Assembly: GCA_947179485.1 (NCBI GenBank)
Contig: OX359250.1
Location: 33,572,783 to 33,636,782, forward strand
Length of the DNA stretch: 64,000 nucleotides
Direction: 5' to 3'
DNA from: Allacma fusca
Taxonomy: Eukaryota > Arthropoda > Collembola > Symphypleona > Sminthuridae
In this document: positions 1 to 64,000 of the stretch, one piece after another
Layout of the letters: every line of letters starts with the position of its first letter
Numbering within the stretch: the stretch's first letter is position 1
Made by a program: the position numbers and the translations under genes
The notes under the pieces: model-generated
What the model was told of the DNA's origin: nothing
Seen by the model: the letters and a program-made list of their open reading frames with translations, nothing else
Databases searched by the model: none

Positions 1-919
1 CCTCACAACTCAACTTATTGAGCTAGTTGAAATTGAATTTGTAATTGAAATTGAATTTTCAATTCAATTTAAAGTGGTAATTTGTAGTTAATTATTTGTC
101 AATCAAATACTTGAAAAATAATCAATTTGTATTGATCAAGTAGCAGCGTCAATAGTTGAATTGTCAATTACAACTTTGAAAACTTGAGCAAGTTGAAATT
201 GACGTGTAATTGGGATTAAATTGAATTGAAATTGTTTTTTTTAATTCTTACCCGTGTGTACCAAAAGAAAAACTAGCTATGCAAATAAATTCGGCTAAAA
301 TAGTGTTGGCTACATCTGATCAATTTGTTTGCTATGAAATTAAACTAAACTCATTCACCTTCCAACTGCAAACTAAGAACACCAATTTCAGGTGTGTCGA
401 TTTTGTATGGTGCTCTGAAAGATATCGCTCGAATTTGTCCCTGGAATCGTATTTACAACTAATCATTTAAAGATCAAGAGCAGATTTTCAGATTCGGTAA
501 TTGTTCGTTCCCCATTAGGTTTGGATTGGAGTTACTTTTTCAGTGTTTGTATTAGAAGAAATAAGCAGCACATTAAGGTGTCATTTGCTTTGGGAAGTTG
601 AGTAATCTCCGTGCTTTGATTACACATTCCAGCATTTGCGCGCATTTTTGCCTTAACATTTACTAGTTGTCAATTATCAACTTCAACTATCAATTTTTGG
701 CAACGCAGCTATTTGAAATTAAAATTGTGGAAGTTCCCAAATATAATGACTAAATTGATAGTTGATTTGTAATTGAAATTGAATCAACAACTAAAAAGCC
801 ATTTTTATTTGAAATTGATTAGAATTTACAACTTGCAGATTATCATCAATTGAAATTGAATTGAAATTGTATTTGAAATTGATAGTTGCAATTACTACTT
901 GAAATTGTGAGGAGCCCTA
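1..919. mobile_element. AATTGAAATT-rich MITE-like element, cut by window edge
   Basis: Both flanks of this block (1-240 and about 690-905) are built of many degenerate copies of AATTGAAATT and its complement. The block begins with CCTCACAA and ends with TTGTGAGG (905-912) followed by AGCCCTA, so its two ends are inverted copies over at least 8 bp. This is the layout of a non-autonomous element with repeat-rich subterminal regions. The left end probably lies a few bases before the window, so the target duplication cannot be tested. The middle (about 240-690) is single-copy AT-rich DNA with no recognisable protein. The superfamily is unknown; a hAT-type MITE is one possibility. Confidence 0.45.
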
Positions 920-1324
920 ATGCACACATAATGGAATCACTTCAAAAACAGTTGATTCCTCCATTTCGTGGTAACTATTATTATGGCACAATTCGTGTCT
1001 TTTATATACCTATTAAATAGCTTACAATTAGTTCTCCACACAGAGCTCCCAAAATTGATTTTAGAAAAATATTTAGGTATGCTTAAAATTATTAAACAAT
1101 CCTTAAAAATTAGGCGTTGATTGCTTTAGGCGACCCCAAATAATAACCTGTGTCGATTAAATCAAATTTTTGAAGATGAAGCTAAACATTAGCGGAATCC
1201 AATTTCAGTAAGTTATTATTAACCCCTTTATAAGTCCCGTGAGTGTGTTGTAAGTATGCGTTCATGGAGAGCAGGAGGTTATTCTTGAACGTCTACAGGA
1301 GTCCATATTCCAAATTTTAAAGCC
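920..1324. other. AT-rich spacer
   Basis: AT-rich sequence between two transposon fossils. I see no open frame of note, no RNA gene and no clear repeat. Confidence 0.5.
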
Positions 1325-1332
1325 TAATGAAC
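1325..1332. repeat. 8-bp target-site duplication, left copy (TAATGAAC)
   Basis: TAATGAAC directly precedes the P-type element and is repeated exactly at 2662-2669 directly after it. Eight base pairs is the duplication length made by P and hAT transposases. Confidence 0.9.
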
Positions 1333-1364
1333 CAAGGCTATAGATAGTAACAGGTTCGGCCAAA
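1333..1364 (+). repeat. P-type element left terminal inverted repeat
   Basis: Thirty-two bases identical to the reverse complement of 2630-2661. Identity stops at position 1365. It is preceded by the 8-bp duplication. Confidence 0.93.
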
Positions 1365-1411
1365 TCGCACGTAAGAATGAATAGGGCGGAGAGGTGGACA
1401 AATTTAGGGGG

Positions 1412-1422
1412 CTGTGACGTCA
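1412..1422 (+). repeat. P-type subterminal inverted repeat, left copy
   Basis: CTGTGACGTCA is the exact inverse of 2595-2605. The similarity continues inwards: about 21 of 25 bases match when the flanks are included. In the Drosophila P element an 11-bp internal inverted repeat acts as a transpositional enhancer; the same role here is inference. Confidence 0.75.
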
Positions 1423-1476
1423 GTAAAAGTGATCTCAGCGCGCGCTCTACTTGTCTTCAAATGACAATCTTTATAG

Positions 1477-1737
1477 AAGCAAATAAAATTATTTAATGTG
1501 AACTTTATTTGTGCAATAGCGGAATGTAAAAACACTAAAAATATTAAACAGAGTAGACTATCAGATTTAATATTTTACAAGTTCCCTAAAAATTCTCAAA
1601 CGGCTAAGATTTGGGTTGTTAATTGTAAGAGGAAAGAAAATGTAAATGGTGTAACTGCTAGGATTTGTTTACATCATTTCAGTGAAAGTGATTATGTCTG
1701 CGATTTCAAAAATGAACTTTTGGACTTGACACGTTGA
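1477..1737 (+). pseudogene. THAP zinc-finger domain of a P-type transposase (N-terminal remnant)
   Basis: The frame is open from the stop at 1474-1476 to a stop at 1735-1737. The codon where a THAP protein would normally start is GTG (1498-1500), not ATG, and there is no in-frame ATG before the domain, so the start appears lost or lies in another exon. Counting from that codon, the C2CH signature is complete: C5 and C10 (C-x4-C), then 46 residues to C57 and H60 (C-x2-H). The conserved P30, W39 and F61 are also in place. THAP domains bind DNA; in P transposase this domain contacts sites inside the element ends. After the stop, a reading frame shifted by one base would continue with the basic LK-rich linker typical of THAP proteins, so a single-base change seems to have broken it. 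A protein from this piece alone would be DNA-binding only. Confidence 0.8.
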
Positions 1738-2026
1738 CACCTAAAAAATATTAAAAAGTGCGACCGTTTCCAATGTGTTTCCATTCAGAAAGCCAGTTTC
1801 CTTTCAATTAATTCGAAGTAACTGTCTACACTAAAACAGAATTTACAGATAAAATTAACAACTTATTGGAAAGCATAACAAATTTAAGGTGATCATAATT
1901 AGCTTATGAAGAAACTTTTATCAATTATTTCAAAACAGAGAAGTGAAATCGTGAAGATTATTTGTGTGATTCCAAAGTTCTAAGTCTAAAAGCTGCATTA
2001 AGTAAACACAAACCACTTAAATATCT

Positions 2027-2170
2027 CTTTCCCCCGACCAAGCAAAATTAATTAGTGGCCACTAAAGTGTCAACTGGAGCATAGGGGATATTTCAAAGGC
2101 ATTGACAATCAAGTACCTAAGTACTAAAACCTATCATATGACCAAGGAATATTTGCAAATTCCACTGCAA
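2027..2170 (+). pseudogene. Central P-type transposase remnant
   Basis: In a frame different from the THAP piece, these bases read LSPDQAKLI, a stop, then NWSIGDISKAL followed by TIKYLSTKTYH and a final IPLQ before a stop. P and THAP9 transposases have in this place an LSxxQ motif, then W-S-x-x-D-I-x-x-A, then S-x-x-x-Y and a Leu-Pro-rich segment, just ahead of the RNase H-like catalytic domain. The order and spacing fit. No catalytic core follows in the remaining 490 bp, which points to an internal deletion. The identification is from family knowledge; no alignment was run. Confidence 0.6.
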
Positions 2171-2594
2171 TAACAGAACTTTATGAAGACGAACGAGCAA
2201 GTTGACTTTTGACGAAGACATTTTTACCAAACTTCCCGTTTTTAATTTGATTCAAAAAATAATAATTAGTCGGGATTTGGTGTTCACATCGAGTTTCACA
2301 CGGTGTCGTTATTCAATTTAAAGGCATTGATGGAATAAGCAAGATACAAATTTACAGAAACAGCAAGAAACGCAAGTGTCAGCTGGGATTTTTAATCTTA
2401 ACTAATTCCCTGCTAAAAAGCAGAAGACGGGTTAATTTTGTGAACAGGAAACAATTTGTTAATAGCTCTGTTGTTGTCGTGGGTTAATTTTAAATTTAAT
2501 TGTAATACTTGAAAAGAATTAAAAATCTTATTCAAACTATTTTGCGAATTGTTTACATACTTGTGTAGTATGTGTAGTAAGAAATGACTTTTGA

Positions 2595-2605
2595 TGACGT
2601 CACAG
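2595..2605 (-). repeat. P-type subterminal inverted repeat, right copy
   Basis: TGACGTCACAG, the exact inverse of 1412-1422. It lies 56 bp from the right end, against 79 bp on the left. P elements show a similar slight asymmetry. Confidence 0.75.
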
Positions 2606-2629
2606 CGAGGGGGTTATTTCAGCATACGC

Positions 2630-2661
2630 TTTGGCCGAACCTGTTACTATCTATAGCCTTG
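2630..2661 (-). repeat. P-type element right terminal inverted repeat
   Basis: Exact inverse of 1333-1364, ending in TATAGCCTTG and followed at once by the right target duplication. Confidence 0.93.
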
Positions 2662-2669
2662 TAATGAAC
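2662..2669. repeat. 8-bp target-site duplication, right copy (TAATGAAC)
   Basis: Identical to 1325-1332. Confidence 0.9.
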
Positions 2670-3005
2670 ATGAATATTAGATTTTTTTAATACAAAAACT
2701 TCATAAAAGACCATTTGTTTAGAGGCGGAGGGCCAAGTCTCCGATGATTGTTTCTTGGCAAGAACAATTTATTGTTGAACTATGTCATACTATTGTCAAT
2801 TCTAGTAGAAAGCCTTGCTCAGCAGGGATTATAACTGATAGGTTTGGGATACTCTTACATAGACGCTAGAATATGCATGAGTGTAATGAGAGTTAAAACT
2901 TGAAATATTAGAATTTCAAACAAAACATCCTGGTTGAGCGCCCTTGGGAACTTCCTACCAAGGTAATGCGCATGCCCCATGTTTGACCCGTAGACATACA
3001 TGGGC
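2670..3005. other. AT-rich spacer
   Basis: Unique-looking AT-rich DNA. I see no gene or clear repeat in it. Confidence 0.45.
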
Positions 3006-3176
3006 ACCCTCACGAGGGAATGAGGGATGCCTCGCCCTCTCCCTCGTCCTCACAAATTGTGAGGGAGATGGTGAGTACACGTTGTTTTTTGGAGCCCTCA
3101 CAAATATGAGGGAGATGACCTAAGGAGAGGGTGTGAACGAAAAAGAGGGAGGCAGTGGACACATATAAGCCCTCAT
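3006..3176. repeat. GAGGG/CCCTC palindrome cluster, MITE-like
   Basis: A GC-richer island in AT-rich DNA. It holds about a dozen CCCTC or GAGGG words in both orientations. At 3048-3064 CCTCACAA and TTGTGAGG form an almost perfect hairpin with one central base. A second, imperfect one (CCCTCA...TGAGGG) lies at about 3095-3112. The word CCTCACAA is also the end sequence of the element at 1-919. The cluster may be a small foldback or MITE relative, but I could not fix its ends or a target duplication. Confidence 0.4.
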
Positions 3177-3870
3177 GACCTAATCTTACCGGAAACTTTA
3201 TGCGAGAATCTTTCAGACATTGTTATGTAGCAAACCCAACTTGATAACGCCAATTTCACACAGTAATCTTACAATTAACCGTCTCCCCATTCTCCACGGG
3301 ATGGGATGACATTATATGTGAGCTTAGGTACTGGGTCATGCCAGGCGCAAAAATCCAAAGTTTTAATTTCAAAAAGGTTGAAGGTCCTCTCGTTTACCTT
3401 TAAATTGATCATGTTGAACTCCAGAATAAATTTTCAAAAGATGTCGGTGAGGCTTGGTAATTTATAAAGCAGGACTCTACCTGAGCTTTATATTTGACGA
3501 ATGCTGCTTGCTTGGCCTATTAAATATTACTGGTGTAAAGTTAAGGAACTATCAATAATGATTTGATCAATAATAGTAATTTTCTGAGCCATTGCACAGA
3601 TTATAATTTATTAAGAAATGTTGTCGACAATAAAACTGACAGAATTGTTTTTATCACAAAATAATATATTGTATGTAGTCCGACTACTGAAATTTTGCCA
3701 TTTCGCCAAAAATCAAAATATAAGGAAGACACACTTTTTACCAATGAATTTGAATTTAACATTTTTTGTAGGAAAAACCAGCCCTAAATCGAAAAAAGAT
3801 ACGGAAACCAAATTTTTTGGAACGAATAAATGCATAGCTATATGTTTCATAACTATAGATACTCTATGCT
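3177..3870. other. AT-rich spacer
   Basis: No recognisable gene. The 88-codon open frame at 3618-3884 has no familiar motif and ordinary AT-rich composition. Confidence 0.4.
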
Positions 3871-4062
3871 CAGTTACAGGTTAATACCCTGTGTGTACCC
3901 ATACATGAAGGGTTATAACCAAAATATGTTTTTGCAACAGTACCCATACCTGAACCAACATGTTCAGTTATCTATTTGAACCTGTACCCAACCCGAATGG
4001 ATGCAAAAAATGCGTAGCTAATACGCACCTGTACCTGTACCCAAATACCCAGGTAATCACTG
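3871..4062. mobile_element. Possible small hAT-like MITE with GTACCC/GGGTAC repeats
   Basis: This stretch is dense in the words GTACCC, ACCTGTAC and CCTG. It begins CAGTTACAGG and ends with the complement of CAGTGATTACC; both start CAGT, as hAT ends often do. The word content resembles the better supported hAT-type element at 4516-5357. The two ends match poorly and no 8-bp duplication is visible, so the limits are tentative. Confidence 0.25.
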
Positions 4063-4507
4063 TGCTAATGAGGGCATTATTTTGAATACAGTATTTCAAA
4101 ATCAAATTTTTCCTAAAATATTTTTGAACGCTAGTTGCACGAAATTTTATAAACTTTCTAAGCGATCCGAAAGGTCCTTACGTTTAGAATTGGGAGTATG
4201 TACTGTAAGAACGAAGAGCAAGGTTAAGAAATCATTGCTTCAGGGGAAAAAGGCAATTGAGAAAAATATTCTGATCTTGCCATTTTTCATGGGGAGGGCT
4301 GAAGGTTACCTTATATACAAATGACCGCTATTTATCCTCCCGTTACAGCGAGATTAGCATGTCACATCTGCCTAGTATAGTCTCATCGACGTTAAAATTT
4401 TTAATTGTTTTTCGTCGAAGTGCAAAAATCACATCTCCTAAACAACACTAAATGAGCACATCTACACATATACGGGAAACCACAGACTATAAATAAACGT
4501 ACGTTCA
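4063..4507. other. AT-rich spacer
   Basis: An 80-codon open frame at 4082-4324 has no recognised motif. Nothing else is identified. Confidence 0.4.
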
Positions 4508-5365
4508 CTCTCGACCAGTGCCTGTCATGGGAACGGGTCACACCCGGGTGTTTGGGTGCAGGAACGGGAACGGGTATCATATGGGTGCAAAATGTTTTCA
4601 CCCAAAAGTGTGGGTACAGGTTTGGGAACCAACCTTTCCAATTATAGTATGTGGGAACAGGAACCCATATGGGAACGGGTGCAATACAGGCTGAATGGGA
4701 TCTGTACCCAACAGGATCGGGAACGATATGCTGAAAAACCCGTTTCTGTTCATGCGTACCCGTGTACAGAGGAATCTTGCGAGCATAACGATAATTACAT
4801 GATTGATTTGTTTTGGCGTGGTGTGACCGACTATTTTTGTGTCGCTGTTGTAGTTTAGAGGCAAACGTTCTTTGTTTGAACAGATCATCCCACGTCGAAT
4901 GATGAAATGTGACAATAAAAATTAATTGTATGCGTATGTTGTGCTTAGCCGTTGTAAGGTGACTTAAAAATTACAAAATTAATTACTTAAGTAGAATGAA
5001 ATATAACAAATAGAATGAGTGAAATTGTGTGTAGCCATTGTTAGCAAAAATTGAAACAATAAGTATATATAACGTATAACTTTTATCCTTGAATATATGA
5101 ACTTCCGTTTCGGGTACGGGAGCTGGTTCCAGGGTTTTGGGTACGGGTTTGGGTGCACCCAAAATTAATTTTTGGGAACAGGAACGGGAACGGGTTTGGG
5201 CGCTATAATTTTAAAGTTTTCGAGTCTGGGTGCGGCACTTTTGTTCACAAGATTTCGGGTGCAATTTGGGAATTGGGTTCTGCCTTGTACCCAAACCCGA
5301 ACTGTGGGAACGGGAATGGGAACGGGGACAACTTTTCTGTTCCCATGACAGGCATTGCACTCCAC
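4508..5365. mobile_element. hAT-type non-autonomous element with GGGAAC/GGGTAC subterminal repeats
   Basis: The element proper is 4516-5357 (842 bp). Its ends, CAGTGCCTGTCATGGGAAC at 4516-4534 and the inverse at 5339-5357, match over 19 bases with one difference. The CA(G/A)TG start is typical of hAT elements. The flanking octamers CTCTCGAC (4508-4515) and CACTCCAC (5358-5365) agree at 6 of 8 positions, as expected of an old 8-bp duplication. Both flanks carry many same-direction copies of GGGAACGGG and GGGTACGGG; the central part (about 4700-5090) is AT-rich. Open frames on both strands here only reflect these repeats. No transposase is present. Confidence 0.65.
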
Positions 5366-6059
5366 CAGAAGTATTCTATACAATGTTAGTTCAATCGTTA
5401 CGGAATGTAAACGTTCAAAATATTACATTTGACTTGTAAGGCAACAATTGGTTTCATATTCTTACCATCAATCAGCATTAAGGGGCAAAATGGTTTATAT
5501 GTAATGGCAATGTTTGAGCTTGTGTTGCCCCAATTAGCAGTAAAAAGTGATATTTTTGCCCGTTTTTATGAAATGACAACTAAATTCATACTCATAAAGT
5601 CATCAGGTGACCCAATCTCAAATCAGGACTTCTGGGCACCCGATCAATGATCTAAACCTCATCTAACCAAAAATAGGGAAAATTCGAGGTGAATGAATCA
5701 GTGAAAAGGGCAGTAACAGGTAAATGTTGTTGAACAGGTGTACGTGCCTCCTCAGAACTGAAGTTCGCAGTGATATGCTCAAATAGTGGTAGTGACATTT
5801 GACCTCTTATATCTCGGGAAATAGAAGTTGGCTGACAACAATTCTTTCAAATTCTTAATACTCGCCAAATACACAGTGCCTCTGTACGAATTTTTATCAG
5901 AATCTTTGTGGGGCTAAAAAAAGTAAACTTAAGCCTTCCGTGACTGCAGTTCAGTTATATTTTAGCTCTGATAATGGGGCAGAGCGTCAGTGTTTAAAAG
6001 TATGGCAAATGGCAACACTAGTGATTTGAAGGACTAACCACGAAGCACTTTATTATTAC
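5366..6059. other. AT-rich spacer
   Basis: No supported gene. The 73-codon frame at 5429-5650 is not recognised. Confidence 0.4.
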
Positions 6060-6235
6060 TTTTAGGCACTTCTGGGGGATGTGGGTTTGAACCTCCCTGC
6101 GTTTCCTAGCGCACTCCGTAAGTACTACTAGCAGTCACACACAAAGTGAGCAAGGCTTTTAAACAGGCGCTTTGATATTTTATTGGTAGGGGCGGTTGAG
6201 TGATTGCTCCTATGGAGCACAGGGCTGTCACAATC
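6060..6235 (-). mobile_element. Possible tRNA-derived SINE fragment
   Basis: Read on the minus strand, GGAGGTTCAAACCCAC (about 6078-6093) contains an excellent RNA polymerase III B-box (GGTTCAAACCC). It is followed by a C-rich stretch, and upstream lies a small stem (about 6195-6235) with GCTCC/GGAGC arms. I do not see a convincing A-box at the right distance, so this may be a truncated SINE or a chance match. Confidence 0.3.
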
Positions 6236-9235
6236 TAATACAATCTAAATAAGTACCTGCTATAATTTGATGATAATAAGGCATTTTTAAATCTTGACTC
6301 TCCCTTCTAAACGAGCTTCTTTTGGTATTACCAATTACTACAAAGGCTAACTGGCTTACATGCGGTAAAATGATAAGCGTATGTATATATTTTCCATTGT
6401 CTTTATATAATTGGCATTAAAATATGATTGATAGAGTGACTGAATGTTATTTTTTTACCAAAAATTGCTGGTAATATTTTTCTTGTGAAGTTCTGGAAAT
6501 GTTGCATCAACAATCATTTGTAAGGTATAATAACAATAGAACATTTTGGACCATACAATTGTCTAGTAACACAGTAGATCTGAACGAAAGGATGAACCTG
6601 CATGAAAAATAATTTGAACACTTCTTTTCGCTCTCCAGAGATTTTCATGTTGTTGGCACGCATATGCTTTAACCTCATGCAAAGAAATCTATCCACTATT
6701 AATTGTTTACATGTCGACCACTTGATGAAATGAACGACTCAAAGCCAGGATGTGTTCCAGAAAACGTTAATTTCAATTTTTTAATTTCCGAAACAATAAT
6801 CATAATAAATAAATATTGACGCCAGTTTGTTGCAAACTTTTTGTACATTATTTTGGTAGAAACAGATCATTTCGCAGTGCTGTAAATCTCGTGCTTACAG
6901 GTATGAACATCATATTTTGGAGAGGAAGCCTCCCATCATTATGTCCAAATTGCTAGTTTTAATAATCTGTTTGTAAATTAGAATAAAAGTTTTCGGCAAA
7001 AAATCTTACATTTCCAGATCATTCGACCACCGTGACCTAATTTTTTGACAGTTGGATTTTATTCTGTAAAAATGGGTAAGAAACTCTCCAGCCGAGAAGT
7101 TCCAACTAGTCTGCTTATATGAACTATACAAACATTTTGAAAACACAGTATAATATAATTACACATATCCAACATGTAATCCCAATGGGACACAGAACAG
7201 TGGTCGGAACAATTACGGATGAAGTGGTTCCTAATCTCATGACACTAAAAAATCATCAATTGACTCGAGGCGTTTTGTTACCACACTCAGTTTGCAACTA
7301 TTTGAGATTACAATTAAGTAATTAATCAATTTAAGCAATTAATCTCGTCTTTTGTAAGGTCGATCTAGTAACGTTCATCCAAAAAACGTAAAAGTAAGTC
7401 CAAATTCTTTGAAAAGGGGGATTTTTACAGATTTCAGTTTTACAATCCTGACCCATTCAGGGGCACCAGTTATAACTACTCTTTCCTTATAATGCCAAAA
7501 TTTGTTCTCCCCCTTTAATACTAGCAATGAAATTTTATAGCCTATATAAAAATATTATCATTAAAAAGTTTATTATAAAATTATTCAAGTAACATTTCTC
7601 AAGAAAAATGAACTTTATAAGAAATTATGCTTGCAATGTAATTCCTAAAATTGTGAATTGTTTTTTCTCCTTTGAGGTCATTAATTACCACTGATTGTTT
7701 TTAACAATCACAATATCAGTTTTTGTCTGTTATTTATGTATCTCTGTTAGAATTCTTACAATGGCATTGTCTTATATGTACCTCATTATTTTCCGTGCAA
7801 TTGGGGTATCATAATAAGGATTGGGGTGAGCTGATTGTACTTCAAATTACAAAGATTAATTGTTTATCTGCACAGTATTGCTTTATATTCTCAAAACTAA
7901 CAGGGTCTGACATCTATTCTTGTGGAACTCTGCCTCCTGGAAACTGGATAAGAGTATGAAGTTTCCAAATGTATCGAGAGGGTGTGCTGGGAGTTGAAAA
8001 AAGGACAAGAGGAGTCCCAGGAAAGTTCCCTCCTATTTTCTCATAGACCAAAAATCCCAAGTAGCTCTCGAGTGGGAGTTAACAGTGTAGGAGTTGCTTA
8101 TAGCGATTTCATGGGTGGTTATATCGATCCACCGTCGTCATTGGTGGCTGGTTGGTGTACGTTGAGAAGATATAGTCGACATCTTGAAAGCTCTCTTGCA
8201 ATACATCCCCCTCAACATTTCCAATCGTTTTCACTTGACAACTTGTAGATGAGGTTGGTGGTAAATTTGGGGAATCTCGTCATCAAAAATGTACTAGTAC
8301 ATTTGTTAGTATCTCTTTTTCATCTCCTCCTTCCAAATATTGCAACATTGACCAGCATCTTGGGAATCCTTTCCAACCCCTCCCCCCCTCTCCCACCCCT
8401 CCGAACTTTCTAAATCCCACAAACAGAAAGTTAATAACAATAATCCTCTTCCAGAGCATTCAAGTACCTTAAAAAGTATGAGATCCCAGGATCTTATTGA
8501 AATTAAACTTTACCTCTTCGCAAGCTCATGGAATTAGGAATTAAATCCTAAATGTTGATTATTTTTTGTTTTGTTTACTTCCATTGAGAAAATCCTTGTG
8601 ACATCTGACATTGTCAGAGTATTATTCATAAAAAATATTTAAAGCTTCCGCTTCCCCCCCCTCCCCCCAAAAAAAGAGGGGATTATTTCGATCCCGGAAC
8701 AAGAAACAATATCCCAAGAGTATGTTCTCAATAAGGATTTTTATGACTTTTGTAATTCTTTAATAACTCTTCATTCCAAATCAATGCTCATAGTAGCAAA
8801 AGTTACCATCCTTCAAGAGAGCCACCATGCTGGCCTTCCCTATGTACATGTAACACATGGGGGAGTGAAGCCCTCATTTTTTCTCGTTTTTTACGACATT
8901 TCTAATATTTTTATGAGTCATAATCTCAGCCCAAAAGTCTAATGTAGTGTGCCTCTGTACATCCACTTACCTCCGACTGTACATCCGAGAACACATACAT
9001 TTTAAAAACATGCTATTTACGACGCCGAACAAATGTTCCCATAACTACAGACAAAATCTTTTACCATAGCCTACATATAATTATGTATATGTACAGTGCC
9101 AGTTGTGCTCCTCAATGTCATTTCTTTTTTGGGACATTACTCTTCCGTTACAGATGACTCCCAGCAATGCCAACAATTTTCCACAGGGAATTACATATTA
9201 TACGTGTGAGACTGAAACAGTAATGGGAAAATGTA
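6236..9235. other. AT-rich non-coding region
   Basis: Mostly AT-rich unique DNA. It has C-rich tracts at about 8372-8402 and 8650-8670. Open frames at 7119-7325, 7723-7959 and 7982-8248 show no family motif. The GAGAAAGT motif common further right is absent here. Confidence 0.45.
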
Positions 9236-9237
9236 TA

Positions 9238-9532
9238 CAGTGGACTCCTGCTATCGGACCTATCCTTCCTAGGAGCAAAATTTCCCTCTCACAGCCTCAT
9301 CCCATCATGGGGAGGGAAATTTCAGCACAATATCTCTGAAATTAGTGCTACTACAGTGCACTGCTTCTGGAAGGCACTCCCTTTTACAGGAGCATTTCCT
9401 CTCCAGGGGGAAAGATAATTGAACTCCGTCCCGTTTACTACAATGTTGAATTTATTCTCTCCATATAAGAGCATGTGACTATTAGTCAAAAATTGATGCT
9501 CCCCGGGATGCTCTTACAGAGGTAGTGCATTG
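9238..9532. mobile_element. pogo/Tigger-like MITE (Tc1-mariner superfamily)
   Basis: It begins CAGTGGACTCCTGC and its right end, inverted, reads CAATGCACTACCTC. Allowing small gaps, the two ends align for about 45 bases, including a shared GGAGCA...AATTT segment. TA dinucleotides flank both ends (9236-9237 and 9533-9534), the target duplication of the Tc1/mariner/pogo superfamily. CAGTnGACnCC starts are typical of pogo/Tigger ends. There is no coding capacity in 295 bp. The end divergence suggests an old insertion. Confidence 0.45.
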
Positions 9533-9534
9533 TA

Positions 9535-9732
9535 TGAAGGAAGGGCTTTTGTAAGGAGGTCTATTGCACAGAGAGTGTTACATAATTGGAATCTACGACA
9601 CTATGAGTAGTAATGTACCAGTCCTGGGAAAATAATTGCAAGTAATCGACAAATCCAATAGCTACAGAAACCCTACCAGGAAAATATACGTGTAATAAGA
9701 AAGAAAAACATTAATGACAGAAAAATATGAGT
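9535..9732. other. Spacer before a tandem repeat
   Basis: No gene or clear repeat seen. Confidence 0.35.
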
Positions 9733-9995
9733 GATAAAATATTAGGGACTAAATACTACTGACAAAATATTGGGGACTAAATACTAGTGACAAAAATACT
9801 AGTGACAAAAATACTCCCAATAAAAAATACCCGTATAATACCAAAATAGGAAAAATATAATGTAGAAAAATAGAGGGAGCCGAAATAATCCAAATAAGAG
9901 AAATAAGCAAGTAATAGAAAAAAATACAAGTAATAGGAAAATACAAGTAATGGAAAAGTAGAAGTAATAGAAAATTGGAAGTAATACAAATTTTA
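9733..9995. repeat. Degenerate AT-rich tandem repeat
   Basis: A 28-bp unit (9733-9760, repeated with about 3 changes at 9761-9788) overlaps a 15-bp unit, ATACTAGTGACAAAA, present at 9781-9795 and 9796-9810 with a weaker third copy at 9811-9825. A looser AAATACAAGTAAT periodicity runs on to about 9995. This accounts for the low-complexity open frames on the minus strand here. Confidence 0.75.
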
Positions 9996-12914
9996 GTTGT
10001 TTGTGTTGTGAGTGGTGGAAGTTTGGCTCAAGTTTTGATTGGACATAGTAAAATAAATAATTGGCTTGTGGCGGGATTTGAGGGAGAAATGGAGAGGAGG
10101 GAAAGTATAAGGAGGGAAAAAATGTAATTTTGGTTTACGAGGAGAACATACGGTAGGAGCATTGGAGGCATACGGGGAAACAGTCAGAAAGAAAATTTCG
10201 ATTATCGGGAGAACGAGTCTTTAGCTAAATAGACCAATGTTTCATCCAAATGTTTCGCATCAAAGGTTAAATGACATAGAAACAAATGGGAAACGGCTCC
10301 AAAATGATTCAACGTTTTACTAGATCAATTCTTATCTTCTTTCGGTGAGGCATTGCATTCGCCCAACATAAACCTACTTGCTATTAGTCCAAGAAAGGGA
10401 TCGTAATGTCTGCTCTCGTCTATCTCTCGCCTTCCTTCCACTCTGCCTGACTCTCGGAAAATCAACTCCTACATGAAACTCATATTAGCCTATTAGTAGC
10501 TACCAGGCGGTTGCTCCAATGTATACGTACCTATATAGTAGTTGTTTCCCCAGGAATAGTATATTGCCACCCGTGTAGTAGTAGTAATAGTAGCTATAGC
10601 ATCCCATCCTCAGCCAACTAGCTCCAGCACACACACACCTCACTCACCAACCTACGTTTTTAGTCTCCATTAAACATTTTTATTGCTCTCCCTCCCGACT
10701 TTACGAATATTCCCTTCCACTTCATACCCACGACATCGCTCGGATCGTCCTCTGTCAACTGATTCCTCAGCCCTACCAGATCAATCCTACTTTCCCTCAT
10801 CTCTTCCCTATACAGTTCCTTATATATCCTCTCTCCATAGAGATATGGGCATTTCCCTCTCGTGCGAAAATAAGCACCCATGCCTACATATGTGTATAAC
10901 CACTGGGAGAATAGGTCCAGAGAATTTCGCAACTTGAATTTTGAAACCCGACGCTTTTGCATATAAACTCATGCATACACAAATAATTAATGGTACATTC
11001 CCCCGTCCACTTGAGTGCAGATGTATAATCTTATGTAGGTGTCCATCCGAACGAACGCCGCGCTATTAGTTCCAACGTGTATAGTCACATGTTTTATCAC
11101 ATTTTTGATTCAGTCAGGATTTTGGTGGTGGGGAACTCGGCGAGCTCATAATATTAGGACGTGGAGTGGGGAGGATATCTTGTGTAATGGTAACCTTTGA
11201 CTCCAGTGGAGCGTGCCTTTGCTAGAGGGTAATTATGCTGGGAGTGGAAGTAGGAATTAAGTCTACCTTGCATAATTCAGCATATTGGTTAGCTCAACAT
11301 TGGCTAATTCGACAGTCAGTCCGACAATTCTACATGCTGGGTAATTCACTTGAACATTATATTTTAGGGGGACGTTACATTTCCACATTGACTATCCTCC
11401 ATGTGCTCAAGATTTAAAGGATCGTCCGCTAAGAAGCAGAACGAAACGGCTCCTGGCCCTTATAAAGCCGAGAATTCACATTTTTAGGGTTGCTTTAAAA
11501 ATAAATCCATACTTGATTTGTATAATTATTATTGAAAACCTGTCACTTCCAGTTTGTCAGTTTTGCTCCTTGGAAATTTTATACAGACATTCTGTTCGAT
11601 TCTCAATAATATTGTGGAAATTCATAATTGATTCTAAATTTTTTGCATAGACTTATACATTCTCTTGATACAATTAGCAAAAGAATTTTAGGGAACAATT
11701 TTTGGAAATTAAATTGGGTGTTTTAATGATGCTGCAGACGTTCGAATTTGTTGGGATTGGATTTGGACTGTGGACATTTTTTGAAGTCATTATAGTTTGA
11801 TTCGAGATGTTAAAATTTGCTTCTTAGCCGATGCAGTGTTCATTGGCTGTAATATATTTCCCTGTTGGAGGAGACGGGCTGAACTATATGCGTTGAATAT
11901 TGGATGCATTTGAGCGTTAAAAATGGAGCATGAGTTGTGATTTTTTGGTTGGAGTAAAAGTATTGCATTGACATATGTAAATGCGTATGTATGGGAGATG
12001 GTGATAGGGAGTAATGTAATGTTTTGGTATCAGATGCTACTCGGGCTGCAAGGGAATGTCTCCCCTAGAGCCAAGTGTTGGTAGTTTACAATACAGACCC
12101 TAATAAAAGCAGGGCTAAAAGATTTGGGTGTAAATCATCTCGAAGAGACAATGCTATCTGCACATTTCCACTCCTCAGCTAACGGAGCCATTGAAGGGAA
12201 GGAGAAGCACTGATGAGCCCTAGACTTTAGTCTCCCTTCAAGTTTGGGTTTTGTGGAGTGATGCAATCTTGAGAGCCGGGACTCGGGGAGAGGAGTTTAT
12301 ATATGTATAAAAAGATACATGGAATGATTGGGCAACGGCCGGGTCTATGTAGAGTGAGAGTGGCGGACGATCCTGACAATGGTTATTATGATGCAAGAAT
12401 AAATCTAATTATTGCCGCATAGTGATTAAAATTAACACAGCCCATAGCCCTCTCTCCATAAATTCATTAGACCGGCCATCCTGTCTGCCGTACATAGACT
12501 CCCACCACTTATGCAATTACTTGAAACAACAATTTCACCAGGAAGAGGGCTATTTCATCATTTATGCATACTTTCCCTCTCCGCAGCTCTCCTCTTGGAG
12601 TCCACAGCCTCCGTTTAAAATTGTGGAAGTTATAAGTTAGGGCAAATGTGGAGAGAGAACCACCTGCCTTAGTTCTCATGGATGGAAAAAATAAAAAATC
12701 CAGGTATTTCCTATTCCTCCGGACTCCCTCCTTTTGAGAGAGAGAGCCTTGAGAGTGGGATTTATCTTATATCCCGAATTTCCATCGATCTTCTCACATG
12801 GTCGACTGGCTGACAGGAAGATGAGGCGGTGTAACAAGAAGACGAACATGAGCTCTCATAAAAAATGTAATAAGGAAGGAGCGCGGAGATGCTTCCCGCA
12901 CATAAAGCTTTGCA
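9996..12914. other. Non-coding transition region
   Basis: The composition shifts from AT-rich towards more balanced DNA. No recognised gene lies here. Opposed open frames at 10660-10962 (minus) and 10683-10937 (plus) overlap and match nothing known. The GAGAAAGT motif is still absent. Confidence 0.4.
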
Positions 12915-12945
12915 GTGTGTGTGAGTGTGTGTGTGTGTGTGTGTG
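12915..12945. repeat. (GT)n microsatellite
   Basis: About 15 GT units with one GA interruption. Confidence 0.95.
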
Positions 12946-13244
12946 CACAAGTGTGGCCTTGACTCAGACCTATTTGGCCTTCAAGGAAAATGATCTGTTT
13001 TGAATATTTATGCGGATTGCACGGAATCGCCTGCATAAATCTGACTTAAACTGCCAGTCCGCCTTTCCTCTCGTACTTGGGCCGATCCGCACCCTTTTAA
13101 GACATTTCTGCAAGCTCGCGGGTTTAGGCTCCAATTACTCTTGTCATTACAAAAAATGCCATTCAAATGATACACACTATATTTTATCGGCTGTCTTTCT
13201 TTCCGTTTTTACCCGTAACTTACCTTCGTAACTTTCCACACTTT

Positions 13245-13525
13245 CTTCACACTTTCTGTCCTATGCTTTCTCCATAGACACTCACTATACGCCTCTCAGG
13301 ATTTTCACGGGAATTTGGCCATACTTTTTTAGCCGGCTTTCTCCATATTTTGTCTGGAATTTGTTCATACTTTCCCTGGGATTTTGCTAGAATTTCCCAA
13401 TGCTTCCTCCTGCTCGAGCTTTCCCCAGTACTTTGAAAGCTGTCTCCATATTTTCTCCATGGTTTCTTCAGCTGGGTAAGCTCTATTTCATGTACATGGT
13501 TTCTCAATACTTTTTCCTAGATCCC
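13245..13525 (-). repeat. Degenerate TTTCTCC array
   Basis: Loosely periodic (about 25-30 bp) copies of TTTCTCCATA, ATACTTTCCC and related words, all pyrimidine-rich on the plus strand. The 86-codon minus-strand open frame 13247-13507 only reflects these purine repeats. Confidence 0.5.
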
Positions 13526-14779
13526 TCGTCCTTCATACTGTCCTTACATTTTGCCATCGGATATTAAATTTAGCCGCCAAAAAAAAAGTTAGCCGTTGGA
13601 AATATCATGAGAAATATTGCGCGCTGCTTGTGTTGCAAAAGGGAGGAAGACAGAGAGGCTGGAGACATAAATTAATCTTGAATGGATGTGTCCCTCGTTG
13701 GTGGGGAAATACTTTCTCATATGAAGACATGCTAGACATCAATGTTGACAGGATTTCGGCAACTGCCGTCAAACCTTGTATCTCTCGTATTAATTCCTTC
13801 GTGAGAGTGTACACTGGTATATGTGTTTCCTATGTAGGGATGGGAGCGACGTGCAAGACATACTACGTCGTCACATAAGCTCCTCAATATTTCCGGTGCT
13901 CTCAATAAGTATTGACACGGAGAAAAATAACACATGCATTTCCCCTTTGCTACGAGCACATCAATATTTCCCTTGCAATTCTGAGCCTGGAGTCTTTCAT
14001 TGGCATTCGCATCATTTCTCATCGCTCGAGCCTCCCTCATATGGAGCAAGGTTCACATGGCATTTGGATAGAGAGTAGTAGTGCTTCTTATGTATGTACA
14101 TAACACTACAAATTGGGATATGTACGTGGGGTGTAGTTTCCTAATGGAAGTTGCCTGAGAACCTCAAGTTGGGAATCCCACATTGGTCATGTAGTAGATT
14201 GACACCGTGTAAAAGAGAATTGGTGGAAAAACACTAAACTTTTTCCTGGTGGGCTAGGATAATAGTAGACTCCTTGTGAGCAAAGGAAGGAAGAGTGGGG
14301 TCAGCGTCGGAAGAATAATCTTGTACTTAGCAAGTGTGATCCTCTTGAGTTGAGAACGGATTACTTACATGAGCCTCGGCAGAGGAGATGTAAATCTTCA
14401 ATCCCTAGGATTCTTCCCTTTATTCGTCCTAGCAATGCCCACAAATTATATTTTTCTAATGGGTGCCATTCCCCAGGTCAAAATCCCTTATCTATTTTCA
14501 ACCTCCCGCCAGTTTCGCAATCATCACAAGCTTCAGGGAATTAAAACCGAGAGCTTTACAAGTTGCGGAAATTTTTTTTCTTCGACTTCTTCCAGTATTT
14601 TTCTCCAACATTGACGGTACTATTTACTTTCTGCAGTGATTTCTCCCATTCAATCTCCGAATGGAAAGTACCATCTCCTCAATAGGCAATCTTCTCTATT
14701 TTCTTCAATTGGCCAGATGTGTCCGAGGGTCTCACTTTTTCTCTGAATTTTCTCTCTCCAGTTTTCTTGCAAAGCAAAT
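13526..14779. other. Non-coding, motif-bearing region
   Basis: Overlapping open frames on both strands (for example 13732-14049 minus and 13821-14078 plus) show no domain. The first ACTTTCTC copy of the window is at about 13709. Confidence 0.4.
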
Positions 14780-14965
14780 TATATCGTCTCTCAAGAAAAA
14801 CTCCACTTTCTCCCTAGAAAAGGTTTACTTTTTCCCAAGAAGGAAACTACTTTTTCCCTGGTGAAAGTTTGATTTATTCGTAAAGAAAGTATGCTTTCTC
14901 CCAAGTGAAATTCTGCTTTCTCCCCAATGCAGGTCTGCATTCTCCCAAGTGAACATGTAGTTTCG
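14780..14965 (-). repeat. ACTTTCTCC degenerate array
   Basis: About seven copies of words such as ACTTTCTCC, ACTTTTTCCC and GCTTTCTCCC occur at roughly 25-bp spacing. Several are followed by AAGTGAA or GGTGAAAG in the opposite sense, so each unit is a weak dyad. It resembles the array at 56990-57320 in opposite orientation. Confidence 0.6.
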
Positions 14966-15267
14966 TCCAAGAGAGATGCTTGCTTGTGTGGAAGGGCAAA
15001 GGAGAAATATAATTATAATTCGAAGGGAGAGAGGAAAACGTGAGAAAAACGTAATTCTCAGTGGAGTGGAAAGCAGGCGGCATTGTACCTTATGAGGGAT
15101 GCATGTATGAAGTGCACCACTGTGAGCTCTCCCATATACGGAACATTCATCATAGATTTCTATCAGGATACTTTACGTAGGATGGAATATGCCAACCTTT
15201 GACTCCAGCGCCCATTCAATTTCCCAATGAAAAATTGCTTAGCAAAGAAAAACAAGATTTTTCCCTG

Positions 15268-15269
<2 letters not shown>
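14966..15269. other. Non-coding spacer
   Basis: No gene seen. Confidence 0.35.

Positions 15270-15299
<30 letters not shown>
15270..15299. repeat. (CT)n microsatellite
   Basis: Uninterrupted run of about 15 CT units. Confidence 0.95.
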
Positions 15300-15304
<5 letters not shown>

Positions 15305-16517
15305 GCTTCCTTTCTACTCTCCTCTCATGACATTATCACAAATCTTGATGAACCTCTCCCGCAAGCCTAACTTGTTCGTATGTTTCTGGCGGCTCTTAAA
15401 ACCTCCTTTTGTTCTTAAATGCTATCAACCTCTCTCAATCTCACTCTAAGCTCTCCTCCAATCTTCTCCCTCTTTCACTCTCCATGCTCCTGACAGCCTC
15501 TCTCATTATCAAACCAAGTGTTTGTACAGAGAGAGTGGACAGAAAGTAGGTTACTCTCAGTAAACATTGTTCCTCTGGATATTTCTGTGTGCTCAGGAGA
15601 AACAGAGAAAGCGAGAAACACATAGGGAGAAGAAGAAAAGGAGAAAGTCTAGAAGTGAAATACAGAGAAAGTGATGAATGTCTGGGAAGCATGGATCTCT
15701 CTTCTTCTCAAGAGAAAACCACAAAGGGCTATTGAAGATAGGGAGGAATCAGGCAATAATAGTAATTAATGAAAAGAAAATGACTTTTTTTTCCAGAATA
15801 GAGAATAACTAATAATGCCTTGAAAGGTGCTACAAGACTCAGGGAAAGGTTGCTCACGTGAGGAGAGAACACACATCAAAGAAAATCATTCAATGGAATC
15901 ATATTATGGACCGTGGAAGTAGTAAGTGGCGAGCGGTGCACTTTGCATACCCATCATCGTTCAGTATCGTATAATCATCAAGGAGAAGTCAGCTCCTTTC
16001 CTTCTGCTCTCTCTCTCTCTCTCCTCTCTTTTATTCCGTATATATCCCAGTCCGTTTGCATCTCTCTGTCTCTAGTCCTCCCATGCTTTGTTCAATGTAT
16101 GGGTGTATTTACATGGGAAACAATAGTGTACATTGGGAGCGGAGTTGGAGAGGAGCCGCTATGCACCAGCCATGGATTTCATTTAGCTTTGAAATTCAAA
16201 TTGGTCCTGGAAGAGCCTTGATTCTCAAGTGTGTTTCCATAGCAGCGTCATCCAAAAGCGGAGAAAATTCAATTTCACTCGGGATGGGCATGAGTACGGT
16301 CGTTTTGGCCCCGATTATGGATGAGCTGCTCTCTTGAAAAAATACAATTCTTTCATTTCACTTTTCTCTCTTTCTCTCACTTTCACTTCCCTCATCACAA
16401 CTCGCCTCTCTTTCTTCTCACACACGGTTTAATGGATGGTTGCACATTTGCTACAAGTTTTCTTGGGACATCTCACTTTGTCCTCTCTTTTTCTCTCTCA
16501 CATTCTACCTCTTTTAG

Positions 16518-16519
<2 letters not shown>
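15300..16519. other. Pyrimidine- and purine-skewed non-coding region
   Basis: CT-rich plus strand to about 15490, then purine-rich GAGAAAG words (15590-15700), then CT-rich again with a short (CT)n at about 16007-16021. No credible gene: the 102- and 93-codon frames at 15913-16337 overlap each other and match nothing. Confidence 0.4.
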
Positions 16520-16567
<48 letters not shown>

Positions 16568-16580
16568 TCTCTCTCTCTCT
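16520..16580. repeat. (CT)n microsatellite
   Basis: About 60 bp of CT with a single CA interruption. The Ser-Leu-rich open frames over it are artefacts. Confidence 0.95.
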
Positions 16581-17159
16581 CATTCTCTCAACTAAATATA
16601 AGAACCCTTTGGAAGATTTTCCATAGAAAGAGATTAAAACTATGGGTGACTGTGTTTTCAAAGGAGACTGAAGAATTTCATTTCACTCCTCTCCTCACAC
16701 TCACCCCACACTTTGTTGCTTCTCATGTGTGCTGGAGCATTGAATAAATTCTAGCAATCTTTTTTATTATTACTGTCGGGATACCCGATATCCTCTCACT
16801 TGTCTCCTCCATTTCCTCTTCCCTCACTTTCCCCTGATACCCAAGACCTTTGTTTTTGCAATAATCCTCAGTCATGAAACTTGTAACCCGCATTCCATGT
16901 CTGTCACCCTGAAAATGATACTCCTCTGTCCCATCAAACTCTCACTCACTCCTCAAAGAATTCCGATTTGAATATCGAGAAATCCGAGACACATGATAGC
17001 ATCCGCGAGTTACTTTTGCTACAGATTCTTCTACTTCAAGTTTCCGAGAGTCGCCCTCGTAGTTTGGATTTTCTATGGGAAATACTTCTGAGCCATTTTA
17101 TAATTTAGTCTGACTAAGAAACCACTTCCAGATTCCTCGGGATCCGGATGGTCCAGAGA
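16581..17159. other. Pyrimidine-rich non-coding region
   Basis: CT-skewed DNA without a recognisable gene. Confidence 0.35.
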
Positions 17160-17325
17160 AAATTATTTACAGAGAATTCTATACTCCAAGATTGTTTTCA
17201 AAGAAAGTCCTTCTCAGGGAAGGGTGTATTCCAGAGGAAGATTTCTCAAGAGAAAGTTGTATCCCTGAGAAAGCTGTCTATTTGGGAAACAGCTGTGAAT
17301 TTTTCGAGAACCGTCCAATTTTAGA
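17160..17325 (+). repeat. GAGAAAGT-type degenerate array
   Basis: About eight GAGAAA, GAAAGTCC and GAGGAAG words at 20-30 bp spacing, purine-rich on the plus strand. It is the same kind of array as 56990-57320. Confidence 0.5.
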
Positions 17326-17650
17326 GAAATTAGTATTTGGAGGAAGTCGTACATACATACATAGATATTTGTAGGGCTGTATTTTCAACTTGGTTGCATA
17401 TAAATTTGGCGAGGGCCATCAGAGAGGGGAGGGGGAAGTTGTTCGAGGATTCCAGTCAGGAGGAAATCTTGCAACAATAATTTCTGGACTGGACAAACAT
17501 ACAAGGGAGAAAGAGCCTTGTGAAGAGCATTTGACAACATTAATCCAACTTGGAATGACTTGAGTGTGAGTGCGGGTAAGAGTGTGGGAGTGAAAGGAAA
17601 GCAATAAGGTAGAATGAAAAAGGATAAGGAATGCTAACGATTGCAGGAGC
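17326..17650. other. Purine-rich spacer
   Basis: No gene seen. It leads into the GAA/GA tract. Confidence 0.35.
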
Positions 17651-17706
17651 AAGAAGAAGAAGAAGAAGAAGGAGAAGAAGAAGGAGAGAGAGAGAGAGAG
17701 AGAGAA
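17651..17706. repeat. (GAA)n(GA)n compound microsatellite
   Basis: About ten GAA-type triplets with GGA interruptions run straight into about eleven GA units, a homopurine stretch of more than 50 bp. Confidence 0.95.
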
Positions 17707-17910
17707 GGAGCAAGGAGCTGGGAAGAAAGAAGCAAGTCAGCTTGTTTGAACTGAATGTGCTCGGTTAAAGTATGATTACATTACATGACATAGCCTGGGT
17801 AGAGAGCGATTCACGCGGAAACTCCGAGCTGATAGAAGGTGTACTCCTAGGGACAGGATCTGAGCTGAGCTTCCGAGTCCCTGCAGACTAACAAGAACAA
17901 GTGAGTCAGG

Positions 17911-17911
17911 A

Positions 17912-17956
<45 letters not shown>
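17911..17956. repeat. (GA)n microsatellite
   Basis: About 46 bp of GA with one extra G. Confidence 0.95.
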
Positions 17957-17959
<3 letters not shown>

Positions 17960-18815
17960 AGGAGAAGCGAGCAGAAAAGCAGAATCCGGGCACCGGAGCG
18001 GCAGAAGCCCAGTTTTAGCAAGCAGGGAAGGGAACGAGTTGGCTGTCCGCATCCCGTTCCCATAGAAACCCTAGCATTGCCTTCGGTACGGAACATTGAT
18101 TAATCTCGCAGCATCCTTCTGACGTCAGACACATGCTCGTCAGAGTCTACATGCTGGCCAAAAAAGTTGCTACTCGACACCGCATTTTCACAACGTCACC
18201 ACCGCCTCAAACCGTTTGCTTCCCTCTCAACTCCCTCCATTTCCCTCTCCAGCCATAGCTACCTCCTATAGCCTATCCTCCAAGCATGTAGGGCTCCCTC
18301 TCGATAGGCTTCCCCTCGACGGTGCGTTTCCACAGAGCGCCCGAGCAAATACAGGAGTTGTTATAGCGTTGTGTAGTCGTATGGGAAGACGACAGTAGTC
18401 TTGTACCCTGTCAGGGCATTGTATAGGAATAGCTAGCTCTTATAGGATGCACTTTCTACAGTATTGTATAATATCAAATGATTTTGTATGCCACTCTCTA
18501 CAAACTTGCTGGAATAATTGTAAGGCCGGGTAGGAAATTTTGGTATACTTCGCATTTGTATGGGATATTCTGGGTTTCTATGGTATTGCCACTGCAATGT
18601 AGACAGGCTGGATGGTATAGGCCTCGACTGTATGGAGTGACATGGAATGGTACAGAAGCTCCGTGCTACAGGATTGTGTAACATTTTATAAGCCTGTATG
18701 TTGTTGTGTGTTGCTGTACGGTGGGGTGTATAAAATTGGAAGCATGGTGTAAGCCGTGTGGTAGGGAGCAGTATACGGATGTGTGTGTACATATGTAGAT
18801 ATATGTATATGTGTA

Positions 18816-18820
<5 letters not shown>
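17957..18820. other. Non-coding region
   Basis: From about 18440 the DNA is enriched in TGTATGG, TGTATA and GGTATGG words, a degenerate TG-rich run leading into the (GT)n tract. The minus-strand 189- and 147-codon frames (18433-19129) run through (CA)n and are not genes. Confidence 0.4.

Positions 18821-18877
<57 letters not shown>
18821..18877. repeat. (GT)n microsatellite
   Basis: Uninterrupted GT run of 57 bp, the longest pure dinucleotide run of this type in the window. Confidence 0.97.
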
Positions 18878-18880
<3 letters not shown>

Positions 18881-21800
18881 GTATGGGAATGTAAAGTATG
18901 GTGTGGTAGGGAGTATGTAGTGGAGAAGGGAAGCTGGAGATTGCATTGATGCTGGAAGGCGTGTGTGTATGTACAGAGAGTCAGGATCCAGTGAATTTCC
19001 ACTCGTTCGTAAGTAAAGACTCATTTGGAAAGGCTCCTCTCCTGCTGCTCCCTGCCTGCAACCTTGTTTCAATAAGCCATCCATCATATTTTCTCCAGTA
19101 CTTTGACGGCCACTACTCTCCTCTCTCACCCTCTTGCTTTGCAGAGCTCTCAGGAGCAGAGATCCATAACAAACAATGTATGTACTGGTGGGAGGAAGTA
19201 CAAGTGAGTCTGTACACTACAAAGACAAGGATTTGTAAGGGATGTCATCGGAGTTGGGTGCTTTTTCGGGAGAGAAAAGTGTAACTCATGTGAGACTCGT
19301 CCAGGATGGAGGCAGGAGTGACTAATCGTCGAATGATTCCCACATGTTCCATTCCAGTGGAGAGAAGTTGCTCTATCTCATTCCAAGTCATTATAACCTT
19401 TTGTTTTTACGGGATCTCATAAAGGAGGAAACTGTCGAGATATTCCACGAGGATATATTACACATTACTGATACACCACACACAATCTGTAATTAGACGG
19501 GGAAGGAGACATGGCAGAACAAATATTTTTATAGCAAACATTACTTCCAAACTTGAGCAGGTCTACTTTCACACATTTCCCTCCCATCATTATTATTTGT
19601 TACTCTAAAATTAGCCACGTTCAAAATCTTCCTGTATTTCTTTTCCTTGACTGTCCTCACCCCCGTTCTCCTTGATTTCATTTTGTATCTACTTAAATTT
19701 CCTTTCTCTTCCTTTCTTTTGCTTTCACCTGCTTTCTCTCCCAGTTGTATTCCCCTTTATCCTTGGTTTTATTTTCTCTCTGGTACTTTCCCTTAAACTC
19801 TCCTGCTTTAATGTGTCTAATATTTCAAAATGCTCCTGGTGAAATGTTTCCCCTCAGTTTGGTCGCTGTTAATTTCTTTTCCTCCTCCATCCTTTCTTCC
19901 TCCATTCCAATGTAGAGTACACACCTACATTGTAACTTGGTAATGACAAATTTTTGAATACAAGTAATTATGCACCAGGCCTACGGAGAAGCCCAGTAGC
20001 CTGTACGATCGAGTAACTCCAGACATTATGAACTCGAGACTTTCTCCCGTGGCGTGTGAACGCGGGGAGAAAACGGAGAAGCGAAGCGTCCCGGAGCAGA
20101 AATTATTCACAATAATTTGGAGCGGTGATGGGATGATATGAGGCGAGTAATGTAGTCCTCATAAGTAGTTTGTCACAGGATTCTTTCGAGAAATCTATTC
20201 AAGCCAAGCTCTTACGCCAGCTTTAATCTTTTACCAGACGCTGCACACTCTCTCTCGCAAACCTGGCTCCGTCTCACTCCCTGTCGCTCGTCTCTCTATC
20301 TCACACGATGATGGTTCAAGTAATTAGCGTCAGACTTACTTTGACAATTTATGAGTCCTGGGATGTTCTCTTGGAGCGTCAGATATTCCTTGTTTTTTCT
20401 TCTCCTTCCCTGACTGCCAAGGAGAAGCGAAATGAAACAAGAATGACTTTTTACTTGGAAAACAAATAGAAACGAGAAGGAACACCCTGAAAAGTATAAA
20501 CTTTAGGGATCTCTATGAGAGTCATATACTGTGGAAGAGAGTTGGAGAAACAGAGAGAGAGAGAGCGAGGGAAAGAGCCGAGAAGTTTTCTGTCTCGTAC
20601 TCTAGTTACATCGTCTTCTATTTCAGCTCGTCATTAACATTAACTTGGCATAGGATTTCCTTTGGGACAAAGACGATGACGGTTGACGGCACTCATTCTT
20701 TCTCCTCGGAAAATGTACGTGTAGCCATTACTGGTTCAATTTGCCCAGTCTCCACTCCACGTAGGCTTTGTTATCTGGCAGGAGCCAACTCCAAACAGCT
20801 ACCTTGCCTCTGCATATTTTTTTCTACGGTGGAAGTAACTCAAGAGCAGCAATTGCAATTCGGTAAAACTTGTATTCCTCATCCACTGCCTTCCCTAACC
20901 TCTCTGTACCAGTCACACAGTACAAACTTAGCTTTCTATATTTTCTCCCACTTTCTTCTGCTCCCTTACACACAAATACGGCTATATGTAATTACATACA
21001 TTGTAGTTCCAGTAACTACAGATGTACCCTACTTACTCATTTTGTTAGTTTAGTTTCCTGAATATTTATAGACCGTCCGTAGACAAGTTTAGATTCAAAT
21101 TTGTACTAGCAAAGGAAGGGGGAGAAAACTTGGAAAAGAGAGAGAGAGAGAGAGGGAAAAAATTAAGCTTATTTTGTCATCAATAAACAGTTCTGTTGTA
21201 TTTTTTGGCAGAAAGTCATTTAGAGATTTACCCGAGTCATTTATTCCATTTTCTTGACGAGACATCCCAGTGAAAGTCTATTTAGTTTTGGAATTACGAA
21301 GGACAGTCATTGCTGGACGAGTAATTAAAAATCCCATTATTTCTAAAATACTACCATGAGAATTATTTTCTTAACTTTCTCCGTAAGAAAGAGTCTCCAG
21401 GCGCTGGGAAAAGTAAACGAGGGTAAAGGAAGTGAATGGAGGTATGTTGAACAAGGAGTAATTATGTATAGAATGATATGAGACCGGGTGAGCATGTAAG
21501 AATGTTAATATTATAAGGATGCGTGAGAGTGTAATTAAATACAAGGCCAAGGGAGGGTACATATAATTATATGATGATGGGTGAGAGTATATGTAATTAT
21601 ATGAGGCTGGATGAAAGTAATAAAAGTCGGGCATTTAAATTTCTAGGTGTTTGCAAGAAAGTGAGGGATAGCTGGAGGGAGTTCTATCTGGGATCGTCCA
21701 ATGATTACTAGCGCTCAGTTGCAGAGAAATTTCAATTTAGACTTTGAAGTTAAATTAAAAGAGTGATTGACAAGACAGGAGAAGGAAAGGAGGCTAAAAT

Positions 21801-22029
21801 TCATTCGAGTGTTTAATTTTCACGCGTTCACTTTCACTTCCTTCCAAATGTTCATATACGTGTAAATTCTATGTGTATGGATATAACATGTATAATTATA
21901 TGAATATGTATCCCCCCCGTACTTCCACCATTGCCTTTCAGGCAGAACTGTTCCCTTTTCTAAGGGAAACTTCTGTACACGAAGAAAAGCTATCTTTTCA
22001 ACAAGTCATGAGACCGGAGCCAACTGGAA
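18878..22029. other. Non-coding, pyrimidine/purine-patched region
   Basis: CTTTC-rich on the plus strand at 19620-19900. A short (GA)n lies at about 21137-21155. ACTTTCTC occurs at about 21376. The frame at 20676-21053 (125 codons) has no recognised domain. Confidence 0.4.
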
Positions 22030-25000
22030 TTCTTATTTGAATACTTTCTCCACACAAATAAGGCCTTTGGTCTTTTAATGAGAAAGCTACTCTTGAAAGG
22101 AGAAAATGCAGGTTTTTGGAATAAATTGAACTTTCTCCAGTACAGTATTGGTTTTATGGGGGAGAAAGTGGAAGAATTTATCTTCAACTTTAAAGAAAAA
22201 TCTATCCGTGACGGGGAAAGGCGGGTGCTTGAATTGAGAGACAAGTTGAAAAGGGATGAGGGAAAGTGACCTTTCACCTTTCCCTATATTTTATTTTCCC
22301 ATACAGAGGAGGAAGCCTGGGAAGGGGAAGGAGTGAGAGCAACAGCTTGTCAATGGTGTAAATTATAAATGGCAGTAATGCTTTCTCTCTCAATGATCCT
22401 AGCCATTAGAAATTCCTTTTGGTCTTGTATCATGTTTAGGATCCATAGGCCAATAACATGACATCCTTGATGAATTATACGCTTCCCAAATTGCTCACAT
22501 CAGATACTCGTTCACTTCCCCCAAATGAATATTCAAGCGTTGGGTGAAAGCATCTGCCTGGAATGCATGCATGTGCGAGTGAAATAGGCTCGTCATGGAA
22601 TTCTGGACTCCAATGTGTAATCTATAAAATATGCATGGGCCCTACACTGTCCATTAATGTACATCTCAAAATGCGGAGCTTTCTCCATTTCCGTCTGTCA
22701 TTTTTATGGACTTTCTCCAAAATAATTGTGTTCTGAATATCAAAAATTTCTAAAAGGAATCAAGGGGCTCTCAATTCCACTATCTTGCTTTCACCTACTT
22801 TCACTTTTACTCTCACCAACTTTCCTCCAGGAGAAAGTTTGGAGCATTTTGGCTTAAAATGGTTAAGAATGAGAGTTTTAAAAGTTTACATTGCCGTAAA
22901 TATTATTTTCTACCACTGCTCTCCTCTTTTATGAACATAACCTCCGCTTTCCCTTCACTTTCACCGAGTCATTTCTCCTCAAGAGAAAGGAATGGCTGAA
23001 TAAATTTCTAGAGTAAGGCTCCCAGAATTTATGATGCTAGATAATGCTCAGCCTCCTGAGTCCCTTCCATATAGCTCTCAAATAGGGCTTCTCTCCCACA
23101 TAGACTATTGACCAAGGAAACGTATATAAAAGTAAAAGCCGCACAGAGTTCATATGTGGAGGCAGTTTCCACTGGAAATTATTTAACTAGACCTTATACG
23201 TTCCAAGGAAGGAAGAGCTTTCTCCATTGGAATAATACACTGTCTCAATTTATTGTAGCTATACACGCAATTAAATAAAATTTAAGCCTCCGGGTTATAG
23301 GTGCAACTCTACATTACATGTTTCTTTCTTTCTCTCCCTCCTTCACACACATCTCCGTTTTTTTCCTTTCCCTTTTTCTCCAACTTTTTCTGACACTGCT
23401 GTCTAATGTAAAATCCCTTGCCATGTGCATGGCGTCTGATAAGGATAAAATAGAAAGTGTGGACTTGATATATACAGTACAAGACTCGGGAGAGATTTCA
23501 TTGTGAATAATGATTTCTGTAGCGTTAAAGTCCATTCAGTAGAATAAATAGTCTTTGTACCATTTTCTTCCCTCACAGTCAAGCTTTTGTGAGGGGCGAC
23601 GATAAAGTTGCACACACAACCAATCATACTTGTGTTGAGTGTAAGGAGGAAAAAAATCTTTTCTCTTTCACTCACATTTTTCCCATTTCTACTTTCTCTG
23701 GCTTTCACTTACTTTCTCTCTCCTTCCTTTCCCTTACGCCTCTCTTAAGATTACATTAATGAATTTACTTGAGGATTTCCCTTCCTTTCCAAAGACCCAC
23801 GTCTCCCACATTCGCAAGCATCAACTTTCTCTGCCACCCTTCACTCCAGTGTCTACATAGCACCGTGTGTATTTTATTATCCTCTCCTTCAACAAGGGAA
23901 GTTACAATGTATTTACCTACATGTCCGTGCACGAGTGAGTATGTTTGTATACGTGATTTCGTGTATGTACAACATCTCATGCAACTATTGAGACCAATAA
24001 GAGTCAGATGAGTGTGTAAAAATGAATGAGGGTGTAAAGACTCCACAAAATGAGCAAGTTGACTCCAGAAACTCTATTGAGCTTTTCCCCATTTAATAGC
24101 ACTAGCTAATCATGCAATTACATGGAATTAGTATTGCGTTACAAAACTAGGGAAACTTGATACAACAGCGAAAGTTTCAGTGCATGTTGGGAAATATGCG
24201 TAATATTTTCCGGGCTGCAAATAAATACCCGCTCCCTGGTTAATAACAACACGTGATGCCACAATATTTCACCCGCTAATTTTTAACCAACTTTCTCTCA
24301 AATCTTATAAAAAATAATTTATCGGCCTGAAAATTCCAAAATATCAGCAAAACTTGTATATCACCAAAAAGAGCCTTTAATTTGCTTCTAAATTAAGGAA
24401 ACTAGTTACTTTGCTAAATGTTGGTTGACAATAGAAAAATTGGTGTAAAAGTTTCGAGAGAGAGTCTGAATTTGATCCATATTTCTTGCCACTGATGTCT
24501 GAATTGTGCCGAGAGGAAGCCTGAGAACATCCGGAGGAAAATTTGTCATAAAATTGGGCAATCAAATTTATTTAAGCTCACTTGCTTCCATGAGCTAGGG
24601 GAGTAAAATATTTTGTAGACCTCAGTATGTACGTATGTACATAAGTGGTGTTTCAATTGAAGAGATAGGAAAGGGGAAGGGTTGTTTATGACCTGTCACT
24701 TTCTCCGTCATTTTTGTCGAATTTGAGCCTATATTGCCCTTCGATTTAACTTGTCTCCTGCTTTCCCCAGAGCTTATCTAGCTTTTATTTTTTTACTTTC
24801 TCTGCTTTCTCTTTTTCCCGCTTAAAGTTTCCCTACTTTCTCGTTGTCTCCAGTTAGCTCCATGTGATTTATTTTTTCTGTACTTTCACTTATTTTTGTC
24901 TTCTAATGTTTTCAGCGCTTGCAATTACTTACGCTTTCCCGTATTTTAGCCTTTCCCCTTGTCTACTTTCTCCGTTCCCTTGGTTCTTGGAGCTGGAACA

Positions 25001-25268
25001 GAGTGGGGAGGTTTCCCGTGCTCATTTTCCAGCCCATTCTCTATTTGCGTGATTATGAAAATGGGGTACTTTCCCCACTTTCTCCAGACTTCTCTTGCGA
25101 AATGTTTAATTACGAGTCCGGTCCCCGGAGTGGGAATCTTGAGGGCAGAAGTGGAATGAGCAAACCTTTTTCGAATATTAAAGGAAAGAAGTAACTGAGC
25201 TTTCCCATGTTTCCAGAAGTGGAGGAGAAAATTTTGCTGAAAATATTTTCTCTTCCGTCTCTCACTCT
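22030..25268. other. Motif-rich non-coding region
   Basis: It contains many ACTTTCTC copies, for example at about 22037, 22131, 23689, 23710, 24289, 24701, 24795, 24835, 24963 and 25073, and few in the opposite sense (one GAGAAAGT at about 22164). Open frames here mirror the skew and match no family. Confidence 0.45.
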
Positions 25269-25782
25269 TCCGGTGAGTTAACCTAACTCAAGATGATGTT
25301 CTGACTTGAGAGCTACTCCGCGTTTGAATGTACTCACTGGGGATTTCGCGGGGAAGAAGAAGATTCAGTAGAATAAATATTTTGAGAAGTTGACTCTCTC
25401 CCTTGAACTGCATGGGGAAAAGGGAGGACGAGCGTCTCTTGCCAATTACTTGCTCTTGACAATAATAATATTAATAATAGTTCACATGTCTCCAAATCCC
25501 ATTTCTTGAGTGACGCTAACGAGAACCTTTTTAAGCACCTTAATCAGCTTTCCTCCTTAAGCTCTCTCCTTGATACTCCTTCCATTCTGCTGGGTACACC
25601 CTACCCCAGCCCAGTGTATCTGTAGAACTCACCATACTCTTTTACTAATGTGCCTCCAAAAACTCATTCCCACTCGCAGGGGACCCACAGATCTTCTTTT
25701 AAAAATAGATGTTAAAGGAACTAAGCTCCTGAAGCCGGAATTGAAAAACTGCCTCATAATACTTACAAACTCCATACAACTT

Positions 25783-25803
25783 ACACACACACACACACAC
25801 ACA
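25783..25803. repeat. (CA)n microsatellite
   Basis: About ten CA units. Confidence 0.9.
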
Positions 25804-26905
25804 AAAGATCACATAGTACACATCTGGTTGTTTCAGCTTTTCCAAAATTCACAAAATCCAGTAACCTCAATAAATTCCACGCAATACTCAAACATCCGTG
25901 TTTACAAAGAGAGCTAACAAATTCTGCTTGCAGCCTATAACTTTCTCCTAAACTTCTAATTACTTATGAAACTATAAACTCGTTAAAAATGAGAAGCCTA
26001 TGTCAATTCAAATGTTCAGAATAACAAGTTTAGAAAAAAATTATGACACATTCTTCGAATCAATGAAAATATGGGAAATGCAGAATTGAGTAAGAATGTA
26101 TAAAGTTATACAAATTACTGTCATGGAAATATGGAAATGGCAAAGTTTTAGAAAAAGCAGGGATACCCCAATATTCAGAAAATTCTTTTAATTCCGAGGG
26201 AATTTCCTATGGAAGTAAAAGTATGGAAATACCATCTCTTCAAAAATGATTTAAAACTCCATAAATTCGAAATGTATGTATGTACATATGAAAATAGTTA
26301 CAAATTCTTCCAGCCTCTTAAAACATTAATGAGAATGAAGGGTGAAAGTATCTGCTTCACATGCCTCACTAATTAAATAGGCATAACGGAAGAGTGAGGA
26401 TGGGTCATTGGATTTTCTCCACATCATAAAGTATACATAGGTTATGTATCTACATATGCATACGTATACAGATAGATACATATGCTTGTTAAATGGGAGA
26501 GAGTCCAAAGCCTGAGCCCGTATAGCATTTACACTAATTGCGAAACCCCTGGTCGTGGAGTTGTATTTCAAGCTGGACGGTTCTGTTTATTATGTAATGA
26601 TCCTCCTGCTCCTTCCTATATATATCCCCCCAGCTCTTTTGCTTGTGTTCTGGAGTTTGGTCCTCCTACTTATTTATAACCAGGTACACTCACTTGTTTC
26701 CTCACCCTCACTCCTATCTCTCTTTCTGTGGTTGACTTCAAACAAAGAGTTTCGTAAATAAATAAACTCGTCTGGTTACGCAAATATCCACCAAAGCAAG
26801 AATTAATAGCGAGAGTACAAATACACTCGCAACTCACACAGCGAGAGAAAAACATGCATCGGCAGGCAGGCAGCTGCAGAGAAAGCAATAGAAAGAGACA
26901 GGGAA

Positions 26906-26927
26906 AGAGAGAGAGAGAGAGAGAGAG
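26906..26927. repeat. (GA)n microsatellite
   Basis: About ten GA units in a purine-rich stretch. Confidence 0.9.
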
Positions 26928-27329
26928 CGAGTGGACTAATAAGAGAAAAGAGAATCTTGTCGAAGTCAAAGTTTACTTTGTAAAGTGGAATAAGCGTCCT
27001 GAATGCCCGCTGATATTCACTCTCTCCACAGATAGACCTTTTCATCTGTTGTGCCCGTGTGTGCACCAAATATCCCGGGTTTTTTGCAAGGTAAACAGGC
27101 TACTTCCCACTAACGGACGAACCGAATAAATTCCCATGAATTCTCCCATGACTGCTTTTCCCTCCATCGGATCTCATCCTCTAGACTCCCAACTACCTAG
27201 ATAATGTTATACGACCATTAATTAGACTAATTTAGCCCTGCTCCGCTCCTACTAAAATTCCAGTGGTGAAGGACCCCAGATAGAGCCTCTCCTGGGAATG
27301 GAGCTCAAGCGACCTTGCACCTTCTCTGA

Positions 27330-27960
27330 CCTTGTACCTTTTCCTGGAACTTGAGCTCAAACTTGAATTATTAATTAAGTAAATTTTTCCCTTCGGAACT
27401 TTTACAGTCAACTTTGCTCAGGTACCTAAGTAATTTCCTGAACCCTCTAAAAAACTCCCCTTTACATTTGACCTTGTGTCAAGATTAGTTTCCAAGTTAG
27501 TAGTAACTCAAGTAATATGGAAATATGAACTTGAACTCTGGATTTTCAGGGTAACACTTCTATGGAAACTTTCATAGTCAGGTCTCCAAAAATGCTTGAA
27601 CTAATCAAGCTCATATTCCCTAATGAAATACTTAGGGTATTCTGGTAGTAGGATCTTCAATTTCTCAAGTTAAATTCATCTTTGGTTCGGAAGTGAAGTC
27701 TGGAGATTAGAAAGTACTTGACTATTTCAGAAGTTAATAATAAAAAAATTCAGTTATGAAGAAATCAAATAATCTTGAATAATTTTACTGGAGCCTAAGT
27801 TTAGATTGAACTTGAATTCTTCAGCTAAAAATATTTTTTATATTATATTTAGAGAGGGGTTCTTATCTTGAGTCGCCTTTCAAGAGGCAAAAGCGAAGCA
27901 TACAAACAAATTGAACTTGATTTGTTAAGTATTACTTGAACTAAAGTGCATCTTTAGCAT
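27330..27960. repeat. Cluster of ACTTGAA/TTCAAGT words
   Basis: More than ten copies of CTTGAA, TTGAACTTGA, CTCAAGT or their complements in about 630 bp, in both orientations and without a fixed period. This may be an old decayed repeat or simple sequence drift. No gene. Confidence 0.35.
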
Positions 27961-29400
27961 ATAGGCGTAGAAAATGCTTACTCTCATCTCCGTATGGATT
28001 TCCCTGGGTTGTGCATCTGCTCATTTAAGGAGCCCAAGTGGAGAAAGTAACACGAGAGAAAGTAAAGGGGGGAAGAGAAAAGGGCAAAAAAGGAAGGATG
28101 TGGAGGAAAGTTGAGAGAGGGAAAGGAAACATGGAAATTCATTTGATGGAGCTATTTTCTCCACAAAGACTCCTGGAAAAGTATGGAATTGACGAGAGTA
28201 AACATATGATAACATTTTAAATTAAAAATGTGACGAGGTTTCAGAAGTTTAATTTTAACTTTACTGCCCTCTATATGGGTTTAATTCAGTAGTAAAATTC
28301 CAAAACTTTTCCCCTGACCGAACTGACAACTACATACGTGCGTTGTGGGCAATAAAAAGTTATTGAGCTTTGAGGTGAGAACAAGTCGAAGATAAAATTC
28401 TTGAAAAAGTCCGTGCGGGGGAAAGCTACATACACCTTTATGCATGCAGTATGGGGAAAGTCTTCGCCCAAGTGGAGAAACGTACACATACTCGCAACTT
28501 CTATGTGCCCGTAAAATATTAGATACCGCCATCACCTTTACACATGTATTAATACCAGGAGAGGAAAAGAGAGAGAGAGAGAAAGTAATAGCAAAAAAAA
28601 GAAAACGAGAAAAGGGAAAGGAGGAGAAAGCGGGGAAAAGTCCCAGGAACTGAAACCTCCTCGTCAGCACCATTATTCTCCAGCTTCCTACTTTATGACT
28701 GACTTCAAACATGCCCTGGTGTCATGGAAAGACGTAAAGAATCTCTGATATCATGATAAACTAGGTCCACGAAAACCAACTCCTTAACAATCCCCATACC
28801 TTCCACCGCTTTCCCAGTCCCATTTCATCTGTACATATAGACATATGTGCCAGGAGCAGCTCCAGTGCTTTATGTATACGGGGACAACGCATTACAAACC
28901 GTATTAATGCCAGGAGCGGGGAGAAAGCGGATACGCAGCAATATTAGATACGGTCTTCCGGCCTGGAGAAAGCCTAATGGTAGAGATATAGATTGGCGGA
29001 GTAAGCCTGTGAGGAACAAGCCTCAGTGGAGAAAGTAATGCAGTTGAAGGCTTAAAAACGCTGGAGAAAGTTCCAGGCCAAAACGTATAGATATTACAGT
29101 GTGCTCGGGGAAAGCAAGTATTAAAAATCATTTTTGAACAAAGCTGGTCTAAGAAGGGTTTAAAATCTGGCAACGCCAGCTGCGCTTCTCCAATTTTACA
29201 TTATGATAATAATTTTGATAGTCATATTCCAAGCGCCGCGCCGAGATAGGGAGGAAGTCATCTTCTCGTAGAGCGCGAATACGAAAGGGAGATTTGTGGA
29301 CCGGCCGGATAGTATAAGAACAACGTAAATACGTATGTGGGGAAAGTGTTCATAAAAGTTTAGGTAGAAAGACTACACCTAAATATCTATAAGGCTATGT
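27961..29400 (+). other. Purine-rich region with GGAGAAAGT words
   Basis: GAGAAAGT occurs at about 28036, 28053, 28580, 29033 and 29063, all on the plus strand, with GGAGAAAGC at about 28919 and 28970. A GCCAGGAGC word appears twice (about 28849 and 28910). No coding sequence recognised. Confidence 0.4.
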
Positions 29401-29683
29401 GGAAGACTCCGCTAAAAACCTGTATCTTCATAAAACAGGGGGTTTTCTCCCGATGCGTACCACTAGGTCTAACAGAGTTGACATCCATTTTATTGACCCT
29501 ATCTGTAAGGACTCGACTTTGAGGGCCATCCTAATACCCTCAGCGGCTATAACATAACTGAGCCGTCAAGGGAAGAATCTTGAGGAAAAAAATTCTTTTC
29601 CTATTAAGGACAGTTAAATATCGCGCCGGGATTTGAACCCAGGAGCTAAGACGGCACTTGGTTCCTGCCTAAGCTACTCCTGC
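29401..29683 (-). mobile_element. tRNA-derived SINE-like element
   Basis: On the minus strand the head starts at about 29683 with GCAGGAG, then TAGCTTAGGCAGG (29664-29676), a good RNA polymerase III A-box placed at tRNA position 8. The B-box GGTTCAAATCC (within 29628-29640) sits in a T-arm with CTGGG/CCCGG stem halves. The bases after it (CGCGATA) cannot pair with the 5' GCAGGAG, and the A-to-B spacing is a little short, so this is not a working tRNA gene. A tRNA-unrelated body would run on to about 29401 on the minus strand. The tail end and target duplication are not resolved, so the left limit is a guess. Confidence 0.5.
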
Positions 29684-30239
29684 TGAGGACAACGCTCTAA
29701 ACTGTATAGGAAAGTGCGCATAAAGACCTTTGCGGAGAGATTCTATTATGAGGAACTACACGGAGAAAACATAATTAAATACCAAGGACCTACATACTAG
29801 GGAGGACCATACATACAGGTCTGTTTCCGAAAGGATCTATACTGGGACCTATATGAAAGCGGAGGCAGACATAAAAACAGCAAACATGAAGAAAGCGTGT
29901 GAGATGGGTGAGAAATGACAAGAATCGAAGCGGGATTGAGTGAAAGGGTGAAAAAAGGAAGTCGGGGAAAAAAAGTGAAAATTCCTCAGTAGTAACAAGT
30001 CCATTTAGGAAAAAAGCCGGTTTGGGAAGGCTGTCTGGAATTTTTGGAGTAGTTAGTTGCGAAGAGGCTGGTGTTGTCACAAGTCTTGGTGTAGCAGTTG
30101 TCCTTTGGAGAAAGCGGAGTGTGTAAAACAAATAAATGGCAAGAGAGTGATGTAAATGTGGGAAGGAGAAGAAAAGAAAGATGTGTGCGAGGAGCAGTTT
30201 GTGTGCAGTAACAAGGCTTGAATTGACAGTATAAAAGGA
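29684..30239. other. Non-coding region
   Basis: Purine-rich plus strand with no independent gene evidence. The minus-strand 211-codon frame runs across it, but only its N-terminal part looks protein-like. Confidence 0.35.
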
Positions 30240-30425
30240 CACACTCCAGATATTCATGTACGCAGTGGAAATTTGATGGACCAGCAGCAGGTGTTCTACA
30301 CCGTGAGGCGGAGTTTGAGCCTCACAAACCTGGCAGTACATGTGTGACGATGGAGTCACAGAAGGTGGAGCTCTTGAACCTATCCCCCTATTCAGCACTT
30401 TCACCGCACACACACCCTTTTCCAC
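30240..30425 (-). pseudogene. Possible LINE C-terminal zinc-knuckle fragment
   Basis: The minus-strand frame (open 30425 to 29790) reads, at residues 29-50, MYCQVCEAQT...VEHLLLVH. C31 and C34 (C-x2-C), E44-H45 and H50 resemble the C-x2-C...EH-L-L-x-x-C motif found after the reverse transcriptase or RNase H domain of many LINEs; the last ligand would be His instead of Cys. The frame begins at GTG and is preceded by a stop, so it has no true start. The rest of the frame is low-complexity Phe/Leu/Ser sequence. No reverse transcriptase is seen nearby. A chance likeness is quite possible. Confidence 0.25.
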
Positions 30426-31206
30426 CTACGACTGCCTTCATTTCTATTCCTTCCCAGGTAGCTTCCTCACAGTCGCTTTCCACTTCCAACTTCCCATTGC
30501 CTATCTCCAGACCTCACTCAAACGTAAACAAATCTACTCTCTTTGCATGTGCATAGTCACATACACTTGATTCTTACGTTTACTTTTCCCATATCTCCGT
30601 ACATCCCCGTAGTTTCCTATACGGGCAGACAAAAGTATATGAATGCATGGGTGTTGTACAGTCAGCGTATACTTTCTCCATGCTAATGCATAGGAAATTC
30701 TTATTCAGGCAAGGATATGTACCTGCATTCATGAAGTAGGACTTTGCAAGTGAAATGGTTATTCGCTCTTTAAATATTCACTGCTTACATAATCAAATCA
30801 TACCATTTGTCGCGGGAATCCCACGGAAAAAACTTACCTCACAATCATTCCCCTCTTCTTACCATTCTTATCAATTTTCTCCGAAACTCCCTCCTCTTTT
30901 CTCCCTGACTAGCTCCTTCCCTTTATTCATATGCAATTATGGATATCATTCTCCAATATGGACGTGTGAGGAGAGGAATCAAAATTGTGCCTCACATCGG
31001 CTGTCTTCCTTCGCTAACAACATTTGCATTCAGCCAACTCCGCCTTACTCTAATTTCTCCATACATAAATCCCCATTGTGCGTACAACTTCAACTTTCTC
31101 CCAAGTTACGACAGCCACGAAGTCAGCGATTGATTGGGCTTTATTTTTCCTTCTCAATGGTCAACTCTATATTCAGCCCTGATGCTCAATTTGATGTATA
31201 CACTTG

Positions 31207-31237
<31 letters not shown>

Positions 31238-32128
31238 ACTATCGGAAATAATGAATGCAACTCGCGTGTATTTAGCCCCGTTCTCCACGAGAATTTTACA
31301 AAGCAGGGCTCGGCGTTGAAACTCTGAGGGTAAAAAGGAAAACACAAAGTATGGGAGAAATCACGTGGGAGTGTATAAGAGAAAGCAGTTGAAATAATAT
31401 GGAGGGAGTCTGTGAAACTATATGGAGAAAGTACAGAAGAAAATACAGACCATCCGACTTGTGTCAGTTGTTACATGCATTAATGGCTGAGACTAGTACG
31501 TGTTATGGAGCTAAGTAGAATCCTATGTGGTGTGCCAGTCTATGTGGAGTCAAGCGTAGTCCCTATCATTTCAATGGTTCTCATCAAGTCCTTCTATTTC
31601 TCTCACACTTTCTCTCCTTCCCGTGTATTTCTCACTCTCTTCAAGACTTTATGTGTTTCTCTGCTTTCACTTGCTCTCTATATTTCTCTTCATTCTCTCC
31701 CTTTATAGAAACCTATACGGAGACGTCGGACACGATGGAAAGCAATGGAATGTGAATTCTTGGAAGGAAATCGTTGGAGCGTACAAGTCCAATACAAAAA
31801 AGTTGAGAGAAACGAGTACCCGTGGAAACTCTCACGTTGATTTTGGATGAAAATCTACTTTCCTTCAACTTGCTCGTTCTTCTATACAAAACCTTATGCA
31901 TTTACTACTACAGCCTGTAGCAACACTGGACTACTTTCAATCCTAAGGACCTACCCATGTTCACACTCCTGACAAAGGCTATAGTCCTTGTAGCTTGTAC
32001 ATACATCATACATATATACCTATGTATGCAAGTAGTTTCAATCCACGGGCATACATCTGTACACATGTGAAACTACAAGTATTTTGAGACTCGACCAGCC
32101 CATTGCTATCTTCTTCAGACGTCTCTCA
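30426..32128. other. Non-coding region
   Basis: Pyrimidine-rich plus strand at 30830-31110 with ACTTTCTC at about 30669 and 31089. The 190-codon frame 30755-31327 passes through a (CT)n tract and has no domain. Confidence 0.4.
31207..31234. repeat. (CT)n microsatellite
   Basis: About 14 CT units, uninterrupted. Confidence 0.95.
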
Positions 32129-32151
32129 CTCTCTCTCTCTCTCTCTCTCTC
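32129..32151. repeat. (CT)n microsatellite
   Basis: About eleven CT units. Confidence 0.93.
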
Positions 32152-33573
32152 GCTGTCGAACTCTCCATAGGGAAAGTTGTGAAAGTTCCAAAAATCCTCC
32201 AAATTATACTCCTCTTCAACACATCCTACATGTACGTTCATGTACATAATGCCCAAAGGTCTTCCACATGAGAATTTCCTATGTTCAAGTTAAGCATCCG
32301 AGAAAATTCGAATAAAAGTAGAGGAGATTGTATACCCTGGATTTCCTATTAACAATCTACAGGCATGTACTGGCTACTAAATGTACAGTGATTATGTATG
32401 TGCCTGGGAGCCTGGATGTAGCTCCTACCATCAACTTGCGTGCTAACAAATATCAGAGAAAATAATCTCTCTCTTACACAAACACATTGACTACGGCTCG
32501 TCAAACAAAGTCTACCTTTGTGAAATCACATGAAGCTGCTGTTGCAGAGTGGAGGGGATTCTCCGCTCTCTACACAATTCTTTACATGCTAAACACTCAG
32601 AGGGAATAATCTATTTCCGTTTTGTGTTCATGCATACATACATACACAAGTTCTATTGACGGGTCTAACTACCAATTCAAACTTGTATCTTCTCAAATTG
32701 AAATCCTTCAGTAACCCTTGTGATCGAGAGGATATTTGACGAGAGAAATCAGCATCGAGAAGAACATGAGAGAAAATACAGGGGGAGAGATTGTATAGGA
32801 AAACCCTGAAGAGCCAGTATAGTGGAAATGGGAAAATAGGAAAATGTATACAAAAAAGCCTAAGAGCCAGCATAGAAAAACGCATTAGAGGGACTATGGG
32901 AAAATACAGAAGAGAAAACATTGGAGAAAGCAGAAGAGAAAGTACATATAAATAGAGCAAAATCGAGAGAAAAAAAAACTGAACAGCAGTTTGGTTGGTT
33001 TAAGTAAGCTTTGGAAGCGCAAAGATGATGATTGGGCAGAGTAACATTGCACGCACATGGGGAAAGGACCTGGAAGAAAAGAGTCTGGGAGGTTGATAAC
33101 ACTCACGTAGGCTTGACAACTCATTAAAAGTTGGGAAATAATTTGCACGTAAAAGATTCCTCGAGGCAGTCTTATGACGCTTCGCATGAAATAATGCTTA
33201 TGTACACCAATGGGACCCACAAGCCCTGCTCGAATAGTACATTCTCCGTCATTGAAATGCTTTCAACATTAAAATCCAATTAAATCTGTATGACAAAACT
33301 TTTACAATTTCTAATCAATTTACTTAAGTAAATTCATTGGAAGAGCAAATTGCTCTGCTTTTCTTAACTCCATCCAGAAACAACACCCGAGGAGGGAGAG
33401 AAGAAGCCCGAGAAAATAACTCAGCAATGAGTTAGTTAATGCACAGAACAAGCACGAGGTTGTTAAGCAAGACAAGCACAAACTTCCCTCCAAAGTGTTG
33501 AGCAAGGAACAACAGAGGACTGTATGTATTATGGCTTTTGTCTCATTTCGATTGGAGTAACATTCTTAAGGAA
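32152..33573. other. Non-coding region, purine-skewed part
   Basis: From about 32730 to 32970 the plus strand is GAGAAA/GGGAAAAT-rich. The minus-strand frames 32628-33220 are shadows of this skew. No gene. Confidence 0.4.
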
Positions 33574-33599
33574 AGAGAGAGAGAGAGAGAGAGAGAGAG
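33574..33599. repeat. (GA)n microsatellite
   Basis: About 13 GA units, followed by purine-rich DNA. Confidence 0.95.
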
Positions 33600-34140
33600 C
33601 GACGAAGAAAGGGAGACAGAAGAAAATAGGAACGTTTTAAGAAAAGATTGAGAGAAGGAAAAGAAAAACAAGGGAAATTCTCTGGGAGGAAGGATCTATA
33701 CGACTGGGAATATATACATATGTTGGGATTGCGAATGAGATAGGGAAAACAAGAAAGGAGACTACGCTAGGTAAATGATGAGAGAGAGAGAGCATGAAAT
33801 AAATTGAAAGTATTGTTTTTACGCGGGAAAACAAATATAAGTATCAGGGAAACAAAATAAAGAATAGAAAGCTAAAGAAAGTGTAAGAGCATGTAAAAGC
33901 ACCAGTAGAATTAGAGTAGAAGTACAAGGAATGAATGCAAGGGAAATATTCTATGGTGAAAGTATAGGAGCGGGTTGAGAAATTGCGGAATAAATTAATA
34001 GAGAAAGTATATGGAAAGCATGGGATAAAGTTTCAGAAGAAAATATAGAAAAAGGCATGGGAGAAAGTTTATGGAGAAAGTACAGGAGAAATTCCCAAAG
34101 TTCAAGCTAAAGTCGGGCAAAAAAAGTAAAAGAAATAATA
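33600..34140 (+). repeat. Purine-rich GAGAAAGTA array
   Basis: A long purine-skewed stretch. GAGAAAGT recurs at about 34002, 34062 and 34075, together with GAAAGTATAGGA, GGGAAAC and AGGAGAAAT words. There is no strict period. Confidence 0.45.
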
Positions 34141-34822
34141 ATAAGAGGGAGACAGACAGTAACGAAATAAAGATATGGGGCACTGTGAGAAGAGCGAGGC
34201 TATAATGGAAGTCGGACACTCCATGGATTTCCTTATCGATGGGAATTATTATTGAACTCAGATGCAAATCCGGGTTCTTTCCATTATCTAAACCATCCTC
34301 TTTTCCCTCCAGCCTAGGACATAAGTATTGTCTATACTCATCCATCCATGCGTAGAGCACTCACATGGTCCCACTCCTTTTCTCCAAGAGACCAAGCCCC
34401 ACATAAAGCAATCTCTTCACATTTCTCCCATTCCCATAGAGAAGGGAAAGAAAGGGAAAGTCCGAGATCTAGTGAGAAAATGGAATTCAAAAAATCTTTT
34501 GAAGCAGCATTCTGCCACATTAGAACTTACGGGAAAATGCTCTTTTCTCTTTGTACATGTACGGGGCTCCTTGGAGTCATGTGCATGCCCTCTGAATAGT
34601 ATCTTGCCTATAGATCAACCAAACAAAATGGGATGATGTGTTGGGAAAAGACGAGAGAGAGAGAGAGAGGAAGAGAGAAAGGGAGATACTGTCCTTTGAA
34701 ATTCAATAGGAGAAAGTCTCATTTTCGAAGAATCCATTCCATTTCATTGGCACAGCAACGATGACTTTCACTTTTTGAAGGGACTGAGTCGAACGGAGCA
34801 TCTTTTTTTCACTTGAGTTCTT
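34141..34822. other. Non-coding region
   Basis: Three mutually overlapping open frames around 34328-34636 cover the same DNA on both strands and match nothing. Confidence 0.35.
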
Positions 34823-34847
34823 TCTCTCTCTCTCTCTCTCTCTCTCT
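34823..34847. repeat. (CT)n microsatellite
   Basis: About twelve CT units. Confidence 0.93.
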
Positions 34848-36305
34848 TCCAAATCTCGCAATTCCCAACCTTTCATACATGTTCGTTCCTGGAAGGAGGG
34901 AAACCATCGACCTACTCCTGTCAACTTCAACATATCTTGCTTGGCAACTGCCGCAGCATTTGTCACCCCCATAGCTACCCATAGCTCCCCAAAACCACAC
35001 TAAAGTACGTCTAATAACATGTAATTTCTATAAATTCATTTCAGTTTGGAGATTCGGTGGAAAATTTAAAAGGGAAAAAAATTCTGGGGAAAGCACACTA
35101 CTGTGGCTCAAGGATGGAAATGATGCTGTATGCGGGAAGCGGAAGACCCTTGAGTTCGTTAGGGTGAGGAGGAAGCACCAGTCCTTCCTCATTCAGGTCT
35201 CCTGCACTTAGCTCGAGATTCTCTTGGAGAGTTCGGAACGTGAGAGGAATTAATGCAGTTGCTGATTGGTTCTCACGCATCACTTACCCTCCAATCCTCC
35301 CAGCTAAGCCTTAATTTTCCACGCAAAATAAATACAAGTTTGAATTTATGATTTGTCCACATACACACATCCATCCCACATTCCCATGCAAAAAATTTGG
35401 AGGGGTGAGTCATTTCGCTCACTGTCTTCCCAGCAGAAGTAGTCCTCTTCACCTGCCTACAACAGTCCCGTTGCTGTAGTTACCACATACCATACTGCTA
35501 CTCCCGGAGCTGAACAAATACCTTCACTTCAGGATTGGCACGTACTTTAGCCCTTCCTTCCTGTACTTATACATGCCCTGTCTTTAGCCGTAGCAACGCA
35601 TACGTAATTAGGGGAAAGCTCTGCCTCGTACTAAAATCTTAACGCCACTCTCTTAACACTGGATACTTACCTCCACTATTTCTATAACTTTTAATACACA
35701 ATTTTCTATCCATACCATTGATTTACCAATTGGGTATTACAGTTACCACTTCATCCCGGAATATGAACTTCAGGCCTGGAATTACCAGCGTATGTAAGTG
35801 GCAGCCCTAGAATTATGTAGTGAGTGAGGGGCTGCCTTAACATTACATATATGTGAGTGGTAGTGTTAAGTACATATGCGTTACATTGCTTTAGCCTGGG
35901 GAACTTGTCGAATCGTTCCTTGTAGCATATAAGCGTACGATTCCTGCAGCCTGGGATCCCTGGGTGTATGTGTTTCTAGGGAAAGGTACAGATGTAGCCC
36001 AATGCTGTAGCCCAAGGTGCATGTATCTATGTATGTATGGGAAATTTAGGAAGGCGTACAAATGTGTAGGGTAGATTTAGCAAGGGATGCATACCCCGTA
36101 GCTTTATAGGTGCTCGTAGGAACAATTCCGCAGTTACATTTTATAAAGCCACTCTCGTTTAAGCTTATACTTTCTCTTTACGCCCGAACCCTTGCTCCCA
36201 CTTTCTCTGTAAAGTTGAAGCTGCATATTTGATGCCTGAGTCATACATACTTTGTGTCTGGGTAGCAGGGCCATGCCGTTGTGAGGATTCCTCATTGGAG
36301 ATACA

Positions 36306-36308
<3 letters not shown>
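34848..36308. other. Non-coding region
   Basis: More balanced composition. The segment 35740-36110 repeats TGTAGCC, TATGTAAGTG and related words loosely. No gene found. Confidence 0.4.

Positions 36309-36349
<41 letters not shown>
36309..36349. repeat. (CT)n microsatellite
   Basis: About 20 CT units, uninterrupted. It explains the Arg-Glu run in the minus-strand frame 36134-36571. Confidence 0.96.
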
Positions 36350-36350
<1 letters not shown>

Positions 36351-38714
36351 GTTCTCTTCCTCTCTCGCGCGAAGCGGCTGAGAGTAGGGAACCCTTTGGA
36401 ATTTATAGCGTCTATAATATGTAATAATGGTCTTGTCTTCTGTTTCCAATACAACGTGTTCCTATACATTGGTGGGGAATAAATGAGGGATTGTAGGAAG
36501 GAAGAGAACTCTCTTCCTCTCTGCTCTCTCCCTCCGCTCTCAGTCAACCTCGCTTCCATGAGGCTTGGCACGGGATCTTCATAATACTCTCGCTACTAAA
36601 AGCTGACTCTCAATGGATTCCCTTGTGCTCCACAAGAGAATGAAATTCCATACGGTCGTTATAGCAACTGATCGATGTACCACCGAGAACCTTGCATGTA
36701 CCTCTCAAATCATAACTTTCCCTCTGGTTTTAATACGCCAGGCGCTTTTTACTTTCTCTCCGCCTCTATCCCTCTAATATGTCTCTTTTTATAATTTTAT
36801 TCCAGCTCCCACCAAAAACAAAATCAAATCTTTTTTTTTTATCTCAGCTTCCTTCCCTCCGAGTCACAAAATAAAAAAAACTAGACAGTAGGAGAGAAGA
36901 AAAAATACAGCCAGAGAAAAAAGGAAGGGAGGGGGGAGGAGAGAGAGAGAGAGAAAAAAAAAACTGAAGGGAGAAAAAAAGGAGAAAGAAGAAAATACAG
37001 ACCGTTTTAATTTGTAAAATTTGGTATTTTCTCTAATCTCCACAATCCTTTCCCTTGTCTCTGCCTCCTGCATGGGCTATGAATTTTTAATTCTTTTAAG
37101 TTAGGATTTTCTCTCCGGAAAAAGATGATCCTTATGGAGCATGGGAAGGAGAAAGCGAGGAAAATTATTTCCCCATTTTCTCCGGGAAAACACCACTTGG
37201 ATTTCTAATGAACTCCGACTGCATTTTGGTTTTTATGTCGGGGATTAGCACCTAATTTTCCCTTTTCCCAGACGATCCTCCCAAACTCATCACTACATAT
37301 GCGATTTTACGTGCTCAAGTCCCACAAAGAGGCTTCTTCCATACTCATGGGAATTTTCATTTGAAATTAAAATCCTGGCTTCACAATACACCCAGCCGAG
37401 GAGCCAAGAAAGAGAGAGAGAGACAGAGAGAGAGAGAGAGGAATTAGAGAAACCAGAGAAAGTAAGAAGGAAAAAAATTAAATGTAAAGTATAAAAACAA
37501 GAAAAAGGGGATGAAGTAAGTATTAGCGAGTAGAAAGGACGAAGTAGTAGAAAGAATTTATTTTCAAGTTTCTATGTTTAAGAACTTAAAGAGTCTAAGA
37601 AGCCAGAGTACAGGGTGCGGGTGAATCGGGAAAGATTAATGACACGTGCAACTTGTGCATGGCTCGGTCACAATAAATTGAGTTACACGTGAGTATTTTT
37701 TTTAGACAGACTTGCATAAGTAGGAGAGGGACTTTTGGACGGACAAAAATAAGAAGGATGATTACTCCAAGTGACTGATTGGTTGCTTTTGAAACTTTCC
37801 ATCATATTTTTCCCTCTCATTCTTTCCCTCCGTGTTGGACTTGAGTCGGGGAAGGAGAAGGTTTGTTGGGAGCTTGACGGGGCTTTTGAAAAATGGTCCC
37901 GATAAACACGTACCTTCCTCTGTTTACTTTTTATGTAATATTTACCCCGTACTTGTACACGCATGTGGGCTCCATCAGCACCTTGATGCTTCCTTTGGGA
38001 AGCGCAAGTGGAAGATGGAGTGGAGCTGCGACTCTCATCAACATAAACTTCCCTCGTCCGGGCGTCCTCCGGATCCTATACAGCCCTGCCAGTTCTAGGG
38101 CATGTAATTAAACGCATGTTCATGCAGATCACGTAGAGTCTTACCCATAGCATTGATTTATTATTGAGACTTGGCTATCATGACAGTTGTGTACATACAA
38201 CAATTTTAAACTCATATGTATCTATATATTTACGTCAAGGGACTTTTCAATGGTCTCTACATCTTCTCTACACTACTCCCATTCATTTCAAGGCTAAGGG
38301 AACTTCCACTTCATTTTTGTTTTCTAGAGTAACAGTTCTCATATAATTATGCATGCACAGTATCTAATGCAATTCATTCAAAGACTATTCTGGGATTTGC
38401 TCGAGGTAGAGAAAGGATTGCTGTGGTTACCATTGTAAGAACTTCAAAGCCTTGGAATAAAGCACATGAATTCATTGCAAGTGCATTTAGCTCGACTCAT
38501 GCATATCTATATGTACCTCTAACTATAAGTACTCCCACAATTGAATAGAATCTTGGAATATTTTTCTCGCAGCGTACATCTGTAATAATAATTATATTTT
38601 CATAGGTTCATACCTGGGTTTATTTTATTTTCGCAGGTACATATAAGTACGCATGGCGGTGCCTGTATGTTTTATATTACTACCGCCAAATTGTGTGTAT
38701 ATAATTATACAGTA
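36350..38714. other. Non-coding region
   Basis: Homopurine stretch at about 36880-37000 and a (GA)n tract listed separately. Frames at 37832-38111 overlap each other and are not recognised. Confidence 0.4.
37410..37441. repeat. (GA)n microsatellite
   Basis: About 32 bp of GA with one ACA interruption. Confidence 0.92.
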
Positions 38715-38737
38715 GTGTGTGTGTGTGTGTGTGTGTA
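38715..38737. repeat. (GT)n microsatellite
   Basis: About eleven GT units. Confidence 0.93.
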
Positions 38738-39103
38738 TTTCTGTACGTGCCTTTGCTTTTTTTTCCAGGGTGCATGTTCTTTTGTAATGAAGGGCTGTGT
38801 TTGCATTTAAGCATTGGGTTCGCTCCTGGATATTTGTTATATCTCCGTGTAATCAAGTATGCGGCAGGCTTTCGCAATGAAGTTATAAATAAAATGGGGA
38901 TGTTTGTAACCTATAATTACTGCATGTGGAGAGTGCATACGGATAATTATGTATGGATATATTCATGTACTAAAGGATTGGTTGACTTCTTTATATACAT
39001 GGTAAAGAAAATGTAAGAAAAAAAGAAGGTAAAAGGGAGCGAAGACATGTTTGACTGCCTTAGCTTTCACTTGCTTTCGCTCGACTTGTTCCGCCTGCCA
39101 TAG

Positions 39104-39106
<3 letters not shown>

Positions 39107-39135
<29 letters not shown>
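39107..39135. repeat. (GT)n microsatellite
   Basis: About 14 GT units. Confidence 0.95.
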
Positions 39136-39136
<1 letters not shown>

Positions 39137-40227
39137 CATGTGAATATATGAAAACTACTTTTTCCCTTTGAACTGGAGTAGAGAGTGGAGAAAGTTTTTT
39201 TTCCCTTTTTTCTCGAGTATTTGAAAAATATCATCATCGTGTAAAATTAAAACCATCTCCGTAAAGGGAAAACATTAGAGGAAACTTTTCCTGGAATACG
39301 TCTTTATCTCCCTCCTCCCCGGCATCATCTACATCACTCTTATTAAAAACCTTGTGGCTACTCTCGACAACTTTAATGTGCAAACTTGCTTTCCTTTTTT
39401 AAACATATTAAGGAGGTCTTGTGTCCCCCGTCAGAATAACCTCTTTCAGTATACACATAGAGCGTATTAACCGCCTCAAGAAGAATCTAATCATTTTTTC
39501 TCATATTTTTCTTGCTCTATTTTCCTCTCACCAATTTTCTCCTCCTTTCTTTCCTTCTCGTATTGACGTTTCCATTTTCCCATGACTCTCTCCTCCAAAG
39601 GCGCGGGTCATAAGGGCATGTATCTCTACATGAGAAAAACTTTTTTCTCTTCTCCACAATCTATCCCTCAAAACAAAAGTTCACGTTGCCCGCACACTTT
39701 TTCCCCCCTCTTTGAAATTTCTCTAGAATTATTTGATAGCTTTGTGTATAATTGGAGACAATTTCTTCAAAGAAATCTTTCTTTTTAGCCCCTCTACAAA
39801 AAAAAGGAGGAAAATTGATCAACTTGTTTTATTTCCCTTTATTCCTCCCAAAATGAAATTGGGAAAAAATGAGTAAATCAGCTGTGTCTCTGGAGAGACT
39901 CGACCAGGCACACACGAGGACCCATCGACGTTCTTTATCCCCTTTCCCAATTCCTTCCTCCCTCTTCCAATTCCCACCATGAAAGCTGTAATCAAGGTCG
40001 AGAATACAAAAGACCAGTCCCTAAATTGTTGGACTTAATTGGTTGAATTGTTCTACTTACAAAAGAACCTTACCTTAAAATCCCACTCAGTCGGAATTAT
40101 TTTCTGGAGGGACAGCCCTGTTCTGTGCAAGAACCTGGAATGGATGAGGGTCCAGTGGGTTGCATGAAATTACAGAAATTGGAGAATGTAGGGAATTAGG
40201 GGGGAGCCTTAGGAATTCGAGACAGGA
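39136..40227. other. Pyrimidine-rich non-coding region
   Basis: CTTTC- and TTTTCTC-rich plus strand at 39480-39850. No gene. Confidence 0.4.
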
Positions 40228-40263
40228 GTGAAAGTAGTGAAAGTAGTGAAAGTAGTGAATGTA
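40228..40263 (+). repeat. 9-bp tandem repeat GTGAAAGTA
   Basis: Three exact copies (40228-40254) plus a fourth with one change. It then passes into purine-rich GGAGAAAAA-type DNA up to about 40460. The unit is a relative of the dispersed GAGAAAGT motif and shows that motif expanding in tandem. Confidence 0.9.
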
Positions 40264-43200
40264 TTGAAATAGGTGATTAAAAAGTAAACAGAGATAGGAG
40301 TACAGGTAGAAAAGAGGTAGGACTCAGTTGGAAGTAAAGCCCAAGAAATAGGGAGAGTAGCGAAAAGGTGAAAAAAAAGAGAAAACACGGGGAAAAAGCA
40401 AAGTAAAGTAGAAAGAGAAAGTAGGATGAAGAAAAGATTGGAGAAAAAAAAGGAAGCGGGTGAAATTGAAAAATATGTGAATGGGTTTGGGATGGAATTC
40501 CCTCGGATTAAACTTACGTGTTGCTCGCTCGTCAAAGATATTCATTTGATGTTGGCAAAGAAAGGAATATGATGAGCTATGAATTCACGCTTGGTCGCCC
40601 TCAATCATACTCATCACGTGGGAATAGGAAAAAACTTTATTTGTCTGCTCCCATCCTCATCTCATCCTCCTTTCTCCAAGGCGCTCGGAGTCAGAAACTC
40701 TTTTAAATCCGGAGCAGCTTTGTGAAGCTACTCTAAATTTCAATTGTAATTTCTTTTTCTGTTGTTACCTCCTCCCTTCCAAGTCCTTCTTCCCAGCTCC
40801 TCCACCAACACATACATACCCAAGGTTTTTCTCATTCAAAGCAGTCAATATCATGCAAATCAGTTTGGAAAATTCAAAGGAATTTCGTCTTTTCCCCCAA
40901 ATCCTAGACTCACATCAATATAAGCGCCGTTTTTAAATCTCCTTTCCCATCCCCCAGATCTGTTTTCTCTTCTGGCTCTATTTTGCTTATGCAACAGTAA
41001 TTTTTTCTCTTCACTATTATCACTCAGCCCACGCCGTATCTCTAATAATTCTATTAAGCTTCGTTTGTTTTTAATACTTTCGTTAAAGCTCTTTTGAAAA
41101 AAAAACTCCTTTTGTCATTATTTCCCTCACTTTCTCCACAATTTTATTTCATACGACTGTTACATCTTATTTTTTTCCTTCTAATTCCATCCTAATAAAT
41201 TTTCTAATGAAAATCAAGAGGAGGAAAAATCCGGGATTTGAAGCGCACAAGGCGTTGGGGAAGAAGGCAGGGGGAAATTGGAGAGGATAAAATCATCGGA
41301 AGATTTTTTTTCTCCATTCATTGCGCCAGCTTTGTACAAGCTGCGATCGCTATATATTCCCTGCCCAGGGAAGTCGCAATCTCTCATATTATGCCTCCCT
41401 CCTTGCATAACATTAAGCACTGTGGAGATTACAAGTGCAGCAATCAGGGATGGCATAAGTGGGCAGGCAAAATCTAACTTAGGCTTTAGGGCCTATGAAA
41501 TTATTAGAATGCCTGCCTGCTTGGCTCCACATACACTCTCTGACATCCATTCTCTCTGCACAATGGCCACAAGGACTAATTACTCACATAAGGATTCAAT
41601 TTTACTTGTGACTCCCGCCCTAATGACAACCACTGCTGCATTTATTTACTCTCTCTCTCTCTCTCTGTCTCTGTGCGGAGACGTCGGAGGTAGAGGGGTA
41701 AGGGCATTTGCACCTACTCTCGCAGACCATTGGTCTCCACAGTGAGTCGTCGGGAGGATGATTGCTTTCCAAATGAGAATGTGTCTCATTGGCAATATAT
41801 TTCAGAGAAGGGAGAATTTTACGAACATTTTGCCAGGGAATGTTGTGGGAGCGAATGCATTAGGAGGGAATGTTATAAAAGGAGTCGGGCCCATTGACAG
41901 CGGGGAAGTGAAGGGAGTTTAAAAAAGATTTCGGGAAGAGTAATTGACTGACGTCAGCTCTACTGGTCCTCTCTATTGAGATTGTGAAGAGGGCTGGCAG
42001 AGATTTAATGCACCATCAAGTATTGCTCGGATCCCGAAAGATTGTCGATTTCTAATTAAAATCCACGCTCCCATGAAGGCCTTGTCTCTTCGTCCTCCTC
42101 ACGCACTCTCGAATTTAAATACTCTGGAATTAACCGAGCTGCTCTCTATTTCTCTCTCTCTCTCTCTCTCTGTCCCTCTCTCCCTAAATAGATATTTTTC
42201 TCTCCATTTTTTTCCCAATCCCCATCTACATATTTCTCCCTATTTTTCGACTCTTTTTCTCCCAATCCTCTTGATTTTCTTTATCGAAGTACGCAATATA
42301 GACAGCAATTGCGTCTATAGGGATGGATCTGTATAGCTTCCCCGTCTGTGTGGACATTCTTACTATAAATGTAATTGTCTATCCTCATAGGATTATATAT
42401 GTCCGGATCTTCCCTGTTTACTTTCCCTCTCTTCTTGTAGTCTCTTCGGGAACTTGTGTCTATTTTAACTTGTCTCTTTTTAAAGTGAGGGATCAACAGT
42501 CCGCAGAACTTGCCTTCATTACAATAATAGATCAGGAGAAGTAGTGGAACGAGGCCTGAGTTGACATTTCATTTCAATTAATCTTACAATCTCTTCCCTT
42601 TTGTTTGTATCGATCGGAACTCGGGGAAAATACAGAGTTTCATGCTGACAGTGGAGAACGTGTATGTGCATTTTATGTCCCGGCAGATTCATGCCCCTGC
42701 ATGCTCCAAAAGCTCTCAGCATCCTCTCAGACGCGCTTTACTCTCATGTACCTAATGGTCACTGCTTAAATGCAGAGTAGCTACTGCTATGCATAGGGAG
42801 CTCCGGCCCTGCTCTGGAGTGGGACTCGAACTTAAAATGGGAATTGCACTAATCGGTGAGTAAACGCAGGTATGAGCCCACAATCCTCCGTCCGCATACA
42901 ATTACAAGCTTATAGGATTTATTCAGTGCCTGCTCAAGTATCAATCAAGGCGATAAACATGGTTAGGTCGTGTGAGTACATTCTCTTGTTTCCATCGAAC
43001 TTTCTCCCACTTTTTTAGTCTCTCCTGGCAATTTTCCTGTCTGTCTAAATTCGTCTGCCCTATTTCCCTTACTAAATTTTGTATTAGGGTTTATAAGGCT
43101 TTTGTGACCATAGTATTGGTTTCTTTTTTAAATTTTTTTTCATGCTGGGTTCAAGTTTCTACTTGCTCACAATTTTTTCTCCGGGCTTGATTGCTCCTAT

Positions 43201-43294
43201 TTTCCTAATATTAAAAATAATAAATGTTAATAATATTTTTACCCGAATTATTGTTTTTAATTGTAATATCATTTTTTGTTTGGCTAATCGAAGA
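40264..43294. other. Non-coding region
   Basis: Short (CT)n tracts lie at about 41650-41668 and 42152-42172. The 155-codon frame 41278-41745 ends in a CT-encoded Ser-Leu run and has no known domain. A TATAAAAGG word at about 41874 has no supporting promoter context. Confidence 0.4.
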
Positions 43295-43341
43295 GTTTTG
43301 TTTTATTTGAATGTTACGTTTTTGTTTTATTTGAATGTTAC
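43295..43341. repeat. Two-copy 23/24-bp direct repeat
   Basis: GTTTTGTTTTATTTGAATGT followed by TAC (43295-43317) is repeated with one extra T at 43318-43341. A weaker third part follows. It lies in a T-rich stretch. Confidence 0.85.
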
Positions 43342-44435
43342 TTTTTTTTTCAATTTCGAATGTCAGTTTTTGTTATTGATTTGTGGTATTTTTAGACCCT
43401 GGGTTTTCGACCAAGGATCTCCTGCTTTTCTGGATTTATGAAGGTGATTTTAAGTTCTTTGGGATTTACAAGCCCATCCCTGAGCTTTGTCCTTTTGGCC
43501 AGTGGATTGAGCGGACGCTGAAGAATGCGGCTAAGCTGAAATTCGTTGTTAGCTTTGGCATGGAAGTCGAAGGATGAAGGAAATGACGCTAATCTGGAAG
43601 CACATTAAGATGAGAGTTTTGAGCGCCAGCATTGGATTTGCCTCCCTGATGGCATTTTGTTCGTGTGGAGGAAGCCAGAGAGCTGAGTGGTTTCGGAGGA
43701 CAGTGCTGGGCTAGACAGCCATTACTTGAAAATGTGCGGATTAATTTCACAAATGGAAAATTATGTGTCAACATGTGAGAGGAGGTTGGGATGAGGAGAA
43801 GTAGAAAAGTGAGGACACTGCTGAGCAAGAGGATTTGCCTGAATAAAATGATATGTGACTGTGCTCGCTGAGGTTTTCCCCTTGTCCCAGAATCTATACA
43901 AGAGAAGCGTATGCAGGGCCACGAGGTAGGAATTGATTCGGAGGGAAATCTTTCCGAAAGAAATGCAACTTCGGGAAAGTGGAGTGAGTTGAGAGTGAGC
44001 TGCTAACCTCATATGCAGGGCTATAGGCAGGAGGCCTAGATATGAGTTTAAGGGCGGACGTGGGTAACTGGGGTGGAAGTTAGGGTGAGGCAGGAAGGTA
44101 TTTGACACCAGAGATTTTCCAGCGAGAATGTAACGCCACGGCCTGAGATCCGGCCGGGCCTCTATAAGTATACGGGAGGCTGGAGTCGGACCCGGAGCCT
44201 ATATACAAGTTCACCCACATGTAAAATGGGAATCTCTATTCCACCCTTTTCCCCACATACAGAATGGGAGAGAGAGAGAGAGAGCCATGAGATAGAGACA
44301 GCCACACTCTTCACTCCTCAGGGTTTTCTTCCTTCATATCAACTACCACACATAGCTACGGACCAGAGACCAACAGAGAATAGAACCTCCACAGCATCCC
44401 TTGTCCTCGAACGTGTGCCATTATCGATCTAGCCT
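43342..44435. other. Non-coding region
   Basis: Balanced composition. Frames at 43383-43577 (plus) and 43761-44108 (minus) are not recognised. Nothing else seen. Confidence 0.35.
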
Positions 44436-44441
44436 TGTGTA

Positions 44442-44509
<68 letters not shown>

Positions 44510-44510
44510 T
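44436..44510. repeat. (GT)n(GA)n compound microsatellite
   Basis: About 22 bp of GT with an AT interruption joins directly to about 53 bp of GA with two AAA interruptions. Confidence 0.96.
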
Positions 44511-45427
44511 ACGTGAGCCTGTCTATCCTTCCCTTTACTTCTCCTGCCACGTCTGCTCCCTATATATATGCAACTACAAGTACCTCTGCTCCCTCTATAC
44601 ATGCACACATCCATAGGTATTACCATACCCGCACTTACTCTCTATAGACCTAACTACGTACACTACACATACAATCTTACATTTGCTTCCAACTCTGCCG
44701 TAGTATCAGACTGGATGAGACCTCATACCTTTTATCCATAAGTATGTACTACTGTACGGCTGTACTTACTTGTACATATTAAGCCTATATGTACAAACAC
44801 ATTTTTCCCGTGCAAGACTGCATGACCACATGTAAGTATGTATCCCCACCTAGGCACCTATGTATTTTTATTTGTTTCGTAGGCTGTATGACTGTGCCGA
44901 GATATGTATGGCATTACTACATGTGTGCCCCTGATGTAGGACTGGAGGCTTATATGTACGTAGGGTTTATTAGGGTTTTAAGATTTTTTGGCTGTGACTG
45001 TAGCTGTGGAGCTGCCTGTATGTACGAGCGTGTGTGACTGTGTGTCACTGTTATATGTATATCTACAGGGAGAGAAAGGTACGTGTATTTTGGAGGATTT
45101 GAGCGTATATGAGAGCGTATGTATGTATTTATGGTTGTATGTTTGTGTGTGTGAATGTGTGCCTGTCTCTGGATGCTTATGTGTGTCTGTGTGTGGAAAA
45201 GTGTATGTTAGTTTGGTGGGAAAAGATCCCATCAGAGCAGCAAGGCAGGAGCTGGAGCCCACCCCAGAACAAGAGCATCCCAGCATCCAGCTTCCTCCCA
45301 TGTACCTCCATTTCATTTCTGACTCAGTCCTTTCCATCATTTTCACGTAATTCCCCAATCTCCGCCTCTTGCTTCTTCTCTCTTTCTCTCTGCCTTCCTC
45401 ACACACATTTCCTTTTTTCCCTGTCCT
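44511..45427. other. TG/TATG-rich non-coding region
   Basis: Rich in TATGTA, GTACAT and TGTGTG words, especially 44740-45200. The overlapping frames 44978-45406 (minus) and 44988-45350 (plus) are encoded by these words. No gene. Confidence 0.45.
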
Positions 45428-45471
<44 letters not shown>

Positions 45472-45480
45472 ACTCACTCA
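45428..45480. repeat. (CT)n microsatellite with CTCA tail
   Basis: About 43 bp of CT with one TTT interruption, ending in a few CTCA units. Confidence 0.94.
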
Positions 45481-46379
45481 CTCTCATCGCTCTTCACTGG
45501 TAAACTCTCTTCTAGGGAATCTTCCAACCGAATTTCCCCCCACAAGATGAATATCCTTCAAATTATAACTAGATCCGAGCTTATTCCTCATCTCAATATT
45601 TAAAACTCCGGCCTCCTCGACATTCAGGTCCCACGTCCTTTATCTTTCATTTCCTTCGCACCAAAAATCAATACTTATGCTGCCACATGAATATCATCCA
45701 CTCATCAGGCCATCGTAATGCTAATGTGTAGCTTCGTGGGCACACAAATCCTTCAGCATCTCTTCCCAATCTACCGCACGCATTACTTCCCTAATATCTA
45801 TGCTCACCTGCCAATTCTTACGTTCCGAACGGACGTGTTACTCTAGAGTTACTATGTACACAAATAAAGATCCAGCATATAGATCCAGTACATACGAACC
45901 CCCACAATTTCAAACTTATCGGATAGCAGCACGAGCAAACTAAGGACCCCTGAAGTAGATCATTAGCTAAAGTATTTACTCAAGGCTGTTAAGAATCCCA
46001 AACGAAAGTATTCATTTGGATTGGAAATGTTCTCTGGCGCATCTTAGAAAATCTGCATGTAATCTTTTTGAAAGTGCACGTATATAGATGTATAAATAAA
46101 TGAGGAGGAGGTATGTAGACAACAAAATGCGAAAGCAATGTGAATCGAGAAGAGGGTTGACAAAAAGGGTAACGTCTGGTAGCCGTTTTGGTTGTTAAGT
46201 ACGGAAACCTGTACGCATAGGAGATATGAGTGCATTGTTGCATAAAAGATGAGCTTGGAGTGAAATGCAGTGTCCTGAGGCCCGGACGGTTTTTACATGC
46301 TCCCTAGCACTCCCCTTCAAGGATGCTGCACAAAGAGTCTGAGCGAACTGAGAGGTGAATGAGGAAGGCATTAATTACG
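45481..46379. other. Non-coding region
   Basis: No gene, RNA or clear repeat recognised. Confidence 0.35.
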
Positions 46380-46760
46380 GAAGAGGATGGATAACTTGTA
46401 GATAAAGGAGAGATGAGAAAAAATTCCAAGTGAGAAAATAGAGAGGAAAAAATGAGACAGACAAAATTAGGAAGAAAAATGAGAGTGAACCAAATTAGGG
46501 AGGAAAACTGGAGAGAGAGAGAGAGAAAATTTAGGAAGAAAAAAAATTGGAGAGAGGAAAAATTAGAGAGAAAACTGTGACAGAAAGGCTGGGAGAGAGG
46601 AGATGGGATAAAATAGGAAGAGAAAGGTAAAAGTGTCCGACGGAGAGAGGCGTTGGGAGAAAGTATAAGATTTGCAAGGCCTGACAGAATAGTAATAAGT
46701 GAGGTGTGGCGGGAGAGGAAGGAAGGGAAGAGAGAAAGTAGAGAGAGAGGCTCCATAAGC
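46380..46760 (+). repeat. Purine-rich GGGAGAAAG/GAGAGAGAAA array
   Basis: Almost continuous GA-rich sequence with loose units such as GGAAGAAAAATGAGAG and GGGAGAAAGTATAAG. It explains the Ser/Phe/Leu-rich minus-strand frame 46304-46819. Confidence 0.5.
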
Positions 46761-47718
46761 CGTGAAAGGTTTGCTCGGCTAATTCTTGAGAAAACATTCC
46801 GGTGAAAGAATTGGTACACGGTAGGAGCTAATGCAATAAAAGGTAAAAGAAAATAAGGACGGCATCCCGGACTGTCATCTTTAGTTGTTCGCTTGAGGGC
46901 CTCTACAACTCTTCTGTCTGCGCTCTCTCCGACCGAGGCGAGGGTCTGGCCAAGGGAAGAGGGAAGACAAAGCCATTAATTTTTTCATGACTATAAGGCA
47001 AAAATGTGGTTTCGAGGGTATAACAAGGTTATAGCGCACCCGCCTCGCTTTAAGGTTAACGATTGAATAAAGGCAATTTAGTGGAAATGGTGAGAGAATA
47101 TGTGTGTGTCTTTGACTCACTGAATTCTCCGTTTGTTTTCAATTGAGGGAATTGTGGGCTCACACACACCCACACAGGGCTATAAAGTGTACTATGTGGG
47201 GAAGATTCCATAAGACAGAGAAAAAAGTAAGGGAAAGTACAAGAAGAGGAGAAAATACAACAGAGAGAGAGAGAGAGAAAAAGTATATGAGAACGAGAGA
47301 AAATACGAGAGAGAAAGTACACGAGAGAAAGAGAGGATGGGAAAAGACAGTGAGCATAAGACGAGGGGAAAAGCTTCCTTTTTCCATTCCTTTGAAAGCT
47401 CCCTGTCCTGCCTTGTGTTTCCTGTCTTTCGGCTGGATGGATAGCTCTCCATTATTCGTTTCATCTGCACGTTTGGGCTTAGTTCATCTCATCAGAAAAA
47501 AGTCACCTTCGACTGGCAAGGGTCGATGCTCCTCACAAATGCTAACCACCCTGCTCCTTCGTGCTATGAGCAATAGAAATGCATGCCTTTTTATCGTCTC
47601 TCGTCTATCTTCCGCCTGCTCTTCCAACAGGAGTAAGTATCAACCGTGGAATATGGATCTTACTTCTTCTACGCCTGTCTTACCAAAGTCCTTTATACAT
47701 ATACTTAAGTGTGTGCAA

Positions 47719-47721
<3 letters not shown>
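46761..47721. other. Non-coding region
   Basis: Purine-rich at 47215-47350, with GAGAAAGT at about 47311. The 210-codon frame 47143-47775 runs from this tract into the following (CT)n and has no domain. Confidence 0.4.

Positions 47722-47759
<38 letters not shown>
47722..47759. repeat. (CT)n microsatellite
   Basis: About 19 CT units, uninterrupted. Confidence 0.96.
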
Positions 47760-47761
<2 letters not shown>

Positions 47762-50029
47762 CTCATCTTCTTTAGCGCTGCTTCACCCTCAAGTGTCTAT
47801 GCAGAGAAGAGTGAAGCAAAGAGTGAGATAGAGAGAAAGTGGGGGAGAGAGCCTGCATCTATAGAAGAGCATGCAGCAACCTAAGATGGGATTCGAGACA
47901 CTCTTGAGGATCATGCTTGGATGGATGGATGAGATGAAGGCAAAATTGGTCGATATTTTCTTTCTTCCTCATTGGTTTCTCCGTCTTTGGTCCGTTTAGT
48001 TTGAGAAAAGATTCTTTCCAGCTTTCTGCTCCACTCAGACCTCTGCTTGTTCATCATCTGTGGCCAGGGAGGGAGAGCCAGCAGAAAGCAGATTATCAAC
48101 TCCTGGTTAATATGTGACTTATGTCCTTTCCGCATTCCTTGTCAGCGATTAGAGCAATCACGTGAAAAGGGCAAGTACAAAGTCAAATTACCAAGAGACA
48201 ACTCTCGTCTCCAGTAAGGACGAGATAGAGAGACCTGCATTTCTAAGAATCTATGGAGACAGCACAGAGACGACACAGCCAGTAGCTTAAATCAGGAGGC
48301 GGGAAAAAATTAGAGAGGGCTAGTTAAACCTAGAAACAGTCACAGAGGAAACTAACGGTTGAGGAAAGTCAACAAAACAGACCAAGGGAGCAGAAAAAGT
48401 TCTTGGAATTTCCCTCAAGTTCGGCTCTAACGATGGACGTGACACAAAACCTAAAAACCTTAAAAGCATGGAGAGAAGGTCAGGGGATATAGGGAATTGC
48501 AATAGGAGAAAGGTGAAAACAAATACACTCAGTAAAGGAAACATAAGAAATAGAGACAGTGTGGAGTACGAAAATACAGCGAAGAGGAAAAGATGGGTCA
48601 TTTTTGGCCAGAACATGTTGACAGGAAAGCAAATGTACGGAGAAAGTCCGTGTGCTAAATGTACATTGAATTGAGGGGCTACTGAAAAATTAATGAAAAT
48701 GTAAGTAAAGTGAGGAGAAAGTAACACACAAAGTTCATCTCAAAAACTTGGAGAGAGGTACAATCCTAGCTGGATGTATCAAGACTGCAAGAGAAAGCGG
48801 GGTACAAGGAAAGGAGACTAATTAACAAGGAAAAGTCCTTTAATCGAACAAGGTACACACGTGAAAGAAAAATCAAGTCGAGGAAGTTTCGAAGCATGAA
48901 GGGGGAAAAAATACCGGAATCTTTTTCTTTTCTTTTTGAGGGAATGTGGAGAAAAAAGTTTCCTTGGAGTAAGCATATTGTGAGTGTGGAATTTAAGGGA
49001 TTGCGTATTCCACAGCTATTTCGTAAGGTTCATTTATAATTCGTGAAGCTGGAGCCCTGCATAGAATTTTTCAGCTTCGGTGTTATCATGATGACTGCAG
49101 GAAGAGAAGTGCCAATTTTTATGATTTTTCAGTCTTACTGTCACTCAATATGTCTCATAGTGGAACTTCTCGATAAGCTGTCCGGAGACTTTACCCAACT
49201 TTATTCATTCTTTCAGCGGGTCTAAAAACTGTCACGTTTTTATTTCCAACAAGATCTCACTTCCTCATCACTTTCCCCCTCTCCGACTCCCCTCTTGTTT
49301 TTAATGAAACTCCTCCAGAAAAAAAAGGCTTTCGTATAATAGTGGAAGGAAAGCCAAAGGAAAAACTCCCAACTTTTTGTACCCTTTGAAATTCAGTTCC
49401 TTTTTGTCGTTGGTAGAGTGTATACTAGTAGGTTTGCCAAAGCTGGGGACTATTTACTGTCGAGAGCATTATTTAATGAGAGGAGGTGAAAGCAACTTGC
49501 TCTCAGTCCCCAGAAATGGGGTTGGGAGAGAGGAGGAAGCAAGATGTGAAATTGCAAAGAGCGTAATTACTTTTCAACAAAAGATTTCAATTAAAGTAAA
49601 TGTAATTTCTTTAATGTGGGCACTCCCATAAACGCATATCTTCCAGAGAGTTCTGCACGCTTAAATGCGCAACTGCTTTGCTTCTGGGACCCTGTCTCTC
49701 CCCTTTTGACTCCCTCCATGCATTAATGCAAGGAAGAATAAGTTTCAGGAGCAAGTCCAAAATGAATACCCTACTTTGAGATTGTCCATATTTTCGCATT
49801 GATTCCAACCACACAACACTGTCGTTATTTCAGAAACCCAAATAAAGCTCCTCATTACATCCATCATTCAAATTCCCACATTTGTTCCCCTAAATTGACA
49901 ACTTGTTCTCCGTGGAGCCACCAGACTTGAATAAAACCACTGGAGAAAGTCTGTCAAAGTTTATTCTCCCAACCAAATACAAATGTTTCAACGGAGTTCT
50001 AATGCCCACTTGAGGTTGTGAAGCCAAAT
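47760..50029. other. Non-coding region, purine-rich in part
   Basis: GAGAAAGT at about 47835, 48645, 48716 and 49942. Frames of up to 135 codons (48320-48727, minus) mirror the purine skew. Confidence 0.4.
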
Positions 50030-50350
50030 TTGAAACTGTCCCAGTGATTGACTTTCTCCATTAATATGCACACACTTCCTCCTGGATCCCTCTTTACTTG
50101 CTTCATAAATATGCACAAACTTTCCCTGTACTCTTGGCATGCTTTCTCTAATGTGATGCTTAAGTGCATGCTTTTCTCCCTGCTTTACCTTTACGCTGTC
50201 CATAAATAAGCAACGGGTCTCACTACGCTCTATTCGTAACTATATGCTCATTTTTTATAGATGCATGCTCTCTATACTTTCTCCAGACTCTTTGTCATGT
50301 CTCCATTGCTTCCGTACACTTTCCCTAACTTTCTCCTCGCATTTTCTACA
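50030..50350 (-). repeat. TTTCTCC/ATGCA degenerate array
   Basis: Repeated GACTTTCTCC, TGCTTTCTC and ACTTTCCCT words alternate with ATATGCACA and GCATGCT words at roughly 40-50 bp spacing. It is pyrimidine-rich on the plus strand. Confidence 0.4.
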
Positions 50351-52369
50351 TCCTTTCTTTGCTTTCTCTATTCTTCCTCTTGAGCATCTATGCTGGCTTT
50401 TCTGGTGCCAGCCCCTTGCACTTGGAAATGTTCTCTTTACTGGCTGAGTACATGTTTCCTCCCTGCGCTACCCTTCCACTTGTCTTCCCTTCCAACAACT
50501 ATCTTTATAACAGTTGACAAAGTTGATCCAGAGTAGGATGCAAATATGAATGCTAAAAATTAATATGAGAAATACAGCTTAAATGGCCGAAAATACTCCT
50601 AAAGCATCCGTAATAGTGAACGATCCATAATCTGGAGGAAACCCTCGAGTGTCTATGCTATTATTTGGTGAAGGCAGATGAAAGATCGCAGCATGAAAGG
50701 AGAGTGACTACGAGGCCAGAGGTAATTCCCGTGCTTTCTGGCACCTAATGGCAGTAATCATATCGGGAGTTGTGACAGGTAGAGTAGGGAGAAAGCTGTA
50801 GTGAAAGTAGTTTTCTCCCTTGACAGTTCTCAGTTGTGCTTGTTTATTATAATGACTACTCTACACGCCCAGCGGTGCATGCGTTTTTGACTCACTTGAC
50901 TGCTTTTACTCCTAGCCTCAACTTTGATTTTCGAGAGTAAACCCTTTCCCTCTTTTTTTTTCTCTCTCTCTCTCTCTCTTTCGTGCGCTCTCCGGACTGG
51001 ATTCCACTAAATCGTCTCGATGCGGCGCAATGGCTTCAAAAACGATTGTTTTCCTATAATTCCTCCTCCATAGGCTTTTATCGGCTTTTATCCGCAAGGG
51101 CTCCCGCCTCTGCTACAAGCTCTCTTCCCGGTTAAACATTCCTATAATCCCTCTCCTAGGTAACAATAATTTCTGCATAACCAATTCCGCTAGCCAGCCC
51201 GGCCAGAATGTAGGAGTATGAAAGGAGGGATCTCTAATTTACACTGGTATCTCTCCTATCAGCCGCAGTAATGAATAGCAGAATGGAGATGAACTAGATG
51301 AGCGGGAGAGGAATGCCCAGGAATTCCTTATTCCTAAAGGGCTCCGCTCTCTCCTCCATTCCTTGCATATGGTAGTTAGCATAGAAATATATATTTTGGG
51401 TTGGAAGTGAAAAGTCCAGAGGATTGCCAAGGCTTTCCCAAATCTCTACTTACTAGCCCGACACAAGATGTAAAAAGTACTTTGCTGGTTTCCAAACACA
51501 ATGAGCCTAGCTATTACGGAGAGTGACATTGCAAAGGGAAGGCACTATAAAACTGTACATGGTTTTGTTCCTCTCTTCCCTTCTCCTATTTTCACTTGCC
51601 CTCGATTCCTTTCCCTAATTTTATCCTCCGCTCCTTTTTCGCTTTCCTATATATTTAGATACTCCTCCTCCCCGCCACCGCTTTCCCTTGGTTTCCCTGC
51701 CTTCATTTGGTTTCCGCTCCCTTCTTTGCTTTCTTTTACTTGCTCTCCCACTAACTTTCTCCGAATTTCAATATCCCAACTTTACCTCTCAAATGTTACA
51801 GAGCCATGAATGCTACCAATTTGGTTTCAGAAATGACTCCTTCACGAAGCAAACATCAGCATATCATAGGAAGCTTACAAACCGAATCGCATTGTGCTCT
51901 CTCGAGGAGAGAAAATTTACTCAGAAACTTCCACACACAAGGGCTCGTCGGAAGATGAAACTTGATAGGCATTATCCACAAGTTTTGAAATGCCCCTTTT
52001 CATGGACTTCCAGCAGCATGTAACGTCCCTCTGCCCCTGTCTCGAGCCATGGAATATTTACGTACATGCTATCCTCCGTTTTCCCCATGTTTATTGATAG
52101 GATGCGTGTGAAGGCTTATGAGGAGAAGTTGTAGGAGGATGCGGGGAAGAAGATACAGTAGGAAGTGGAAGGAATGGCAAAAGCAAAGAAAAAGCAGTTG
52201 GAGGAGGATAGCTCGGCAAGGAACGGAAGGGGTAGATAGTAATGCGTGCGAATGGAACTAGTCAAAATAGAGAGTGTATATATGGGAGGGAAAAGTGGAA
52301 AAATAGACAAGTCCAGACAGGGGGACTCGGAATTCAAGCTGGGAACCAGAGATACTTCCACAATGTTTT
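50351..52369. other. Non-coding region
   Basis: Pyrimidine-rich at 51560-51780 with ACTTTCTCC at about 51755. A short (CT)n lies at about 50962-50979. No gene. Confidence 0.4.
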
Positions 52370-52377
52370 GTGTGTGT

Positions 52378-52408
<31 letters not shown>

Positions 52409-52409
52409 C
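52370..52409. repeat. (TG)n microsatellite
   Basis: About 40 bp of TG with one TA interruption. Confidence 0.95.
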
Positions 52410-55400
52410 GAAGGGGGAAGGAATGCATTTTCAACATTTTCCACGTAAACTTTTACCGTAGCCTTCGTTTAGTGTAACTTTCTTATTCATATACAGGCTT
52501 CTTATCTGCACTATTCCCACACATAGTCCCTTATGTTTACCCTTCTTATGCCCCGCTTTCCCAATGTATCTTCCAAGGATCCCCCTCACAACTTCTGCTA
52601 AGATGCACTCATGAATTTGAGCAAGCATTATCACATGAAAAATTAAATCCCTCAGACTGTTTACAACATTTAATCACTTGAGCATTTTTAAATAATCCAA
52701 AATTCATTCGAGCTATTGAGTACTGTATAGATGTAAATTACATAAGCCTGAATTTTAAAAAGTAACCGATAGTCTTTTAAAAATTTTCTAGATGCAAAAG
52801 GAAACACATTTGAATAAACGGAGCAATTTAAATTAATACATTTAGGTATAATGATGCTTAAGAGGTCACACTATGCACAGATAATGTATTTGTTACATTT
52901 GGAAAATACCTAGAGATATGTTTACAGTTAATAGCATTTTTAAAAGCAAAGGAAAAGTTATTGAATTGTCACGAAGCAAAATGAAACGTCTGGAAAACTG
53001 TTAAAATTGATATTACTCACAATTCTATACATTTAATATATGCACTTAATTGAATTCCTGGTTTTAGTAGAATTTGAAGAATAATATATTTATAAACAAA
53101 ATTAGATATGCATAATTTTAGTACACGAGTTCCTCTTCTAGTACTTAGAGACTGTTTGGTGGGGAATATGGGGATTAAAAGAGCGTTTTGCCCCTTAGCT
53201 ACTCCTGTTTGGTCTCTCTTGTGTGTATCTGGCATATGTATGTTCTATGTATTGATTTAAGTTCAAAGGAGAAAGTGTGTTGTTGCAAGCTCTTTTTTCT
53301 CCTTTTCTTCCGTCTTGGGGTTGCATATATGGGCGTTGGAATGGTGGGCGTTCAAAGCAATGTGTGAGGATGCAGAAGGGGAAAAAAATAGCGTCATGTC
53401 GTTTGCTTATACAAACACAAGTGTATTTCACTCGTGTTATGGTGGCATGGTGCGGTGTAGGGGTTTTGGGCCCTATTTTTTGGCTTCTATCCAAAAATCC
53501 TTTTCTCTCCACTTTCTTCTTTTGGGAAGGAGCGAGGCAGCCAGAATCCTCTGTCTCCACGGTCGTTTATTCTCCAACGTTCCCAGTTTCAACTTGAGTC
53601 CTAGTCTACTTAGAAAACACACAAGTTTTCCGATTCGGGTTCACTTTTTTTTTCTCTCCTCACTCCCTCTCTTTTTTCTCTCTCATTTCTGTCGTCCTCT
53701 TCCCCAGATTATTATACAAGGCCTTGAAAGCTGTCTTGGCAGAAAAGGAAGCAAGGGAGAGGACGGACAAGAATTGCTCCGGGCTCACCAACTCACATTT
53801 TCACTCAATATTAACAGCAAGGGATGAGGAAGAGCTTTAAAAAAAATCTTACTCTTGTTCCTGTTTATGTGAATTCCTTTCCCTCTTTTTTTCCCTCCAA
53901 CATAATTTTTCTCTGGAATAAATTTCACTTTCCCCATTCCTCCTTACTTTTGTTGTGAAACATTTCTTCTGCTCCTTGACATCTAGGATGGTACGTTCCC
54001 TTGCATAATACAGTGTGCTCAGAATGGGCTCAATTGCACTTACCACTGGGACCATTACGGTTGCCAAAATTGTGAGTAGTAAATTGCGGGTGTAATCAGC
54101 TTTATTTGTTTGCTTTCTCTAGCAAGAAATTATATCATATTTCCCCTTCCATTTTATCCCTTTACATACTCCTCAATTACTTATTTCCATATGTTAGTAG
54201 CCATTCAAAAATCAATTGTTTTGATAGTGCTGCTGTGTATACTTTCTCCGAGCTTTCACTTTACTTTCACTTACTTTTGTACTTTCCTTATGTTCGTATA
54301 GCGCGCATACCCCTCCAGCACCCCTTATCATTTCTCCATGCTCCCGATGCTCTATGCGTGCTCCCACTTTGTTTTCATGTAGCTTGCCCCGAATTCCAGT
54401 ACCAAGTGCTCTCTGTAGCAGTAATGGCTTTAATTACATGGGTTTCTATTCTTTCCCACTGAAACAATTGAGGTGAAAGCAAGAGCTACTTACTGTTAGA
54501 AAGTAAAATTAGCATTCCCGCAGCTTTCTCTTAGAATGCTATAACAATGCCATGCAATTTTAAAGGAGAAAATTGGTACGGGCTTAAAAGCACTTGAGAA
54601 CAACAGAGGGAGAAAAGGCGTGAAGATGAAAGGCAAGAATAATAAATGAGAGAAGATAAAAGAATACTATATTGATTCCGACTGTCTCTCCTCATGACTA
54701 ATTTCAAGCCAGTTCTCCTTCATGGAATAATATTGGTGACGAAGAGCCATAATGAGAAGGTTGTGTGGCGAGGCTTGGATGAAGACATCACCTTTCGTAA
54801 AATCTCCATCACGCACCTGTGAACGGGGAAGTTTGATGTAAGTTTCCCTAGAATAATAGGTTTTTCGAGAGGGTCTGGGAAAGTAAATACAAGAATTAAT
54901 TTATGGTGGTGAGACTATAGATGGAGAAAAGACTCGAGCACTTGTAAACAAATGAGAGGAGATAGGAGGAACCGATGGGAGAAAGGCAGGGAAGTGTTAC
55001 GCTCACATCGGGATGCTCAATGGAGGAGGTGAAAGTTGGGTGAAAGCAAAGAGAAAGTCAAGTGAAAGTGAGTGAAAGTTGGGGAAAGTTCAAAATAGGC
55101 TATGTTTGGCAATAAGGTGAGGCTGAAGAGCCAAAGACGATTTGGATTAGAGACGAGTCCCAAAGAAAGTAAATGATAATGCTCAATAATATCCCAAAGT
55201 TGACTGCTAGTTTGTGTTATTTGAGGTACAGTTAGTTGTGTCGAATTTGGGACACATCCACTGCATTTTTTATGCTCAGTTACATATTTCATAATCCTTT
55301 ACAGGCACGCATGGCTGAACATATCAGGGGAAAGGGCTAAGTAGGAGAATGTGAAAAGAATTTGGATGTGCTCGTAATTTTCCTTCGCTCCAGTGCAGTC

Positions 55401-56989
55401 TACTGTATGCTGTGTATGTGAAATATGGGCCGTACAAAAAGGAGCGTTAGGCTTTCACCAGCTGTGGATACACATTCATTCTGTGGATGTGTGAGGCCTG
55501 TCTAAACTAGAGACTATCCTCCAATCAAATTTGTGCGTGCTCACTTTCTGAACGGGTGGAGAGAGTGATGGATCTTCCTTTGATCTAATGTAGAATTTTT
55601 CACTAGGAAATTTCACCAGTCAGACGGAGGGACTGTAGGTTGAAATGCAATACATTTTTACTTTGAAGCTCTCTACCGAAGTGAAGCAACAAGAAACAAA
55701 CAGTACTCAACTTTTCCCATAACTATCCCCAGCCCTTCTGCTCCTACTCCTATTGCTTTCTCTTTTTATGCTCCTTTCCCTTTATTTTCTCTCTCTCTCT
55801 CTCTCGACCCTCTCGCCTTCTCCCAATACCCTCAACTATACCATTCCCCACATACAGCCGACTAATGCACATCCATGCATACATCAAGGCCTGTCTTTTT
55901 ATACTTGACAATCATTCATTCACAAGCCTATGCTCGATACATCTACACGTACCCTACATCCCCAGCCATTATGTTTTATGTACGTATCTATATAAGCTGT
56001 ACATTTATAGCTCTATAAATGCAACAACGCCACATCAACGTGACCCTACTCCGCATGATACAACTTATATTCCTAAGCATTTTTTAAAAGTACGTACTTT
56101 GTCACTAGCAAAAGGATCAGCATGCAGGTGATGTATTGACTTCAGAAAAATTTTCTTTTCTCTCATCTTTGGTCTTTAGCACATCTTCGTACTTCACTTT
56201 TGGAAAAAATGTAGGTACTTGAAAAAAACAAGCCACCTCCATAAACTGCCTGTCCCTTGACTACTCACTTGCAGTCCCATTTGCTATTGCTATTGCTCTT
56301 TATCATCCGTTAAAAGAAGATTAAAGAAATTACTCTTGTTTATAAAAAATACCGAAAAACCATTCCCAGGGAAATTTCTTTGGCTCTCTCTACTTTTTAT
56401 ACGTAAAAAAAAAACTTCCACTGAAAAAACGTTTGCTCCAGAACTTAGTACTTTTTCTTAGAAGAACGTCTCCTGAAAAAACGTTTATCTGAACTGGGGA
56501 AAGTTGCCAGGTTTTTAGCTCAGGAATTTTTCATTTTTGAAAAAAAGTCCCTCTCCTATCTGTTTGTCTGTTTGATAGAAAGTACTAATGCTTGTAGAAC
56601 AGGTTTCTCTATAAGTGGTAGACTTTATTTAGTCTCTATTTTCTGTTTTGTAGACTCTTTATATTTTGTGTGGAAAGGGTTTTGTTTTTACATTGAATGC
56701 ACAAATGGCTAAGTTAATATTTCAGCTGACTTGACTGAACGCACTGGGAAGAAAAATTGGCTGTCTAATTCTAGGCAAGTTGAAATACTCTACTAATATA
56801 TAATGTTGAAGGAATTGGCTGAATAAGTAAGATGCCTTGAGTATCTACATGTGAAAGTTTAACCACAGTTAGTAATTCTCTCCTGTGTAGAAACTATTAT
56901 TACTCAACTTGTTATTGACATTAGACAATAATAAACACAGAGCCCAAGTACACGTAGCCAACGATTCCCAGGGCTGACAATTGTTCCAG
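52410..56989. other. Non-coding region
   Basis: 52640-53110 is AT-rich. 53480-53960 and 54110-54330 are pyrimidine-rich. 54980-55100 is purine-rich, with at least six AAAGT words. The 170-codon frame at 53315-53827 overlaps two others and shows no domain. Confidence 0.4.
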
Positions 56990-57320
56990 CTGATAGCCCT
57001 TAAATCATAAGTTTTCCATTTGGGAGAAAGTCCTTCGACGATGTCAAGAAAGGTTTCCCTCCTCTACGGAAAGACCCCAATGTTCCAGGGAAAGGTATTT
57101 TTCTTGAGAAAAAAGGCCTCTTTGTTTCGAAGAAAGTCGTCCCTTTTCTCTGGAAAATGTCTTTTATAGTCAGGAGAAACGGGAGAAAGTGTTTTCCATC
57201 GAGGAAAAATTCAGTACTTTTGGTGAAAGTATTTTCTCCTCTAGAAAAAGTATTCTCGCTTCTGGAGAAAGTCTGCCATACCCTGGAAAAAAGTATGTTT
57301 TAGAAAAAGTCTGCGAGGAT
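56990..57320 (+). repeat. GGAGAAAGT degenerate minisatellite
   Basis: About ten units of 20-35 bp containing GGAGAAAGT, GAGAAAAAG, TGGTGAAAGT or AGAAAAAGT, often preceded by a CTCTGG, CCAGG or CTTCT word that can fold back on it. It is the clearest array of the dispersed motif in the window. Confidence 0.6.
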
Positions 57321-59632
57321 TAAAGTTGCGAACTTTCGCTTGTACTTTCTCCTCCATCTTCCTCCGCATACTGTTAAGTTTGACTCACTAAAAAGCCATG
57401 AGCGAGGAGAAAGTTTGCGGTGTTGATACACACATACACTTATCGTTGGCTAGACAAAGTTGTTATAAAGGCCCAAAACTTTTTTCCTCTCCAACGACAG
57501 GGCGGGAGAGGGAGAAGAGATGGACGGATGAGTAAAATAAAGACATGACAGAGAATAGCAAGAGAGAGAGAGAGACCTGTCAGATATAGAGGTTCTATTC
57601 ATGATTAAAATCATGATTACAGCTCTCGCACCAACACAGATCGTCCCATTGCATCCTCCCCATAATTTCCAACTTAGCCTGAACAAGAAATTCCCCTCAC
57701 TAATTATACACACAAAGATGGAGAGTTCTCCGCGGAGGACGTGCATAAGTGGGGGATATGTGCTATTAGTCTCAGAGCTTAGATGTATACAGGTAGGGAT
57801 GTGAAGGGGGTTTTTTTATTCCTTATAGAGTCTTATTATTGATATTTAATATTCCCTTGAAGTCAAGCTTCTATAATCAGGCTCATCTTTCTCCAAGAAA
57901 CAAATCCCTCTTTTTTCTCCTTCAATCTTCCCCTTGTATGTATATTTAGGAAAAAGTTTTTCCTCCTCTGAGGACAGCTTATCTCGTTAGCATGAAATGT
58001 GCACTGGAGCAGATAAAGCGACTAGGTTCTAATCGGGAGGAGTATTATTTATGCAAGTTTACTTTCCTCCGTTACATTCCTTTCTCAAAATGTGCACTTA
58101 ACTGGAAGTAATAATGTCTTTCGGCTTGTTTCATCATTTTTCTCTTTCAAAAATTAAAGCCTAGTTCCTCCATTTTAGCTACACTCTAAAAAAAACTGCC
58201 AATTTTTAATTATTTTTTCATCCACCCAACTTCCTTTATTAAAAGAGAATGGCCTCATTCTGCATGAGTATTTCAAGGGGAGGAACGACTATACGGGTAA
58301 AATACAAACCAAGACGGAATAAAAAAAAAGGGAAGAGATACTCGCTCCAAATAAAACCCCCAGATTTCCGTTTGTGAATTTAATACGCAAGCCAGAATCA
58401 ATTGATCTCCGGGACATGATCTCCTCTTGGAATATTTTCCGAGGGAATTTGATCCTTATTTAAAAATTCCTCTTCCAGAGAGCCTTACACAAGGAGACAG
58501 CTGTAATGCTGTCTACCAGTGTCAACTCCTAGTGAGAATTGATAGGCGAAACTAAAAGTGACATTACATTTAGGCCAAGGCTTTGGAGTATCTGCATTTG
58601 ACTCTTCAGACGCAAACATTTGAGTTTATTATTTCTACCCATTTCACTCTACAACTAACGTCCTTACTCTGTTTAAACTCTTTCTCATACGTTTCCTCAC
58701 GCTTATGTCCCTGCATGTTTATTTACGTATTTAAATATGGACGTCAATTTCTCCGTAATTGCTTGGGCACTGCACTCAACGCTGCAGGGACTGCAGGGAT
58801 GTACTTACATTTGAACATCAGCCCATTTGCACTTATGTATGTACACACGTGTGACTACACATGAGCGGCATGGATGGGAAACGGAATAGTATCAATTAAG
58901 GAGCTGCTACTTTCTCCTGACAAATTTACCAGAATGGATGTGTACCGTTTTGCAAGTATATTCCTCCGAGCTTCTGAACTCCTGCATGTGTCTTAACATT
59001 TATTTATTTACACGTTTTGAAATATGAGCAATGAAATGACTTCATGCATGTCTTTTCAAACTAAGAAATTTTTTAAATAAGAACCTGGGATTTTGTTTGT
59101 ATTTACATAGGAGTGTTCGTACAAGTGTATGTTTGCTCTAATTTGTGTTAATTCTCAAACAACCAAAAAATTCATCTTGCATGCTATTAGATATAATTTC
59201 ACATACAGTATATGCTGTCACTGTAAGGGACATCCTTACTTATTTTTGTCCATAAGATCACAAATATTCTGACGACACCCCCAGTTCCCACAGTGTAATA
59301 ACAGTATGGGAGTGTGAATGTCATTGTAACAGTCAAATTATTTGGGTTGGTGTGGAGTTGCTCTCACAGGGAGATCGCACTTGGGATCTGTGCATTGTAG
59401 ACTGTGGAGGGGCATATCCATATTTTGATGATACACAGACGTGAGAAATGGTTCCGTAAGGGAAGGCCTACTGTGTACATGGTTTTATGTATGTACATGT
59501 GCATGTACTCCTAAATTGTGATAGTAATCTATATTTACTAGACATGAGAGAGAATTGATGAAAAGGGCTAGGAGGAGCATATTTACTGAAGTCACTTTCT
59601 CCGGGAGAAAGTCGTCAGGGAAAGTTACTTAT
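57321..59632. other. Non-coding region
   Basis: GAGAAAGT at about 57409. TATGTATGTACA words at about 58835 and 59485. No gene. Confidence 0.4.
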
Positions 59633-60394
59633 GCCTTGTTTATAGTCGCTTTGATTTTTCATTGACTTTTCACTGAGCAATCTTTTTCACGTAACTTTCA
59701 CGCAGGTATACTTCCGATGATTTATAGTTCCAAAGTTTCACGCGCGAAAACTCCTATAATATTTTCGTTCATTTTCGCTGCATTTTTATTGACGAAAAAC
59801 TAGAAACCTCCAGTTGTCAATTCTTGGTCATTGATCTTTGACCTGCCATTAAAATGCCAGCAGTGAATAAACGTAAACTAATAAAAAAATTTCTTGCATG
59901 GAAGATAACTAATCGGGACAAGAAACGGTTTCAGTCAATGAATATTAGACCGATTTTGAAGAGACGCAATGTCCAAGGGGAAATAAGTTTAGTTCGTGAA
60001 CTTGCGGATGATCCCATGTACCACCACAAATACTACCGTTAAGTTACAAATGTTATTTGGGCTATCATAAAGGGGTATTATTTACATTAAAAATATATTG
60101 GGGTATTATGTGGGGAATTTTTTGCTCAAACTCAGCTTTACTGGCCCTGGCAGTTCTTTTTCGGGACATTTTGATTGCAAATTATGGAGCGTTCACTAGT
60201 TTTGGACTTTTCATTCTTCTTTCACGCTTTAAAAAGTTGAAACAGTTTCAACTTTGATAAAACTGAAAAGCGAATGAAACTTTTCACGATTCTGGGGACT
60301 ATTAATGCGCGGAAATCATGAAACTGTCGTGAAATGAATGCCGCGTGAAACTCGAATGAAAAAAGTTTCACGAAAGCAACTGTAAATGTGAACC
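59633..60394 (+). mobile_element. PIF/Harbinger-type non-autonomous element
   Basis: TTTATAGTCGCTTT at 59639-59652 matches the inverse of 60373-60386 at 12 of 14 bases, near the two ends. Inside them, both flanks are rich in TTTCACG and CGTGAAA words (for example 59688-59705 and 60335-60375), giving inverted subterminal regions. Between lies a frame with a Harbinger-nuclease-like N terminus. The length (about 760 bp) is far below an autonomous element (about 3 kb or more), and no Myb-like second gene is seen. The exact ends and the 3-bp target duplication could not be settled. Confidence 0.5.
59854..60042 (+). pseudogene. Harbinger nuclease N-terminal fragment
   Basis: A 62-codon frame starting at a true ATG and ending at TAA. 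Residues 30-62 read IRPILKRRNVQGEISLVREL then ADDP...YYR. Harbinger nucleases (HARBI1-like) have in this place W-V-x-P-I-x-x-x-R-x-x-x-G-E-F-x-x-L-V-x-E-L-x-x-D-x-x-x-F-x-x-Y-F-R, just before the helix that precedes the DDE catalytic core. The G-E, L-V-x-E-L, D and Y-(Y/F)-R positions agree. The frame stops exactly after this motif and nothing like the DDE core follows; the next frame (60057-60257) is hydrophobic and unrecognised. It is a cut-down coding remnant, not a functional nuclease. Confidence 0.5.
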
Positions 60395-62029
60395 ATACGT
60401 GAAAACGTGCGAATCATTGAGTGAAATGAAAAAAAGGAGCGACTATAAACCTAGCATTAAGCATGAAAAATCCCGTAAAAATCTAACTGAAGAGAGAAAA
60501 AGGGAGAGAGAGTACTGGAAGGTAAATAATTGGAGCAGGGAAACTACTAGGCATACTTTTACTCCTATAAATATTTCAAAGCGGGAGATCAATTTCAGCA
60601 GGAATGTCTCCCGGCGATATTATTGTGGATATTAAATGTAGACGTAATAAATACACAAAGTTTCTCCAGCGTTTGCTTTCCTGATCATCTTTTTTCCTCG
60701 GAGCTATCAATTCCGAACCGATTTCAGCTCCCATGTACATACATACCTTTCAATGTTTGCACTGAGGAATGGGGATCGACGCAAGTCAATCGGACGGGAG
60801 TTAGCTCCAGAGTCAGAACACGTTCACACGTATATCTCAACATATAAATTTAGGGTATAGATGGGAACAGATTCCTATCAAGTGACATCAGTCGGGGTGT
60901 ACTATGTAAGTATATCCAAAATTGCGCCGTACAATAAACAAACTTTGGCAGTTTTTAATGAACAAATGCAATTCCCCGCTGGTCGATGAGATGAGACTCA
61001 ATCCAATTTCATTTCAAAAAATACTTTTAAATATTTTCATACATCAAAATAGACTTCCGGATAATTTACTTTTTTCCTGGGGAACGTATAGTCCCTGAAT
61101 TGGATTTCTTCGCCGAGTGAAATGCTATTTGACGACTTTCACCCCAAAGCTACGTCTAACTTTGTTTTTCTTAGGATCTGTTTCCGACTGACCGAATAGG
61201 ATATTAAAATCATGTGCGATTATAACTCATGTGGGTAATATGTACACAAACAAAAATTATTCTCCCCCTTATCTTCCGCTAACTTCCAGCCTCATAAAGA
61301 TAAGGAGCAGCATGGTAAGAATTCTAAACTCCACTCCCCCGCCCTGCTCCACGGAGCTGATGAGGTGAGAGATAACGATGGGAACACACCAAAAAATTTA
61401 TGAAATACTGAAATCGTTCCGCTCCTCTGAGGTGAAAGTACCAACCGAGGGAATAAATGTCATGGAAACAAATTTCCAGGATAAAATAAATATCCACCAC
61501 AATTTCTTCTGAATGCTGAAATTATCAAACGGTCATAAAATACTTCTATTTTTCCCCTTTATTTAAGATCTCCAAGCGCCCTACTCATCCTTCCGTCCTT
61601 TCTGTTGACATCACTTTCTCCGAGAACCGTTCCCAGTGCTCCCAAGGCTTCTTTGCAAGCGTAACATTTTACATCTCAATTTATGACTACAACTCAATCT
61701 ACTCCTTCCCTCAGTTTCTGTTCTTCTCCCTGAGGAACGTATTTTCTTAAGAACGCCCAACAAGGGTCTTTTCTGTGAGATATAAGATATTTTAATACAA
61801 TATCAATTAACACTATTTCCCCCTTAATACAATGCATTATTCAAATGCAATGTAAATTATACATTTTGACTTTACCTTCCAGAATATTCTGTAAGCTGAA
61901 TTAACTGTCTTAAATACAATTCTACCATATAACTTAATGACCGGGAGTTTTGAAATCTCTGAATGAAGTCGAAAACTTGCCTATTATTAATTGACAGGTA
62001 GGGAAAGGAAACGAACTTGAAATAAAGCA
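60395..62029. other. Non-coding region
   Basis: The Lys/Arg/Glu-rich 78-codon frame 60399-60635 starts at the element border and is not recognised. 61550-61750 is pyrimidine-rich, with ACTTTCTCC at about 61612. Confidence 0.4.
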
Positions 62030-62420
62030 TGAAGATATTAAAAGAGAAAGTGGGAGAAAGCAAGAGAAAGTGAGTGAAAGTTTTTGATTTTGGAGAAATC
62101 AAAAACCTTGATAAATTCAAATCAATTGCATGTATGTACTATGTTGCAGGTGAAAGTTAGTGAAAGGTAGTTAAAGCTCAAAAACACAACGGTAAAAAGT
62201 TGCAAGAGAAAACATGAATATAAATGGAAACAATAGAAGCTTTGAGCAAGCAAACTGAAAGACAGCTCATAGAATTAGAAGGAGGATCAAACCAGTGAAA
62301 ACAAGTGCTCAAGTGTAGGTGGGAAGCAGGAAAGAAAGTGCGGGAGACTGAAAGATGGTGGGAAAGAGCGAGTGAAAGTAAGATAAATGAAGGGAAAGTA
62401 AGTGAAAGCAAGAGTAGGGA
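62030..62420 (+). repeat. GTGAAAGT/GAGAAAGT-rich stretch
   Basis: Repeated GAGAAAGTG, GAGTGAAAGT, GGTGAAAGTTAGTGAAAG and similar words, dense at 62040-62180 and 62330-62420. Plus strand is purine-rich. It accounts for the minus-strand open frames here. Confidence 0.5.
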
Positions 62421-62806
62421 AGAAATAAGTAAAAGGGTGAGAGCCGCAGGAAGCGTTAGGACTTGATTCAAAAGATTTCCTTGCCCTGTATGGTAGCTCG
62501 GGTGCTTGCTGGGTGGAGAAAGTAAGTCCGTGCTCACATGAGTGAAAGTCTGGGCATTAATGAGTGAGAGTATGTAGTCAAAGGAGGGATAAATTCCAGA
62601 CGTTGGTATTTTTGTGTGCTTAGAAACACGTAAACAAACCTCCTCGACAGATGAGGATAAAAGTACAAAACCAGGGCCAGTCCTCACAACAGCAGCAGAA
62701 TCAACAACAAAAACAACAACAAAACTACAGGAGCAGGAGTAAAGAGAAGAGGAAAAGGAAAGAGAAAAACTTTTCCCTCTGAATCTCCACAGGCATATCA
62801 CACAAT

Positions 62807-62870
<64 letters not shown>
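62807..62870. repeat. (CA)n(TA)n compound microsatellite
   Basis: About 13 CA units (62807-62833) followed directly by about 18 TA units (62834-62870). Confidence 0.97.
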
Positions 62871-62874
<4 letters not shown>

Positions 62875-64000
62875 ATAGAAACTTATACATACACAAGCAA
62901 CGAGACAATAGTATAGAGAGCCACTACAGCCTCCCATTACGATGCAACATGTAAGTATAATCAGGCTTTATTGAGTTGCGGTTTTAATCTAAGGGAAAAT
63001 GATACCCGTGGGGGTCATTTCCCAAGCGAAACTTGTATGATTGCTCATCTTCTGACTAGCTTACCACTTCTTCACATCGAGAACGGCCATCTTCATCATT
63101 TCCATGCTCTCACAGCTTTCTCCTCCACCATTTACATACCCACAGCCCTTCGCCAACCACCACTTACATACGCTTGATACTTGGCATTCCATAAAGAGAA
63201 ATTGCTCTAATCTAGAGCAAGCAAGCTTATTATTAGGCCTCGCCCGCCTTTCTCCTTTCTCTTCGCCTTCTTCCGTTCCTGCAACAACACTTTCTTCCAC
63301 CAAGCAGATGAGCTCAATTGAGATTTATGAACGCTCTTCTCTCTCAATCATCTCTCGCCAGATCCGGAGAAACCAAGCCCGCTCGAGAGCGTTATTATTA
63401 CACATTACAGGGCGTTGCAACACTACCCAATCTTCACCCACTCACCACTCACACCTCTTCCCTTCTCATAAGTGCGAATTTTCAATTCCTTGCCAACCCC
63501 ATTTCTCTTCCTTTTCTTTCCTGTATCTCACTCGAGGTGATGCAAACCTGTCGCTATTCATTTTCCTCACCGTTATTTAAACTCATAATCATCATAACTT
63601 TCCCCAACCAGCATATTTTAGAATTCACCAAACAAATCGGATATAATTCTCATCACTGTCACCTGACTTTCCCCAAACCTCAGCTCATATAACGGCATTT
63701 TAAACTACCACATCCCACCTCCAGCAAACACTGTCATATAGTAGGTTAAGCTAAGAGAGATAGTAATCAAAATCCTCTTCCTGAATTCCCACAGACATCA
63801 TTTCTCGCTTATGTACAAGTAGATACTAGAATTAAGATAAAATTTAAAAGTAAAGACTACAGTTCTATAAACAGTCGAATAACAGGTAGCCAGGAGGTAT
63901 CAAGGGATTACATCAAGTTCAAATCGAAAACTTCCAGATAAAATGACTGCAGTGAATTCAAATGGAGAAAAGAAAGGTGAGTGAAGGAAGTTAAATGACC
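62871..64000. other. Non-coding region at right edge
   Basis: Pyrimidine-rich plus strand at 63060-63540. The frames 63104-63580 and 63318-63692 overlap in different phases and are not recognised. Confidence 0.4.

Follow-up and report, generated by a model that had tools for sequence, protein, structure and literature searches.

A non-autonomous P element family in the springtail Allacma fusca, with signs of recent movement and excision scars suggesting an 18-19-nt staggered cut

Our study reports on a family of short P-type transposons in the genome of the springtail Allacma fusca, starting from a single copy in a stretch of 64,000 nucleotides (the window; C9:33572783-33636782, C9 being X2) and extending to the whole assembly (392,743,791 bases in 91 contigs). 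The 1,329-bp element in the window (positions 1333-2661) is very probably a non-autonomous P-superfamily transposon with internal deletions, derived from a longer THAP/RNase H element and spread by cut-and-paste in trans by a P-type transposase. Within this one assembly the family appears to have both inserted and excised in recent times, with clean scars marking the sites it left, and the most distinctive point about it is the length of the stagger that these scars suggest. P elements are the textbook example of a genome invader of recent date; most of the mobile ones that have been studied well come from flies, mosquitoes and zebrafish. Here one springtail genome shows insertion, excision and apparent interrupted gap repair, so that cut position and repair can be deduced without experiment.

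The features of the element are collected in Table 1. The outermost 32 bp at its two ends are perfect reverse complements, with the first mismatch at position 33; the preliminary description had reported perfect 32-bp ends and an 8-bp duplication, and recomputation finds both exact. The subterminal inverted repeat, given there as 11 bp, is likewise exact but is 12 bp long, its two copies starting at position 79 counted from the left end and at position 56 counted from the right. In the interior a single stretch is open and matches the THAP model of Pfam (PF05485, 47.5 bits against a cut-off of 23.9); everywhere else all six frames carry stops. Scans of the window with Rfam, at the gathering threshold, and for tRNAs returned no matches. 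Elsewhere in the window (4400-5400), overlapping open stretches have repetitive translations (such as VPVPIPVP and GNRNGNG), perhaps reflecting a tandem repeat.

Table 1. Features of the P-type element and its flanks, in window positions.
Feature	Positions	Strand	Remarks
Target-site duplication, left copy, TAATGAAC	1325..1332	.	exact match to right copy
Left 32-bp terminal inverted repeat	1333..1364	+	exact; 29-bp form occurs 82 + 82 times in genome
Left end region	1333..1449	+	divergence 0.039 vs 0.087 in interior, 17 representatives
Homologous to L079:1879-2431	1333..1881	+	left end and THAP exon, 81%
12-bp subterminal inverted repeat GCTGTGACGTCA, left copy	1411..1422	+	palindromic core TGACGTCA at element position 83
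THAP domain coding remnant	1510..1734	+	open stretch 1477-1734; start codon of L079 lost here
Homologous to L079:2740-3060	1901..2227	+	covers P-type HTH match, 78%
Homologous to L079:4430-4629	2230..2419	+	end of GTP-binding insertion match and stretch before RNase H C-terminal match, 82.5%
Homologous to L079:5453-5698	2414..2661	+	end of last open stretch and right end, 88%; 6-bp junction overlap with 2230..2419
Right end region	2587..2661	-	divergence 0.022, below interior
12-bp subterminal inverted repeat, right copy	2595..2606	-	core TGACGTCA at position 60 from right end
Right 32-bp terminal inverted repeat	2630..2661	-	exact
Target-site duplication, right copy, TAATGAAC	2662..2669	.	exact

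A longer element with the same two ends, L079, lies on chromosome 1 (C1) and was located through a DNA search with part of a further relative, L061 (40 of 75 candidates scored). It is 3,820 bp long (1879-5698 of its locus), its duplication agrees at 7 of 8 positions, and its coding pieces comprise a THAP stretch, a P-type HTH match, a GTP-binding/RNase H C-terminal stretch and a C-terminal stretch. The Pfam models PF05485 (56.4 bits), PF12017 and PF21789 (29.4 bits each) score above their cut-offs and PF21788 (23.3 bits) slightly under its cut-off of 24.8, while a PF21787 match is absent from L079, whose N-terminal RNase H part is interrupted. A stretch of 672 bp between CAGTGCTCTCA inverted repeats interrupts the element, and around it the reading frame is discontinuous. 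Of the longer THAP plus RNase H copy that the preliminary description had proposed to look for, only this interrupted form was found. L061, on X2, also retains RNase H coding DNA (PF21787, 40 bits, with one stop) and is missing both ends. The window element aligns to L079 in four collinear pieces at 78-88% identity, the alignment giving no counterpart for L079:3061-4429, and is therefore a deletion derivative of an L079-type element; because the divergence is large, L079 is a relative and not the direct parent. We propose that a longer THAP/RNase H element with these ends would have lost its catalytic core to yield the window type. The interior, previously described as decayed and shortened, is indeed broken and shortened, but it is common to the family and was therefore inherited broken; decay private to the window copy is ruled out on the same ground.

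The P-type assignment made earlier holds on the evidence of the THAP remnant and of this same-ended relative with its P-type pieces. The terminal repeats, exact over 32 bp, are close to the roughly 31 bp of the superfamily, and its 8-bp duplication, subterminal inverted repeat and N-terminal THAP domain are all present; the RNase H-like core with its GTP-binding insertion is found in pieces, in L079 and in the end-less L061, and the long staggered cut inside the terminal repeat is suggested by eight scars and two one-sided products (see below). An 8-bp duplication is also found in hAT elements and a THAP domain in Kolobok, so that each of these shares one feature with the springtail family, but we consider an origin in either extremely improbable and reject it: the pieces of L079 are P-type and not those of a hAT transposase, the related families C and D match the Drosophila P transposase 6p5a (E 1.7e-63 and 6.6e-69), the listed duplications differ from the TTAA of Kolobok, and the scars can retain as much as 19 nt of an end.

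The family is numerous. Its 29-bp end occurs 164 times in the genome at up to 3 mismatches (82 per strand), whereas the reversed control gives 0 + 0, and this difference excludes a chance origin of the ends; the preliminary description, which had made its reading depend on further copies with these ends, is upheld in this respect. A DNA search returned 121 candidates, and 28 of the 40 matches scored are near full element length at 90-100% identity. From the material behind the 164 ends, 67 loci and 10 scars were read. The first round covered 53 loci, 42 of them two-ended, of which 35 have an exact 8-bp duplication; the 11 without a second end, and likewise 5 of the 14 later loci, were excluded from the duplication counts. 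Over all 51 two-ended elements the duplication, which had been singled out for checking, is exact over 8 bp in 41, exact over 9 bp in 4 and neither in 6, four of which agree at 7 of 8 positions; with eight footprints added, the totals for 8 bp and 9 bp become 46 and 7 of 59. The core TGACGTCA is exact at both ends in 37/42 two-ended elements of the first round and, when 1 mismatch per end is allowed, occupies positions 83/60 in 38/42.

Some copies are young. The window copy and L002, which lies on another chromosome (C12), are separated by 3 substitutions over 1,329 bp (indels left uncounted), and L081-L086 lie 1-4 substitutions from their listed nearest neighbours while carrying six different duplications. 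Other tight groups are L009/L012/L013/L014 (1-5 substitutions), L011/L015/L018 (5-8), L008/L017 (6) and L028/L030 (7). A tree of 36 rows, which omits L026, L037, L077, L089, L090 and L091 and includes L079 in shortened form only, recovers the same tight groups as the distance table; the underlying alignment omits L026, L077 and L089. Older copies are present too, with nearest neighbours 2-27% away. Duplicates in the assembly are ruled out as the source of near-identical copies by the differing target duplications. Judged by these distances, several subfamilies are of similar young age, and the recent movement claimed earlier is borne out. Movement in trans, also claimed earlier for what was taken to be a non-autonomous element, is well supported. 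As to distribution, chromosome 2 (C8) holds 39 of the first 100 perfect ends listed, a list that stops within C12, against 16 on the longer chromosome 1 and 7 on X1. On C10, a match at 51375298 and an end at 51379005 may belong to another copy with an insert.

The ends of the family have been kept and the protein has not, as the pattern of divergence indicates. Among 17 representatives, hand-picked out of 39 aligned rows, the left 117 bp diverge by 0.039 and the right 75 bp by 0.022, while the interior reaches 0.087 and the THAP remnant 0.108; even the least divergent interior windows of matching size (0.052 and 0.044) lie above the two end regions. The target is weakly palindromic, about ATTCA-N8-TGAAT, around 35 exact duplications, with a palindrome score of 0.292, a value reached by 0/5,000 shuffles, against a shuffle mean of 0.264. 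Palindromic targets reaching past the duplication have been described for P and other transposons (PMC3276498, PMC4168063).

The position of the cut can be approached through excision products. P transposase is reported to cut 17 bp inside the ends (PMC7776569; PMC8951532). One derivative, L037, retains 18-19 nt of one end, the 19th base being common to the other side of the junction, and looked like the product of interrupted gap repair. Its one-sided end predicted the existence of scars built from two short end remnants, which were then found. A search of the genome for two exact 16-base tips with 0-30 bases between them, a pattern to which scars keeping fewer than 16 nt of an end are invisible, yielded 8 sites, five of 33 bp and one each of 37, 40 and 45 bp, and none with the reversed control; the 33-bp form at up to 3 mismatches recovered the same five and two more (1 and 2 mismatches), again with a control of 0. 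Exact direct repeats flank 10/10 scars, 8 bp long in six and 9 bp in four. Where eight scar sites were compared, similarity spans the scar and a few further bases, the longest match being 69 bp at 80%. A second derivative, L103 (276 bp, with an exact duplication), keeps 19 nt only of one end and is likely another one-sided product of gap repair. The length of end kept by the eight scars found by pattern, by L037 and by L103 does not exceed 19 nt, though the pattern permitted more. The 33-bp scar by itself is compatible with a stagger of 17, 18 or 19 nt; at 19 nt, the tails overlap via GTAAC/GTTAC with one central mismatch, and both resolutions of it are seen among the scars. We favour a stagger of 18-19 nt, because each of the three longer scars retains 19 nt on one side and 17-18 on the opposite side, and L103 likewise retains 19. 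Duplications of 9 bp are commoner at scars (4/10; L106-L115) than at elements with an exact duplication (4/45; Fisher p = 0.029).

The preliminary description had also made its reading depend on a P-type transposase in the genome and had placed an active one elsewhere in it. The first of these holds, while the second is only half established. P-type transposase genes are present: PF21787 has 36 matches in the genome (47/47 candidates scored). The four copies of family A (L051, L052, L053, L057) are 99.2-99.97% alike, with open frames of 575, 442 and 442 aa in three and stops in the fourth; more than one P family may have been active recently. Family B (L045) is among the other families with long open frames. 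The right ends of A (L053) and B (L045) were not found in the stretches examined. Family C (L048) is 3,188 bp long and family D (L049; C1:52416185-52419988) 3,804 bp, each with an exact duplication, and D has a 566-aa open RNase H stretch. The FDEM, C/S-DL and late D..E.FF stretches of C and D, which we take to carry the catalytic acids, align with 6p5a; a structure prediction for the L049 transposase (mean pLDDT 49.6) was left out of our conclusions. D shares with the short elements the first 12 bp of the end (CAAGGCTATAGA) and C the first 8 bp, and in D TGACGTCA stands at 81/59, against 83/60 in window-type elements. The end of D, at up to 3 mismatches, occurs in 15 places, among which the C1 copy is the sole inward-facing pair. 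In all five P families examined (L049, L048, L053, L045 and the short elements), the TGACGTCA palindrome (at most 1 mismatch) lies 73-85 bp from the left end; its distance from the right end, available for three of them, is 59-62 bp, and the two sides are thus asymmetric by 22-23 bp.

The enzyme proper to the family is a different matter from these relatives: an intact cognate transposase with these ends was not found among 40 of 75 DNA candidates or 119/119 six-frame candidates, the latter with exons read apart, and the chromosome 1 copy, L079, is interrupted. The search with stretch 4116-5018 of L079 gave 101 matches among the 119 scored candidates; the sole full-length match of high identity was L079 itself, L061 reached 81% over 57 residues, and D, C and A reached 54%, 53% and 47%, while the short elements match only a fragment near residues 104-174 of the query. 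Because the six-frame search reads exons apart and some stretches as N, the absence of an intact enzyme is unproven.

Three sources of the activity have to be weighed. An intact cognate transposase may persist in the species, on the other haplotype, in other individuals or in unassembled DNA, with the assembly merely lacking a copy; we regard this as a serious though tentative possibility. The similar youth of several subfamilies suggests a recent common helper, and the deposited assembly represents one haplotype, the contigs of the second being deposited apart (PMC10427803); the C-terminal search, on the other side, covered every candidate in the assembly and found whole-length high identity in the broken copy alone. 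Other resident P families with long open frames might instead act in trans, and cross-mobilisation by one of them, for example the D element on C1, would draw on its shared 12-bp tip, its nearly equal TGACGTCA spacing, its exact duplication and its long open RNase H stretch. We judge this rather unlikely, since the ends of D and of the window type diverge past the first 12 bp and the C-terminal part of D is just 54% identical to that of the broken cognate. It is a little less likely still that the cognate enzyme has recently become extinct, leaving an immobile family whose young copies record a last burst. All cognate copies found are broken, as such a loss would predict, but the youngest copies are about 0.1-0.3% apart and five of the seven 33-bp scars are letter-perfect, although a very recent loss would be compatible with this. 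A composite scheme, in which the enzyme would cut 19 nt in, the 19-nt tails would anneal via the near-palindrome GTAAC to give the stereotyped 33-bp scar, and a heterologous P transposase reading the CAAGGCTATAGA tip and TGACGTCA spacing would now mobilise a family whose own enzyme is gone, strikes us as improbable to a similar degree.

Whatever its source, the observed anatomy, copy families, duplications, target palindrome, scars and conserved ends suggest a model for the action of the enzyme, the order of its steps, the stagger and the route of repair. We propose that the transposase recognises end regions of about 117 bp on the left and 75 bp on the right, and would cut one strand at the very tip of the element and the other about 18-19 nt further in. 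The excised element would insert into a weakly palindromic target, of which 8, sometimes 9 bp are duplicated. The donor gap would be end-joined, giving scars of 33-45 bp, or alternatively filled from another copy, interrupted filling producing deletion derivatives such as L037 and L103.

Comparison with known systems shows both the typical and the particular in this family. The P element of D. melanogaster has similar 31-bp ends, 11-bp subterminal repeats and an 8-bp duplication, and resembles the springtail family in its THAP and RNase H/GTP-binding transposase, internally deleted copies, unequal end spacing and long staggered cut; the springtail subterminal repeat differs in having the TGACGTCA core at 83/60, its scars keep up to 19 nt where the Drosophila stagger is 17, and a minority of its duplications are 9 bp (PMC7776569). 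Short derivatives beside full P elements are already known from Anopheles (PMC1562414) and zebrafish (PMC10983969). Anopheles gambiae is likewise an arthropod whose genome combines several P families with short derivatives flanked by 8-bp duplications, but six of the MITE consensuses described have a centre unrelated to P, whereas the springtail interior aligns almost entirely to L079, and 7/9 of its P subfamilies have full-length copies, unlike the springtail family (PMC1562414). Zebrafish Pdre2 is similar in its THAP9-type transposase, 12-bp subterminal repeats, 8-bp duplication and internally deleted copies, and differs in its 13-bp ends and in distant subterminal repeats of other sequence (PMC10983969). 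Galileo of Drosophila willistoni, also of the P superfamily, has a palindromic target past the duplication and reportedly no functional copy, but its duplications are mostly 7 bp (PMC4168063).

In the open-licence literature on springtails, Collembola and Allacma, none of the matches listed describes a springtail P element; a repeat table for Orchesella dallaii has a lumped line, 'Other (Mirage, P-element, Transib)' (PMC12693562). Allacma fusca probably reproduces with elimination of the father's genome (PMC10427803), and such paternal genome elimination is an unusual setting for a selfish element. Apart from the P family, four nuclear places in the assembly (on C12, C5 and C8) match COX1 over almost the whole model, with TGA as the sole stop, and the one that was translated is open under the invertebrate mitochondrial code.
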